Source of the DNA: a virus
Length of the DNA stretch: 40,454 nt
IMG/VR virus record: IMGVR_UViG_3300037189_012271
Location: 1-40,454 of that record
Direction: 5' to 3' (one strand)
This document shows positions 1 to 40,454 of this stretch, one piece after another. The position numbers and the translations under genes were made by a program. The notes under the pieces were generated by a model. The model was not told the DNA's origin. It searched no databases and was given only the letters and a program-made list of their open reading frames with translations. Every line of letters begins with the position of its first letter. Within the stretch, counting starts at the first letter, position 1.

Positions 1-163
1 GAGCTATTTCATTCCAATTACTTCTTGTTGAAAATTTATTATAATGCATTTGCATTACATCATCAACAGATTCTTCCCAGGTTTCTAACCTGTTTTTATG
101 CTTTAAAAACTTAGCATAAGATTCATTAAATTTTAGCTGTGAAGCTATTTCTTTACCATTCAT
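1..163 (-). CDS. nrdJ: Class II (B12-dependent) ribonucleotide reductase, N-terminus only
   Basis: The reading frame starts with ATG at 163 and runs off the left edge of the window, giving the first 54 residues. The visible segment contains FNESYAKFL, then RLETWEESVDDVMQMH, the arrangement (Tyr-Ala-Lys/Arg, then Trp-x-E-T/S-V) seen at the N-terminus of monomeric adenosylcobalamin-dependent ribonucleoside-triphosphate reductases such as the Lactobacillus leichmannii enzyme. Such enzymes reduce ribonucleotides to deoxyribonucleotides for phage DNA synthesis, which fits the dUTPase a few genes upstream on the same strand. No catalytic cysteine lies in the visible part, so family assignment rests on the N-terminal pattern alone. 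A -7-like promoter element lies about 34 nt upstream of the ATG, so the gene may have its own transcript. Alternative: another radical-type RNR class. Confidence 0.6.
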   Translation of the reverse strand, partial: MNGKEIASQLKFNESYAKFLKHKNRLETWEESVDDVMQMHYNKFSTRSNWNEIA

Positions 164-196
164 TTATTATTTTTTTTTTAAAGTGAAAAAGGGTTG

Positions 197-204
197 CAAA
201 TATA
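197..204 (-). promoter_or_regulatory. Bacteroidota-type -7 element upstream of the RNR gene
   Basis: The minus strand reads TATATTTG followed by CA, matching TAnnTTTG. It lies about 34 nt upstream of the RNR ATG, in the 51-nt gap between two genes. No clear TTTG is seen at the -33 distance, so the call is tentative in such AT-rich DNA. Confidence 0.35.
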
Positions 205-214
205 TGAATAAATT

Positions 215-790
215 TTAATTTTCTTTATCATTATAATACAATAATATTATACTATTTTTATTAATAATACATTGATAATATTCTTTTTGATTAATCATAA
301 ATTGTTTAGTATTAAAAGGTTTAGTAATTAAATGAATAACATTTAAACCCTCAATATTAGCAACAGTATGATTACCATTAGGATTACAATCATTAATTAA
401 TGTTTTTATTCTAAGAAAATTATTATGTGAAATATTAGAATTTATTTCTATGTTCCAATATTGTTGTTCTGAAGATAAATTTTTAGTTGATTCTTTTATT
501 AAATCTTTAAATAAATAATTTTTATTTTTTAATTTATTTAATATTACTTCAGATATGCTAAACCCTAATTTTTCTAAAGAGTATTGTTGAAGATTAATAT
601 AAATTTTAGCATCAAATAAATCAGCTATTTTTTTCATATCTTCATAAGTATTTAATAACTCTTCTTCATTATGAATTAAATAGTAATTTAAAATATTTAA
701 GGTATCTTGATTTTTAATAATAAAAATTTCATATACCCAACCTTGTTTAAATTCTAATAAAGAAGTTATTTTTTGTATATTATCTATCAT
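215..790 (-). CDS. Unrecognised 191-aa protein
   Basis: I do not recognise a family. The protein is mixed alpha/beta in appearance, rich in Asn, Ile and Lys, with no predicted membrane segment and no obvious metal or nucleotide motif. It carries a single histidine-containing stretch near residues 117-142 (SHNNF, GNHTVA) and ends in alternating hydrophobic residues. It sits one nucleotide downstream of the next minus-strand gene (stop 792, start 790), so the two are almost certainly cotranscribed, and it precedes the ribonucleotide reductase after a promoter-bearing gap. Function cannot be assigned from sequence. Confidence 0.7.
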   Translation of the reverse strand: MIDNIQKITSLLEFKQGWVYEIFIIKNQDTLNILNYYLIHNEEELLNTYEDMKKIADLFDAKIYINLQQYSLEKLGFSISEVILNKLKNKNYLFKDLIKESTKNLSSEQQYWNIEINSNISHNNFLRIKTLINDCNPNGNHTVANIEGLNVIHLITKPFNTKQFMINQKEYYQCIINKNSIILLYYNDKEN

Positions 791-791
791 T

Positions 792-1007
792 TTAAAAATT
801 ATTATGTAAGATATTTTCTAAATCTTTTTTAATTAAAAATAATTCATCAAAGATAGCTATACTTATAGGATTATTACAAGGTAATAATTTTTTTTCTAAA
901 GATTTGGTATTATTTATATCTATAAGTGCAGCTTTTATAGCCTGTTCTTTATTTAATCCAATATTAATATATTTATTTATTAATTGTTCTGAATTATATT
1001 CTATCAT
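792..1007 (-). CDS. Unrecognised 71-aa protein
   Basis: Short, mainly helical soluble protein. Residues 1-30 (LINKYINIGLNKEQAIKAAL) resemble a UBA- or helix-turn-helix-like three-helix start, but that is only a visual impression. It lies one nucleotide before the 191-aa gene, with which it is probably translated, and just downstream of the terminator at 1032-1075. No function assigned. Confidence 0.6.
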   Translation of the reverse strand: MIEYNSEQLINKYINIGLNKEQAIKAALIDINNTKSLEKKLLPCNNPISIAIFDELFLIKKDLENILHNNF

Positions 1008-1031
1008 TTTTAATTATTTTTTAGAAAAAAA

Positions 1032-1075
1032 AAGTTTGTAAACTTAAAAATATAAATCTTTAAATTTACAAACTT
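1032..1075 (-). terminator. Rho-independent terminator (minus strand)
   Basis: On the minus strand an 11-bp perfect stem AAGTTTGTAAA / TTTACAAACTT (1065-1075 and 1032-1042) encloses a 22-nt AT loop and is followed directly by a run of T residues (plus-strand A run at 1025-1033). It sits just after the stop of the gene at 1109-1387 and would end the long replication transcript before the last minus-strand genes. The stem is AT-rich, so termination may be partial. Confidence 0.65.
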
Positions 1076-1108
1076 AGTTTTTAAAATTATTTATTTTATT
1101 ATAAAATT

Positions 1109-1387
1109 TTAATTTTTAATAACTGGTTTTTTTCTAGGTTTATTAGATTTTTTAATTGGTTTTTCCTCAATTGCAGGAACAGTTTTATTTTTAACATTAC
1201 TGCTAATATCAATAGGATTCTTTTTCTTTTCTACAATTAAACTATGATATGCTTGGGTTAGTACATCAAGGTTTTTTTGTAATTCAGATTTTTCTTCTTT
1301 AAGTTTATTTATTAGTTTCCAAAATTGCCAATTAGCTATTGCAGAAATAATAAAATAAAAACAAAAAATAATAATTTTAATTTCCAT
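1109..1387 (-). CDS. Small membrane-anchored coiled-coil protein
   Basis: The 92-aa product has one N-terminal hydrophobic segment (about residues 3-20, KIIIFCFYFIISAIANW), a charged heptad-like helix (residues 25-55, WKLINKLKEEKSELQKNL) and a very basic, Lys/Pro-rich tail (PIKKSNKPRKKP). This is the layout of an inner-membrane protein with a protruding coiled coil, similar to i-spanins, but no holin or o-spanin partner is adjacent, so lysis function is only a guess. A -7-like promoter element precedes it and a terminator follows it, suggesting an independent monocistronic unit inside the replication arm. Confidence 0.6.
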   Translation of the reverse strand: MEIKIIIFCFYFIISAIANWQFWKLINKLKEEKSELQKNLDVLTQAYHSLIVEKKKNPIDISSNVKNKTVPAIEEKPIKKSNKPRKKPVIKN

Positions 1388-1431
1388 AAGTTTAAATTTT
1401 TAATTTTATTTTTTAATTAATTTTTAAGGTG

Positions 1432-1439
1432 CAAATATA
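1432..1439 (-). promoter_or_regulatory. Bacteroidota-type -7 element upstream of the small membrane protein
   Basis: The minus strand reads TATATTTG followed by CACC in the 77-nt gap between dUTPase and the membrane-protein gene, matching TAnnTTTG. No good TTTG at -33 is visible. The gap-plus-terminator arrangement makes an independent transcript plausible. Confidence 0.35.
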
Positions 1440-1464
1440 ATAAAAATATTTTAAAATAAATTTT

Positions 1465-1914
1465 TTAATTACCTGTACTTCCATAACCACCCCAACCTCT
1501 TATTGAATCAGATAATTCATTTACTTCTTCCCAGTCTACTTCAGGATAAGGTAAAATAATTAATTGACCAACTCTATCTCCAAGTTCATATAAATTACCA
1601 GGAATAGCATCATCTTTTTTAACAAAATATTGGTAATTAGGTTTATACTTAAACATAATTTCCCCTCTATATCCGCTGTCCAAAATTCCAACGGAGTTTG
1701 TCAACATTAAATCTTTTTTACAATTAGAAGATCTAGGAAATAATAATCCTACAAATCCTTTAGGAATTTCCATAGCTAAGCCTGTTTTATAAACATAGTT
1801 ACCATTAGTATCTAATTCTATTTCAGTACAGGTTAGATCCATTCCACCATCTCCAGGATTTGCATAAGAGGGTGTTACTGCATTTTTATTTAATTTTTTT
1901 ATTCTTACTATCAT
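1465..1914 (-). CDS. dut: dUTP diphosphatase (dUTPase)
   Basis: Trimeric-type dUTPase that hydrolyses dUTP to dUMP and PPi, keeping uracil out of phage DNA and feeding dTMP synthesis. All five family motifs are visible in order: motif I PGDGGMDLT (20-28), motif II PRSSNCKKDLML (60-71), motif III NSVGILDSGYRGEI (73-86) with the catalytic-water Asp and the Tyr that lines the uracil pocket, motif IV GDRVGQLII (112-120), and the C-terminal P-loop-like motif V RGWGGYGSTG (139-148), where Tyr replaces the usual Phe. Length (149 aa) is normal. Its start is one nucleotide from the stop of the 103-aa gene upstream, so it is part of the replication operon. Confidence 0.96.
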   Translation of the reverse strand: MIVRIKKLNKNAVTPSYANPGDGGMDLTCTEIELDTNGNYVYKTGLAMEIPKGFVGLLFPRSSNCKKDLMLTNSVGILDSGYRGEIMFKYKPNYQYFVKKDDAIPGNLYELGDRVGQLIILPYPEVDWEEVNELSDSIRGWGGYGSTGN

Positions 1915-1915
1915 A

Positions 1916-2227
1916 TTAAATATCTTTAATTATATAAGTTTCATTTTTAGAACTACATGGTTCTTTAGTAATTAAATAACCTAATCTATTAACAATATGT
2001 AAACCTGATACAATATAAAGTTCATCTTCTTCATCTATAATAGTCCACACATTTTCTTTAGGTTGGTTTTTTACATAATCAAATTCTTCATCAAAAGTTT
2101 CATACATACAACCACCAAAAGAACACATATCTTCTGGTTTATAGATAGTATTATTAATTAAAATTTGATTATATTCTGGAGTGTATTTTTCATAAAAATC
2201 ATCATCCGTTAATTCTATGTTACTCAT
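1916..2227 (-). CDS. Unrecognised acidic 103-aa protein
   Basis: Strongly acidic protein with many Asp/Glu and aromatic residues, for example DDDFYEKYTPEYN (8-20) and IIDEEDELYIV. Two cysteines (CSFGGC, about 35-40) could bind a metal but no complete site is visible. It sits 2 nt downstream of the primase gene and 1 nt upstream of dUTPase, so it is translated with them. DNA-mimic or replisome-accessory roles are conceivable from charge alone but unsupported. Confidence 0.65.
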   Translation of the reverse strand: MSNIELTDDDFYEKYTPEYNQILINNTIYKPEDMCSFGGCMYETFDEEFDYVKNQPKENVWTIIDEEDELYIVSGLHIVNRLGYLITKEPCSSKNETYIIKDI

Positions 2228-2229
2228 AA

Positions 2230-3225
2230 TTATTTGATTTTTAAAGTTATTTGATCTCTTAATAATCTTTCATTAATTATTTCTAATAACCTATTAGATC
2301 CTAAAAATTTAATAACATCTGAAGGGTCTTTTTCTTGCATAAAAGATGGATTATTAATATATTTTAATCTAGTATCAATTTCTAATGTTAATAATCTAGA
2401 GAATTTTTTACCAGCTTCATCATTATTTAAGTAAACATAAATTGCTTCAAATTTACTAAATAAATCTTCTATAACAGGTAAGAAAATTTTATAACTATTT
2501 TCACTAGGTAAATTAAAAGCATCATAACCTAATGCAGTTAAACACATAGTATCTTTTAAAGAAGATGTAATAAAACAAATATTAGTTTTATATTCTAACT
2601 TAGAATATCCTTCTAATATAGCTTTAATAGTTCTCCATTTTTGAAAAGATTTACCTATAGGATTATAAATTTTAAATAACTCATTATTTTCATAATACCC
2701 AAAAATAGGATTAAAGTTACTAGCTGAATAATTAATAATATTATTTTTTAATACATATTGTATAGGTTTAATTTCAAACTTGTTTAATATATCTAAATTA
2801 ATTTGAAATTGATTCCAATAATTTAATTCAATATTATTAAAAGATTTGGTAATTACACTATAATTAGATTTTTCTAATGTATTAGTTACTTTATCCAAAG
2901 TTAAAAGAGGAGCTTTTTGGAGCTCCCCTTGAACTTGAGATAAAAAATTACCTTTAACTTTATTACTATACTTTAAATCTAAATTAATTTTATTTATACT
3001 AGATTTTCTATCATTTAAATTATATTGTTTATTTACAAACTCAATACAATCTAAATGGGTGGGCATAAAAGCCCAGTCCATAAAGAATAATGTATCATTT
3101 CTTTCTGTAAAATAACATTTTGGAGTTTTATCATTCCTTAAAGGATTTTTAAAACTTTTTTTAAGTTCAACAGGTCCAAAATAATAATTAAATATTTCAT
3201 ATTGTTGATCTAAAGTATATATCAT
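2230..3225 (-). CDS. DnaG-like primase with TOPRIM domain
   Basis: The protein has the two-part layout of phage and DnaG-type primases. The N-terminus (20-60) has FKNPLRNDKTPKCYF and LFFMDWA, the conserved core after the zinc-finger region of primases (substrate-binding S/N-P-F-R-x-E/D-x-x-P-S-F pattern), but lacks the four zinc cysteines. Residues 215-310 form a TOPRIM domain: TSSLKDTMCL (220-229), YLNNDEAGKK (265-274) and DPSDVIKFL (300-308). The usual first acidic residue of TOPRIM (EGxxD) is replaced by Ser (TSSLKD), while the downstream Asp/Glu of the second motif is kept. It lies beside the SSB-like, Sak4-like and helicase genes, consistent with primer synthesis at the phage fork. Confidence 0.85.
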   Translation of the reverse strand: MIYTLDQQYEIFNYYFGPVELKKSFKNPLRNDKTPKCYFTERNDTLFFMDWAFMPTHLDCIEFVNKQYNLNDRKSSINKINLDLKYSNKVKGNFLSQVQGELQKAPLLTLDKVTNTLEKSNYSVITKSFNNIELNYWNQFQINLDILNKFEIKPIQYVLKNNIINYSASNFNPIFGYYENNELFKIYNPIGKSFQKWRTIKAILEGYSKLEYKTNICFITSSLKDTMCLTALGYDAFNLPSENSYKIFLPVIEDLFSKFEAIYVYLNNDEAGKKFSRLLTLEIDTRLKYINNPSFMQEKDPSDVIKFLGSNRLLEIINERLLRDQITLKIK

Positions 3226-3237
3226 AAATTGGTTTTA

Positions 3238-4068
3238 TTAAAATGCAAACGGATTATCTTCAGATAAAGTTTCAGCTTTTTGAGAAATTTCAGCTTTTAC
3301 TGCTTCAATATTAAATTCTTCCAAAGTTTCAGAAATAGGTGCAATATTACCTGAGAAAGAACTATATTCTCCCATTAGTGCATCTATAATTTCTTTTGCT
3401 CCTTTTTTATTAGGATTATCTTTCATAAATGCTTTAGAATATATTTCCATATCATAATAAGTATTGTTATCTACTTGTCTAGATTTAATACCTGCATAAA
3501 CTTTAATAGTTTTATTTTCCAAAACTAATTTTTGCAAATCAGAAAAATCTCCTTTAAACAAATTTTCTACTGGTAGAAATATTTGAGGAGTATCTCCATC
3601 TTTCAAAGTAAATTTAGATAATTCAGTTTCCCAATTCATTAGTTTAACAAAAAAGTCAACAACAATATCTTCTCCTTTAATACATTTTCTTGCATTATCA
3701 GTATAATACCAATTTTTATTTTTATTTAAAATTGATAAATCTTCTACATAAGTAGCAAAACCTTGACCATTAATCATTTTAGTTTTACCAGAACGTGATA
3801 CATCATATCTACCTTCTAACCAAAATGTAATTTTAGTTTTAACATCTACTTTTGGAAGTATACCCCAAATATCAATTCTTAAAGATTTTACATCTTTACC
3901 ATCAATATTTTTTGTAGTCAAATATTGAGGCTCTGTATTAATTTGTCTATTTAAAAATGTTCCCAAATCTTTACTATTTGGGTTAATCATTAATGGTTGA
4001 AAAGATCCTACACCATAATATTTTTTAAATGTAGTTGTATTACTTGCTGTTTTTACGTTATTATTCAT
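3238..4068 (-). CDS. Probable single-stranded DNA-binding protein
   Basis: No standard SSB signature is obvious, but several features point that way. The protein is beta-rich, is encoded between the primase and the RecA-like ATPase, and ends in an acidic tail finishing with EDNPFAF (270-276), which resembles the DDDIPF tip by which SSBs recruit replication partners. The body contains repeated aromatic/basic strands (YYGVGSFQPL, TFWLEGRYDV, KVYAGIKSRQ) suited to OB-like folds. It is expected to coat single-stranded phage DNA and load recombination or replication proteins. It could alternatively be a structural analogue such as a gp2.5-type protein. The gap to the upstream gene is 44 nt. Confidence 0.6.
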   Translation of the reverse strand: MNNNVKTASNTTTFKKYYGVGSFQPLMINPNSKDLGTFLNRQINTEPQYLTTKNIDGKDVKSLRIDIWGILPKVDVKTKITFWLEGRYDVSRSGKTKMINGQGFATYVEDLSILNKNKNWYYTDNARKCIKGEDIVVDFFVKLMNWETELSKFTLKDGDTPQIFLPVENLFKGDFSDLQKLVLENKTIKVYAGIKSRQVDNNTYYDMEIYSKAFMKDNPNKKGAKEIIDALMGEYSSFSGNIAPISETLEEFNIEAVKAEISQKAETLSEDNPFAF

Positions 4069-4112
4069 ATTTATATTAAATTTAAAGTTGTTAATTTGTT
4101 AAAAATTGTTAA

Positions 4113-4850
4113 TTAGATAAATACCTGATCCCAAAAAGTTACTAACTCTTCATCTTGATCAAGTTCTGAAATTTTAAATTCTTTATTTCTTAAATGTTTA
4201 CTTCTTGAGCCACCTATTACATCATCTGTATGTGCAAAAGAAAGAATATTTGTATTTTTATTTTCAGGATCTCTATACATATAACCTATAGCATCCACTC
4301 TTAAAGCTAGTAAATCTTTTAATTTACCTTCCAAATTTAATTCTTTAATAGTTTGACCAGTTGCACTAACAGATTTATCTGCAACGTGACCTACAACAAT
4401 TAAAGTTTTACAGAATTTAGTAAAAAATTCCATAATTTTAAATAGAGCTTCTCTTTTGTAAACTTGACCCTTACCATAAGCCAGTTTATCTACATCAAAA
4501 TCTAGAGATTCATTTTTATTTTCTTCTCTATTATAAGATCTAACTGCCAATTGATTCAAAACTTTCTCTTTTAAAGAAGTTACAGTATCAATAATAATAT
4601 AATTATATTGAGGTTTTTGTTCTGAAAATGCTTGAATGATTGTATCAAACTCTGTAATATTTGTCATATTAACTTTTGTACACTCATAAAAATCAGCACC
4701 ACCTTCCATATCTAATATTAAAGAATTTGGTAGTTTAGAAAGAGCATGGGTTTTACCAGTTTTCTTTTGACTGAAAATTACCATAGTTCTTGGATTTACT
4801 ACACTTGGTTTTTGAGGTGTAGTAGGTAATAAAAAATTTGCTTTACTCAT
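4113..4850 (-). CDS. Sak4-like RecA-fold ATPase
   Basis: RecA-fold P-loop ATPase of the phage Sak4/AAA_24 type. Walker A is FSQKKTGKTHAL (26-37) and Walker B is NYIIIDTVT (83-91); LILDMEGGADF (44-54) fits the segment after the P loop in this family. Sak4 proteins promote single-strand annealing with the help of an SSB; here the SSB-like gene is the next one downstream and a PD-(D/E)XK exonuclease lies further up the same operon. The 245-aa length is typical. The start overlaps the stop of the DnaB-like helicase gene by 8 nt, showing coupled translation. A general AAA replication ATPase is the alternative. Confidence 0.8.
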   Translation of the reverse strand: MSKANFLLPTTPQKPSVVNPRTMVIFSQKKTGKTHALSKLPNSLILDMEGGADFYECTKVNMTNITEFDTIIQAFSEQKPQYNYIIIDTVTSLKEKVLNQLAVRSYNREENKNESLDFDVDKLAYGKGQVYKREALFKIMEFFTKFCKTLIVVGHVADKSVSATGQTIKELNLEGKLKDLLALRVDAIGYMYRDPENKNTNILSFAHTDDVIGGSRSKHLRNKEFKISELDQDEELVTFWDQVFI

Positions 4851-5961
4851 TTAAAATTGAATTTTTTTTATTAATAAATTGAGAAATAGCTAAACTATCA
4901 CTAGGTTTAGGCAAAGATTCAAATGAAAATCCTTTTGGATTAAAAAAAATAGGTTCTGCAACTCCAGTTCTGCCAAATCTATTTTTACACATGTGAATTG
5001 ATCTAAAACAATCTTCTAACCCATTAGATTTATCAGATTCTAAAATTTGATAACCATAATAATTATTTAGCTTATGTTTGTAAGGAGAAAATAATCCTAA
5101 AATAACTTGATAAGATCTAGCTACTTTAATATTGTCTCCTAACTTTTGTGGCTCTGGCTCTAATCTACCTGCTTTAAAATGGTTTAAGTCACCAGCTGCC
5201 ATTTGTTGTTGTTGAACACAACATACATGCCAATTCCAATGTTTAGACATTTGTTTTCTGGCATAAGAATTTACCATTCTGTCAATACTTCCAGACAAAT
5301 CCAAAGCAATTCCTAAATCATTTTTCTCTGGTTCTAAGATATTAACATTATCTATAACCACAGCAACAATTTCATTAGGATTATTAGGTTCATAATGACT
5401 ATAAACTTCCATTGGACCATCTTTTGTATCAATAGTTTTATGTATGTGTTTGCCTCTAGAATAAGATAAATTCCTACATTGTTTATAAATACCTGTAGGA
5501 TTTGATGTATGATCATCAAATATTATAAATTTTTTTACTAAATTAAAATAATTTTGTATTATATCAGACTCAATTAATTTAATTGTAGTATCATCTAGTT
5601 GATTTACCCTAGATAATAATTCATCTTGGGTTTTATTGACATTGTAATATTTAGCTAAAGCATACTGAATAATACTAATGTCAAATTCTTCCACTGATTC
5701 TTCAAGACCAAACCAATAACATACATAATCTAAATCAGATTGGTTGTTTAAAGATAACATATAGTCTGCAACACTAAATACATATAAATACTTAGCTAAA
5801 GAAGTTTTACCAACAGAAGTTTCTGCAGTAACACAAACCAAAGCTCCTGGAAAAATACCACTAAAGTATTTTTTCATACCATTAAATGGATTAGGTATAC
5901 AATTAATATATCCATCTATTAGTTGTTGTTTGTTTTGTTTAATTACATTTAATACTTCCAT
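4843..5961 (-). CDS. dnaB: Replicative DnaB-like helicase
   Basis: C-terminal-type DnaB/RecA-fold helicase that would unwind DNA at the phage fork. Walker A is AETSVGKTSLA (46-56); Walker B is IVAVVIDNVNIL (198-209); the sensor-like segment NWHVCCVQQQQMA (243-255) matches DnaB motif H3; CKNRFGRTG (325-333) matches the DnaB K-x-R-x-G arginine-finger/H4 region. At 372 aa it lacks most of the N-terminal DnaG-interacting domain of bacterial DnaB (about 470 aa), like many phage helicases. It abuts a 166-aa gene (stop/start at 5961) that could be an accessory or loader but is not recognisable. Confidence 0.88.
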   Translation of the reverse strand: MEVLNVIKQNKQQLIDGYINCIPNPFNGMKKYFSGIFPGALVCVTAETSVGKTSLAKYLYVFSVADYMLSLNNQSDLDYVCYWFGLEESVEEFDISIIQYALAKYYNVNKTQDELLSRVNQLDDTTIKLIESDIIQNYFNLVKKFIIFDDHTSNPTGIYKQCRNLSYSRGKHIHKTIDTKDGPMEVYSHYEPNNPNEIVAVVIDNVNILEPEKNDLGIALDLSGSIDRMVNSYARKQMSKHWNWHVCCVQQQQMAAGDLNHFKAGRLEPEPQKLGDNIKVARSYQVILGLFSPYKHKLNNYYGYQILESDKSNGLEDCFRSIHMCKNRFGRTGVAEPIFFNPKGFSFESLPKPSDSLAISQFINKKNSILNE

Positions 5962-6461
5962 TAGAATACTAATTTATCGTTTTTAATAAAAACTCCTTTA
6001 CGCATTTCTAAAATATTATCTAACAATAAACTTCCACCATTTTTTTCTATAAAATATTGGGCATCTAGGGAGAAGACTAAATTACCATTATTTCTACAGT
6101 TTTCATGATAAAAATCTACTGCTTTTAAAATTTCCTCAGAAGATGTTTTATATTTATTAATAAATACTTCTAGTTTTTTCTTAATTAAAGATTTTGGACT
6201 AAAAGATATTTTACTAATACCTAAAATATTTTGAGTAAATTTTTCATAATAATTTTCTACAAAATCATCTGTAACATTAGTTACATATTTTGTACCATTA
6301 AGTACAGAGCTACCTAAATTTGTTAATTCAAAGTTAGATAACTCTGTGTTAGACTCATTCCCATCTATAAATCTAATTAACCCATTTCTTAATAATGGAT
6401 TAGGAAATTTACATTTAGGATAATTGATTAATAATTTTCCTATTTCCTCAACTGTAATCAT
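5961..6461 (-). CDS. Unrecognised 166-aa replication-operon protein
   Basis: Alpha-helical C-terminal half (KKKLEVFINKYKTSSEEILK, 112-131) with a likely three- or four-helix bundle; N-terminus has a PxCKFPNPLLRNGLIRF stretch. Its stop codon overlaps the helicase start by one base, so the two proteins are made together. Position next to a DnaB-type helicase suggests a helicase loader or replisome accessory, but there is no P-loop, and no family could be recognised. Confidence 0.7.
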   Translation of the reverse strand: MITVEEIGKLLINYPKCKFPNPLLRNGLIRFIDGNESNTELSNFELTNLGSSVLNGTKYVTNVTDDFVENYYEKFTQNILGISKISFSPKSLIKKKLEVFINKYKTSSEEILKAVDFYHENCRNNGNLVFSLDAQYFIEKNGGSLLLDNILEMRKGVFIKNDKLVF

Positions 6462-6512
6462 TTAATATTTAATCAATTTTTATTTAATAATTATAATTTT
6501 TAAATTATAAAA

Positions 6513-6854
6513 TTAAAAGAAACCATTATTTTCTTCTTCTTCATTAGTAGGAAATATACCTGGAAAAAAATATTCTTCTTCCTCTTTTGTATCTATAGAC
6601 ATCTGATAAGATAGTTCTTCTAAAATTTTATTTAATGAAATATTTGAAGAATCCAAAACTACTAATCTATTAGATTCACTATGAAAATTGTCAGTATCTT
6701 TTTTTAAGAATTTTGTTATTTCATTTTTAATACTAGATAATGGCATATAATCATCATTAAAAAATATTGTAAAATTTGATACTAATTCTTCATCTTTATA
6801 ATTTAAATTATTATTTGACATAAATAATAAAATCTCATTAATTGTTTTTGCCAT
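6513..6854 (-). CDS. Unrecognised 113-aa acidic-tailed protein
   Basis: Soluble protein with an amphipathic helical middle (LSSIKNEITKFLKK) and an acidic, Phe-ended C-terminal tail (TNEEEENNGFF). The acidic tail ending in aromatic residues is similar in type to SSB tails, but no other SSB feature is present. It overlaps the next upstream gene by 17 nt. Function unknown. Confidence 0.6.
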   Translation of the reverse strand: MAKTINEILLFMSNNNLNYKDEELVSNFTIFFNDDYMPLSSIKNEITKFLKKDTDNFHSESNRLVVLDSSNISLNKILEELSYQMSIDTKEEEEYFFPGIFPTNEEEENNGFF

Positions 6855-7077
6855 GATAATTATTTAATTCATTAAAAATTTGTTGGTATTGCTGTTGTTC
6901 TAAATAATCATTGTACAAAGATACAAAAATTTCATGATTATTTAGTATTAAATTTACATTTTCATTATTATTTTTTTTATCTATAATTATTAATTCAGTT
7001 AATATTTTAGAATTATTAATTTCAATCTCAGATAATTTATTGATAACCTGAGAATTGTTCTGGATTATTTTTAACAT
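6838..7077 (-). CDS. Unrecognised 79-aa protein
   Basis: Asn/Ile-rich, mostly helical peptide with an EQQQYQQIFNEL segment near the C-terminus. Its start lies 41 nt inside the resolvase-like gene and its end overlaps the 113-aa gene by 17 nt. Overlap on both sides fits a compact phage operon but also lowers confidence that the long form is the true product; no internal ATG is available. Confidence 0.5.
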   Translation of the reverse strand: MLKIIQNNSQVINKLSEIEINNSKILTELIIIDKKNNNENVNLILNNHEIFVSLYNDYLEQQQYQQIFNELNNYHGKNN

Positions 7078-7423
7078 AATATTTATAAATTTCTAAAAAG
7101 AATTTCCAATCCATAGAAGCAATATCTACTCTACCCATCTTATGTCTTAAAATATAAGGATGTTTATGAATTGGATCATTTTTGGGATAATGTTGTTCTA
7201 AAAGTTGTTTACTTTCATCTCTTAATACATCCCACTTGGGTCTATTATTTATATAACCCATTTTACATTGTATATTAAGTGGCAAAAAAGCCAAATCAAT
7301 TTTACAACTATCTAATAAATGAGAAGCATTTCTTGAAGTTTTAGTTTTAGGAAATACATCTCTAAGGTCTTTTACAGTTAATTGCTCTAATAGGTGACCT
7401 TTTCTTCTATATTTATTACTCAT
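7037..7423 (-). CDS. PD-(D/E)XK nuclease, Holliday-junction-resolvase-like
   Basis: Small nuclease of the PD-(D/E)XK fold. The expected catalytic order is visible: Glu13 in RKGHLLEQ, Asp43 in CKIDLAFLP, then Gln52-x-Lys54 in NIQCKMG, with Gln in place of the usual Glu of the ExK pair, as also occurs in Hjc/VRR-type members. The GHLLEQ helix followed by the beta hairpin DLAFLPLNIQCK is characteristic of archaeal-type Hjc resolvases. Such enzymes cut branched DNA left by replication and recombination before packaging. At 128 aa it is a typical single-domain enzyme. It lies between small unknown genes and the polymerase gene. Confidence 0.75.
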   Translation of the reverse strand: MSNKYRRKGHLLEQLTVKDLRDVFPKTKTSRNASHLLDSCKIDLAFLPLNIQCKMGYINNRPKWDVLRDESKQLLEQHYPKNDPIHKHPYILRHKMGRVDIASMDWKFFLEIYKYYVKNNPEQFSGYQ

Positions 7424-7473
7424 TATTTAATCATATTTTATATGTTTTAATTAAGAAATATTTTTTACATAAT

Positions 7474-9504
7474 TTATTTTGCTTCATACCAAGAGTTTCC
7501 TATATTGGCATCTGCATTCATTTTTAAAATAGGATTTTTTAAGAAAAAATTACCTCCTTTTCTCATACTATCTTGTACAACATGTTTATAAGTTTCTACT
7601 AAAGAATCTTCTACTTCTAACAATATTTCATCATGAATTACATTAGCAATTCTAGCTTTCCAATAGTGATTATGTTCTTCTATATAATTAAAAATTAATA
7701 TAGTAGCAAATTTAGTTTGATGTGCTGATGTACCTTGAGTAGGAGCATTTAAACAAAGTCTAAAATATTGAGATTTTAAACTAAAATATTCACTTATTTC
7801 ATGTTTATTATTTAAAAATAAATTATATGCTGTAGTATTTTGAATAACATATTCTTCATTTTTTAATTTAGCTTCTTTATTATTTTTATACTCTTGTTTA
7901 CCTTCTCTATAAATGGTCCAAAAGTCATTATCAAGTTTAGAAATATAATTATGTAATTTAGTAAATCTATCAAATTTAGGTAATCTTAATTTAAAACCAA
8001 GAGCATATTCAATATATCCTAATTCAATAGATTCTTTTAATTTTTTATTACCATATTCATAAACTCCAGAATGTAATTCTTTAAATAAATTTTCTAATCT
8101 CATACCTTCTTCAAGTGGTATACCTTCATTCATAGCTACAGTATAACCTGTACCACCATAAGTAAAAGCAAACCTAGGTGCTTTGGCAGAGTTTCTTTTA
8201 TTTTTGTGTTCTTTTTTAATTATATCATCAGGTAAATCTTTAATTTCTGGATATAATAATTTAGCAAAAGCACAATGAAGATCTAATCCATCTGTAATAG
8301 ATTTAATTAATGCTATATCTCCTGTTAAATCTGCACCAACAACATTTTCTTGACCTTCATAATCACAACAAATCATTTTAAATCCTGGATTAGCAGTAAA
8401 ACAATCTCTTGTTTCTGAATTAGCTGGAAAATTTAAAAAGTTTATTTCACCTTTTCTTGATGCAATTCTAGCAGTATCTAATATAGGTTTAAATCTAGTA
8501 TATATTCTATTATTTTGAATTTTAGAATAAATACTATCTCCAAAAGTAGTTACATTATGTTCTGTTTCTTTAAAGTTTAACCAAAGTTTTACAAATGGAT
8601 GTTTACTTTTAGAAATAACAGATTTTTCTAAACTTTCTTTAATAACATTTTTTTCATTAATTTCAACATTAATACCAAAGTCTTTAAACACTGGTATCAT
8701 TTGTTGAGGAGAAGATAATAAACAAGTAATTTTATTTTCAGTAGAAAACAAATTTAATTGCAAATTTCTATATTTAGGTAAATAATTAAAAATATAATCT
8801 GTAACTAATTGTTCACATTCTTTATATTTTTTATAATCATTATCCATTTTATTTTTCCATTTTTCTACAGATATAGGTAACCCACATAGTTCCATATAAG
8901 TTAATGCTCTTATATGTTGACAATGTAAATTATAACTTTCTATAGCTTTGTATTCTTCTAATTTTTTTACATAAACTGAATGTAATTCAAGTAATTTATC
9001 TACATCATTAAAACAATATTCAATAACAGATGATTTACTTAATTTAACATTATAAATGTTAGCTTGTTCTGTTTTATCATAATTAATATTTAATTCTCTT
9101 AACATACATTCTTTAAATGAATGTCTTATAAAAGAATTTCCATTATAATAAATCATAGAAGCTAACATAGTATCTTTTACTTTTTTTAAAAAGTAATTTT
9201 TAACAAAAAAGAAAGATAAATCAAATGCAGCATTATGAAATACTAAAGTTTTATCTTTTATAAAAGGAATTACTTCTGATAAATAAATAGATTTATTTTC
9301 TTTATAAATTTGTAAATCTATAAGATAATTATTAAATCCAGTACCTATTTGAATAGAAAATATTTCATCTATTTTTGGATCTAAACCTGTAGTTTCTGTA
9401 TCCATAGCTATTATATCAGGTAAAACCATATCTTCTAATGAACAATAATTATAATTACCAATTTTTGTAAAAAAATCTTTATTTTTGGTTATAATATAAT
9501 TCAT
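7474..9504 (-). CDS. polA: DNA polymerase, family A, with 3'-5' exonuclease
   Basis: Replicative polymerase of the T7/Pol I family. The proofreading domain has Exo I DTETTGLD (35-42), Exo II FHNAAFDLSFF (around 88-98) and Exo III YCFNDVDKLLEL (around 163-174). The polymerase domain has motif A CCDYEGQENVVGADL (around 376-390, T7-like D-x-x-G-x-E), motif B in the RNSAKAPRFAFTYGG region (the O-helix R...K...F..YG) and motif C VIHDEILLEV (around 624-633) with the catalytic His-Asp-Glu. No 5' nuclease domain is present. The 676-aa length is normal for a phage family A enzyme. Crassvirales are known to carry either family A or family B polymerases; this one carries A. A promoter lies two genes upstream, inside the end of the amidoligase gene. 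Confidence 0.95.
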   Translation of the reverse strand: MNYIITKNKDFFTKIGNYNYCSLEDMVLPDIIAMDTETTGLDPKIDEIFSIQIGTGFNNYLIDLQIYKENKSIYLSEVIPFIKDKTLVFHNAAFDLSFFFVKNYFLKKVKDTMLASMIYYNGNSFIRHSFKECMLRELNINYDKTEQANIYNVKLSKSSVIEYCFNDVDKLLELHSVYVKKLEEYKAIESYNLHCQHIRALTYMELCGLPISVEKWKNKMDNDYKKYKECEQLVTDYIFNYLPKYRNLQLNLFSTENKITCLLSSPQQMIPVFKDFGINVEINEKNVIKESLEKSVISKSKHPFVKLWLNFKETEHNVTTFGDSIYSKIQNNRIYTRFKPILDTARIASRKGEINFLNFPANSETRDCFTANPGFKMICCDYEGQENVVGADLTGDIALIKSITDGLDLHCAFAKLLYPEIKDLPDDIIKKEHKNKRNSAKAPRFAFTYGGTGYTVAMNEGIPLEEGMRLENLFKELHSGVYEYGNKKLKESIELGYIEYALGFKLRLPKFDRFTKLHNYISKLDNDFWTIYREGKQEYKNNKEAKLKNEEYVIQNTTAYNLFLNNKHEISEYFSLKSQYFRLCLNAPTQGTSAHQTKFATILIFNYIEEHNHYWKARIANVIHDEILLEVEDSLVETYKHVVQDSMRKGGNFFLKNPILKMNADANIGNSWYEAK

Positions 9505-10160
9505 TATGTATATTTTTTTAATAGTTGAAAATCTTTAAAAGTAATAGGATTAAAATTTTCAGGATCATAAGTTTCTTTATCTATAGATAATTTTAAAAAT
9601 GGATGAGGAATATTTTTAATATGTAATTCAGATTGAATTATTTTATATAAACCTTCTTTTTTAATTAAATTATTTATAAAATTACTTACTATATCAGAAG
9701 AATGTAAAGGTTTCATACTTTTATACAATCCTTTTAATAATAAATTTACATGAATATTAAATATTTCATTATCTGGTTTTATTGCAAATACATGATGTAA
9801 ATCATTTTCATAATAATCTAATGTTTGTGGTATTTCTTCTAATACTTCTAATATAGTTACATTGTTCTTATTAAAATTAACATTAGGTAAATACTTAACA
9901 TCTTTTTTAAATACTAAATAAATAACATCACTTGCATAATTATATTCAACTTCTTTATTAAATAAATAAGAATTAATTAAATTTTCATTATGCAAGTATG
10001 TTAAAGTGGATAAATTGTTAGAAATATTTTTAAAAATATTTATATGATTTAACAAAAACAAAGAAGTTTGAGTTATCTTTAAATCTTCTAATTCTTTAAA
10101 AAAATATGTCTGATGTGGATTCTTCAAGGTCATTCCAATCATTTTTAATGTATTTTTCAA
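9504..10160 (-). CDS. Unrecognised 218-aa protein between polymerase and exonuclease
   Basis: Soluble protein, mixed alpha/beta, no recognised motif. The stop codon shares one base with the polymerase start (TAATG), so it is translated directly ahead of the polymerase and could be a polymerase or exonuclease partner. The longest start (10160) overlaps the exonuclease gene by 65 nt; in-frame ATGs at 10142 and 10133 would shorten the overlap to 47 or 38 nt and are equally plausible. No function is assigned. Confidence 0.65.
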   Translation of the reverse strand: MKNTLKMIGMTLKNPHQTYFFKELEDLKITQTSLFLLNHINIFKNISNNLSTLTYLHNENLINSYLFNKEVEYNYASDVIYLVFKKDVKYLPNVNFNKNNVTILEVLEEIPQTLDYYENDLHHVFAIKPDNEIFNIHVNLLLKGLYKSMKPLHSSDIVSNFINNLIKKEGLYKIIQSELHIKNIPHPFLKLSIDKETYDPENFNPITFKDFQLLKKYT

Positions 10161-10971
10161 TTAAATCTAATGCATCGTCTATTAATACTTTACCTTGAAT
10201 TTCATCTTTATATGATAGAGGATATATTAGTGGTTCATCTATTTTTACAGAGTTACAAACTACCCAATGAAATGGGCGTAAAGTATAATCACCATAACCA
10301 TTCTTTTCCATAAAATCTTCTATTCCCATTAAATATAACTTACCTTGTAAATGATAATAATATTTTTTAACTGACTCAGGAAATTGTGGAGGATAACTGC
10401 TAGATTTTAAATCTGTTACAATTATTTCTTTATTTGCTTTATCAATTTTTAAATAATCTAATTTAACTAAAAAATTAAAATCTCTATATTTAAATTCCCA
10501 TTTAAATTGTGCTTCACCTTCAGAAAATAAAAAATTAACTTTTTCATCTTTCTTTAAGTAAGTACCTATTTCTTTTCCTAAATCAAAATTATCTTTTAAT
10601 ATTTTATTTTTAGGATCTTTAAAATAGCTAATATAATCTGGATAACTTAATACAGTATTTAATATTTTTTCATAATTCTTAGATTTTACATTTAATGAAG
10701 TAGCAGCTTCTTCAACTGATTCTAAATTAAATTCTTTTTGATTGTTAATAATAAATTCTATAATAAATTTTATTTGTGGTTTAGGAAGCTCAATATCTAA
10801 TATTTCTTCCGTAAACTCTTCATTAAATACTACTTTATCAATTACAGTTCCTTTTTCCAAAAAAGAAGATTTTTTATAAACTGGGTTTAAAAAAGAATCT
10901 TTACCTTCTTTTAATAATCTACTCAAGGAACTGTAACTTAATCTTAGTGTTTCTTTATTAGGTGTTTGCAT
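10096..10971 (-). CDS. PD-(D/E)XK exonuclease (RecE/Cas4/RecB-like)
   Basis: Nuclease of the PD-(D/E)XK superfamily in the RecE/RecB/Cas4 branch. The N-terminus has LSYSSLSRLLKEG, the usual first helix of these enzymes. The catalytic core is LDYLKID (Asp at about 172), then IIVTDLKSS with D-x-K (about 187-189), followed by YHLQGKLYL, the Q-x-x-x-Y motif of RecB-like nucleases. It should resect double-stranded ends for the SSB-like and Sak4-like annealing pair of the same arm. I chose the ATG at 10971 rather than a longer frame from 10995, because the promoter elements at 10993-11024 put the transcript start near 10986. Confidence 0.8.
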   Translation of the reverse strand: MQTPNKETLRLSYSSLSRLLKEGKDSFLNPVYKKSSFLEKGTVIDKVVFNEEFTEEILDIELPKPQIKFIIEFIINNQKEFNLESVEEAATSLNVKSKNYEKILNTVLSYPDYISYFKDPKNKILKDNFDLGKEIGTYLKKDEKVNFLFSEGEAQFKWEFKYRDFNFLVKLDYLKIDKANKEIIVTDLKSSSYPPQFPESVKKYYYHLQGKLYLMGIEDFMEKNGYGDYTLRPFHWVVCNSVKIDEPLIYPLSYKDEIQGKVLIDDALDLIEKYIKNDWNDLEESTSDIFF

Positions 10972-12412
10972 AATGATTATTTGTATAAGATGCAAAAGTA
11001 CTCAATTTATCTGTAAAAAACAAATTTTTTCTATTATTATAATAATAAATTAATTCTTTTTTAACTTCATCTTTAAAATAATAATTAATTACATCCATAA
11101 CAGTAAATACATGTCCTTCTAAGCATTCTTTTATGTGATCTTGCACAAACTCAAAGATAGCAATAGAAAGTAAAATTTGATTAATAACTCTGTTAGAGTT
11201 AAAAGTATTTTCATGAATTCTAAATTCTATAGTATTTCTACTAGAAAATAATAAATTCATAAAATTAAATACATAATACCTGTTTACTCTATCCCATTTA
11301 TTTTTTAAAGGATGTTTCTTATTCTTTTTGTTAAAGTTTTTACAAGAAGCAATTCCATCTGTTAAAAATAAAAATATATTTTTGTTATTATAATTAACAA
11401 GATATTCAAATTCTTTTTTATCTATCTTATTAAATGATATATTTTTACATAAAGGAGGTAAAGGTTTAGTATAATGTTTTCTTTTATTTAATACATTTTC
11501 TTTTTTATAATAAGGAAAATAACTAAAATAATCATGTTGAAAATAATATAAAAAATTATACAATGCATTGATAAAAACTTTATCATTTCTAATATTACCA
11601 ATATGAACATGCAAACTACAGTTTATATCAGTATTAACATTATTAGCATTTAAATTCATAAATTTTTTAATACTCTCAATACCTTTTAATCCTGACATAG
11701 GTACAGAAACATACTCTGCATTATCAATAGAACCATCTCTACAAATAGAAAATCCATATTTTTTTAAACTATGACGATATACAGAACCTTCAGAAGTTTC
11801 TAACTCTATACCAAAAGTATAATTTTTTAAATATTTTTTATATTTATAAGTAGTTTTTTCTATTTCAATATTAGATTTATTATATAAAAGAACAGATTCT
11901 TGATAATCTGAATTATCTTCTATATTATAAGCTCTATGAGTTGCAATAGAAGATGAAGTTTCTTCTTTTATTTGTTCAATAAAACTTTCTTGATCTGTAA
12001 TATTTCCAATATAATAAAATTTAGAATTAGCTTTATTAAAAATAAAATCTGAATCATATAAAATTTCTTTAACATCTTTTATATAAACTATAGCTGTATC
12101 ATATTGAAAAATTTTACCCTTATTAATAAAAACAAGATCTTTGGTACATTTAAAATAAATTTGTTCCATCTTAGTAGGATCTTTAAGAAAGAATCCTAGT
12201 GTAAATGTTTTATTATTTTTATCATAAGAAATTACACCAAAATCAAAACTATTATCTCTAATTAATTTACTAAAATGATAATGTTTATTTAAATCTTCTA
12301 TAAAATATACATCAGGATGATTTATATGATAATAATTTTTTCTATAAATAATACATTCTTTTCTAGGTACTTCGTTACCAAGAATGTCAATAACTTTTTT
12401 ATAAGTTTTCAT
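10958..12412 (-). CDS. Putative amidoligase (PF12224, Amidoligase_2-like)
   Basis: The C-terminal two thirds match the COOH-NH2 ligase fold of the glutamine-synthetase-like amidoligases: TFGIELETSEG (199-209) with the metal-binding E-x-E pair, ICRDGSIDNAEYVS (223-236), CSLHVHIG (265-272) with the conserved His pair, and TIEFRIHENTFN (about 402-413). Such enzymes use ATP to join a carboxylate to an amine and in known operons occur next to glutamine amidotransferases or AIG2-type cyclotransferases, both of which are the next genes upstream here. The first 195 residues are an extension I do not recognise. It is the last gene of the island; its end carries the promoter of the exonuclease/polymerase genes. 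Confidence 0.8.
   Translation of the reverse strand: MKTYKKVIDILGNEVPRKECIIYRKNYYHINHPDVYFIEDLNKHYHFSKLIRDNSFDFGVISYDKNNKTFTLGFFLKDPTKMEQIYFKCTKDLVFINKGKIFQYDTAIVYIKDVKEILYDSDFIFNKANSKFYYIGNITDQESFIEQIKEETSSSIATHRAYNIEDNSDYQESVLLYNKSNIEIEKTTYKYKKYLKNYTFGIELETSEGSVYRHSLKKYGFSICRDGSIDNAEYVSVPMSGLKGIESIKKFMNLNANNVNTDINCSLHVHIGNIRNDKVFINALYNFLYYFQHDYFSYFPYYKKENVLNKRKHYTKPLPPLCKNISFNKIDKKEFEYLVNYNNKNIFLFLTDGIASCKNFNKKNKKHPLKNKWDRVNRYYVFNFMNLLFSSRNTIEFRIHENTFNSNRVINQILLSIAIFEFVQDHIKECLEGHVFTVMDVINYYFKDEVKKELIYYYNNRKNLFFTDKLSTFASYTNNHYANT
10993..11024 (-). promoter_or_regulatory. Bacteroidota-type promoter for exonuclease and polymerase genes
   Basis: On the minus strand TTTG (11021-11024) is followed after 20 nt by TACTTTTG (10993-11000), a full match to the Bacteroidota primary-sigma consensus TTTG, 19-21 nt, TAnnTTTG. 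It lies inside the last codons of the amidoligase gene. The transcript would begin near 10986, about 15 nt upstream of the exonuclease ATG, giving a very short leader. It would let replication genes be expressed separately from the amidoligase island. Confidence 0.65.
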
Positions 12413-12422
12413 AATTTTATTT

Positions 12423-14123
12423 TTAATAACCTCTTAAATATTCTTGTTCATTAAAATTATAACTTGAAAATTCGTCTTCATCTTCATCTTCAACAGGTTC
12501 ATTGTGAGCAATATAAAATTCTAATACATGATTATTAATAGCTTCACAAAAAGAACCATATTCTTTAACCATATCATTCCAATAAACATTAAATAATACA
12601 GTAGAAAATTCTGTAAATTTAGAGTTAGCAACAACAGATGAAGTATCTATCATTAGATCAAACATTTCTAGTTTATATAAAGGATTTTGTTCTATAAAGT
12701 TTAATATAGTTTGTTTAGAAAGATTAGGTTGTAAAATAAATTTTAATAAATGATAACTAAAGAAATATTGTTCACAATAAAATTTTTCTATTACTTCTTT
12801 TTCATCTAAGAAATCTGTATCAATTTCTAAACTAGATTTACTAGGAATAGATAATAACATATTATTTCTATTACTATCTATTTCTTCTATTTTTACAATA
12901 TTAAAACTTTCAAAAAACAAATGTTTGTTAATAAATATTTTAGGTAATGGAAAATAAACATTACTTTTTTTATTAATAGGTTTATACCAAGTGCTATTAT
13001 ATTTTATAGGAACCATACTAATACTTTCCAAATCATGGTTTGGAACTTCATAACTTAAAATATTATTAATATTAAATTCAAGATTTTTACTTAAAATTTT
13101 TGCTCTTATTAATTCTAAATTTACCCAAATACCTTTATTAAAAACATAAATATATTCTTCATCTAATATACTATCTAATGGTTTATTTATTAAATTAAAT
13201 ATAGTATTATCTTTATTAGATCTATATACACCATGTAATAATTTATTTTTAGATTTAGTTTTAAATAAACCTTTTTCAAATAAAATTTTAAATTTATCAG
13301 ATTGATGTTCATCAAAACTATTTGTAGTATTAGAAAATAAATTATAATTACTATGTGTATAAAAAGAAGATTTACTAACAAAAACTTCATCTTGAAAACA
13401 TTCAGTTCTATCTATTTCAACAGTACTTATAACTTTATTATTTTTAAATTCAAAAATACAATTAGTATTAATATCAAATATATTTTTATTTTCTTCTGAA
13501 GTACAAATAAAATTTAAACCTTTTTTAACAGAAGATAAATATAAACCTTCATTAAGATAAACACCAAATAAAGGTCTTTCTTCAGTTAAAATGTTATTAT
13601 TAGTTTTAGATTCACCTTTAAATACTTTAAGAGTTTGACCTCCATTATCAGTCCATACTAAAGTTGCTTTACCTCTATATTCTTTTAAAACATCATAACC
13701 ATATTTATAAATAATATTAGCTAATAAAAAAGAATCTACTTTATCATTTGTATCAATATCTATAGGATATTTTTTAACTAAATCTTCTATATTATAAATA
13801 GTACCATTATGACAAAATACAAAGTTATCATCAATAATAAAAGGATGCAAATTTTCATCTGTTTTACTTCCTTTAGTAGCATATCTAGTATGGCTAATTA
13901 CACAAGTAGCTTTAGTTGTTTTTTTAGTAAAGTGAAGGTTTGTATACAATTCTGAAAAATTAGCTTTAGTAGCATCTTTATAAGAATAATTACTTGGGGC
14001 AGGGTTAGCCCAAATGCCAACCCCATGTCCTCCTCTAGAATCATTTGCAATACTTGCTAACTTTAACTTTAATATATTTGGATTTTTATAGTTATTGCCT
14101 ATAAATGCAGTTATTCCACACAT
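12423..14123 (-). CDS. Class II glutamine amidotransferase-like protein
   Basis: The N-terminal domain is an Ntn-type class II glutamine amidotransferase: MCGITAFIG places the catalytic cysteine at residue 2 after Met removal, GGHGVGIW follows, then SHTRYATKGS (about 77-86) with the substrate-binding Arg, CHNGTIYN (about 105-112) and DSFLLANII (about 129-137). These residues release ammonia from glutamine or act as an amidohydrolase. Residues from about 260 to 566 do not resemble the usual partner domains (asparagine synthetase, SIS of GlmS, phosphoribosyltransferase) and end in an acidic tail (EDEDEDEF). The start must be at 14123 for Cys2. It stands 10 nt from the amidoligase and 11 nt from the cyclotransferase-like gene, so it is part of the same biosynthetic unit. 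Confidence 0.85.
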   Translation of the reverse strand: MCGITAFIGNNYKNPNILKLKLASIANDSRGGHGVGIWANPAPSNYSYKDATKANFSELYTNLHFTKKTTKATCVISHTRYATKGSKTDENLHPFIIDDNFVFCHNGTIYNIEDLVKKYPIDIDTNDKVDSFLLANIIYKYGYDVLKEYRGKATLVWTDNGGQTLKVFKGESKTNNNILTEERPLFGVYLNEGLYLSSVKKGLNFICTSEENKNIFDINTNCIFEFKNNKVISTVEIDRTECFQDEVFVSKSSFYTHSNYNLFSNTTNSFDEHQSDKFKILFEKGLFKTKSKNKLLHGVYRSNKDNTIFNLINKPLDSILDEEYIYVFNKGIWVNLELIRAKILSKNLEFNINNILSYEVPNHDLESISMVPIKYNSTWYKPINKKSNVYFPLPKIFINKHLFFESFNIVKIEEIDSNRNNMLLSIPSKSSLEIDTDFLDEKEVIEKFYCEQYFFSYHLLKFILQPNLSKQTILNFIEQNPLYKLEMFDLMIDTSSVVANSKFTEFSTVLFNVYWNDMVKEYGSFCEAINNHVLEFYIAHNEPVEDEDEDEFSSYNFNEQEYLRGY

Positions 14124-14134
14124 ATATTTTTTAT

Positions 14135-14524
14135 TTAGTTGTTAGTAATAGGTCTATAATCATTATAATCACCAGATGTAATAATTGTAGAACCTGAGTT
14201 TTCCATAAAATAAAGCCAAGCTTTTATTACTTGACCCTTTAATTCAACATTAATTTCTTCTCTACAATACCATTCAGGATGTCCTTCTAGTCTATCTACT
14301 GATGGCAAATGTAAGTCTCTGTTAATTTCCCAAACATCTACAACAATTTGTGTATCTGGAGTTTTATTAACAAAAGGAATACCACTAGCTCTCATTTGAT
14401 ATTTATCTACAGTTTTACCTGTACCTAACCATTTAGTCTGACCAGGAATATCTACAAGTCTAGAATTACCATAACCTTTACGTAAAGTGCCATAGCTTGC
14501 AATTAAAATATTATTTTTTATCAT
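14135..14524 (-). CDS. Gamma-glutamylcyclotransferase-like (GGCT/AIG2, BtrG-like) protein
   Basis: The glycine-rich substrate loop YGTLRKGYGN (11-20) and the segment VDRLEGHPEWYCR (76-88) with the catalytic-type Glu (about 80) are the two signatures of the GGCT/AIG2 fold. Enzymes of this fold cleave gamma-glutamyl-amines, releasing 5-oxoproline; BtrG does so to remove a protecting gamma-glutamyl group in butirosin synthesis. With ATP-grasp and amidoligase genes alongside, a gamma-glutamyl intermediate that is later trimmed is plausible. The chosen ATG is at 14524; a GTG at 14530 would add two residues. It overlaps the 42-aa gene upstream by 14 nt. Confidence 0.85.
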   Translation of the reverse strand: MIKNNILIASYGTLRKGYGNSRLVDIPGQTKWLGTGKTVDKYQMRASGIPFVNKTPDTQIVVDVWEINRDLHLPSVDRLEGHPEWYCREEINVELKGQVIKAWLYFMENSGSTIITSGDYNDYRPITNN

Positions 14525-14639
14525 CTTCACTTAATGTTTTTAAATCTTTAATAATTTCTTTTATTTCATGTATTTCAAAAGAACCTAGCCTATCAGACCA
14601 TAATAATAATTCTGTTAATCTTTTAATTATCTCTATCAT
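14511..14639 (-). CDS. Small 42-aa protein within the amidoligase island
   Basis: A complete short frame with ATG at 14639 and TAA at 14511. It encodes an amphipathic, mostly helical peptide with an LTELLLWSDRLGSFEIHEIK core and a charged end (SEDDKK). It fills what would otherwise be a 98-nt gap in an operon that has almost no gaps, overlapping the ATP-grasp gene by 17 nt and the cyclotransferase gene by 14 nt. That fit is the main support. It could act as a carrier or adaptor for the pathway, but no carrier motif is visible. Confidence 0.55.
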   Translation of the reverse strand: MIEIIKRLTELLLWSDRLGSFEIHEIKEIIKDLKTLSEDDKK

Positions 14640-15573
14640 TTTGATTAATTATATTAATGTCTGAATCTAATTGAAAGTTTTTCCAAGCTAATGATTTAGA
14701 ATTTTTAAATTTTTTAAAATCCCAATGTTCTAACTTACTTGTTTTAGTATGTCTATGAATATAATCAAATAGTTTAGCATATCTTTGAACAGTATAATCA
14801 TTAGATATTAAAGTTGGACTAGAATTAATTTCTAATACATAATATTTATCTTCAAATCTAATAATATCTACTGCACCAAAATCAGCTCCAACTGCTTCCA
14901 TTGCTTTTAAAGCTGTTATACACATATCATAATTATATTCAGACCAAGGAATATAAATAAATGGATCTCCATTTAAAGATCTATTCCAAGCTTTTTGACT
15001 AGGATTACTAGGCTTTGGTTTTTCTAATACAGAAATTACTTTACCTAAACCACAATGTACTCTAAACTCTGCATCTTTTTCTAAATAAGGTGCAAAATAA
15101 AAATTAGTCATTTCATTTAAATCTAAAAAATGATTTAATTCATTACTATTATTTAGTACAATAAAATTTCTACCTTTTGCGTGTTGCAAAGGTCTACAAA
15201 TTATAGGATATTCTAAATTAGAATCTTCAGAAATTTCTTCATAGGTATAATAGGGAGTTAATATATTATTATTTTTTAATATTTGTCTAGTTAATCCTTT
15301 GTTATTAATTTTTTCTAGAGCTTTAATATTATTATAAACAATACTATTATTATTAACTGGTAAAGGTATTCTATTACCCCATCTAATAATTACATTTTCA
15401 TTAAAAGGAGCATTAATAGATTTTTTAATAAAATAATCAGAAACATTATAATTAAATGATCTAAACCATTCTTTATTTTTAATTTTTCTTCTGATTCTTA
15501 ATTCACAATTAAATTTCATGTGTTGATAGACAGCTTTCATTGAAGGTCTACCATCTTTACCTACTAGTATCAT
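14623..15573 (-). CDS. ATP-grasp ligase (RimK-like)
   Basis: ATP-grasp domain: the lysine-bearing strand and loop YPIICRPLQHAKGRNFIVL (about 123-141) correspond to the ATP-binding P-loop-like hairpin; EFRVHCG (about 170-176) is the linker strand; ADFGAVDIIRFEDKYYVLEINSSPTL (about 232-257, key residues D, D, E, N) carries the metal ligands. Arg replaces the usual Lys at one ATP contact (ICRPL). Related enzymes join amino acids to peptides or small acids through an acyl phosphate. It overlaps the 108-aa gene by 4 nt (ATGA), showing translational coupling. Together with the two amidoligases it would provide a third amide-forming activity. The acceptor is unknown. Confidence 0.85.
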   Translation of the reverse strand: MILVGKDGRPSMKAVYQHMKFNCELRIRRKIKNKEWFRSFNYNVSDYFIKKSINAPFNENVIIRWGNRIPLPVNNNSIVYNNIKALEKINNKGLTRQILKNNNILTPYYTYEEISEDSNLEYPIICRPLQHAKGRNFIVLNNSNELNHFLDLNEMTNFYFAPYLEKDAEFRVHCGLGKVISVLEKPKPSNPSQKAWNRSLNGDPFIYIPWSEYNYDMCITALKAMEAVGADFGAVDIIRFEDKYYVLEINSSPTLISNDYTVQRYAKLFDYIHRHTKTSKLEHWDFKKFKNSKSLAWKNFQLDSDINIINQNDRDN

Positions 15574-15896
15574 ATTTTTTTAGGATTTTTTAAGTTATGT
15601 AATTTTAAAACATACATATCTAATGTTTGTTTTTTGCCATCTATGTTAGAAACTTCTCTTCTATTAAATTCTAGTGTTTTTCTAAAACCTAGTTTTTTAA
15701 GATTTCTTCTTAAAGTAATTTCTTCTTTTTTGACTATACATTGAATAGTAGTTTCACCTCTTCCATAACCATGCCAATTAATTTGATCTAGTTGATTATA
15801 TTTTTTTAAAAGTTTTTTATACATTATATCAACGTTATCATAATTTTTAGCTTGTAAAAATAATAATGCACAACAAGGTGTTCTCTTTATGGTCAT
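15570..15896 (-). CDS. Unrecognised 108-aa protein of the amidoligase island
   Basis: Small basic protein starting MTIKRTPCCALLFLQ and containing YGRGETTIQCIV (43-54) and LRRNLKKLGFRKTLEFNRRE (62-81), ending LDMYVLKL. The last part is reminiscent of the C-terminal strand/helix of GNAT acetyltransferases (k-LGF), a fold reported among amidoligase-associated genes, but the protein is too short and too divergent to assign. It overlaps both neighbours by 4 nt (ATGA), locked between the PF14395-like ligase and the ATP-grasp ligase, so a role in the same pathway is likely. Confidence 0.7.
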   Translation of the reverse strand: MTIKRTPCCALLFLQAKNYDNVDIMYKKLLKKYNQLDQINWHGYGRGETTIQCIVKKEEITLRRNLKKLGFRKTLEFNRREVSNIDGKKQTLDMYVLKLHNLKNPKKI

Positions 15897-16639
15897 AATA
15901 AATTATATTTTTTAATTAATAATTCTGCTTTACTTTTATCATTATTTTTTATAATATTTTTAATATTATATTTTTCATGATCTTTAAAGTTAGATTCTAA
16001 TAAATTTAAAGCTAGTTCTGAATTATTCCAAACAAAATCTAAATATCTTTCTTGTTGAAACCAAGAACTTAATACTCTATATTCTACCCATTTATTATTA
16101 TCTCTATAAGAACCTGCATTACCATATAATTTTTTACGATCATTATCAGGCTCTAGTAATAAACTTGGAATAGCTAAAGTAAAATCTAGTAATTTAACTA
16201 AATCTTTTTGAAGATTATGTTTTACATCTATATGAAGATGAAATCCTGCAGACCTACCTTTAAACTTCATAGGATTAACTTTTACTACATTATATTTACC
16301 TGTATAAGCATTTAAATCTGGTTCACAACCAAATGTAATACTTTCTACAGTATATAATTCTTCTTCATCTACTTCATAAAAAGGAAATGGAGATAATTGT
16401 AAATCACTTTCTAATAAAGATTTTAAATAATCTTGACTTTCCAAGATTTGTTTTTTAAATACTTTTTTATTGTCTGTAATTGGAGTATTATATTCCATCA
16501 TAATACAGTCTAAAGAAGTTAAAAATCCTCCTTCTTTCCATTGGTAAGGAAAAGTTTTAGTACCTTCTACAATACCACAAGCATTAATTGCTTTGTTATT
16601 TCTTGTAACAAAAATTTCTATATCTGTTCCTAAAATCAT
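15893..16639 (-). CDS. phiEco32-like COOH-NH2 ligase (PF14395-like amidoligase, type 2)
   Basis: The features of the phiEco32-type amidoligase are visible in order: GTDIEIFV (4-11), the E-x-E-like metal site; CIMMEYNTP (45-53); SITFGCEPDLNAY (100-112); SAGFHLHIDV (130-139) with the conserved paired His; and WVEYRVLSSWFQ (184-195), the last Glu/Arg strand. It belongs to the same glutamine-synthetase-like superfamily as the protein at 10958-12412 but to a different family, so this operon has two distinct amidoligases. Reaction: ATP-dependent condensation of a carboxyl and an amino group. It overlaps the upstream 239-aa gene and the downstream 108-aa gene by 4 nt each. Confidence 0.85.
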   Translation of the reverse strand: MILGTDIEIFVTRNNKAINACGIVEGTKTFPYQWKEGGFLTSLDCIMMEYNTPITDNKKVFKKQILESQDYLKSLLESDLQLSPFPFYEVDEEELYTVESITFGCEPDLNAYTGKYNVVKVNPMKFKGRSAGFHLHIDVKHNLQKDLVKLLDFTLAIPSLLLEPDNDRKKLYGNAGSYRDNNKWVEYRVLSSWFQQERYLDFVWNNSELALNLLESNFKDHEKYNIKNIIKNNDKSKAELLIKKYNLL

Positions 16640-17355
16640 AATTCATTTTCTTTTTTTAATTTAACATAACATTCATAACCTTCTTTAAATAATCCACTTT
16701 TAAATAAAGTAAATATTTTTTCTTTTATTTCTAAATTTTCAACATAAACATTATAATCTTCATGAGGATAAAAATAATCATTAAAAACAAATCTATTGTC
16801 AGTAATTAATGGTCTTATGAATTTAATAATTATTTTAGGATCTCCTACAGTAAATTTATCATCATATACTGAACTTTTAAATCCATTATGTATACCATAA
16901 TATGCAACATGAGGAAATGTAAAAGGTGCTAAATATAAAATTTCTTCTATACTATCTGTATATTTTTGTAATTCCATAATAGCTATTGGAAATATATAAT
17001 AGTATTTAATTATTAATAATCTAACTAATACCATAGCTCTATATACACTAGAAGAAGATGAAGGTTCTTTTAATTTATCAATTTTAATAACAAAAGTTAT
17101 TTCATTTTTTATTATCTTATATTCAATAATAGTATTGGTAGCTTTTTGTACAAAATTTATATAATTAGTTAAAAACTCATTATTTTTAATATAAATTAAG
17201 TTAGCATTATATAAAGATGTTGTAAAAACAAAATAATTTTTACTTTTTGAAGACATTAAACAAGTTCCTTTAATAAATTTAGAAAATAAAGAATAAGAAT
17301 ATTCACTTTTTATATGTCTATTATAAGATTTTCTTAAATCTGTAACATTTACCAT
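16636..17355 (-). CDS. Unrecognised 239-aa protein coupled to the amidoligase
   Basis: No family recognised. It has a hydrophobic central stretch (VYRAMVLVRLLIIKYYYIFP, about 104-123) that may be a buried helix rather than a membrane span, and a His-containing loop FPHVAYYGIHNGFKS (about 148-162). Its stop overlaps the PF14395-like ligase start (ATGA), so it is translated with it and is the first strictly coupled gene of the island. It could supply a substrate-binding or regulatory role, or be unrelated. Confidence 0.7.
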   Translation of the reverse strand: MVNVTDLRKSYNRHIKSEYSYSLFSKFIKGTCLMSSKSKNYFVFTTSLYNANLIYIKNNEFLTNYINFVQKATNTIIEYKIIKNEITFVIKIDKLKEPSSSSSVYRAMVLVRLLIIKYYYIFPIAIMELQKYTDSIEEILYLAPFTFPHVAYYGIHNGFKSSVYDDKFTVGDPKIIIKFIRPLITDNRFVFNDYFYPHEDYNVYVENLEIKEKIFTLFKSGLFKEGYECYVKLKKENEL

Positions 17356-17365
17356 ATTAATTTAT

Positions 17366-17737
17366 TTATTTATTTAAAAATATAAAAGCTTTACCATACT
17401 TAGTTTGTAACTGATGTATATCACTTTTTGAATGAACATAAAAACAATTCATACCATAATAAGATATTAAAAAAGACATTATAGATTTATCTATAATATA
17501 TAAATTTAACTTTAAATTAAACTTAGCTTCTTTATTAATTTCTTTTTTAACTATTATATTGTTACTAAATAATTCTTGATATACATTATAGTGTTCAAAA
17601 TTTTCATCAATTTCTATAGTATCAATAAATTTAGAAGTAGAAAATAAAAAGTTTAATGGTGTTTTATTTAAATTGTCATATATTGCTACCAAAAATTTAC
17701 TTTTAGGTATTTTTAAAATTTTGACTTGTTTTTTCAT
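17366..17737 (-). CDS. Unrecognised 123-aa protein
   Basis: Basic N-terminus (MKKQVKILKIPKSKF) followed by alternating hydrophobic strands; no catalytic motif. It sits 10 nt before the 239-aa gene and 2 nt after the SF2 helicase, so it is in the same transcript. A beta-rich fold is likely. No function assigned. Confidence 0.65.
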   Translation of the reverse strand: MKKQVKILKIPKSKFLVAIYDNLNKTPLNFLFSTSKFIDTIEIDENFEHYNVYQELFSNNIIVKKEINKEAKFNLKLNLYIIDKSIMSFLISYYGMNCFYVHSKSDIHQLQTKYGKAFIFLNK

Positions 17738-17739
17738 AA

Positions 17740-18780
17740 TTATAAATTTATAATCTTTATTTGTTTAAAATTCTCCATGCCATTTAATACCCATTTTTCT
17801 TCTATTGTATCTTTTGCTACAATAAAATAAATTTTTGATAAATCATTTATAGTTAATCTTAAAAATCTACCTATTAATTGATGTTTTGAAGATGTTGAAC
17901 TATCAATACCTAAAACAAATCCACATTTTAAATTTGGAATACTAACAGATTCTTTTAAAATACCAACATTAACTAACTTACCATCAATTGAATTATAAAA
18001 ATTATCATAGATTAAATCTTTTTTATCTTTAGTTAAAGAAGAGTTAAATACAGGTAAATCAAATAATTTACTTTGTTCAATAGAACCTGCATAAATTAAT
18101 ATTTTATGATCTTTTAAATTTTTATTTATTAGATTATTAGTTATATCAACTTTACTAGATAAATTATTTAAAAATATTTTTAATCTATTTAATTCTGGGC
18201 AATAATGTTTTACCATTGGAGCATTAAAATATCTTTTATAATAATAATCATATAATGCTTTTTCATCATCTGGTAAATTATATTTTAAAATATACATTTC
18301 AAAATTATTTAACATTTTTTCTTCAATAGCATCTTGCATTAAATATTTATAAGAGATGGGTAAAATACTGTAAATAGGATGATTAGAAAGAGGTGTTCCT
18401 GTTAAACCAATAATTTCTATTTTTGGATTAATTTTTATTAGTTTTAATAACTCAGTATACACTCTGTCTGTCTCCTTATGAGCTTCATCATAAATAACTA
18501 AATCATAATGTTTAATATAATTATGTAATGATTTATTACAAATCATATCAATATTATTATCACTACAATTCCATTTATTTAATTCTGACCTGAAGTTTCT
18601 TGAATAAACTTCTCTAGCACCTGTAAATAAAATTTTAGCTGAGGGATTTAACTCCCTCAAACTAAAAATTCTATCTATTGCTATTTTGGTTTTGCCCATA
18701 CCTACTGATAATCCAATAATAGATTTACAGTTATGCTCAATATGAGCTTTAATTGCTTCAGATTGTATTTTACTTTTCAT
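17740..18780 (-). CDS. Superfamily 2 helicase
   Basis: Compact SF2 ATPase with both RecA-like domains. Visible motifs: motif I LSVGMGKTKIA (24-34), motif II VIYDEAHK (95-102, DEAH box), motif III GLTGTP (125-130), and motif VI HQLIGRFLR (about 310-318) with the arginine finger; ILIYAGSIEQSKLF marks the start of the second domain. At 346 aa it lacks accessory domains. SF2 helicases of the SNF2/UvsW kind are usual in crAss-like replication arms and could reverse forks or resolve branched intermediates. Gene overlap with the 80-aa Cys-rich protein is 11 nt. Confidence 0.88.
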   Translation of the reverse strand: MKSKIQSEAIKAHIEHNCKSIIGLSVGMGKTKIAIDRIFSLRELNPSAKILFTGAREVYSRNFRSELNKWNCSDNNIDMICNKSLHNYIKHYDLVIYDEAHKETDRVYTELLKLIKINPKIEIIGLTGTPLSNHPIYSILPISYKYLMQDAIEEKMLNNFEMYILKYNLPDDEKALYDYYYKRYFNAPMVKHYCPELNRLKIFLNNLSSKVDITNNLINKNLKDHKILIYAGSIEQSKLFDLPVFNSSLTKDKKDLIYDNFYNSIDGKLVNVGILKESVSIPNLKCGFVLGIDSSTSSKHQLIGRFLRLTINDLSKIYFIVAKDTIEEKWVLNGMENFKQIKIINL

Positions 18781-19012
18781 TAGAAATAAAATAATTACAA
18801 TCTTGTTCTGGAGTACTTGTTAAATTTCCACAAAAAGGTACATATAATGTATCTTGAAGTGGTGCATCTTTTTCTAGTAAATAAGCTATTAGTCTTTTAC
18901 ACTTACTAGCTGCAGGACATTCTACACAAGTACATCTTGAAATAGTATTAAATAGTATTGAAGAGATTACTTCTCCTTCACCTCCCTCAGGACATTTGTC
19001 AATTGTTTTCAT
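18770..19012 (-). CDS. Small cysteine-rich, probably zinc-binding protein
   Basis: Seven cysteines in 80 residues, with the cluster CTCVECPAASKC (27-38) and later Cys61 and Cys72, suggest one or two zinc sites. No known zinc-finger family could be named. It overlaps the SF2 helicase gene by 11 nt and the upstream 101-aa gene by 14 nt, so it is cotranslated with the helicase and might be its adaptor or a DNA-binding accessory. Confidence 0.6.
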   Translation of the reverse strand: MKTIDKCPEGGEGEVISSILFNTISRCTCVECPAASKCKRLIAYLLEKDAPLQDTLYVPFCGNLTSTPEQDCNYFISNEK

Positions 19013-19304
19013 TTTCTATAACTTTTAAAATTAATGATCTGTGAACAAATTTTAATTGATTAAATAATACACTTAAAGGCATCTCTTCAAACTCTAAATT
19101 AAGTTCTAATAGTTTAACTAAAGAATAAGCTTGACTTAATTTTTTTGTTAAAATAAATGTATCAAATAATTTAGGTGGAGTTTGATTTGATAAAATTAAA
19201 ATATGAGCATTATTGTTTTCATATTTTAATAATTCAGCATCAGATTTAATCTCTATAATATTTAATTTATTTGCATTAAAGTATAGTTCTACTAAAAAAT
19301 ACAT
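18999..19304 (-). CDS. Unrecognised 101-aa protein
   Basis: Hydrophobic-strand and helix pattern typical of a small alpha/beta protein (YFLVELYFNANKLNIIEIKS at the start; LVKLLELNLEFEEMPLSVLF later). No motif recognised. Overlaps the Cys-rich gene by 14 nt and follows the 72-aa gene after 2 nt. Confidence 0.6.
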   Translation of the reverse strand: MYFLVELYFNANKLNIIEIKSDAELLKYENNNAHILILSNQTPPKLFDTFILTKKLSQAYSLVKLLELNLEFEEMPLSVLFNQLKFVHRSLILKVIENENN

Positions 19305-19306
19305 AA

Positions 19307-19525
19307 TTATAGTTTTAAACCTAGATTAACTATTCCATAAACTGCTAAAAATTTTATATCATTATTAGAAATATTTCTAAAATGTTTTTTAGGTGCAGGT
19401 GTTGGTATTTCTGTAATTTGTAATTCACATCTAGCTTTTACATAGTTAATTTTACGAGTATCAGCATAACTTAGTATTTCTTTTGGGGTAATGTCTTTGT
19501 TTAATTTTTTTGAAAAGTAATTCAT
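19307..19525 (-). CDS. Unrecognised 72-aa protein
   Basis: Short basic protein; the start MNYFSKKLNKDITPKEILSY and the region DTRKINYVKARCELQ could form a small helical DNA-binding unit, but no clear helix-turn-helix is seen. It follows the 90-aa gene after a 38-nt gap. Confidence 0.55.
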   Translation of the reverse strand: MNYFSKKLNKDITPKEILSYADTRKINYVKARCELQITEIPTPAPKKHFRNISNNDIKFLAVYGIVNLGLKL

Positions 19526-19563
19526 GTTAATTAATTTTAATTGTTAGTAATAATTTTTAATAA

Positions 19564-19833
19564 TTAGTTTTCTGATAAACAAACAAAATGTTTTTTATGG
19601 ATTGTGTTAAACAATAAAATACATTTGTCTTTAGGTTTTACCATAGATGTTAAAGCATCATATAATACTTTTGCATAAATTTTAGATTCTTTACTAGAGG
19701 AAAATAAATAGTTAATTTTACCACCAGGATTTTGTATAACTCCTGTACTAAATACTATCCATTCTTCACCAGTCAAAGTTTCTTTTTCTGTTAAGGTAAA
19801 CAAATCTTTACCTATTTCTTCAATAACATACAT
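19564..19833 (-). CDS. Unrecognised 90-aa protein
   Basis: Starts MYVIEEIGKDLFTLTEKETL and continues with strands and a GGKINYLFSSS turn. The frame is open upstream to 19938, but that longer form would overlap the transglycosylase gene by 82 nt; the internal ATG at 19833 leaves a 22-nt gap after the transglycosylase stop and is preferred. Contains a late Cys/His segment (NTIHKKHFVCLS). No function assigned. Confidence 0.6.
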   Translation of the reverse strand: MYVIEEIGKDLFTLTEKETLTGEEWIVFSTGVIQNPGGKINYLFSSSKESKIYAKVLYDALTSMVKPKDKCILLFNTIHKKHFVCLSEN

Positions 19834-19855
19834 AGTTAAATGGTTTAAGTTAAAA

Positions 19856-20491
19856 TTATTTATAATAAGGTAATGTGTAATTAATAACTCCTCCACAATA
19901 TTCTTCATGGACTTTTTTCCAGTCATGGTATTTATCAAATAAATAATCTAAATAAATACACATTACTTTGACTTGTTTATCTTCGTGGTTTCTACCAGAA
20001 GTATTTAGTCCACCTCTTTTACACATATTATTCCAGGTTAAATCTATAAATTGAAACATACCTTTTGCAGAAGAGTTATTATTTTGTACTGTAGTTTTAA
20101 AGTTTGATTCTTTAAATGCAATATACCATACTAAGTTAGCAGGAACATGATGTAATTCAATTACATGTTTATATTTAAAATATAAATAATGTAATCTTTT
20201 TTCTTGATCTTGAGTTAGTGTGATAGGTAAAGATTTTCTAAAGTCTGAGTATTCAGTAGCACTATTTTGAGATTTAGTTTCTAAATAAAAAACATTAGTT
20301 TTTAACGTAGAGATTTCTTTTAGTTGTGAGTCAATGATATTATCTTGTTGTTGAGCATCTAATTTGTAATGGGTTATTAATATAATAATTAATATAATAG
20401 ATCCTATAGTAGCTCTAAAAAATAAATTATATTTTTCTTGCTTTACTATATCTAATTCCCATTCTAATTTTTCATGATTAAAAGTATACAT
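19856..20491 (-). CDS. Membrane-anchored lytic transglycosylase (SLT domain)
   Basis: Cell-wall hydrolase. Residues 24-41 (FFRATIGSIILIIILITH) form a signal-anchor membrane helix; residues 45-80 are a polar, coiled-coil-like linker; residues about 115-205 are an SLT lysozyme-fold domain with the catalytic Glu128 in AFKESNF, the GMFQFIDLTW motif (144-153, family G-x-M/L-Q-x-x-P-x-T) and a late VCIYLDYL/EEYCGG region. It would cut peptidoglycan from the periplasmic side at lysis, without needing a separate export signal (SAR/anchor-type endolysin), or be carried in the virion. It lies in the early/replication arm 4 nt from its neighbour, away from the structural genes, which favours a lysis role. 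No holin is adjacent. Confidence 0.82.
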   Translation of the reverse strand: MYTFNHEKLEWELDIVKQEKYNLFFRATIGSIILIIILITHYKLDAQQQDNIIDSQLKEISTLKTNVFYLETKSQNSATEYSDFRKSLPITLTQDQEKRLHYLYFKYKHVIELHHVPANLVWYIAFKESNFKTTVQNNNSSAKGMFQFIDLTWNNMCKRGGLNTSGRNHEDKQVKVMCIYLDYLFDKYHDWKKVHEEYCGGVINYTLPYYK

Positions 20492-20495
20492 AACT

Positions 20496-20939
20496 TTATT
20501 TTTTATTTTTTACAATTTCAATTAATTTTTTAAGACATTCAAATTCTGCTTCTTCATAGGATTTATAAACTTGATACCCTATAGGTGGTAATTCATCATT
20601 CAACACTATAAAATTTTCTTGATTAATTTTATTACCATTAATCCCTCTAAAATGAACATAATATCCATTATAAAATTCTGAACTTCTACTTATCCAATCA
20701 ATACTGTAGGATATATTATACTTCTTTCTAAACCATCTAAATGCTTGTTGGTAGAGTGGAGAAATAACAAAATTTTTATTAGTTACAATAGTTCCAATTT
20801 CATTTCTCCCTTCAATAGTAAAAATCAATTTATTATTTTCAAATCTATCGTAAAATGCAAAACAAGGTTCATCAAATCCAATTAACTTCATATCAAGAGC
20901 TATTTGATATGGTACAAAATTATTTTCTATACTACTCAT
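20496..20939 (-). CDS. Conserved Bacteroidota phage/prophage hypothetical protein
   Basis: The 147-aa product has the pattern IALDMKLIGFDEPCFAFYD (13-31), PLYQQAFRWFRKKYNISYSI (60s to 80s) and YKSYEEAEFECLKKLIEIV (near the C-terminus). I recall this arrangement as common in small hypothetical proteins of Bacteroidota genomes and their phages, but no function is known. It is the first minus-strand gene after the tRNA area and stands 4 nt before the transglycosylase gene. Confidence 0.75.
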   Translation of the reverse strand: MSSIENNFVPYQIALDMKLIGFDEPCFAFYDRFENNKLIFTIEGRNEIGTIVTNKNFVISPLYQQAFRWFRKKYNISYSIDWISRSSEFYNGYYVHFRGINGNKINQENFIVLNDELPPIGYQVYKSYEEAEFECLKKLIEIVKNKK

Positions 20940-21145
20940 ATTTATTTATTTTTATTAATTAATAATTAATTTAAACTGTCTATAGCTTACTCATAGTTTC
21001 TCAAGCTATTTTTAGCTATAGTTACAGTAATAGAACTCCAATTAAGCTATTAAGATTATTACAAAGGGTTGAGATTCCCATACTTATGCAATAACTCAAT
21101 TACTTCTTAATGCACTAGTGCAATTACTATTATGTGTCTAGCTCG
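20940..21145. other. Non-coding stretch with inverted repeats before the tRNA-like genes
   Basis: No open frame of useful length. An exact 8-bp inverted repeat CTATAGCT (20980-20987) and AGCTATAG (21014-21021) could form a hairpin, with a further AAGCTA/TAGCTA element inside it. A self-complementary TGCACTAGTGCA lies at about 21111-21122. The stretch may be the leader of the 147-aa gene, processed RNA flank of the tRNA-like genes, or a decayed tRNA; none of these could be shown. Confidence 0.4.
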
Positions 21146-21270
21146 TAGTCAGGACAGGATTCGAACCTGTATTATTCTAGCTATCAATATTATATAAGGG
21201 TACTTGCTTTTTCCCAAGAGATACCAGACCTCTGTCTCTTATATAGCGTCTACCATTCCGCCGCCTGACT
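21146..21270 (-). tRNA. tRNA-Leu-like gene with abnormally long central region
   Basis: On the minus strand a perfect 7-bp acceptor stem AGTCAGG/CCTGACT is followed by a Leu-type D arm (GCGGAATGGTAGACGC) and ends with a canonical T arm, ACAGG TTCGAAT CCTGT, and discriminator A; CCA is not encoded. About 76 nt separate the D and T arms, compared with roughly 30-36 in a normal class II tRNA. That region contains ATATAAG...CTTATAT, which could extend the anticodon stem around an insertion of some 39 nt holding an AAGAGA/TCTCTT hairpin. I cannot identify a normal anticodon loop. It could be a tRNA with a small insertion, a decayed tRNA, or a tRNA-like RNA. Confidence 0.6.
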
Positions 21271-21273
21271 ATT

Positions 21274-21363
21274 TTATTTTAATAGACAACAAAGTAAAAC
21301 TAATAAAGGAATTAATAATATTCCCAAAACTATCAAATGCTGTTGTTTTTCTTCTTTATTCAT
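21274..21363 (-). CDS. 29-aa hydrophobic peptide between the two tRNA-like genes
   Basis: ATG at 21363, TAA at 21274. The peptide begins with a charged stretch (MNKEEKQQH) followed by a single hydrophobic helix (LIVLGILLIPLLVLLCCLLK). Layout and size resemble tiny membrane peptides such as type I toxins or mini-holins. A purine-poor AT leader precedes it, so ribosome-binding evidence is weak. The only support is a clean frame with a plausible protein between two RNA genes. Confidence 0.45.
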   Translation of the reverse strand: MNKEEKQQHLIVLGILLIPLLVLLCCLLK

Positions 21364-21379
21364 AATTATTTAATTTTTG

Positions 21380-21472
21380 TAGTCAGGACAGGATTCGAAC
21401 CTGTATGATAACACGACCTATTGATTATCGGTTGTTATCTACGTATAGCGTCTACCATTCCGCCACCTGACT
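21380..21472 (-). tRNA. Second tRNA-Leu-like gene, duplicate of the first with a different centre
   Basis: Same perfect acceptor stem, same Leu-type D arm (one base different in the 29-nt 5' part) and an identical 26-nt 3' part with T arm and acceptor strand as the gene at 21146-21270; discriminator A, no encoded CCA. The centre is 42 nt and forms GATAACAACC / GGT(CG)TGTTATC, an unusually strong hairpin with an 11-nt loop, or alternatively a 5-bp ATACG/CGTGT stem enclosing 26 nt. Neither gives a normal 7-nt anticodon loop with U33. The conserved halves with unlike centres show duplication followed by change confined to the anticodon region. Confidence 0.6.
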
Positions 21473-21583
21473 ATATTGCTTGTCTTTCCAAGCTGTCACC
21501 AAGTTTATTAAAGCAGGATATTAACTGAGGAAAACAATGGTTAAAACCAAGCCATCAGCATAGAATTATTTATTTATTTTCTT

Positions 21584-21955
21584 CTATACCATATTTTTTT
21601 TAACTAATTTAAAATTTCTTATTTTTTCTACAAGTTCTTTCATAGTATATTCAGGAATATTAAACCCTCTTTCTGTACCATTTGAATTTTTGTAAGTTAA
21701 CTCATTGCCTTTTTCATCATAAGTATATTCTTTCCAATTACCGCTTGAATCTTTATAGGTTAGTATATTGCCTTTTTTATCATAAGTATATTCTTCCCAA
21801 TAACCATATGAGTTTTTACAGGTTAATACATAACCATTCTCATCATAAGTACACTCATACCATACACCCCTTAAACCTTTGGAATAACTATAAACCATTT
21901 TACCTTGTTCGTTAAAAAGTTTTAAGTTTTCGTTTTTTCCTAATGCATTTTTCAT
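21584..21955 (-). CDS. YD-repeat (RHS-like) small protein
   Basis: Tandem repeats of about 21 residues with the pattern W-x-E-Y-T-Y-D-x-x-G-x-x-L-T-Y-K-x-S: YECTYDENGYVLTCKNSYGY, EEYTYDKKGNILTYKDSSGN, KEYTYDEKGNELTYKNSNGT. These are YD/RHS-type beta-strand repeats, usually found in large surface or toxin proteins; free-standing short versions occur in phages and bacteria. The 63-nt repeats are also visible in the DNA. A basic helical tail (MKELVEKIRNFKLVKKN) follows. It is too short for a toxin shell. Role unknown; possibly recombination-prone. Confidence 0.75.
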   Translation of the reverse strand: MKNALGKNENLKLFNEQGKMVYSYSKGLRGVWYECTYDENGYVLTCKNSYGYWEEYTYDKKGNILTYKDSSGNWKEYTYDEKGNELTYKNSNGTERGFNIPEYTMKELVEKIRNFKLVKKNMV

Positions 21956-21984
21956 AATTTGTTTGTTTTTAATGTTGTTAAATC

Positions 21985-22188
21985 TTAATTATTTTTTAAT
22001 TTATTCCATACTCCATTTTCTTTTAATTCATTTGCTAAATCAATAATACCTTGATTAACAGTAGACTCTGTAAATGTAGCTTGAATAAGTAAACCTTTCA
22101 TTATGTCTAAATATTCATTAATATCTAAATCATCATGCTCTGTTTCTACTGTATAAGTTGTTTTGTAACTTGTTAATTGAAGTCTCAT
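21985..22188 (-). CDS. Small conserved Bacteroidota-phage protein (67 aa)
   Basis: Sequence MRLQLTSYKTTYTVETEHDD LDINEYLDIMKGLL has the look of a widespread small protein of Bacteroidota phages and prophages (LTSY-x-T-x-x-VE-x-EHDDLDINE, then GLL-x-x-ATF-x-E). Function unknown. Beta hairpin followed by helices is likely. It stands alone with 31-nt flanks on each side. Confidence 0.75.
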   Translation of the reverse strand: MRLQLTSYKTTYTVETEHDDLDINEYLDIMKGLLIQATFTESTVNQGIIDLANELKENGVWNKLKNN

Positions 22189-22219
22189 ATTTATTTGTTT
22201 TAACTATGCAAAGAATATA

Positions 22220-22483
22220 TTATTTTAAAATAATTGTTGATTGATTATAAGTAGATTTACCATAAGGCTGCTTTGTTACAATCACTTCAGGAGTTTGTGT
22301 ATTAGTATCTAATGGAATAAAAATCCAAACATCTCTATCATATTCATTTGGCGCTATTTTTATAAACTTATACTTTTTACCATTAATTTTATAAATAAAT
22401 TGAGGATTACTTGTTGTTTCATCTTCATCACAACAAGAAGTTAATAATGTAATTAATGCTAATGCTAATAATAATTTTTTCAT
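22220..22483 (-). CDS. Small predicted lipoprotein
   Basis: MKKLLLALALITLLTSCCDE is a bacterial lipoprotein signal: two lysines, a hydrophobic core and the lipobox L-T-S-C with Cys17 as lipidation site. The mature part, about 70 residues, starts with an acidic linker (CDEDETTSNP, typical of lipoprotein export in Bacteroidota) and then strands. A phage-made lipoprotein would sit in the host envelope and could block superinfection or act in lysis (o-spanin-like), but no homology supports a choice. It overlaps the 90-aa gene by 4 nt (ATGA). Confidence 0.75.
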   Translation of the reverse strand: MKKLLLALALITLLTSCCDEDETTSNPQFIYKINGKKYKFIKIAPNEYDRDVWIFIPLDTNTQTPEVIVTKQPYGKSTYNQSTIILK

Positions 22484-22752
22484 ATATTATTTGTTTTTAA
22501 ATTTTGATTTTTATGAATTGGTTTATTCAATTGTTCCATAATAAATTCAGGACTTTCTCCAGTTAGTCTAATTAATTCTATTATTTGATAGACTTGCATT
22601 TCATTATACATTTTCTTGTCTTGTTCTTGTTGCCATTTAGCACCTGCTATAAAAGCATTAAGTATTTTAGTATTGTTTCCTCCTCCCATTGTACCTGGAT
22701 TTTCACTCCTGAATTTTTCAGCAGCTTCTTCAAGTGTTTCTTGTTGTTTCAT
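22480..22752 (-). CDS. Small conserved helical phage protein (90 aa)
   Basis: Has TLEEAAEKFRSENPG near the start, FIAGAKWQQEQDKKMYNE in the middle and a helical end. The E-x-A-A-x-x-Y/F ... FIAGAKWQ pattern is frequent in small hypothetical proteins of Bacteroidota phages. Translationally coupled to the lipoprotein gene (4-nt overlap) and 3 nt downstream of a 41-aa frame. Function unknown. Confidence 0.7.
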   Translation of the reverse strand: MKQQETLEEAAEKFRSENPGTMGGGNNTKILNAFIAGAKWQQEQDKKMYNEMQVYQIIELIRLTGESPEFIMEQLNKPIHKNQNLKTNNI

Positions 22753-22755
22753 AAA

Positions 22756-22881
22756 TTAAAAATTTATTTTTGATGAAATAGTTAAAGTTATAGGTTTATG
22801 TAAATAAACATATTTAACTTCTTGAAGGAATTTTAAGTAATCTTTTATTCCTTGATCTGTATTGTAAGCATGATTATTCAT
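22756..22881 (-). CDS. Possible 41-aa protein
   Basis: Complete frame from ATG at 22881 to TAA at 22756, beginning MNNHAYNTDQGIKDYLKFLQ and ending in a KIN motif. It exactly fills the gap between the 44-aa membrane protein gene and the 90-aa gene, ending 3 nt before the latter's start. Composition is like its neighbours. No function can be given. Confidence 0.5.
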   Translation of the reverse strand: MNNHAYNTDQGIKDYLKFLQEVKYVYLHKPITLTISSKINF

Positions 22882-22893
22882 AATTGATTTAAT

Positions 22894-23028
22894 TTAGTTT
22901 TCTAAAAATGAAGCTAATAACATACCAAAATATAAAAATATAAATAATAGTATGATAAATAGCCAAGATAAAATAAAGTCTTTTTTATTGCTTTTGTAAT
23001 GTCTTATTAGTTCAAATATCACTAACAT
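22894..23028 (-). CDS. 44-aa single-span membrane protein
   Basis: Starts MLVIFELIRHYKSNKKDF and continues as a long hydrophobic helix ILSWLFIILLFIFLYFGMLL. The frame is open up to 23085, but the terminator at 23048-23081 lies within that extension, so the ATG at 23028 is the sensible start. Basic residues before the span place the N-terminus in the cytoplasm. Could be holin-like, but a single span and size alone prove nothing. Confidence 0.55.
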   Translation of the reverse strand: MLVIFELIRHYKSNKKDFILSWLFIILLFIFLYFGMLLASFLEN

Positions 23029-23047
23029 AATTTTAATTTTAATAGTT

Positions 23048-23081
23048 AAAAAAAACCCATTTATAGTTAAGCCAAAATGGG
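23048..23081 (-). terminator. Rho-independent terminator (minus strand)
   Basis: Minus strand CCCATTT (23075-23081) and AAATGGG (23056-23062) form a 7-bp stem around a 12-nt loop, followed by eight T residues. It lies right after the stop of the 64-aa gene and ends its transcript before the 44-aa gene. Confidence 0.7.
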
Positions 23082-23099
23082 GCAAAAAGCTTTTAATTT

Positions 23100-23294
23100 T
23101 TATTTACCATAGATAATGTAATCTTTAATTTGTATTGATTCTTTACTGCCATAATATGGATTACATTTAGACATACATTCTTTATATCTACTCTCTATAT
23201 TTTGTGTTAAAATAAATTTAATAAAGAGTGTGTAAAGAAATGCAAGTAACATTGAAATTAAGAAAACTTTGTTAATTTGTAAAAATTTAATCAT
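23100..23294 (-). CDS. 64-aa membrane protein with two tail cysteines
   Basis: One hydrophobic span (VFLISMLLAFLYTLFIKFIL, about 10-29) followed by a polar tail with CMSKC. It is the first minus-strand gene downstream of the large non-coding region and has its own terminator. Unknown function; an inhibitor or lysis role is possible. Confidence 0.55.
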   Translation of the reverse strand: MIKFLQINKVFLISMLLAFLYTLFIKFILTQNIESRYKECMSKCNPYYGSKESIQIKDYIIYGK

Positions 23295-23607
23295 AGTAAA
23301 TAGTTTAAGGTTAAAAAAAAGTATGGTTTTTCCTCACCAAAAAGCTTTTATTGTATGAAGTCCAATAAATAAGTCCTGTTTAATTTGTGTTTTACACCTA
23401 AAACTATAATTATTTATAGAAACTGGTGTCCTTAACATCTTGGAAAGAGTTAAGTTTTTTTTATTTTGCTATATTATGTAACTTTTGGGTAAAATTAAAA
23501 ATAGTTAAATGGTAAATGAGGTGCTCTCCAGCCTTCTTACCCCACTTACCACCCACTATTACTAACAAAAAAAGGGTATTATAGATACCAAACTTGGGAT
23601 AATGCTT

Positions 23608-23638
23608 ATGGTTTTGAATAAATCAAAAGTTAATGACC
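23608..23638 (+). repeat. Copy 1 of a palindrome-containing repeat
   Basis: Reads GGTTTTGAATAAATCAAAAG followed by TTAATGACC. The core TTTTGA/TCAAAA is an inverted repeat of 6 bp. The second copy lies 63 nt downstream and has the same GGTTTTGA start and TCAAAAGTTAATGACC end. Spaced, partly palindromic copies suggest a dimeric protein-binding site (initiator or repressor). Confidence 0.6.
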
Positions 23639-23670
23639 ATAATAAAGTTTATCCTATTAAATTAGTTTAA

Positions 23671-23701
23671 GGTTTTGAATTAGATTCAAAAGTTAATGAC
23701 C
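23671..23701 (+). repeat. Copy 2 of a palindrome-containing repeat
   Basis: Reads GGTTTTGAATTAGATTCAAA AGTTAATGACC; its core TTTTGAAT/ATTCAAAA is a perfect 8-bp inverted repeat around TAG. It differs from copy 1 mainly in the centre, while both flanks are conserved, as expected for a conserved protein target. Confidence 0.6.
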
Positions 23702-23911
23702 TTAAATTTATTTAATTTTTTGTTAGTTTAAAAAAATAAATTATTAATTTATTAATTTAGAAAATAAATAATTTATTTTTGAATTAAAACAATAAATTAA
23801 AAATTAGGAAAATTTTGACACTTCCAATGTTAAGATAATGTTAAATTTTTTATAATTTTTTAAATAAAAATAACTAAATAATTGAATATTTACAATTATT
23901 AATTTTAAAAA

Positions 23912-23942
23912 GTAATATAAGGGGGCAAAGCCCCCATATTAC
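23912..23942 (-). terminator. Strong GC-rich rho-independent terminator
   Basis: GTAATAT + GGGGGC on the minus strand pairs with GCCCCC + ATATTAC around a TTT loop, giving a 13-bp stem with a two-base bulge, followed by TTTTTAAAA. It overlaps the stop of the isolated gene at 23942-24346. It is the most GC-rich hairpin in the window and suggests a highly expressed, sharply terminated transcript. Confidence 0.85.
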
Positions 23943-24346
23943 TATTGCCACACAGCATTTGCTCTTTCAGCAGCTTCTTGTTTTTCAACATCAAAATCTT
24001 TAAGTAGACCTTTCACTGTGAAATATCTAGGTCCATTTTTTGTGTTATCATCTGCTCTTTTAGAAACTACAACTTCACAATTATCCAGAGTCGTCAAAGG
24101 CTTTACTGTAAAGGGTGTGCCATCTTTTTTGAGAGCAGAGCCAAGTTTTCTCCAAGATATTTGAATACCTGCATGAGAATACTCTCCAACAAATTCTAGA
24201 TCAAATCGTTGAACCTCAGAGTTATCTTGTTTAGAGCGAGTAATTTCACTTGAAATAATTTTACAAGTGTTTGCACCAATAGGAATAGTATCTAATACTA
24301 TGTAAGTGCTAGTGTCTGTTGGGTTTACCGTGGAATTGGTTTGCAT
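23942..24346 (-). CDS. Isolated 134-aa protein, unrecognised, probably abundant
   Basis: Beta-rich soluble protein: VLDTIPIGANTCKIISSEIT, FDLEFVGEYSHAGIQISWRK, CEVVVSKRADD and YFTVKGLLKDF read as successive strands, compatible with an OB-like fold, and the end DVEKQEAAERANAVWQ is a helix. No family recognised. It stands apart from both arms, with a 240-nt leader region upstream on its strand and a strong terminator at its stop. Its codons are richer in C and G than those of the replication genes, like the capsid gene, suggesting high expression. A ssDNA-binding or virion role would fit, but is only a guess. Confidence 0.75.
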   Translation of the reverse strand: MQTNSTVNPTDTSTYIVLDTIPIGANTCKIISSEITRSKQDNSEVQRFDLEFVGEYSHAGIQISWRKLGSALKKDGTPFTVKPLTTLDNCEVVVSKRADDNTKNGPRYFTVKGLLKDFDVEKQEAAERANAVWQ

Positions 24347-24530
24347 AATTTAAAATTTTTAATGTTAGTAAATGACGGGAGTATTTCAAAATCCCGAAGT
24401 TAGGCTGGGCTTGGTTGGGGAGGGTACTCCAACTCTTAGTGTCAAAAAAATTTTTTAGGGTAGGGGGTAAAAAAATTTTAAAAAAAAATTTTCAGGTTTT
24501 ACAAGGCTTCCAAAAATTTTTTAAAATAAT
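24347..24530. other. Non-coding leader/promoter area upstream of the isolated gene
   Basis: No frame. It contains a hairpin-like pair GGGA.../TCCC (24377-24396, CGGGAG...CTCCCG on the minus strand is imperfect), a G-rich stretch GGTTGGGGAGGG (24412-24423 area), and long A and T runs. On the minus strand it would be the 5' leader of the isolated gene. No confident promoter was found. Confidence 0.35.
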
Positions 24531-24563
24531 TTTGTTCTAATTAAAAATTTTTACTTAGCTTTG
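24531..24563 (+). promoter_or_regulatory. Bacteroidota-type promoter for a non-coding RNA
   Basis: TTTG at 24531-24534, 21 nt, then TAGCTTTG at 24556-24563, matching TTTG, 19-21 nt, TAnnTTTG in full. It points rightward into about 380 nt without a gene that ends in a terminator, so it is the likely start of the RNA at 24570-24987. Confidence 0.65.
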
Positions 24564-24569
24564 CAAAAG

Positions 24570-24987
24570 TTTTTTCACTGAGACAAATTCTAATGCCCTG
24601 AGATTTGAACTGAAAAGTTGGTTGGTAAGGATTTCATTAGATAGTTTTAAATAAGGTAGGACCTCCCAGGATAACAAGATCACCTGAAGGGTAAGGAGAG
24701 GAAAGTTAAAAGTTTAAATAGAGTAATTCTACTTTTAATGTATACAGGATAGTAAGTAACCTAAGTAGCAATATATGGTTATTTATAAACCAACTACTCA
24801 ATAGAAACAAAGAAACTAATCTTATTAAAACTAAAGTTAGCCTGTTCATTCGGGGTAACCTTTCTATGTTTAAGAGTAACTATCTAACTTATTAGTTAGA
24901 AGGTTATAACTATATCTGCTAATTTTTTATTATATTTTTTTTAAGTACCAGTATATTCTGTAAAAAGAATTGCTGGTATTTTTTTTT
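24570..24987 (+). ncRNA. Candidate structured non-coding RNA of about 415 nt
   Basis: A full promoter match upstream and a rho-independent terminator at the end frame a region with no open reading frame. Internal structure: hairpin TCTAACT/AGTTAGA (24883-24900, 4-nt loop), a longer-range pair AACCTTTCTA (24857-24866) with TAGAAGGTT (24897-24905 area) that competes with the hairpin, and a GGTT/AACC hairpin near 24778-24793. Competing structures near a terminator recall regulatory leaders, but the terminator precedes the promoter-like element of the first plus-strand gene, so an independent RNA is the better reading. Function unknown. A similar RNA family was not recognised. Confidence 0.55.
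24946..24987 (+). terminator. Rho-independent terminator of the non-coding RNA
   Basis: Stem TACCAG (24946-24951) with CTGGTA (24973-24978), inner stem ATTCT (24955-24959) with AGAAT (24966-24970), loop GTAAAA, then nine T residues (24979-24987). Located immediately upstream of the first plus-strand gene and its -7 element, so it separates the non-coding RNA from the structural arm. Confidence 0.85.
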
Positions 24988-25011
24988 ATTACTAATTGAA
25001 AAAAAATATTA

Positions 25012-25019
25012 TATATTTG
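25012..25019 (+). promoter_or_regulatory. -7 element for the first plus-strand gene
   Basis: TATATTTG followed by CAAAA, 24 nt upstream of the ATG at 25044. The -33 TTTG is not at the ideal distance (a TTG is 13 nt upstream), so this is a partial match. It supports starting the gene at 25044 and not at an ATG upstream of the element. Confidence 0.5.
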
Positions 25020-25043
25020 CAAAATATTTTTAAACTAATTATA

Positions 25044-25253
25044 ATGACACCTAAACAAATAGCTAAAAAATTATTAGAAGATTATGTAACATTGTTGACT
25101 GGTAATTTACACAATGAAAAAGATATGATACTCTATGCTGCTAATTGTAGTATTGTAGCAGTTAATTATTTAATTACTACTACCAAAGCAAAACTTTGGT
25201 ATGATGTTAGACATGAGATTAATAAATTAATTAATAAAGAAATTAAAGAGTAA
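25044..25253 (+). CDS. Small helical protein (69 aa), first gene of the plus arm
   Basis: MTPKQIAKKLLEDYVTLLTG and AANCSIVAVNYLITTTKAKL give an almost all-helical protein. A longer frame from 24996 exists but would begin inside the promoter region. Small proteins starting with T-P-K-E/Q-I-A-x-x-L are common in Bacteroidota phages. Function unknown. Followed after 3 nt by the 105-aa gene. Confidence 0.7.
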   Translation: MTPKQIAKKLLEDYVTLLTGNLHNEKDMILYAANCSIVAVNYLITTTKAKLWYDVRHEINKLINKEIKE

Positions 25254-25256
25254 GTT

Positions 25257-25574
25257 ATGTGTAGACTATTATGTATAGATGATACTAACAGACCTAAAGA
25301 AATACCTAAAGATAAATGGGTAGTTAAAGATGCAGAGTATACTGCTATTTGGATTACTATACATCCTACTCAAGGGAATATACAAGGAGTTTTACTTGAG
25401 GAACTTACTTTAGATGAATCTTGTTTACCCTATGAAACATTTAAATTAAATAGGTTTGCTATTCATAAAGATGACTTAGAAAAGTTTTTAGAGTTAGCTC
25501 AAGATTGTAGTGAATTTAATAAAGAAGAAATAGAAGAGATGTTAAAAAAAGATTTAGTTGTATTAGATAATTAA
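25257..25574 (+). CDS. Conserved small Bacteroidota-phage protein (105 aa)
   Basis: Starts MCRLLCIDDTNRPKEIPKDK WVVKDAEYT, then strands and LPYETFKLNRFAI. The pattern C-x-D-D-x-N-x-P-x-E-I-P-x-x-K-W-V-x-x-x-x-x-Y is one I associate with small proteins widespread in Bacteroidota phages and prophages, of unknown function. Acidic helical C-terminus. Likely cotranscribed with the 69-aa gene. Confidence 0.72.
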   Translation: MCRLLCIDDTNRPKEIPKDKWVVKDAEYTAIWITIHPTQGNIQGVLLEELTLDESCLPYETFKLNRFAIHKDDLEKFLELAQDCSEFNKEEIEEMLKKDLVVLDN

Positions 25575-25605
25575 AAATAAATATACATTTAATAAAAAAA
25601 TATAT

Positions 25606-25613
25606 TACCTTTG
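25606..25613 (+). promoter_or_regulatory. -7 element upstream of the 136-aa gene
   Basis: TACCTTTG followed by CC, 26 nt before the ATG at 25639, in the only sizeable gap of this part of the plus arm. The -33 element is not clear. Suggests the 25639-29934 genes form a separate transcript. Confidence 0.45.
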
Positions 25614-25638
25614 CCAAAATATTTTAAATAAAAAATTC

Positions 25639-26049
25639 ATGAACATACTAAAACAACAATTTAAAAATAATAAAAAGGATGGCTTTATCCAAAGGGTAAG
25701 GATTCTTTTAGCAACCAAAGGGTTGTTACTATCAGATAAAACTTATGAGGTTTTATATTGGTTATTGTATTATATATTAGAGCAAGATCAAAAGTTAGAT
25801 GGTAAAACTTTTAAAAATATGAACCAAATGCATGTAGCTATTGCAAAAGAAATAGGAGTTTATTCTTCTTATGTAGGAGCTTATATTAATGATAGGTTAA
25901 TTAAGAATAATATTATTACAAAACAAATGAGTATTTCAAGTGATAAGTTTTCTAAAGCTAAGATAGAGAAATATGAAATACCTAATTGGTTAATTACATT
26001 ATATAACAGTCAAGATTTTAAACTAGAAATAACATTAAATTATGAATAA
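25639..26049 (+). CDS. Possible winged-helix regulator (136 aa)
   Basis: Helical protein: RVRILLATKGLLLSDKTYEV, VLYWLLYYILEQDQKL, then HVAIAKEIGVYSSYVGAYIN followed by DRLIKNNIITKQM. The segment AKEIGVYSSYVGAYINDRLI could be a helix-turn-helix recognition unit with a following wing, as in replication-initiator or phage regulator proteins. This is pattern reading only. First gene after a promoter-like element, so it may be a transcription regulator for the plus arm. Overlaps the 63-aa gene by 8 nt. Confidence 0.6.
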   Translation: MNILKQQFKNNKKDGFIQRVRILLATKGLLLSDKTYEVLYWLLYYILEQDQKLDGKTFKNMNQMHVAIAKEIGVYSSYVGAYINDRLIKNNIITKQMSISSDKFSKAKIEKYEIPNWLITLYNSQDFKLEITLNYE

Positions 26050-26233
26050 GAGTATTATAGATTTAATTAAACAATATAATTCTAAGTATAGAAAATTTTT
26101 AATTATGAATAATGTAACTTATCAAACTTTAAAAAGAGAGATGGGTTTAGAAGACTATGAGGACTTAACTAACTATAAAAATCTAACTATATGTATTAGT
26201 TTAGATGATAGTATAAATGTAATATTAGTATAA
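26042..26233 (+). CDS. Unrecognised 63-aa protein
   Basis: Short protein (MNKSIIDLIKQYNSKYRKFL start), helical then strands, without motif. Overlaps the gene before it by 8 nt and the one after it by 1 nt (TAATG), so the three are translated in series. Confidence 0.6.
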   Translation: MNKSIIDLIKQYNSKYRKFLIMNNVTYQTLKREMGLEDYEDLTNYKNLTICISLDDSINVILV

Positions 26234-26406
26234 TGATTAAGATAGTAAGTTTTATTAATGTATTAATTTTTATTTATGTATCTATCTTAATACATTTTTT
26301 GTATAAGAGTAAGGATAATTTAAAATTATTTATAAATAAAACTTATAAAATTATAATTTTTATTTTAATTTACATAATTTTTATTTATATATTTTATTTA
26401 ATATAA
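26233..26406 (+). CDS. 57-aa two-span membrane protein
   Basis: Complete frame with ATG at 26233 overlapping the previous stop (TAATG). It encodes two hydrophobic helices, about residues 5-23 (VSFINVLIFIYVSILIHFL) and 40-57 (IIIFILIYIIFIYIFYLI), joined by a short basic loop (YKSKDNLKL). Two short spans and a basic loop resemble class II holins, but composition is strongly biased by AT content. It fills the gap between two coupled genes, supporting expression. Confidence 0.6.
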   Translation: MIKIVSFINVLIFIYVSILIHFLYKSKDNLKLFINKTYKIIIFILIYIIFIYIFYLI

Positions 26407-26410
26407 TTAA

Positions 26411-26689
26411 ATGGAACATATTTATAATACTGTAGCAGAAAGATTAGGTATTGATCCTAAAGAAGTAGAGTTAATTTATAAAGATTATACATCTATTATA
26501 AGAAAAGAAATGTTATTAACTCCAGAAAGAGAAATTTATATGGAGAAATTTGGTAAGTTTGTACCAAGTATTTTTAAACTAAAAAATAAACTAAGAGCTG
26601 CGTTTAAAAAAAGAAATAAAGAAAGAGTAAAGATTATTATAAACACATTAAAACAATTAAATTATAAACCCAAAAAACACACACAATGA
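26411..26689 (+). CDS. HU/IHF-like DNA-binding protein
   Basis: The N-terminal half has the HU/IHF dimerisation-helix pattern: VAERLGIDPKEVELIYKDYT followed by IIRKEMLL and then the GKFVPS turn that matches the G-x-F/T strand start of HU/IHF; the C-terminal end is basic (RAAFKKRNKERVKI, KPKKHTQ), and the beta-arm is shortened relative to cellular HU (about 90 aa). IHF-like proteins are regular members of the late side of crAss-like genomes ahead of the terminase, where they may bend DNA for packaging or gene control. Overlaps the next gene by 4 nt (ATGA). Confidence 0.62.
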   Translation: MEHIYNTVAERLGIDPKEVELIYKDYTSIIRKEMLLTPEREIYMEKFGKFVPSIFKLKNKLRAAFKKRNKERVKIIINTLKQLNYKPKKHTQ

Positions 26690-27111
26690 CTATTAAAGAA
26701 TTTAAAGAAAAAAGTATTCCAGAATTTGATTTTGAAATACAAAAAGAAAAACACTTATTAGTTCAATGTTTTTTTCACAAAAGTGAATTAGCATCTCAAC
26801 TAGTAGGTATAGACAAACAAGCTACAGAGATTAAAAATGCTTTTAAAGTATTAAAGGTAGGACCTAATTCTACTTTTAGTGTAGGAGATATTATTTCTGT
26901 ACCAGATAACTTTGTAGACAGACCAATTGTTAGTTACAAACATCCAGAAGGAAATGATCCTAATAAAGAAGCAAGACCTGTGTTTGGTTCTTACCTACAA
27001 GGTATGATGCCATTTGCTTTCTATTGTCATAAACTAGAAGAGCCAGAGAAACCTTTGGAATTAACTTTCTTTATTCCAGAAGATATTGTTACAGTAAAAC
27101 ATAATTTTTAA
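26686..27111 (+). CDS. Unrecognised 141-aa protein, GroES-like pattern possible
   Basis: Beta-rich protein. KVLKVGPNSTFSVGDIISVP and the end FFIPEDIVTVKHNF resemble the GroES/gp31 arrangement (V-x-x-V-G-P-x ... V-G-D-x-V ... I-x-x-x-D-I-x-x-V), in which a co-chaperonin caps GroEL during capsid folding. The middle (FVDRPIVSYKHPEGNDPNKEARPV) has no match. The GroES reading is a hypothesis; an unrelated beta-barrel protein is the alternative. Position upstream of the capsid genes would suit a folding helper. Confidence 0.6.
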   Translation: MTIKEFKEKSIPEFDFEIQKEKHLLVQCFFHKSELASQLVGIDKQATEIKNAFKVLKVGPNSTFSVGDIISVPDNFVDRPIVSYKHPEGNDPNKEARPVFGSYLQGMMPFAFYCHKLEEPEKPLELTFFIPEDIVTVKHNF

Positions 27112-27130
27112 TTTAATAAATATAAACAAA

Positions 27131-27448
27131 ATGAAATTTTTAATGAACCAAGATAAAAATGTAGAAAAACATTCTTACTCAATGTCTAAAAGCTCAGAGA
27201 GTGAGATCTTTACACTTACTAAAAAGAATGATAAAGAAGATATTACCAAGACAGTAGAAAAGATTTCTAATGGTTGGTTGCTTTCTGTAGAGATTTATAA
27301 TACAGAAAAAGGTACTTGGAAGTGTATTAAAAAATACTTTGAGAACAATCCTTTGATGGAAACTAAGGAGCAAGAAGAGAAAGAAAAAGATTCTAAAACA
27401 GGAATGTCAGAGTTTGATGAGAACTGGGATATTCTAGAACTAAAATAA
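27131..27448 (+). CDS. Unrecognised charged 105-aa protein
   Basis: Very hydrophilic protein, Lys/Glu-rich (ETKEQEEKEKDSKTGMSEFD), with one strand region WLLSVEIYNTEKGTWKC. The end DENWDILELK is acidic. No family recognised. 19 nt after the previous gene and 4 nt before the next. Confidence 0.65.
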   Translation: MKFLMNQDKNVEKHSYSMSKSSESEIFTLTKKNDKEDITKTVEKISNGWLLSVEIYNTEKGTWKCIKKYFENNPLMETKEQEEKEKDSKTGMSEFDENWDILELK

Positions 27449-27452
27449 AACT

Positions 27453-27758
27453 ATGTTTGCAAATCCTAATGCTAAAAATCCTGCAAAGATAACTTTAAAA
27501 AATGTAAAGAACTACCTCTCTGCTCAAGTTAGAGAGGCTGGTTTTTTACCTGAATGGGAGAAGGAACAAGTAATGTGGAGAGTTGAAGCTGCTAAACCTT
27601 GTACTTTAAATGGAAGTTGTTTTGAATGTGGATGTGAAACTCCTGATTTATATTATGGAACAGATGGTTGTAAAAGAAAAGAAAACCCTTGCTTTCCTAG
27701 TATGATGAATAAAGAAACTTGGGAACAATTTAAAATTGATAACAATATAAAATTATAA
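27453..27758 (+). CDS. Cysteine-rich conserved phage protein (101 aa)
   Basis: Contains MWRVEAAKPCTLNGSCFECG C, then C and C again in GTDGCKRKENPCFPSMM. Six cysteines arranged C-x5-C-x2-C-x-C ... C-x6-C suggest a zinc-binding site. A similar arrangement (R-x-x-x-C-x3-G-x-C-x2-C-G-C-x-T-P ... C-x-P-x-M) is one I associate with conserved small proteins of crAss-like phages. Function unknown; a structural or packaging accessory is likely by position. Confidence 0.65.
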   Translation: MFANPNAKNPAKITLKNVKNYLSAQVREAGFLPEWEKEQVMWRVEAAKPCTLNGSCFECGCETPDLYYGTDGCKRKENPCFPSMMNKETWEQFKIDNNIKL

Positions 27759-27760
27759 TA

Positions 27761-28066
27761 ATGGACACACAAGCAAAACTAATATTTTCTCCAAGCAGTT
27801 ATACTTTGACTGGAGGAAGAGACACAACACAATCAGGTGTATTTAAAGTAACTAATGATAGTACTATAGATTTTGTTTGTAGAAGTATTACAGCTAGTTG
27901 TGGTTGTACTACTCCTACAGGAATTGCTACAGGTACTATTATTAACCCAGGAGAAAGTGTAGATCTAGAATTTTTTATTAATTTAAAATCTCCTGGTACA
28001 AAATATGTTTATATATTTGGTAATGCAGAAACTATTACATTGCCAATTTCTTTACAACTAACTTAA
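27761..28066 (+). CDS. DUF1573-like small beta-sandwich protein
   Basis: The segment CRSITASCGCTTPTGIATGT (40-59) followed by IINPGESVDLEF (60-71) matches the core of the DUF1573 family (S-C-G-C-T-x-P ... I-x-P-G-x-x-x-x-I/L), an immunoglobulin-like beta-sandwich related to ASH domains. Bacteroidota proteins of this family are usually exported with a signal peptide; this one has none and is a single domain, so it is likely cytoplasmic or virion-bound. 2 nt after the Cys-rich gene. Family fold is supported; role is not. Confidence 0.75.
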   Translation: MDTQAKLIFSPSSYTLTGGRDTTQSGVFKVTNDSTIDFVCRSITASCGCTTPTGIATGTIINPGESVDLEFFINLKSPGTKYVYIFGNAETITLPISLQLT

Positions 28067-28072
28067 TGTCTT

Positions 28073-28597
28073 ATGGCTAAATCAAATGAAGAGGTTTTCA
28101 ATGCCCCAAATCTTAATTATATATTTGAAGGAAACTTTGAATTGGAAGAAATAAATAATGCTATTTCTTTTTTTAATAATAATGAATCACCTGTTAACTT
28201 TTTTATAGATACTCCTGGTGGATATGTAAGTTATGTTTATATACTGTCACTAGTTATTGAAGAGTATAAAGATGTTATTCTTTATCCTATTCAAGAGTGT
28301 TCTAGTTCAGGGTTTTTATTATTATTAAATACAACAGTACCTATAAAACTAATTGATAGAACAATTAGATGTTCAGTTCATTTTCCTAGAATAGATACTA
28401 CATTTGATTTAAATAAAAATCATATATATCCAAAAGAAGATTTTAAAATTAAAACTAAAAATAATATCTTTATTGAACAACTAAAGAATATAAACATTAG
28501 TTCTAAATTAAAAAGTAAACTACTAAGAGGAGAAGATGTAATACTTTATTATGAAGATTTATTAGAAATTTTTAAAGATAGAATAATACATGAGTAA
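28073..28597 (+). CDS. ClpP-like serine protease, possible prohead protease
   Basis: The ClpP/crotonase-type pattern is present: FFIDTPGGYVS (43-53; compare N-S-P-G-G-x-V), then the Ser region IQECSSSGFLLLL (73-85; compare G-x-A-A-S-M-G) with Ser77-79 as nucleophile candidates, and RCSVHFPRIDT (99-109; compare M-I-H-Q-P) with His103. The third residue could be Asp108 or a later Asp. The 174-aa length fits a single ClpP-fold domain. In phages such proteases often mature the head; its place just upstream of the terminase and portal supports that. Overlaps the next gene by 8 nt. A catalytically altered relative is possible. Confidence 0.65.
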   Translation: MAKSNEEVFNAPNLNYIFEGNFELEEINNAISFFNNNESPVNFFIDTPGGYVSYVYILSLVIEEYKDVILYPIQECSSSGFLLLLNTTVPIKLIDRTIRCSVHFPRIDTTFDLNKNHIYPKEDFKIKTKNNIFIEQLKNINISSKLKSKLLRGEDVILYYEDLLEIFKDRIIHE

Positions 28598-28991
28598 TAA
28601 TAATTTAGAAATTAGAAAAAACAAAAAGTTTAAAGAAGTTTTTTCAAATAAAGAATTCTTTACTGGTGAGACTGTACTATTTATATGTTGTGAAGAGTCT
28701 AAGATACCTACCCAATACACAATACAATTAGATATAAATTACCATGTATTAGATCCTATTGTAAAATATATTAAACATTCTTTTGATCCTAATGTTAAAG
28801 TAGTGGGGCACTCCTTAGTAGCTACTAGAAAAATAAAAGTTGGTGATGAAATAAAAAGAAATTTTTATGATACAGAAGAAGTTATTGTAAAAGAATTTAT
28901 TGATAGAGAGACAGGAGAAAAAGTTAATACAAAAAATTTATATAATTATAAATACGGAGAAGATGGATTATTGTTTGATACAGAATACTAA
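28590..28991 (+). CDS. SET-domain-like protein (putative lysine methyltransferase)
   Basis: Residues 60-92 read YIKHSFDPNVKVVGHSLVAT then RKIKVGDEIKRNF, very close to the SET-domain core N-H-S-x-x-P-N ... x-x-x-A-x-x-x-I-x-x-G-x-E-L-x-x-x-Y, which binds S-adenosylmethionine and the lysine substrate. The N-terminal part is compatible with a minimal SET (NKEFFTGETVLFI as the I-x-x-G-E-x-V strand). Phe replaces Cys in H-S-C and Phe stands where the catalytic Tyr would be (NF), so activity is uncertain. Total length 133 aa is a minimal SET. Overlaps the ClpP-like and the 178-aa genes. Target could be a virion or host protein. Confidence 0.6.
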   Translation: MSNNNLEIRKNKKFKEVFSNKEFFTGETVLFICCEESKIPTQYTIQLDINYHVLDPIVKYIKHSFDPNVKVVGHSLVATRKIKVGDEIKRNFYDTEEVIVKEFIDRETGEKVNTKNLYNYKYGEDGLLFDTEY

Positions 28992-29499
28992 TTATGAAGA
29001 AAACAAAGATAAGTTTTGGGAAGTAAATCCAGAGTTTAAATTTGTAGAACCTTATGCTAGTTTTTATAAATCAATTAAAGATAAAAAACTTACATCTAAA
29101 TATATGTGGGCTATTTTTTTATTGTGTGATATTAATAGTCCTAAGTTAAGATTAAGAGATGATGAAAGAAGAGAAGAAATTAAAGTTTATTTTATTAAAG
29201 AAGATGACTTTGATTTTTCAAGATTAGATGAATTAATATCAGCTTATTCTAAAACTGCTATGACAAAGATACAAAGAGAATTAAAGTCTTGGCAAGATAA
29301 GATTGAGGAAAGAAATAAATTTATTGAAAGCCAAAAGTATAATGAAAGAACCTTTGAAATGTTAGATAAAATGATGAAGGAGTCTAAACCTATCTGGGAA
29401 GCTTTTGGTAAAATATATAAAGAGTATCAAGCAGAGAATATAGAGACAAGAGCTAGAGGTGGTAGACAAGAATCTTTTGCAGAAAAATTATTAAATTAA
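28963..29499 (+). CDS. Conserved coiled-coil protein of the packaging region (178 aa)
   Basis: Starts at MDYCLIQNTNYEENKDKFWE; a longer frame from 28900 overlaps the SET-like gene too far. Contains YMWAIFLLCDINSPKLRLRD followed by DERREEI, then long charged helices (AMTKIQRELKSWQDKIEERN) suggesting a coiled coil. The K-Y/W-M-W-A-I-F-L-x-x-D-x-x-S-P pattern recalls a conserved Crassvirales gene upstream of the terminase, function unknown; a terminase small subunit or packaging accessory is a reasonable guess from place and helical build. Confidence 0.6.
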   Translation: MDYCLIQNTNYEENKDKFWEVNPEFKFVEPYASFYKSIKDKKLTSKYMWAIFLLCDINSPKLRLRDDERREEIKVYFIKEDDFDFSRLDELISAYSKTAMTKIQRELKSWQDKIEERNKFIESQKYNERTFEMLDKMMKESKPIWEAFGKIYKEYQAENIETRARGGRQESFAEKLLN

Positions 29500-29522
29500 A
29501 CTTACACACAAAATAATAAATT

Positions 29523-29732
29523 ATGTATCCAGTAAATAAACCTAACAAATATAATACACCAAAACAAAGAGAAAGATTTGCACTAAAAGAAGGACAATAC
29601 TTTTGGCTGTCTAGTGTAATGAAAACTTATAATAAAGAACAACAAGAAACTTATCAAAGAAACTTAGAGGAACAACAATTAAAAGAAACTCCTCAATTAC
29701 TTGCAGAACAAACCAATGATAATACTAATTGA
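29523..29732 (+). CDS. Unrecognised 69-aa protein
   Basis: Hydrophilic, Gln-rich peptide (MYPVNKPNKYNTPKQRERFA ... QQETYQRNLEEQQLKETPQL). Gln/Glu-rich helix at the end. No function. Ends inside the start of the following gene (17-nt overlap). Confidence 0.6.
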   Translation: MYPVNKPNKYNTPKQRERFALKEGQYFWLSSVMKTYNKEQQETYQRNLEEQQLKETPQLLAEQTNDNTN

Positions 29733-29934
29733 TACAGAAGATAAAATAATTGAAGTAGATCATACCTCAGAAAAAGTATTAACATTTAATACACTTGCAG
29801 AAGTATTAATGGTTTTTAATTCATATAAACATATTTCTTTAAAAGATTATAAGAAGAATGTTGCTAAAGAAATTAGTAACTTAAAATATGATTTACATGA
29901 TGTTAAACCTAAAGAACCTAATATGAAAAAATAA
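29716..29934 (+). CDS. Unrecognised 72-aa protein upstream of terminase
   Basis: Begins MIILIDTEDKIIEVDHTSEK, strands followed by a basic helix (YKKNVAKEISNLKYDLHDVK). The chosen ATG at 29716 leaves a 17-nt overlap with the gene before it; an upstream ATG at 29701 is the alternative. The stop overlaps the terminase ATG (TAATG), so it is translated directly before it. It could be a terminase partner. No family recognised. Confidence 0.6.
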   Translation: MIILIDTEDKIIEVDHTSEKVLTFNTLAEVLMVFNSYKHISLKDYKKNVAKEISNLKYDLHDVKPKEPNMKK

Positions 29935-32240
29935 TGCAAATAAATACAGATTTATTATTTCCTGTAATAGAAGATAATTCAGATTTTATTAAAGTACATC
30001 CAACACTACACCCAAGTAGTACAGCTTATGAATTATACTGGAAAGAAGAATTAAATAGATTAGTTTATGGCTATTGGGGTACAGAAAATACTAGTCAAGG
30101 AATAAGATATAGATATATTCCTCCACAACTTTATTACTTTATTAACTATCATACTATGATGGTTACAGTAAAAAAACAAAGGATTAAGAGTAGACCTTAT
30201 TTATGGGATATAAATTATACCATTATGAACCTTTGGTTTATTGCTAGAGGTTTTAGTGGTTTTAAAGATGATGATAATTATACTTGTAATTATACTGTAT
30301 ATTTAAAAGAACAAAGATTAAAGTATCCTAACAATCCAGATATACCTTTACATTTATTAGAAACACTAACTGATAATTGTTACAAAGAAGATGGTACATT
30401 AAAAGAATATATTGATCCATTAGAATACTTAAACTCTACACATAAAGAAAAATTAGGTATTCCTCTGTATGATAATTATTCTTATAACCTATTTTTATTT
30501 GGTTCAAGAGGGGGTGGTAAGTCTTTTATGGCATCAGCTATACTAGAGCATGAGTATTTAACTGATGGTGCTAAAACTTTAGAAGACTTTTTAGGTAAGA
30601 AAAATAAAGTAGAAATATTTTGTGGAGCACCTATTGCATCTAAATCTTCTGACTTACTAAATAAATTAAAAGACTCTTTTGATAATTTACCTGGAGAATA
30701 TTCAGATGGTAGAGAGATGTTTCCTCCTCCATTCTCAAGACAAAGTTCTGGTACATTAAAAGTTGGTAACTCAAAAAATCCATATAGATTTCATTATGAA
30801 AAAAAGATTGGTAATACTGTTAAGCTAGTAGGTACTGGTACTTTATTAAAACATGAAACCTTTAAAGATAATAAACAAGCTGCAGTTGGAGGAAGGTATA
30901 CTGTTATAGTAATAGAAGAGGTTGGTTTGGAAGAAAGCTTATTAACTATTCATGGAGCCAATAGATCTACACAAGACTTGGGTACAGGTAAATTCGGATC
31001 TTCATTATACATTGGTACATCAGGAGATGTAGACAAAGTTATTGAAACAGAGATTATATTTAGAGATCCTGAAGCTTATGACTTTTTAAGTTTTAATGAT
31101 ATTTATGAAGGTAGAAATAGGATAGGATTTTTTCTTCCAGCTTATTATACTAATGAAATGTTTAAAGATAAGAATGGTAATACAGATGTAGCCAAGTCTT
31201 TAGAGTATGAAATGTATGAAAGAGAGAAAGCTAAGAAGGCAAATAATACAGTAGCTTATGATGAGTTAATAATGTCTAGACCTATTAAACCATCTGAAAT
31301 GTTTTTATCCAGAACAGGAAATAAATTCCCTATTGCTATGCTTAGAGAAGTACAAGCAGATAATGATAGATTTCAATATAAAAAACATTTAAGAACTATT
31401 GGTAATTTAATTCCAGATAAAGATTTAATTTATGGAGTTAGGTTTAAAGCTAATACAGATTTAAGACCAATAGATAGATTTCCTCATGATCAAAAAGGAG
31501 ATTTAAAAGGTGCTTGGGAATTTTATGAACATCCACCTGCAGGTATTATACCATCTAATCTTTATAGAATAGTATATGACCCTATTAAAGATGAAGGTGG
31601 TGGTACATCATTAGCAGCTATTTATGTATATAAATCTAATAATACTGTTGATGCTAATGGTAATGAAATAATAGCTTGGTGGGTAGGTAGATATGATATG
31701 CCAGATGAAATACATTTTCAATGTGTATTAGCTGCTAAATATTTTAATGCTCAAGTAATGTTTGAGAATAACATTATTGACTTTAAAAACTATTGTATGC
31801 GTACTGGTAACTATCATATATTAGCACCAACTCCAAAACAAATTATAGAAAAAGCTATTAAAGATCCTACATTAAAATATGATGTTGGAGTACCTATGAC
31901 AGCTCCTCTTAAAGATTATTCATTGAGATTGGCTCAACAATGGTTATTAGAAGATAAGAAAAAATATACAGAAGAATTAATTGATGGTACTAAGAGAGAA
32001 GTTATTATTAGAAACTTAAATACTGTTAAAGATGATCTTCTTTTAGAGGAGTTAATACAATATAATAATAAAGGTAACTTTGACCGTGTGTCTGCATTTT
32101 TATTATTAATGCTTTGGATTGAGCAAGATAAAGAATTAGTAGTTATAGAGTCTGAAGAAATTGTTAAGAAAACAAGTACAGACTTTTATAAAGAATTGCA
32201 TAATAATAGGTTAAAAAATAAAGTTTTAATAAATTATTAA
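29934..32240 (+). CDS. terL: Terminase large subunit (packaging ATPase/nuclease)
   Basis: DNA-packaging motor of a crAss-like phage. Walker A is FGSRGGGKSFMAS (about 189-201) and Walker B VIVIEEVGLEE (about 324-334). The nuclease domain has YDPIKDEGGGTSLA (about 546-559, first Asp), MFENNII (about 605-611, Glu), and a final Asp in NFDRVSAF (about 716-723), the RNase H-like triad. The 768-aa length and sequence style (FYELYWKEEL region, large C-terminal tail) are those of Crassvirales TerL. It sits 35 nt before the portal gene in the standard head cassette. Confidence 0.95.
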   Translation: MQINTDLLFPVIEDNSDFIKVHPTLHPSSTAYELYWKEELNRLVYGYWGTENTSQGIRYRYIPPQLYYFINYHTMMVTVKKQRIKSRPYLWDINYTIMNLWFIARGFSGFKDDDNYTCNYTVYLKEQRLKYPNNPDIPLHLLETLTDNCYKEDGTLKEYIDPLEYLNSTHKEKLGIPLYDNYSYNLFLFGSRGGGKSFMASAILEHEYLTDGAKTLEDFLGKKNKVEIFCGAPIASKSSDLLNKLKDSFDNLPGEYSDGREMFPPPFSRQSSGTLKVGNSKNPYRFHYEKKIGNTVKLVGTGTLLKHETFKDNKQAAVGGRYTVIVIEEVGLEESLLTIHGANRSTQDLGTGKFGSSLYIGTSGDVDKVIETEIIFRDPEAYDFLSFNDIYEGRNRIGFFLPAYYTNEMFKDKNGNTDVAKSLEYEMYEREKAKKANNTVAYDELIMSRPIKPSEMFLSRTGNKFPIAMLREVQADNDRFQYKKHLRTIGNLIPDKDLIYGVRFKANTDLRPIDRFPHDQKGDLKGAWEFYEHPPAGIIPSNLYRIVYDPIKDEGGGTSLAAIYVYKSNNTVDANGNEIIAWWVGRYDMPDEIHFQCVLAAKYFNAQVMFENNIIDFKNYCMRTGNYHILAPTPKQIIEKAIKDPTLKYDVGVPMTAPLKDYSLRLAQQWLLEDKKKYTEELIDGTKREVIIRNLNTVKDDLLLEELIQYNNKGNFDRVSAFLLLMLWIEQDKELVVIESEEIVKKTSTDFYKELHNNRLKNKVLINY

Positions 32241-32248
32241 TTTTTTTT

Positions 32249-32256
32249 TATATTTG
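32249..32256 (+). promoter_or_regulatory. -7 element upstream of the portal gene
   Basis: TATATTTG followed by CAATT in the 35-nt gap, 20 nt before the portal ATG. The -33 site is weak (GTTTTAAT at about the right distance, lacking G). A head-gene promoter would raise portal and capsid output above terminase. Confidence 0.45.
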
Positions 32257-32275
32257 CAATTTAAATTCATTTTGA

Positions 32276-34768
32276 ATGGTAGTAAGTGAAAATATAATTA
32301 GTAGTGTACTGTTGTCTCAACAAGGTACAGACAGGTATTCTTATAAGAAAAAGATAGAAGATAACTATGCTTGGGCTAGAGCCAAGATGGATTATTTTGC
32401 TAATCAATACAACTATTATAATGAAAGAAAAGAAAAGTTTAAAATAAATTATGAATTGTTTAATGGTAGAATGGACTTTGACAGTTACTTAGATACTGGT
32501 AAAGTTATATCTACTGAATTAGGAATTGATATTCCTGAAATGGAATTTAATAAGAGTGATTATATTCACTTCCCTATATTACAAACAGTACTACAAGATT
32601 TAGAAGGAGAAGAAATTAAAAGACCTTTTAACTTAAGAGTAGTAACAACTAGTTCTAATAGTGAATCTGTTAGACAAAAAACCAGAAGAGATTTATTAGT
32701 TGAAAATACTGTTAAGATAGTTAGAGAAAAACTACTTAAAAAAATTCAACAAGAGAATGATAAAAAGTTAGAGGAAGCCAAAGCTAATATGGACCCTAAC
32801 ACAACTCCAGACTATGTTCAAAAGTTAGAAGAAATTCAACAAAGTTTAAATGATCAGATTGAGGAAACAATGCATAGAATGACTCCTCCTGAAGTAGAAA
32901 CTTATATGGCAACTAACTTTAGACTTCCAGAAGAAAAGTTAACAGATGAAATCTTACAGTATCATATAAGAACTGATAGATTAAAGTTTGTATTTGATAA
33001 AGGTTGGAAAGATGTTATTATTACTGGTGAAGAAGTTTATTGGACTGGTGAATGGAATGGTAAACCTATTATTAAAGTATGTAATCCTTTATACTTTAAT
33101 TATTCTAAATCAAAAGATTTAGATTACTTAGATGAATCAGATTGGTGTACTTATGATGAGTATCTTTCTATATATGAAATATACCAACACTTTGGTAACT
33201 TAATTACAGAAGAAGAAAGAGAAGTGTTAGATAAATATGAATCTACATTAAACTCTCCAGGTGATTCTAAAGTATGGGAAGTTATTCCTAATGCTATTAT
33301 GAATCCTACCAATGTAGAAACTACACCATCTTGGTTAGATCCTTGGCAAGATGATTACAATGATAATTACAAAACAAGAAGAATAAGAGTAACTCACGTT
33401 GTTTGGAAAACTCTTAAGAAGATTAAATATATTTATAGATTAAATGAGAATGGTACTTTAGAAAAAAATATAGTTGATGAAACTTATGTTTTTGACAAAT
33501 CTAAAGATATTAAACAAGAAACTCTTTGGATACCAGAATACTGGCAAGGATATAAAATATTTACACATCCAAAGATTTATTTAAAGATAGAACCTATTCC
33601 TAATCAATATAGAGATATTGATAATCCTTTTCAAATTAGAGGACCATATACAGGAACTGTTTACTCTGCTAGAAACTCTGCACCTATTTCAATAACAGAC
33701 TTGGGAAAACCATGGCAATTTTTATATAATGTAATTGTCAACCAGATTATTGAAATTATGAAAACTGATATAGGTAATATCTTATTAGGATTACAAGAAC
33801 AAATTCCTAAGGATTTAACACCTACTCAATGGATGACTTATATTAAGAAATTTAAAGTAGCTTTGATTAGTGCTTCAAGAGATGGAGACTTAAGAAGTAT
33901 GGGTATAGATCCACAATATTGGAAAACTATTAATCTATCTCATACACAAGATATTGCACAAAAATTAAACCTATTAGATTATATTGAAAGAAAAATGACT
34001 CAATCAATGAGTTATAACCCTGCTAGATTAGGTATGCAATCTCCTTATGAAAGTGTGGGTAACAATCAACAAAATTTAATACAGTCTTCTAATCAAACAG
34101 AAAAGTGGTTTTATATGCACAATTATGTAAAAGAAAGAACTACTGAAAACTTTATTGAAATATGTAAAGTTATTTATAAAGAAAATCCTTTAAGAGCTTC
34201 TTATATACTTTCAGATCTTAGTGTAGCCACATTAAATACAGATCTTGCAAACTTTGCTAACTATAATTACAAAGTATATATTACCAATACATTAAAAGAT
34301 ACAGAAGTTATTTCTCAATTAAAGAGTTTAATACAACCTATTATTCAAAATAGTGGAGGTGATTTAAGAGTAGTTAGTGAAATTTTAACTTCTGAGAATG
34401 CTACAGAGATTAAAAATATTATTAACAAGATACAAGAAGAAAAAGAATTGAAGCAAGATCAAATGCAAAAAGAACAACAGCAACAACAAATGCAAATGCA
34501 ACAAATGCAAATACAAATGCAACAACAAAAGATGGCATTTGAAAAACAAATTGCTGATGATAAAAATGCAACTACTTTAAAGGCTGCTGATATAAGTGCA
34601 TCTAGATTTGCTGCTATGAATGATGTTAATCAAAACAAAGAAAATGATTTGATTGAGTTAGAAAAATTAAAGGAAGAGAATAGTTTAAAAAACAATATAG
34701 AAGCTGAGAAATTAAAACAAATTGAGTTACAAAATAAAAAATTAGAAAAAGAAATAAAAGTTATTTAA
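32276..34768 (+). CDS. Portal protein (crAss-like)
   Basis: Dodecameric connector at the head vertex through which DNA enters and leaves. The order after TerL and before scaffold and capsid, and the 830-aa length, match the Crassvirales portal. Visible features: helical N-terminus with ARAKMDYFANQYNYYNERKE, KSDYIHFPILQTVLQDLEGE (a conserved region of this portal type), a central clip/wing region rich in aromatic residues (RIRVTHVVWKTLKKIKYIYR), the AMTQSMSYNPARLGMQSPYES segment near residues 577-597, and a long C-terminal coiled coil with a Gln/Met/Lys tract (QQQQQMQMQQMQIQMQQQKM type) from residue 720. Start at ATG 32276 follows a -7 element. Confidence 0.9.
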   Translation: MVVSENIISSVLLSQQGTDRYSYKKKIEDNYAWARAKMDYFANQYNYYNERKEKFKINYELFNGRMDFDSYLDTGKVISTELGIDIPEMEFNKSDYIHFPILQTVLQDLEGEEIKRPFNLRVVTTSSNSESVRQKTRRDLLVENTVKIVREKLLKKIQQENDKKLEEAKANMDPNTTPDYVQKLEEIQQSLNDQIEETMHRMTPPEVETYMATNFRLPEEKLTDEILQYHIRTDRLKFVFDKGWKDVIITGEEVYWTGEWNGKPIIKVCNPLYFNYSKSKDLDYLDESDWCTYDEYLSIYEIYQHFGNLITEEEREVLDKYESTLNSPGDSKVWEVIPNAIMNPTNVETTPSWLDPWQDDYNDNYKTRRIRVTHVVWKTLKKIKYIYRLNENGTLEKNIVDETYVFDKSKDIKQETLWIPEYWQGYKIFTHPKIYLKIEPIPNQYRDIDNPFQIRGPYTGTVYSARNSAPISITDLGKPWQFLYNVIVNQIIEIMKTDIGNILLGLQEQIPKDLTPTQWMTYIKKFKVALISASRDGDLRSMGIDPQYWKTINLSHTQDIAQKLNLLDYIERKMTQSMSYNPARLGMQSPYESVGNNQQNLIQSSNQTEKWFYMHNYVKERTTENFIEICKVIYKENPLRASYILSDLSVATLNTDLANFANYNYKVYITNTLKDTEVISQLKSLIQPIIQNSGGDLRVVSEILTSENATEIKNIINKIQEEKELKQDQMQKEQQQQQMQMQQMQIQMQQQKMAFEKQIADDKNATTLKAADISASRFAAMNDVNQNKENDLIELEKLKEENSLKNNIEAEKLKQIELQNKKLEKEIKVI

Positions 34769-34926
34769 TTCTAAAATATAATTTTTTAAATTTGTAAAGC
34801 CTTATAAACAAAGAGTTTATTTTAAAATTTTTAATTTATTAAAAAAATAAATTAAAAAATAAAATAATTTTTTTTGAATTTTGCAGTACAAAACAATTAA
34901 TTTTTACCCACATAAAACAATATAAT

Positions 34927-36051
34927 ATGCAAGAAAACAGTTTGGATTTTGAGATCCTAGAATTTAATGATAATATTATCAATGATGATAATCTTACAGA
35001 CAAAATAGATTCAATTAATGAGTTTGAATCAGACTCTGAAGAAGAAGAAACTGAAAATGATTTAATTAATCCTGAGTTAGTTGATGAAGAAAATTTAGAT
35101 GAGTTAGATCTTTCAGATGAAGAAAAGTCTACCATTCTAAATAAAAAGAATAAAGATAAAAAAATAGAAGAAGAATTTAATTCTGATTCTGATGATGAAG
35201 ATGATGAAGAAGTAAATCCTTTAAAAGTATTTGCTTCAGAGCTAGCAGAAAAAAGACTATTAAATTTACCAGAGGATTGGGATGGTGATGAAGATGCTTT
35301 GTTTGAGGCTTATGAAAATACAGTTGAAGACAGAGCTTTACAAATGGTGAAACAAGCTTACAAAGTTGATGATCCAAAAGTAGATGGCGTTCTTAAATTT
35401 TTAAAAAATGGTGGAGATATAAATGAATATATTTCTACTTACGAACAAACAAACTGGGTTGATGTAAACATTGAAGATGAAGATAATGCAACTGCATTAG
35501 TAAAAAATTATCTTTTAAATGTAAAAGGTTTGGATGAAGAGGAGTCTGAAGAATTGGTAGAAGGTTATAAAGAAAAAGGAAAACTATTTAACCAAGCTAG
35601 TAAAATTCAATCAGAACTACAAAGCTTTAGAGAAACACAACAACAAAAGTTAATTGAATCTCAAGAAGAATATATGAAACTTCAAAGAGAACAATATGTA
35701 AAAACAGTTTCTAAGATTAGAGAAGTTATTAAATCTGGAAAAAGTAATAATGTAGTTATTGCTAAAAATGAAAAAAGTAACTTTGAAGATTTTATCTTTT
35801 CTCCATTAGATATTAAAAATGATAAAGGAGATGTTGTAGGAAACTCAACAGGATTTAAAAAAGTATTAAATGAATATTTATCAGATCCTGAAAAGATGGT
35901 AGCATTAGCTTATAAACTATATGAAGGACTATCTGATAAATCTGATAAAATAGAAGTTGAAAGTAGGGTTAAAAGTAGACTAGCTGAAACTTTAAAAAAG
36001 AAGTCTGGTAAACAAAAACCTGAGACAATTAAATTAGAATTCATAAATTAA
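34927..36051 (+). CDS. Acidic scaffold-like protein between portal and capsid genes
   Basis: The first 100 residues are extremely acidic (LIDEENLDELDLSDEE, SDSDDEDDEEVN), the middle is folded (DWDGDEDALFEAYENTVEDR), and residues 215-270 form a charged coiled coil (QSELQSFRETQQQKLIESQE). Such acidic, helical proteins encoded just before the major capsid protein serve as capsid-assembly scaffolds, and the ClpP-like protease upstream could remove it. Length 374 aa. No catalytic motif. It is the conserved Crassvirales gene in this slot, by position. The gap upstream (158 nt) is very AT-rich and holds a GAATTTTG near-match to a -7 element. Confidence 0.65.
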   Translation: MQENSLDFEILEFNDNIINDDNLTDKIDSINEFESDSEEEETENDLINPELVDEENLDELDLSDEEKSTILNKKNKDKKIEEEFNSDSDDEDDEEVNPLKVFASELAEKRLLNLPEDWDGDEDALFEAYENTVEDRALQMVKQAYKVDDPKVDGVLKFLKNGGDINEYISTYEQTNWVDVNIEDEDNATALVKNYLLNVKGLDEEESEELVEGYKEKGKLFNQASKIQSELQSFRETQQQKLIESQEEYMKLQREQYVKTVSKIREVIKSGKSNNVVIAKNEKSNFEDFIFSPLDIKNDKGDVVGNSTGFKKVLNEYLSDPEKMVALAYKLYEGLSDKSDKIEVESRVKSRLAETLKKKSGKQKPETIKLEFIN

Positions 36052-36082
36052 AATATTCAAAAAAAAATAAAATTAAACTAAC

Positions 36083-37660
36083 ATGAAATTATCACAAAGT
36101 AAATTCGGTATTATAAAAGCACCTATGCTTACGGGAGATCGTAACTGGGGTATGAATTATACCAATCTAAATAACCTTTACCAAGCAGGTCTTATTAAGA
36201 CTGATGTAGAGGCTTTGGGTGGTATGGGTCAATTGGCTTCTATGAAAACATTGTTTGATGGAACATCTCCATTATTGGAACTTGCACAAGGTGCTGATGT
36301 TATCACTGTAGAGGGTAACAAAGTAGAGTGGGAGTTCATGGTATCTGGTTACAGACCAGCTCTATTGATTGAAGACGTTGAGCCTTCTAACACTACAAAA
36401 GGTATTGCTCAAAGACCTTTTAAAATTAAAATTGATTTGGGTACTTATGTTGAAGGAGATACTTTGGTATTTACAGATAGTAAAAAATTCAACATGCGTG
36501 TAATGTCTGCAGGTCAAAAAGATGGATCAGCTACAGTTTATACTGTTAAGTTGATGACTGATGATCCGACATTATTTGTACCAACTGATCTATTTGTTAT
36601 TGGATCAAGAATTATGAAAATGGCTTCTACTTATTCTGAGGCATCTGTTAAAGGTGGTTCAATGAGTGTTGATTCAATCGGAAAAATTAAATTCCGTTCT
36701 GGTCTTTCTAGATTTAGAAAACAATATCAAATGACAGGAGATGCTGCTCAAAGAAAATTGAATGGTAATTTGACTGAGGCTGACTTGTTGATCCTTGCAG
36801 GAAGAAAACAAGGTGAGTCTGTTGATTCATTCCAAAAAAGAATTGTTGCTGCTATGAATACTAAAAACAAAGGTAATATGTATATTACTTCAGTAGCAGA
36901 GGTTAAATTCAACAAAGAGTTTGAAATGGAAAAAGAACTTCACTTGATGTATCAAAGAAGTACTTCTACAGTTGTTGATGATTCTACAGGATACTATGTA
37001 AACCAAGGACCAGGTCTTCAAGAAATTCTAGAAGATGGATACAGAGAATACTATAACACTTTCTCTATTGGTTTGATCAAAGATTTCTTGACAGATATTT
37101 TCTTTGGTAGAGTTGCTTATGACCAACGTAATGTTGTAATGTGGACTGGTGAGATTGGATTGAGAAAATTTGACGAAGCTATCAACCAAATTACACAAGG
37201 ATACTTCAAAGATATGAAAGACTATTTCATCAAAACTGATGGAACTTCATTGGTACCAGGTGGACCAAAAGGATTGTCTTACACTGAAACTCCTTGGACA
37301 CAATATACATTGAAATTTGGAGGTTCATTGACAGTTATGCACATGAAAGCTTATGATGACGTTACATTTAACACTATACTTGATGAAAATGGTTACCCAG
37401 CTGAATCTTCAAGATTTACATTTGTAAACTATGGTTTGGGAGATGGTTTTGGTAAAAACATTTCTTACTTGAAATCTACAAGAAATGCAGCTTATGGTTA
37501 CACAGGTGGTTTGTCAAACCCTTATGGAAATAACCAAGGTGCAATGATGTCTCACGCAGGTGACTTCTGGACAGTTCATAGAATGGAAGATGCAGGTATC
37601 ATGGTTAAAGATGTTACTAAATGTGGTGAGCTTATTCCAGCTGTATTGAGAGGAAAATAA
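36083..37660 (+). CDS. Major capsid protein (crAss-like, HK97 fold)
   Basis: Shell protein of the head. The N-terminus MKLSQSKFGIIKAPMLTGDR NWGMNYTNLNNLYQAG, the stretch LFDGTSPLLELAQGADVITV and the glycine/aromatic-rich later part (GLSNPYGNNQGAMMSHAGDF) match the conserved crAss-like capsid protein (gp32 of phiCrAss001 by recollection). Length 525 aa is typical. Codons are clearly richer in C and G (TTG for Leu, AAC, TTC) than in the replication genes, as expected for the most abundant virion protein. A strong terminator follows 15 nt after the stop. Confidence 0.92.
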   Translation: MKLSQSKFGIIKAPMLTGDRNWGMNYTNLNNLYQAGLIKTDVEALGGMGQLASMKTLFDGTSPLLELAQGADVITVEGNKVEWEFMVSGYRPALLIEDVEPSNTTKGIAQRPFKIKIDLGTYVEGDTLVFTDSKKFNMRVMSAGQKDGSATVYTVKLMTDDPTLFVPTDLFVIGSRIMKMASTYSEASVKGGSMSVDSIGKIKFRSGLSRFRKQYQMTGDAAQRKLNGNLTEADLLILAGRKQGESVDSFQKRIVAAMNTKNKGNMYITSVAEVKFNKEFEMEKELHLMYQRSTSTVVDDSTGYYVNQGPGLQEILEDGYREYYNTFSIGLIKDFLTDIFFGRVAYDQRNVVMWTGEIGLRKFDEAINQITQGYFKDMKDYFIKTDGTSLVPGGPKGLSYTETPWTQYTLKFGGSLTVMHMKAYDDVTFNTILDENGYPAESSRFTFVNYGLGDGFGKNISYLKSTRNAAYGYTGGLSNPYGNNQGAMMSHAGDFWTVHRMEDAGIMVKDVTKCGELIPAVLRGK

Positions 37661-37674
37661 TTAACTTAGGCTTT

Positions 37675-37708
37675 AGGGTATGAGCCACCTAATCATACCC
37701 TTTTTTTT
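37675..37708 (+). terminator. Rho-independent terminator after the capsid gene
   Basis: AGGGTATGA (37675-37683) pairs with TCATACCCT (37693-37701) in a perfect 9-bp stem with a 9-nt loop, followed by eight T residues. It ends the portal-scaffold-capsid transcript, or lowers readthrough to the next genes so that capsid is made in excess. Confidence 0.88.
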
Positions 37709-37832
37709 CTACAACAAGTAGAAGGATAGCAGGAGGGAGGTAAGGATCTCTAGGTACAAAAAAACCAAATTAACCAGTTCGAGTCTGAGTCATTGCTACT
37801 ATTTTTAAACACACAAACAAAAATAATACAAT

Positions 37833-38750
37833 ATGTCAAACACACAAACAAGACCACAAAAAGTAAAAATTTACCCCAATATTTTAAAGAATAAACATTG
37901 GCAAGTAAATATAGATCCATCTTATAGACAAATAGGTGAGACTTACGCATTCTTAGCTAATAGTAATACTATAAGACCTAATTTTGATAAAGTTACTTAT
38001 CAATATGTATTAGGACCAATTAATGCAAGATATACTCCAGAAGAGATAAATACATTGGTTAAAAAACTTGGATTTAATGATGAAGTTACAGGTGCAAAAA
38101 TCCAAAGTTCAGATCCAACAAATAGATTGGATCCCTTCTTTACAAATAGAAGTTGTAAAGCTAAATTAGGTAGAGATGTTGCATTGCTAGATTTAAGAAA
38201 TCCTTTGGATGAACTTACCTATGCAATAATGAGTGCAGATCCTATGACAATTATTGGAGAAAATAATTTGTCTAAACATCCAACAGCAGAGTGGATTATT
38301 GCAGATGAAGAAGCAGATGCAGTAATAAGAGAAAGTAAAAGAGAAAGAAGTAGTAAACTTCACACTAGATTTGAAGCTCTTACTAAATCTCAAAAAAGAA
38401 ACATGGCTACTGCCCTTGGAATTAAATTAACAGGAGAAGAAAAAGATGTTATTGTAGAAGATTTATTATATTCTAAAATTACAGAAAATAGTTCTAAAGA
38501 TACATTATCATCAATACAAGATTTATTCTTAGAGCTTTCTGATCCTAAAAATAAAGCAAAACTTGAATTAACTGTTATAGTAGAAAAGTTATTTCAATAT
38601 GCTGTATTAAGAAAAGAAAACACAAAAGTATTATTTAATGGAGAGCAACTTTCAACAGATACAATAAATATTGTAGACTTTTTATCAAAGCCTGAAAACT
38701 CTGCATTATTATTAACTTTGGAAGAAGCTTTAAAAGCTAAGATGAAATAA
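37833..38750 (+). CDS. Conserved head-region structural protein (305 aa)
   Basis: Follows the capsid gene after the terminator in the place of a conserved Crassvirales virion gene. Visible: basic N-terminus (TRPQKVKIYPNILKNKHWQV), FDKVTYQYVLGPINARYTPE, LDLRNPLDELTYAIMSAD, and a helical C-terminal half with SAP-like spacing (LTKSQKRNMATALGIKL). No enzyme motif. Role in head maturation or as a minor capsid/neck protein is inferred from position. Its stop overlaps the next ATG by one base (TAATG). Confidence 0.7.
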   Translation: MSNTQTRPQKVKIYPNILKNKHWQVNIDPSYRQIGETYAFLANSNTIRPNFDKVTYQYVLGPINARYTPEEINTLVKKLGFNDEVTGAKIQSSDPTNRLDPFFTNRSCKAKLGRDVALLDLRNPLDELTYAIMSADPMTIIGENNLSKHPTAEWIIADEEADAVIRESKRERSSKLHTRFEALTKSQKRNMATALGIKLTGEEKDVIVEDLLYSKITENSSKDTLSSIQDLFLELSDPKNKAKLELTVIVEKLFQYAVLRKENTKVLFNGEQLSTDTINIVDFLSKPENSALLLTLEEALKAKMK

Positions 38751-39457
38751 TGTATTCAATAAAAGAAGCTCATTACAAATTTAAACAACACGCTAATAAA
38801 GTAGATGGACTTAGAAATGCAAACTTTCTAATCCCTCAAATAGATGAATATCTTTGGGAAGCTTATATTATTTATGTTGAAAATATATGTGAGCAACTAG
38901 AGTTAAATCAAAAGAGAAGAGATGATATTAGGCAACTTGAAGTTAAAGACCTTGAGTTGCCAGTCACTCAAGTAACTAATAATTATTATACAGTAGATTT
39001 ACCTGATAATTATTATAGACATTTAGAATCATATTCTCTGTGTTCTAAACCTCCATGCACAAATAAAAAACAAATAAAACATTATATTGTCAGAAAAGAT
39101 GATATATATAAAACAGATCCAATGTTTGATCCATCATTTACTTTTGAAAGAGTAAACATGGATATATCAGGAAATAAATTATATCTATACTATACTGATT
39201 TTATAATAGAAAAAATATATCTTTCCTATGTTAGGAAACCATTAAGACCTGGTAACCCAGATGATTTTATTAATGGTGGAGGAAAATATAATCTTCCAGA
39301 TGGTACACCAGCGGTACAAAGAGATATAGAAATTGACTCTACATTTCAAGCAAATAAAATTATAGACATTGCAGTATTAGTTGCAATGAGAGATGTAGGA
39401 AATACAATTGATTTTGAATCTCAACTAAATAAAATTTTACAAATTTCAAAAATATAA
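38750..39457 (+). CDS. Head-tail connector/ring-protein candidate (235 aa)
   Basis: Helical N-terminus (EAHYKFKQHANKVDGLRNAN, VENICEQLELNQKRRDDIRQ) then a beta-rich domain (YYTVDLPDNYYRHLESYSL, LYLYYTDFIIEKIYLSYVRK) and a terminal helical part with IIDIAVLVAMRDVG. This is the layout of phage head-completion adaptors (gp6/gp15-like), which stack under the portal. It starts on the stop of the 305-aa gene. Crassvirales have several ring proteins in this region; which one this is cannot be said. Confidence 0.6.
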   Translation: MYSIKEAHYKFKQHANKVDGLRNANFLIPQIDEYLWEAYIIYVENICEQLELNQKRRDDIRQLEVKDLELPVTQVTNNYYTVDLPDNYYRHLESYSLCSKPPCTNKKQIKHYIVRKDDIYKTDPMFDPSFTFERVNMDISGNKLYLYYTDFIIEKIYLSYVRKPLRPGNPDDFINGGGKYNLPDGTPAVQRDIEIDSTFQANKIIDIAVLVAMRDVGNTIDFESQLNKILQISKI

Positions 39458-39485
39458 TCTTTAAACAACTTTAAAATATTAAATT

Positions 39486-40454
39486 ATGTCAACTAGAATT
39501 CAAAAAACTATTTTCCTTCCAACCAAAGGGAATTTAGGAATTGTTGCTAATGGTACAGCTTTGTACGATTCAACAAACAAATGGTACAATTTGGCTCCAG
39601 GTCAAATTGGTTTTTATGATGCTGCAACTAACACAGCAGTAAGTAATACAACTATTGCAGCTGCAAAAACTGTATTTATTGCTATTGGTGTTGGAACAGT
39701 TACAGGACAACCTACAAAATCTTCTAAAGTAAGAATGAGCAATGGAGAAAATATTTCTTCTTGTCTTATTGACTATGCTAATGCAGAAACTCCACAAACT
39801 GGTCAATCAAACACTGCATCATTTTACTTTTCTTGTGTAGAGTGTTCTACAAACTATTCAATTGGTGTTCGTCTAAAAGATCCTACATTGAACTTTTTCT
39901 ACCCAGAAAATAGATACCATGTAGAATTGGTTTCAGTTCAATCTGAGACTTGTCCTTCTTGTGATGGAGATTGCAACTACACTCCAGATCCAAATAACTT
40001 GAGAGACAAATTCATTGCTGAAATTAATGCTAACACTTTGTTGAACAAATATGTAAATAGTGTATCAACTATTACAGGTGGAGCACTTACAGTAAATGGT
40101 ATTACTTATGCTGCTGGTTTCCAAATTACATTTAAAACTAACACTCAAGATTGTGGATGTTTCCCTAAAGCAGAAAGTATCATGCAAAGATATACTATTG
40201 GATCAATCCAAACTATTCTAAACTCAGGATGGGCTCCAAATAGTACTTATACTGCAGTTGATATGTCAGCTATGCAAATGCCAAAAGGTATTGGTGCTGA
40301 CCTTCAGTGGGAAGAATATATGGAAATGCCAGGTGGTACAGGTTTTGATGGACTTAACAATGAAGTAGAAACTACAGGAGCTCCTTACTATGCTCAATTG
40401 GAAGTTTCTAGAACTAAAAACTTGTTGGTTGATTGTGCTACTAACTATTGCCAA
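39486..40454 (+). CDS. Virion structural protein, 5' part only
   Basis: Frame open from ATG at 39486 to the window edge (323 codons), so the C-terminus is missing. Begins MSTRIQKTIFLPTKGNLGIV ANGTALYDST and continues with short glycine/threonine-rich strands (QIGFYDAATNTAVS, VFIAIGVGTVTG), CVECSTNYSIGVRL and a metal-site-like CPSCDGDC (about residues 157-164). The codon use is as C/G-rich as in the capsid gene, which points to an abundant virion protein, such as an auxiliary capsid, head-fibre or major tail component. N-terminal wording T-K-G/A-x-L-G-x-V-x-N-G-T recalls a Crassvirales structural family, but which one is not certain. Confidence 0.75.
   Translation, partial: MSTRIQKTIFLPTKGNLGIVANGTALYDSTNKWYNLAPGQIGFYDAATNTAVSNTTIAAAKTVFIAIGVGTVTGQPTKSSKVRMSNGENISSCLIDYANAETPQTGQSNTASFYFSCVECSTNYSIGVRLKDPTLNFFYPENRYHVELVSVQSETCPSCDGDCNYTPDPNNLRDKFIAEINANTLLNKYVNSVSTITGGALTVNGITYAAGFQITFKTNTQDCGCFPKAESIMQRYTIGSIQTILNSGWAPNSTYTAVDMSAMQMPKGIGADLQWEEYMEMPGGTGFDGLNNEVETTGAPYYAQLEVSRTKNLLVDCATNYCQ

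Follow-up and report, generated by a model that had tools for sequence, protein, structure and literature searches.

On what do five enzymes of amide-bond chemistry act when a phage encodes them side by side among its replication genes? The question is raised by positions 10958-17355 of the window (the whole stretch of 40,454 nucleotides analysed here), whose minus strand carries five enzyme genes and three small genes of unknown function within the replication arm of a Crassvirales phage. A role for phage amidoligase cassettes was reportedly first proposed by Iyer and co-workers in 2009, and for over a decade it has been a guess.

Gene layout and enzyme families

The crAss-like setting is borne out by matches of the terminase (phrog_6681, E 3.9e-91), the portal (phrog_6547, E 8.8e-105) and the major head protein (phrog_11589, E 6.5e-63) to crAss-type families, the terminase having its best match in Cellulophaga phage phi14:2 (33.8% identity over 99%). 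Genes for DNA polymerase, exonuclease, primase, Sak4, a DnaB-like helicase and dUTPase share the arm and strand of the cassette, which would be transcribed as part of the replication operon. The open reading frames first listed for the region were all found in place on the minus strand (Table 1). Overlaps of 4 nt occur at three junctions (15570-15573, 15893-15896 and 16636-16639), inclusion of the 42-aa ORF adds two further ones of 17 and 14 nt, and spacers separate GGCT from the glutamine amidotransferase (GAT; 11 nt) and the latter from the amidoligase (10 nt). The tight coupling noted in the preliminary description therefore stands for five of seven junctions, slightly fewer than the "nearly all" that it had claimed.

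Table 1. Cassette genes and the flanking exonuclease gene (positions in the window).
Feature	Position	Strand	Basis
PD-(D/E)XK exonuclease, flanking	10096..10995	-	phrog_412, E 6.9e-11
Amidoligase_2-type ligase, 484 aa	10958..12412	-	Pfam, PHROG, AlphaFold2 model
Class II glutamine amidotransferase (GAT), residues 2-246, plus fast-evolving C-terminal region	12423..14123	-	GATase_6, fold
GGCT/AIG2-like gamma-glutamyl cyclotransferase, 129 aa	14135..14524	-	PF06094, phrog_2520
Small ORF of 42 aa, overlapping ATP-grasp and GGCT	14511..14639	-	ORF, tblastn relatives
RimK-like ATP-grasp ligase, divergent member, 316 aa	14623..15573	-	PF08443, phrog_2599
108-aa protein	15570..15896	-	No Pfam match at cut-off, no PHROG
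phiEco32-type COOH-NH2 ligase (PF14395), 248 aa	15893..16639	-	PF14395, phrog_3815
239-aa protein	16636..17355	-	No Pfam; weak phrog_25656, E 0.0026

Each of the enzyme families assigned at first inspection (Amidoligase_2, class II GAT, GGCT, RimK-like ATP-grasp and PF14395) was matched. GGCT matches GGACT PF06094 with E 3.3e-18 (66.8 bits, cut-off 22.8) and phrog_2520 with E 7.9e-28, and its pN/pS is 0.21-0.25. The COOH-NH2 ligase, which retains every residue with 100% conservation across 66 homologues, matches phrog_3815 (E 4.9e-43) and PF14395 (E 1.6e-9, 37.9 bits, cut-off 25); the latter match comes from hmmscan of the translated protein, which was adopted, the PF14395 search of the window's own record having given none. 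Searches of solved structures with the GGCT and COOH-NH2 ligase profiles returned no match. The amidoligase narrowly misses the Pfam cut-off of 22 for PF12224 Amidoligase_2 (E 4.2e-4, 20.7 bits) and matches phrog_7469 with E 4.5e-6; 18 of its residues are invariant across 58 homologues, and its AlphaFold2 model (pLDDT 86.7) has a glutamine-synthetase/GCS-type fold at residues 178-475, with VIA Z scores of 12.2 to naphthylamine GS and 11.7 to YbdK, Foldseek alone finding no PDB match at E <= 0.001 (best 2.3e-3). The GAT matches GATase_6 with E 1.7e-15 (57.7 bits, cut-off 27), its fold resembles PurF and GlmS (VIA Z 23.8), and 27 residues, among them C2, R30, N106, G107 and D130, are invariant across 34 homologues; pN/pS is 0.46-0.56 in the N-terminal and 0.96-1.07 in the C-terminal part. 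Conserved-column comparisons for amidoligase, GAT, ATP-grasp and COOH-NH2 ligase confirmed that the catalytic residues are kept, and structure prediction yielded the expected fold for both proteins submitted to it (Amidoligase_2 and GAT), which together support working enzymes. Alignments and models thus show a predicted set of two GS/GCS-superfamily carboxylate-amine ligases, an ATP-grasp ligase, a class II glutaminase and a gamma-glutamyl cyclotransferase with intact active sites.

The ATP-grasp ligase matches RimK PF08443 with E 1.8e-6 (28.2 bits, cut-off 21), TIGR00768 (RimK family) with E 2.6e-12 and phrog_2599, annotated as S6 glutaminyl transferase, with E 1.8e-22. An alignment of 66 sequences has 12 columns with 100% conservation; the enzyme retains 11 of these, and the twelfth is aligned to a gap. 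RimK glutamylates ribosomal protein S6, and by these matches the RimK-like enzyme and the amidoligases might attach glutamate or a different amino acid to some protein of the host or the virion, with GGCT trimming gamma-linked residues. One report suggested that the related R2K ATP-grasp clade acts on proteins, and noted linked peptide ligases (PMC4431377), which also speaks for protein modification. On the other hand, no candidate substrate is co-conserved, homologues of the 108- and 239-aa neighbours being found among viral contigs in the same virus only, and a glutaminase with two further ligases exceeds the needs of S6-type glutamylation; protein modification is regarded as unlikely.

A ribosomal-peptide product, made by an ATP-grasp enzyme that modifies a small precursor in the manner of microviridin/graspetide ligases, would draw on weak matches to MvdD (E 9.6e-5), MvdC (E 2.1e-4) and the solved CdnC (E 0.0035), which has a graspetide role, and on the 42-aa ORF that adjoins the ATP-grasp gene. 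The RimK-family match is much stronger than those to MvdD and MvdC, however, and of the three other contigs with tblastn relatives of the ORF (L008, E 8.8e-11; L033, E 2.5e-8; L064, E 6e-6), the latter two carry them away from the cassette; nor was the ORF found beside most ATP-grasp genes in the 97 loci searched. Such a product is very improbable, and the ORF was rejected as a cassette-specific precursor peptide because its relatives also stand apart from the cassette.

Related cassettes in podoviruses and crAss-like phages

The phiEco32-type gene company first suggested for the cassette was corroborated. A podovirus "peptidoglycan modification cassette" of the same enzyme types has been published for HP1, RIO-1, phiEco32 and LUZ24, and peptidoglycan modification against superinfection was put forward there as a hypothesis only (PMC5498523). 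By the same source, the podovirus cassette (Pseudoalteromonas phages HP1 and RIO-1, phiEco32, LUZ24-like phages and CW02) resembles that of the window in its replication/transcription neighbours and in comprising two amidoligases, ATP-grasp, GGCT and a glutamine amidotransferase (PMC5498523). Cassette genes of this type are tabulated for UFV-P2 in PMC3890496, and a PaP3-type locus carries them as well; 300 records place the cassette in phages whose hosts include Pseudomonas, Escherichia and Vibrio. The podovirus cassette differs in gene order, the window coming from a Crassvirales phage, and its COOH-NH2 ligase shares about 30-38% identity with that of the window, whose amidoligase was not found in podoviruses by tblastn at E 0.01.

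The supposition that no such island was known in crAss-like phages did not hold: GenBank/RefSeq annotate the five enzymes in phi14:2 (NC_021806) and several of them in the uncultured crAss-like phage cr108_1 (NC_055878), and the set was found here in many more contigs; a literature search did not find the cassette described in crAss-like phages, its matches being a bacterial protein, a passage on a tRNA amidotransferase, and papers regarded as off-topic. In phi14:2, g037-g041 encode the same five enzymes between primase and a uracil-DNA glycosylase/exonuclease region, and, as in the window, a profile search found no class I GATase. Unlike the window, phi14:2 has the order GGCT-ATP-grasp-COOH-NH2 ligase-GAT-amidoligase and a GAT with a leader, and both ligases share 23-28% identity with their window counterparts. 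As phi14:2 is an isolate with a named host, Cellulophaga baltica #14, the role of the cassette is directly testable there. Leptolyngbya phage Lbo-JY46 (PP438436) is the closest named relative for amidoligase (33.1% identity over 95%), COOH-NH2 ligase (37.7%) and GAT (34%), and differs in its cyanobacterial host, its larger ATP-grasp and GAT, and one or two class I GATases. In cr108_1, ATP-grasp, COOH-NH2 ligase, GAT and amidoligase stand between primase and exonuclease; in contrast to the window, GGCT was not found by profile, and the phage additionally has a class I GATase as well as two unknown proteins. The cassette is therefore of an already known type and not a new kind of island. With a PF14395 ligase, a second amidoligase, ATP-grasp, GAT, GGCT and placement among replication genes all found in the window, it is almost certainly the crAss-like version of the known phage amide-bond cassette.

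Of 79 related loci, 55 contain all five enzymes, and this grouping of the same five families points to an association beyond chance; the loci were collected via the amidoligase, so that this member is not independent, and some are near-copies of one another. The gene order of phi14:2 recurs in 48 of the 55 five-enzyme loci, with an exonuclease within 3.5 kb of the cassette in 50 and a primase in 51. A class I GATase accompanies the cassette in 47 of the 55, and 102 ORFs in 63 loci have Peptidase_C26 as best match for this enzyme; no match to the profile was obtained in the window or in loci L087-L089, the search covering the near-complete relative G001 except for about 3.5 kb (40001-43143 and 83598-83999). 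The 239-, 108- and 123-aa proteins were rejected as lost cassette parts, with profile probabilities of 0.1-0.4% against class I GATase and the X300 family.

PuuA/PuuD and BtrJ/BtrG are pathways of gamma-glutamyl protection and deprotection, and the Peptidase_C26-like enzyme of most relatives, the combination of GS/GCS-type ligases with GGCT, and the similarity of the amidoligase model to YbdK, plant glutamate-cysteine ligase and an amine-glutamylating GS would fit a comparable small-molecule route, by which the phage would obtain a metabolite with an amide group or a modified polyamine, of use for instance against host defence. Yet the window has no C26 enzyme, the cassette showed neither a carrier protein nor a decarboxylase or exporter, and no such metabolite is known; we consider this route doubtful.

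When 84,980 species genomes were scanned with a COOH-NH2 ligase alignment, 103 pattern matches came up, of which 6 were confirmed as loci, all in MAGs. These are probable phage contigs, and a cellular origin of the cassette was rejected on that judgement. Two of the six, L096 and L097, bear archaeal MAG labels; if they are real archaeal viruses, this would weigh against peptidoglycan as the sole target.

The optional leader of the glutaminase

A membrane-type hydrophobic leader directly precedes the catalytic cysteine in 31 of 72 distinct GATs. It is absent from the window GAT, which begins MCG, from that of cr108_1 and from 39 of the 72 in all, and its presence varies even among closely related GATs, so that membrane tethering cannot be essential. 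The orientation of membrane proteins follows their basic residues (positive-inside rule), and since 30 of 31 leaders have a basic residue after their hydrophobic core and 31 of 31 have at most one before it, the charge pattern would put the leader-bearing GAT on the cytoplasmic side. In six relatives the leader has pN 0.085 against pS 0.272, which indicates constraint at the protein level, and it was absent from the other ORFs tested (best other match E 0.06). Class II glutaminases require a free N-terminal cysteine, for which reason the leader may be no more than a propeptide. Like the class I GATase it is an accessory of many crAss-like cassettes, not a defining part; we have not seen such an optional GAT leader reported, and it narrows the possible site of cassette chemistry.

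For a GAT that faces the membrane, a lipid-linked envelope substrate is a better fit than DNA or a virion protein. The location of the cassette amid replication genes, shared by the window and related loci, would speak for DNA or nucleotide modification, and base modification had been named early on as a target. The leader does not suit it, however. The scans, which covered a set of window genes and, from the remainder of G001, 10 proteins out of 24 ORFs of 120+ aa, revealed no thymidylate-synthase-like hydroxymethylase, no base-modifying transferase and no further base-modification gene; this target is highly unlikely.

Host cell-wall precursors as a candidate target

A crAss-like amide-bond cassette acting on host cell-wall precursors is the explanation that we prefer, at somewhat less than an even chance for the whole of it; the cell-wall target in itself, with remodelling of the host wall during infection as the leading idea, is proposed tentatively. 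By the chemistry expected of these families, the glutaminase would release ammonia from glutamine, the ligases would act on a peptide or amino acid that bears a carboxylate, forming amide or gamma-glutamyl bonds there, and GGCT would cleave off gamma-glutamyl groups as 5-oxoproline. The substrate may be the peptide stems of wall precursors on the inner side of the cytoplasmic membrane, and an altered wall during infection could perhaps exclude competing phages. A membrane-docked version, in which a removable hydrophobic leader brings a glutaminase to the inner membrane, where it feeds ammonia to amidoligases that rewrite, from within the infected cell, the peptide stems of lipid-linked wall precursors, seems rather improbable.

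Against cell-wall remodelling count the window's want of a class I GATase, the C-terminal half of GAT at pN/pS near 1, and the finding of no Mur-ligase or transport gene in the cassette. In its favour are counted the conserved order and neighbours, the phi14:2 set, the published podovirus reading and the GAT leader, as well as a membrane-spanned protein with a lytic transglycosylase domain, encoded at 19856-20491 on the same strand, 3 kb upstream of the cassette.

Assignment to a known cassette

All five enzyme genes were found where the preliminary description had placed them (minus strand, 10958-17355), and each matches the family expected, the weakest match being that of the Amidoligase_2 gene, whose score of 20.7 bits falls short of the Pfam cut-off (22). 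The AlphaFold2 models gave the anticipated folds for the two proteins modelled. In the amidoligase model (58 homologues, mean pLDDT 86.7), residues 178-475 resemble glutamine synthetases, YbdK, plant glutamate-cysteine ligase, and Dop, with VIA Z scores of 12.2 (rmsd 4.1, 239 aligned), 11.7, 10.8, and 10.4, respectively; Foldseek on its own gave weak matches (E 2.3e-3 at best), the top rows being of the glutamine synthetase or YbdK type. The model of the class II glutamine amidotransferase (GAT; mean pLDDT 79.7, pTM 0.53) matches, from residue 2 to around residue 246, PurF and GlmS (Z 23.8) as well as EgtC (Z 23.4).

The COOH-NH2 ligase of the window carries all residues that are 100% conserved in 66 homologues. 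For the ATP-grasp protein, 11 of the 12 columns conserved to that degree are retained and the remaining one aligns to a gap; the protein is a divergent member because it differs at many columns of 90-98% conservation. Invariant residues number 18 among 58 amidoligase sequences and 27 among 34 GATs. Against two related loci, L007 and L008, pN/pS was 0.21-0.25 for the GGCT and 0.51-0.57 for the amidoligase, compared with 0.09-0.44 for the adjoining replication genes. Within the GAT, the N-terminal glutaminase domain gave 0.46-0.56 and the C-terminal region 0.96-1.07; by the latter value, near 1, no net constraint on the tail is evident at this distance.

Class II GATs free ammonia from glutamine using an N-terminal cysteine, ligases of the GS/GCS and ATP-grasp types form amide bonds via acyl phosphates, and GGCTs liberate 5-oxoproline from gamma-glutamyl amines. 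Jointly, the five enzymes would be able to attach and strip amide and gamma-glutamyl groups. The window shows the defining features of the published 'peptidoglycan modification cassette' of podoviruses and thus belongs to it. It has its own gene order, lacks a class I GATase, and carries three small unassigned ORFs. For the podovirus cassette, remodelling of peptidoglycan against superinfection has been put forward as a hypothesis rather than as a test result (PMC5498523). The window is an ordinary member of this widespread cassette of putative function; the leader described below is a new structural clue to that function, and phi14:2 provides a cultured system for testing it.

Distribution among crAss-like phages

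Terminase, portal, and head protein of the window are of the crAss type. The same virus is represented by a 97,665-base IMG/VR record with a 100% identical cassette ligase, and its terminase finds its best match among named phages in Cellulophaga phage phi14:2 (33.8% over 99%). Start sites are preceded by A-rich leaders with no clear Shine-Dalgarno sequence, as is usual in Bacteroidota.

Scanning viral contigs with the amidoligase alignment left 80 loci of 96 confirmed. Once the virus of the window is set aside, all five families are present together in 55 of 79 loci (some loci being near-copies of each other); several of the 24 incomplete ones stop at a contig edge. The order GGCT-ATP-grasp-COOH-NH2 ligase-GAT-amidoligase prevails (48/55), two other orders occurring in 5 and 2 loci, and that of the window (COOH-NH2 ligase-ATP-grasp-GGCT-GAT-amidoligase) in none of the 55. 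In the related locus L008, a dUTPase precedes the GGCT in place of the ATP-grasp gene. Among 48 records selected from those behind the loci, the crAss portal family was present in 35 (with E of 2.8e-49 or lower in 32 of them and weaker matches in three) and the terminase family in 34; a portal match accompanied 26 of the 33 five-enzyme loci in this selection.

At E 0.01, the amidoligase matched only five records of named phages, namely phi14:2 (two), cr108_1 (two), and Leptolyngbya phage Lbo-JY46, as against 137 records for the crAss-type terminase; by the amidoligase query, the cassette is therefore rare among named crAss-like phages. The island had been proposed as new to such phages. No published account was found among the open-licence papers searched, but the enzymes are already named in the GenBank entry of phi14:2, and the claim falls.

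In the cyanobacterial phage Lbo-JY46 (PP438436), crAss-type families match the portal at E 1.7e-110 and the head protein at E 1.1e-31, which suggests a crAss-like phage outside Bacteroidota. Three further records (G041, G044, and G048, behind L075, L079, and L085) contain many TAG codons inside portal or terminase frames, with 18 in the portal of G044 and 15 in that of G048, which points to TAG reassignment.

A hydrophobic leader in some amidotransferases

In 31 of 72 distinct GATs the catalytic Cys is preceded by a leader of 22-33 residues with a hydrophobic core, followed by a basic residue in 30 of the 31; 39 begin at Met-Cys-Gly or equivalent, and the other two, L053 (truncated) and L068 (ambiguous), received no label on the tree. 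The residue before the Cys in leader GATs is mostly Asn or Ser and rarely one that a start codon could encode; the start of translation must therefore lie further upstream. The motif KPKxNxLxC and its variants recur in GATs and occurred in no non-GAT ORF among those examined. In two small clades the leader is constrained as protein (pN 0.085 versus pS 0.272; 0.168 versus 0.364).

The leader is present in L030, L031, and L056, and absent in their close relatives L041 and L040. It is often gained or lost and weakly clustered, since a quick tree required 19 changes, at least 11 of them forced by well-supported branches, versus 23.5 for shuffled labels; of 500 shuffles, 27 for one label and 11 for the other were as low as observed. 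Both podovirus GATs examined lack it. The leader offers independent support for membrane-sited work in some cassette members, without proving that the wall is the substrate; the GAT of the window has none.

In Escherichia phage IME267, the annotated GAT start lies 30 nt downstream of an apparent ATT start and would drop the catalytic Cys.

Accessory genes and minor features

The class I GATase (Peptidase_C26/phrog_7218) accounts for 102 ORFs over 63 loci, including 47 of the 55 five-enzyme loci. No match was obtained in the window, in three stretches of its near-complete relative (L087-L089), or in phi14:2. A family termed X300 comprises 22 ORFs over 17 loci. Members of a family of about 40 residues with a WSDRLGS-like conserved centre stand in differing gene settings.

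Coordinates of features in the window and related loci
Feature	Stretch	Position	Remark
Family of about 40 residues	window	14511-14639	
Family of about 40 residues	L008	1076-1189	
Family of about 40 residues	L033	17695-17799	
Family of about 40 residues	L064	18493-18597	
GAT C-terminal region	window	12423-13388	
Unknown gene	window	9504-10160	pN/pS 0.65-0.71 against L007 and L008
SLT transglycosylase domain (PF01464 E 3.1e-8)	window	19856-20491	cassette strand; after N-terminal hydrophobic segment
G+C-rich hairpin (GGGGGCTTTGCCCCC)	window	23920-23935	minus strand; close to divide between two gene arms
PhoH-like gene	L089	4202-5986	inserted LAGLIDADG domain
GAT start of IME267	L091	6001-6031	ATT immediately ahead of catalytic Cys
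Split cassette gene	L035	5676-7550	

Split COOH-NH2 ligase or amidoligase genes were seen in L035, L063, L066, L073, and L097, and in L035 the pieces flank a LAGLIDADG ORF (PF14528 E 9.5e-15), which suggests that homing elements target cassette genes.
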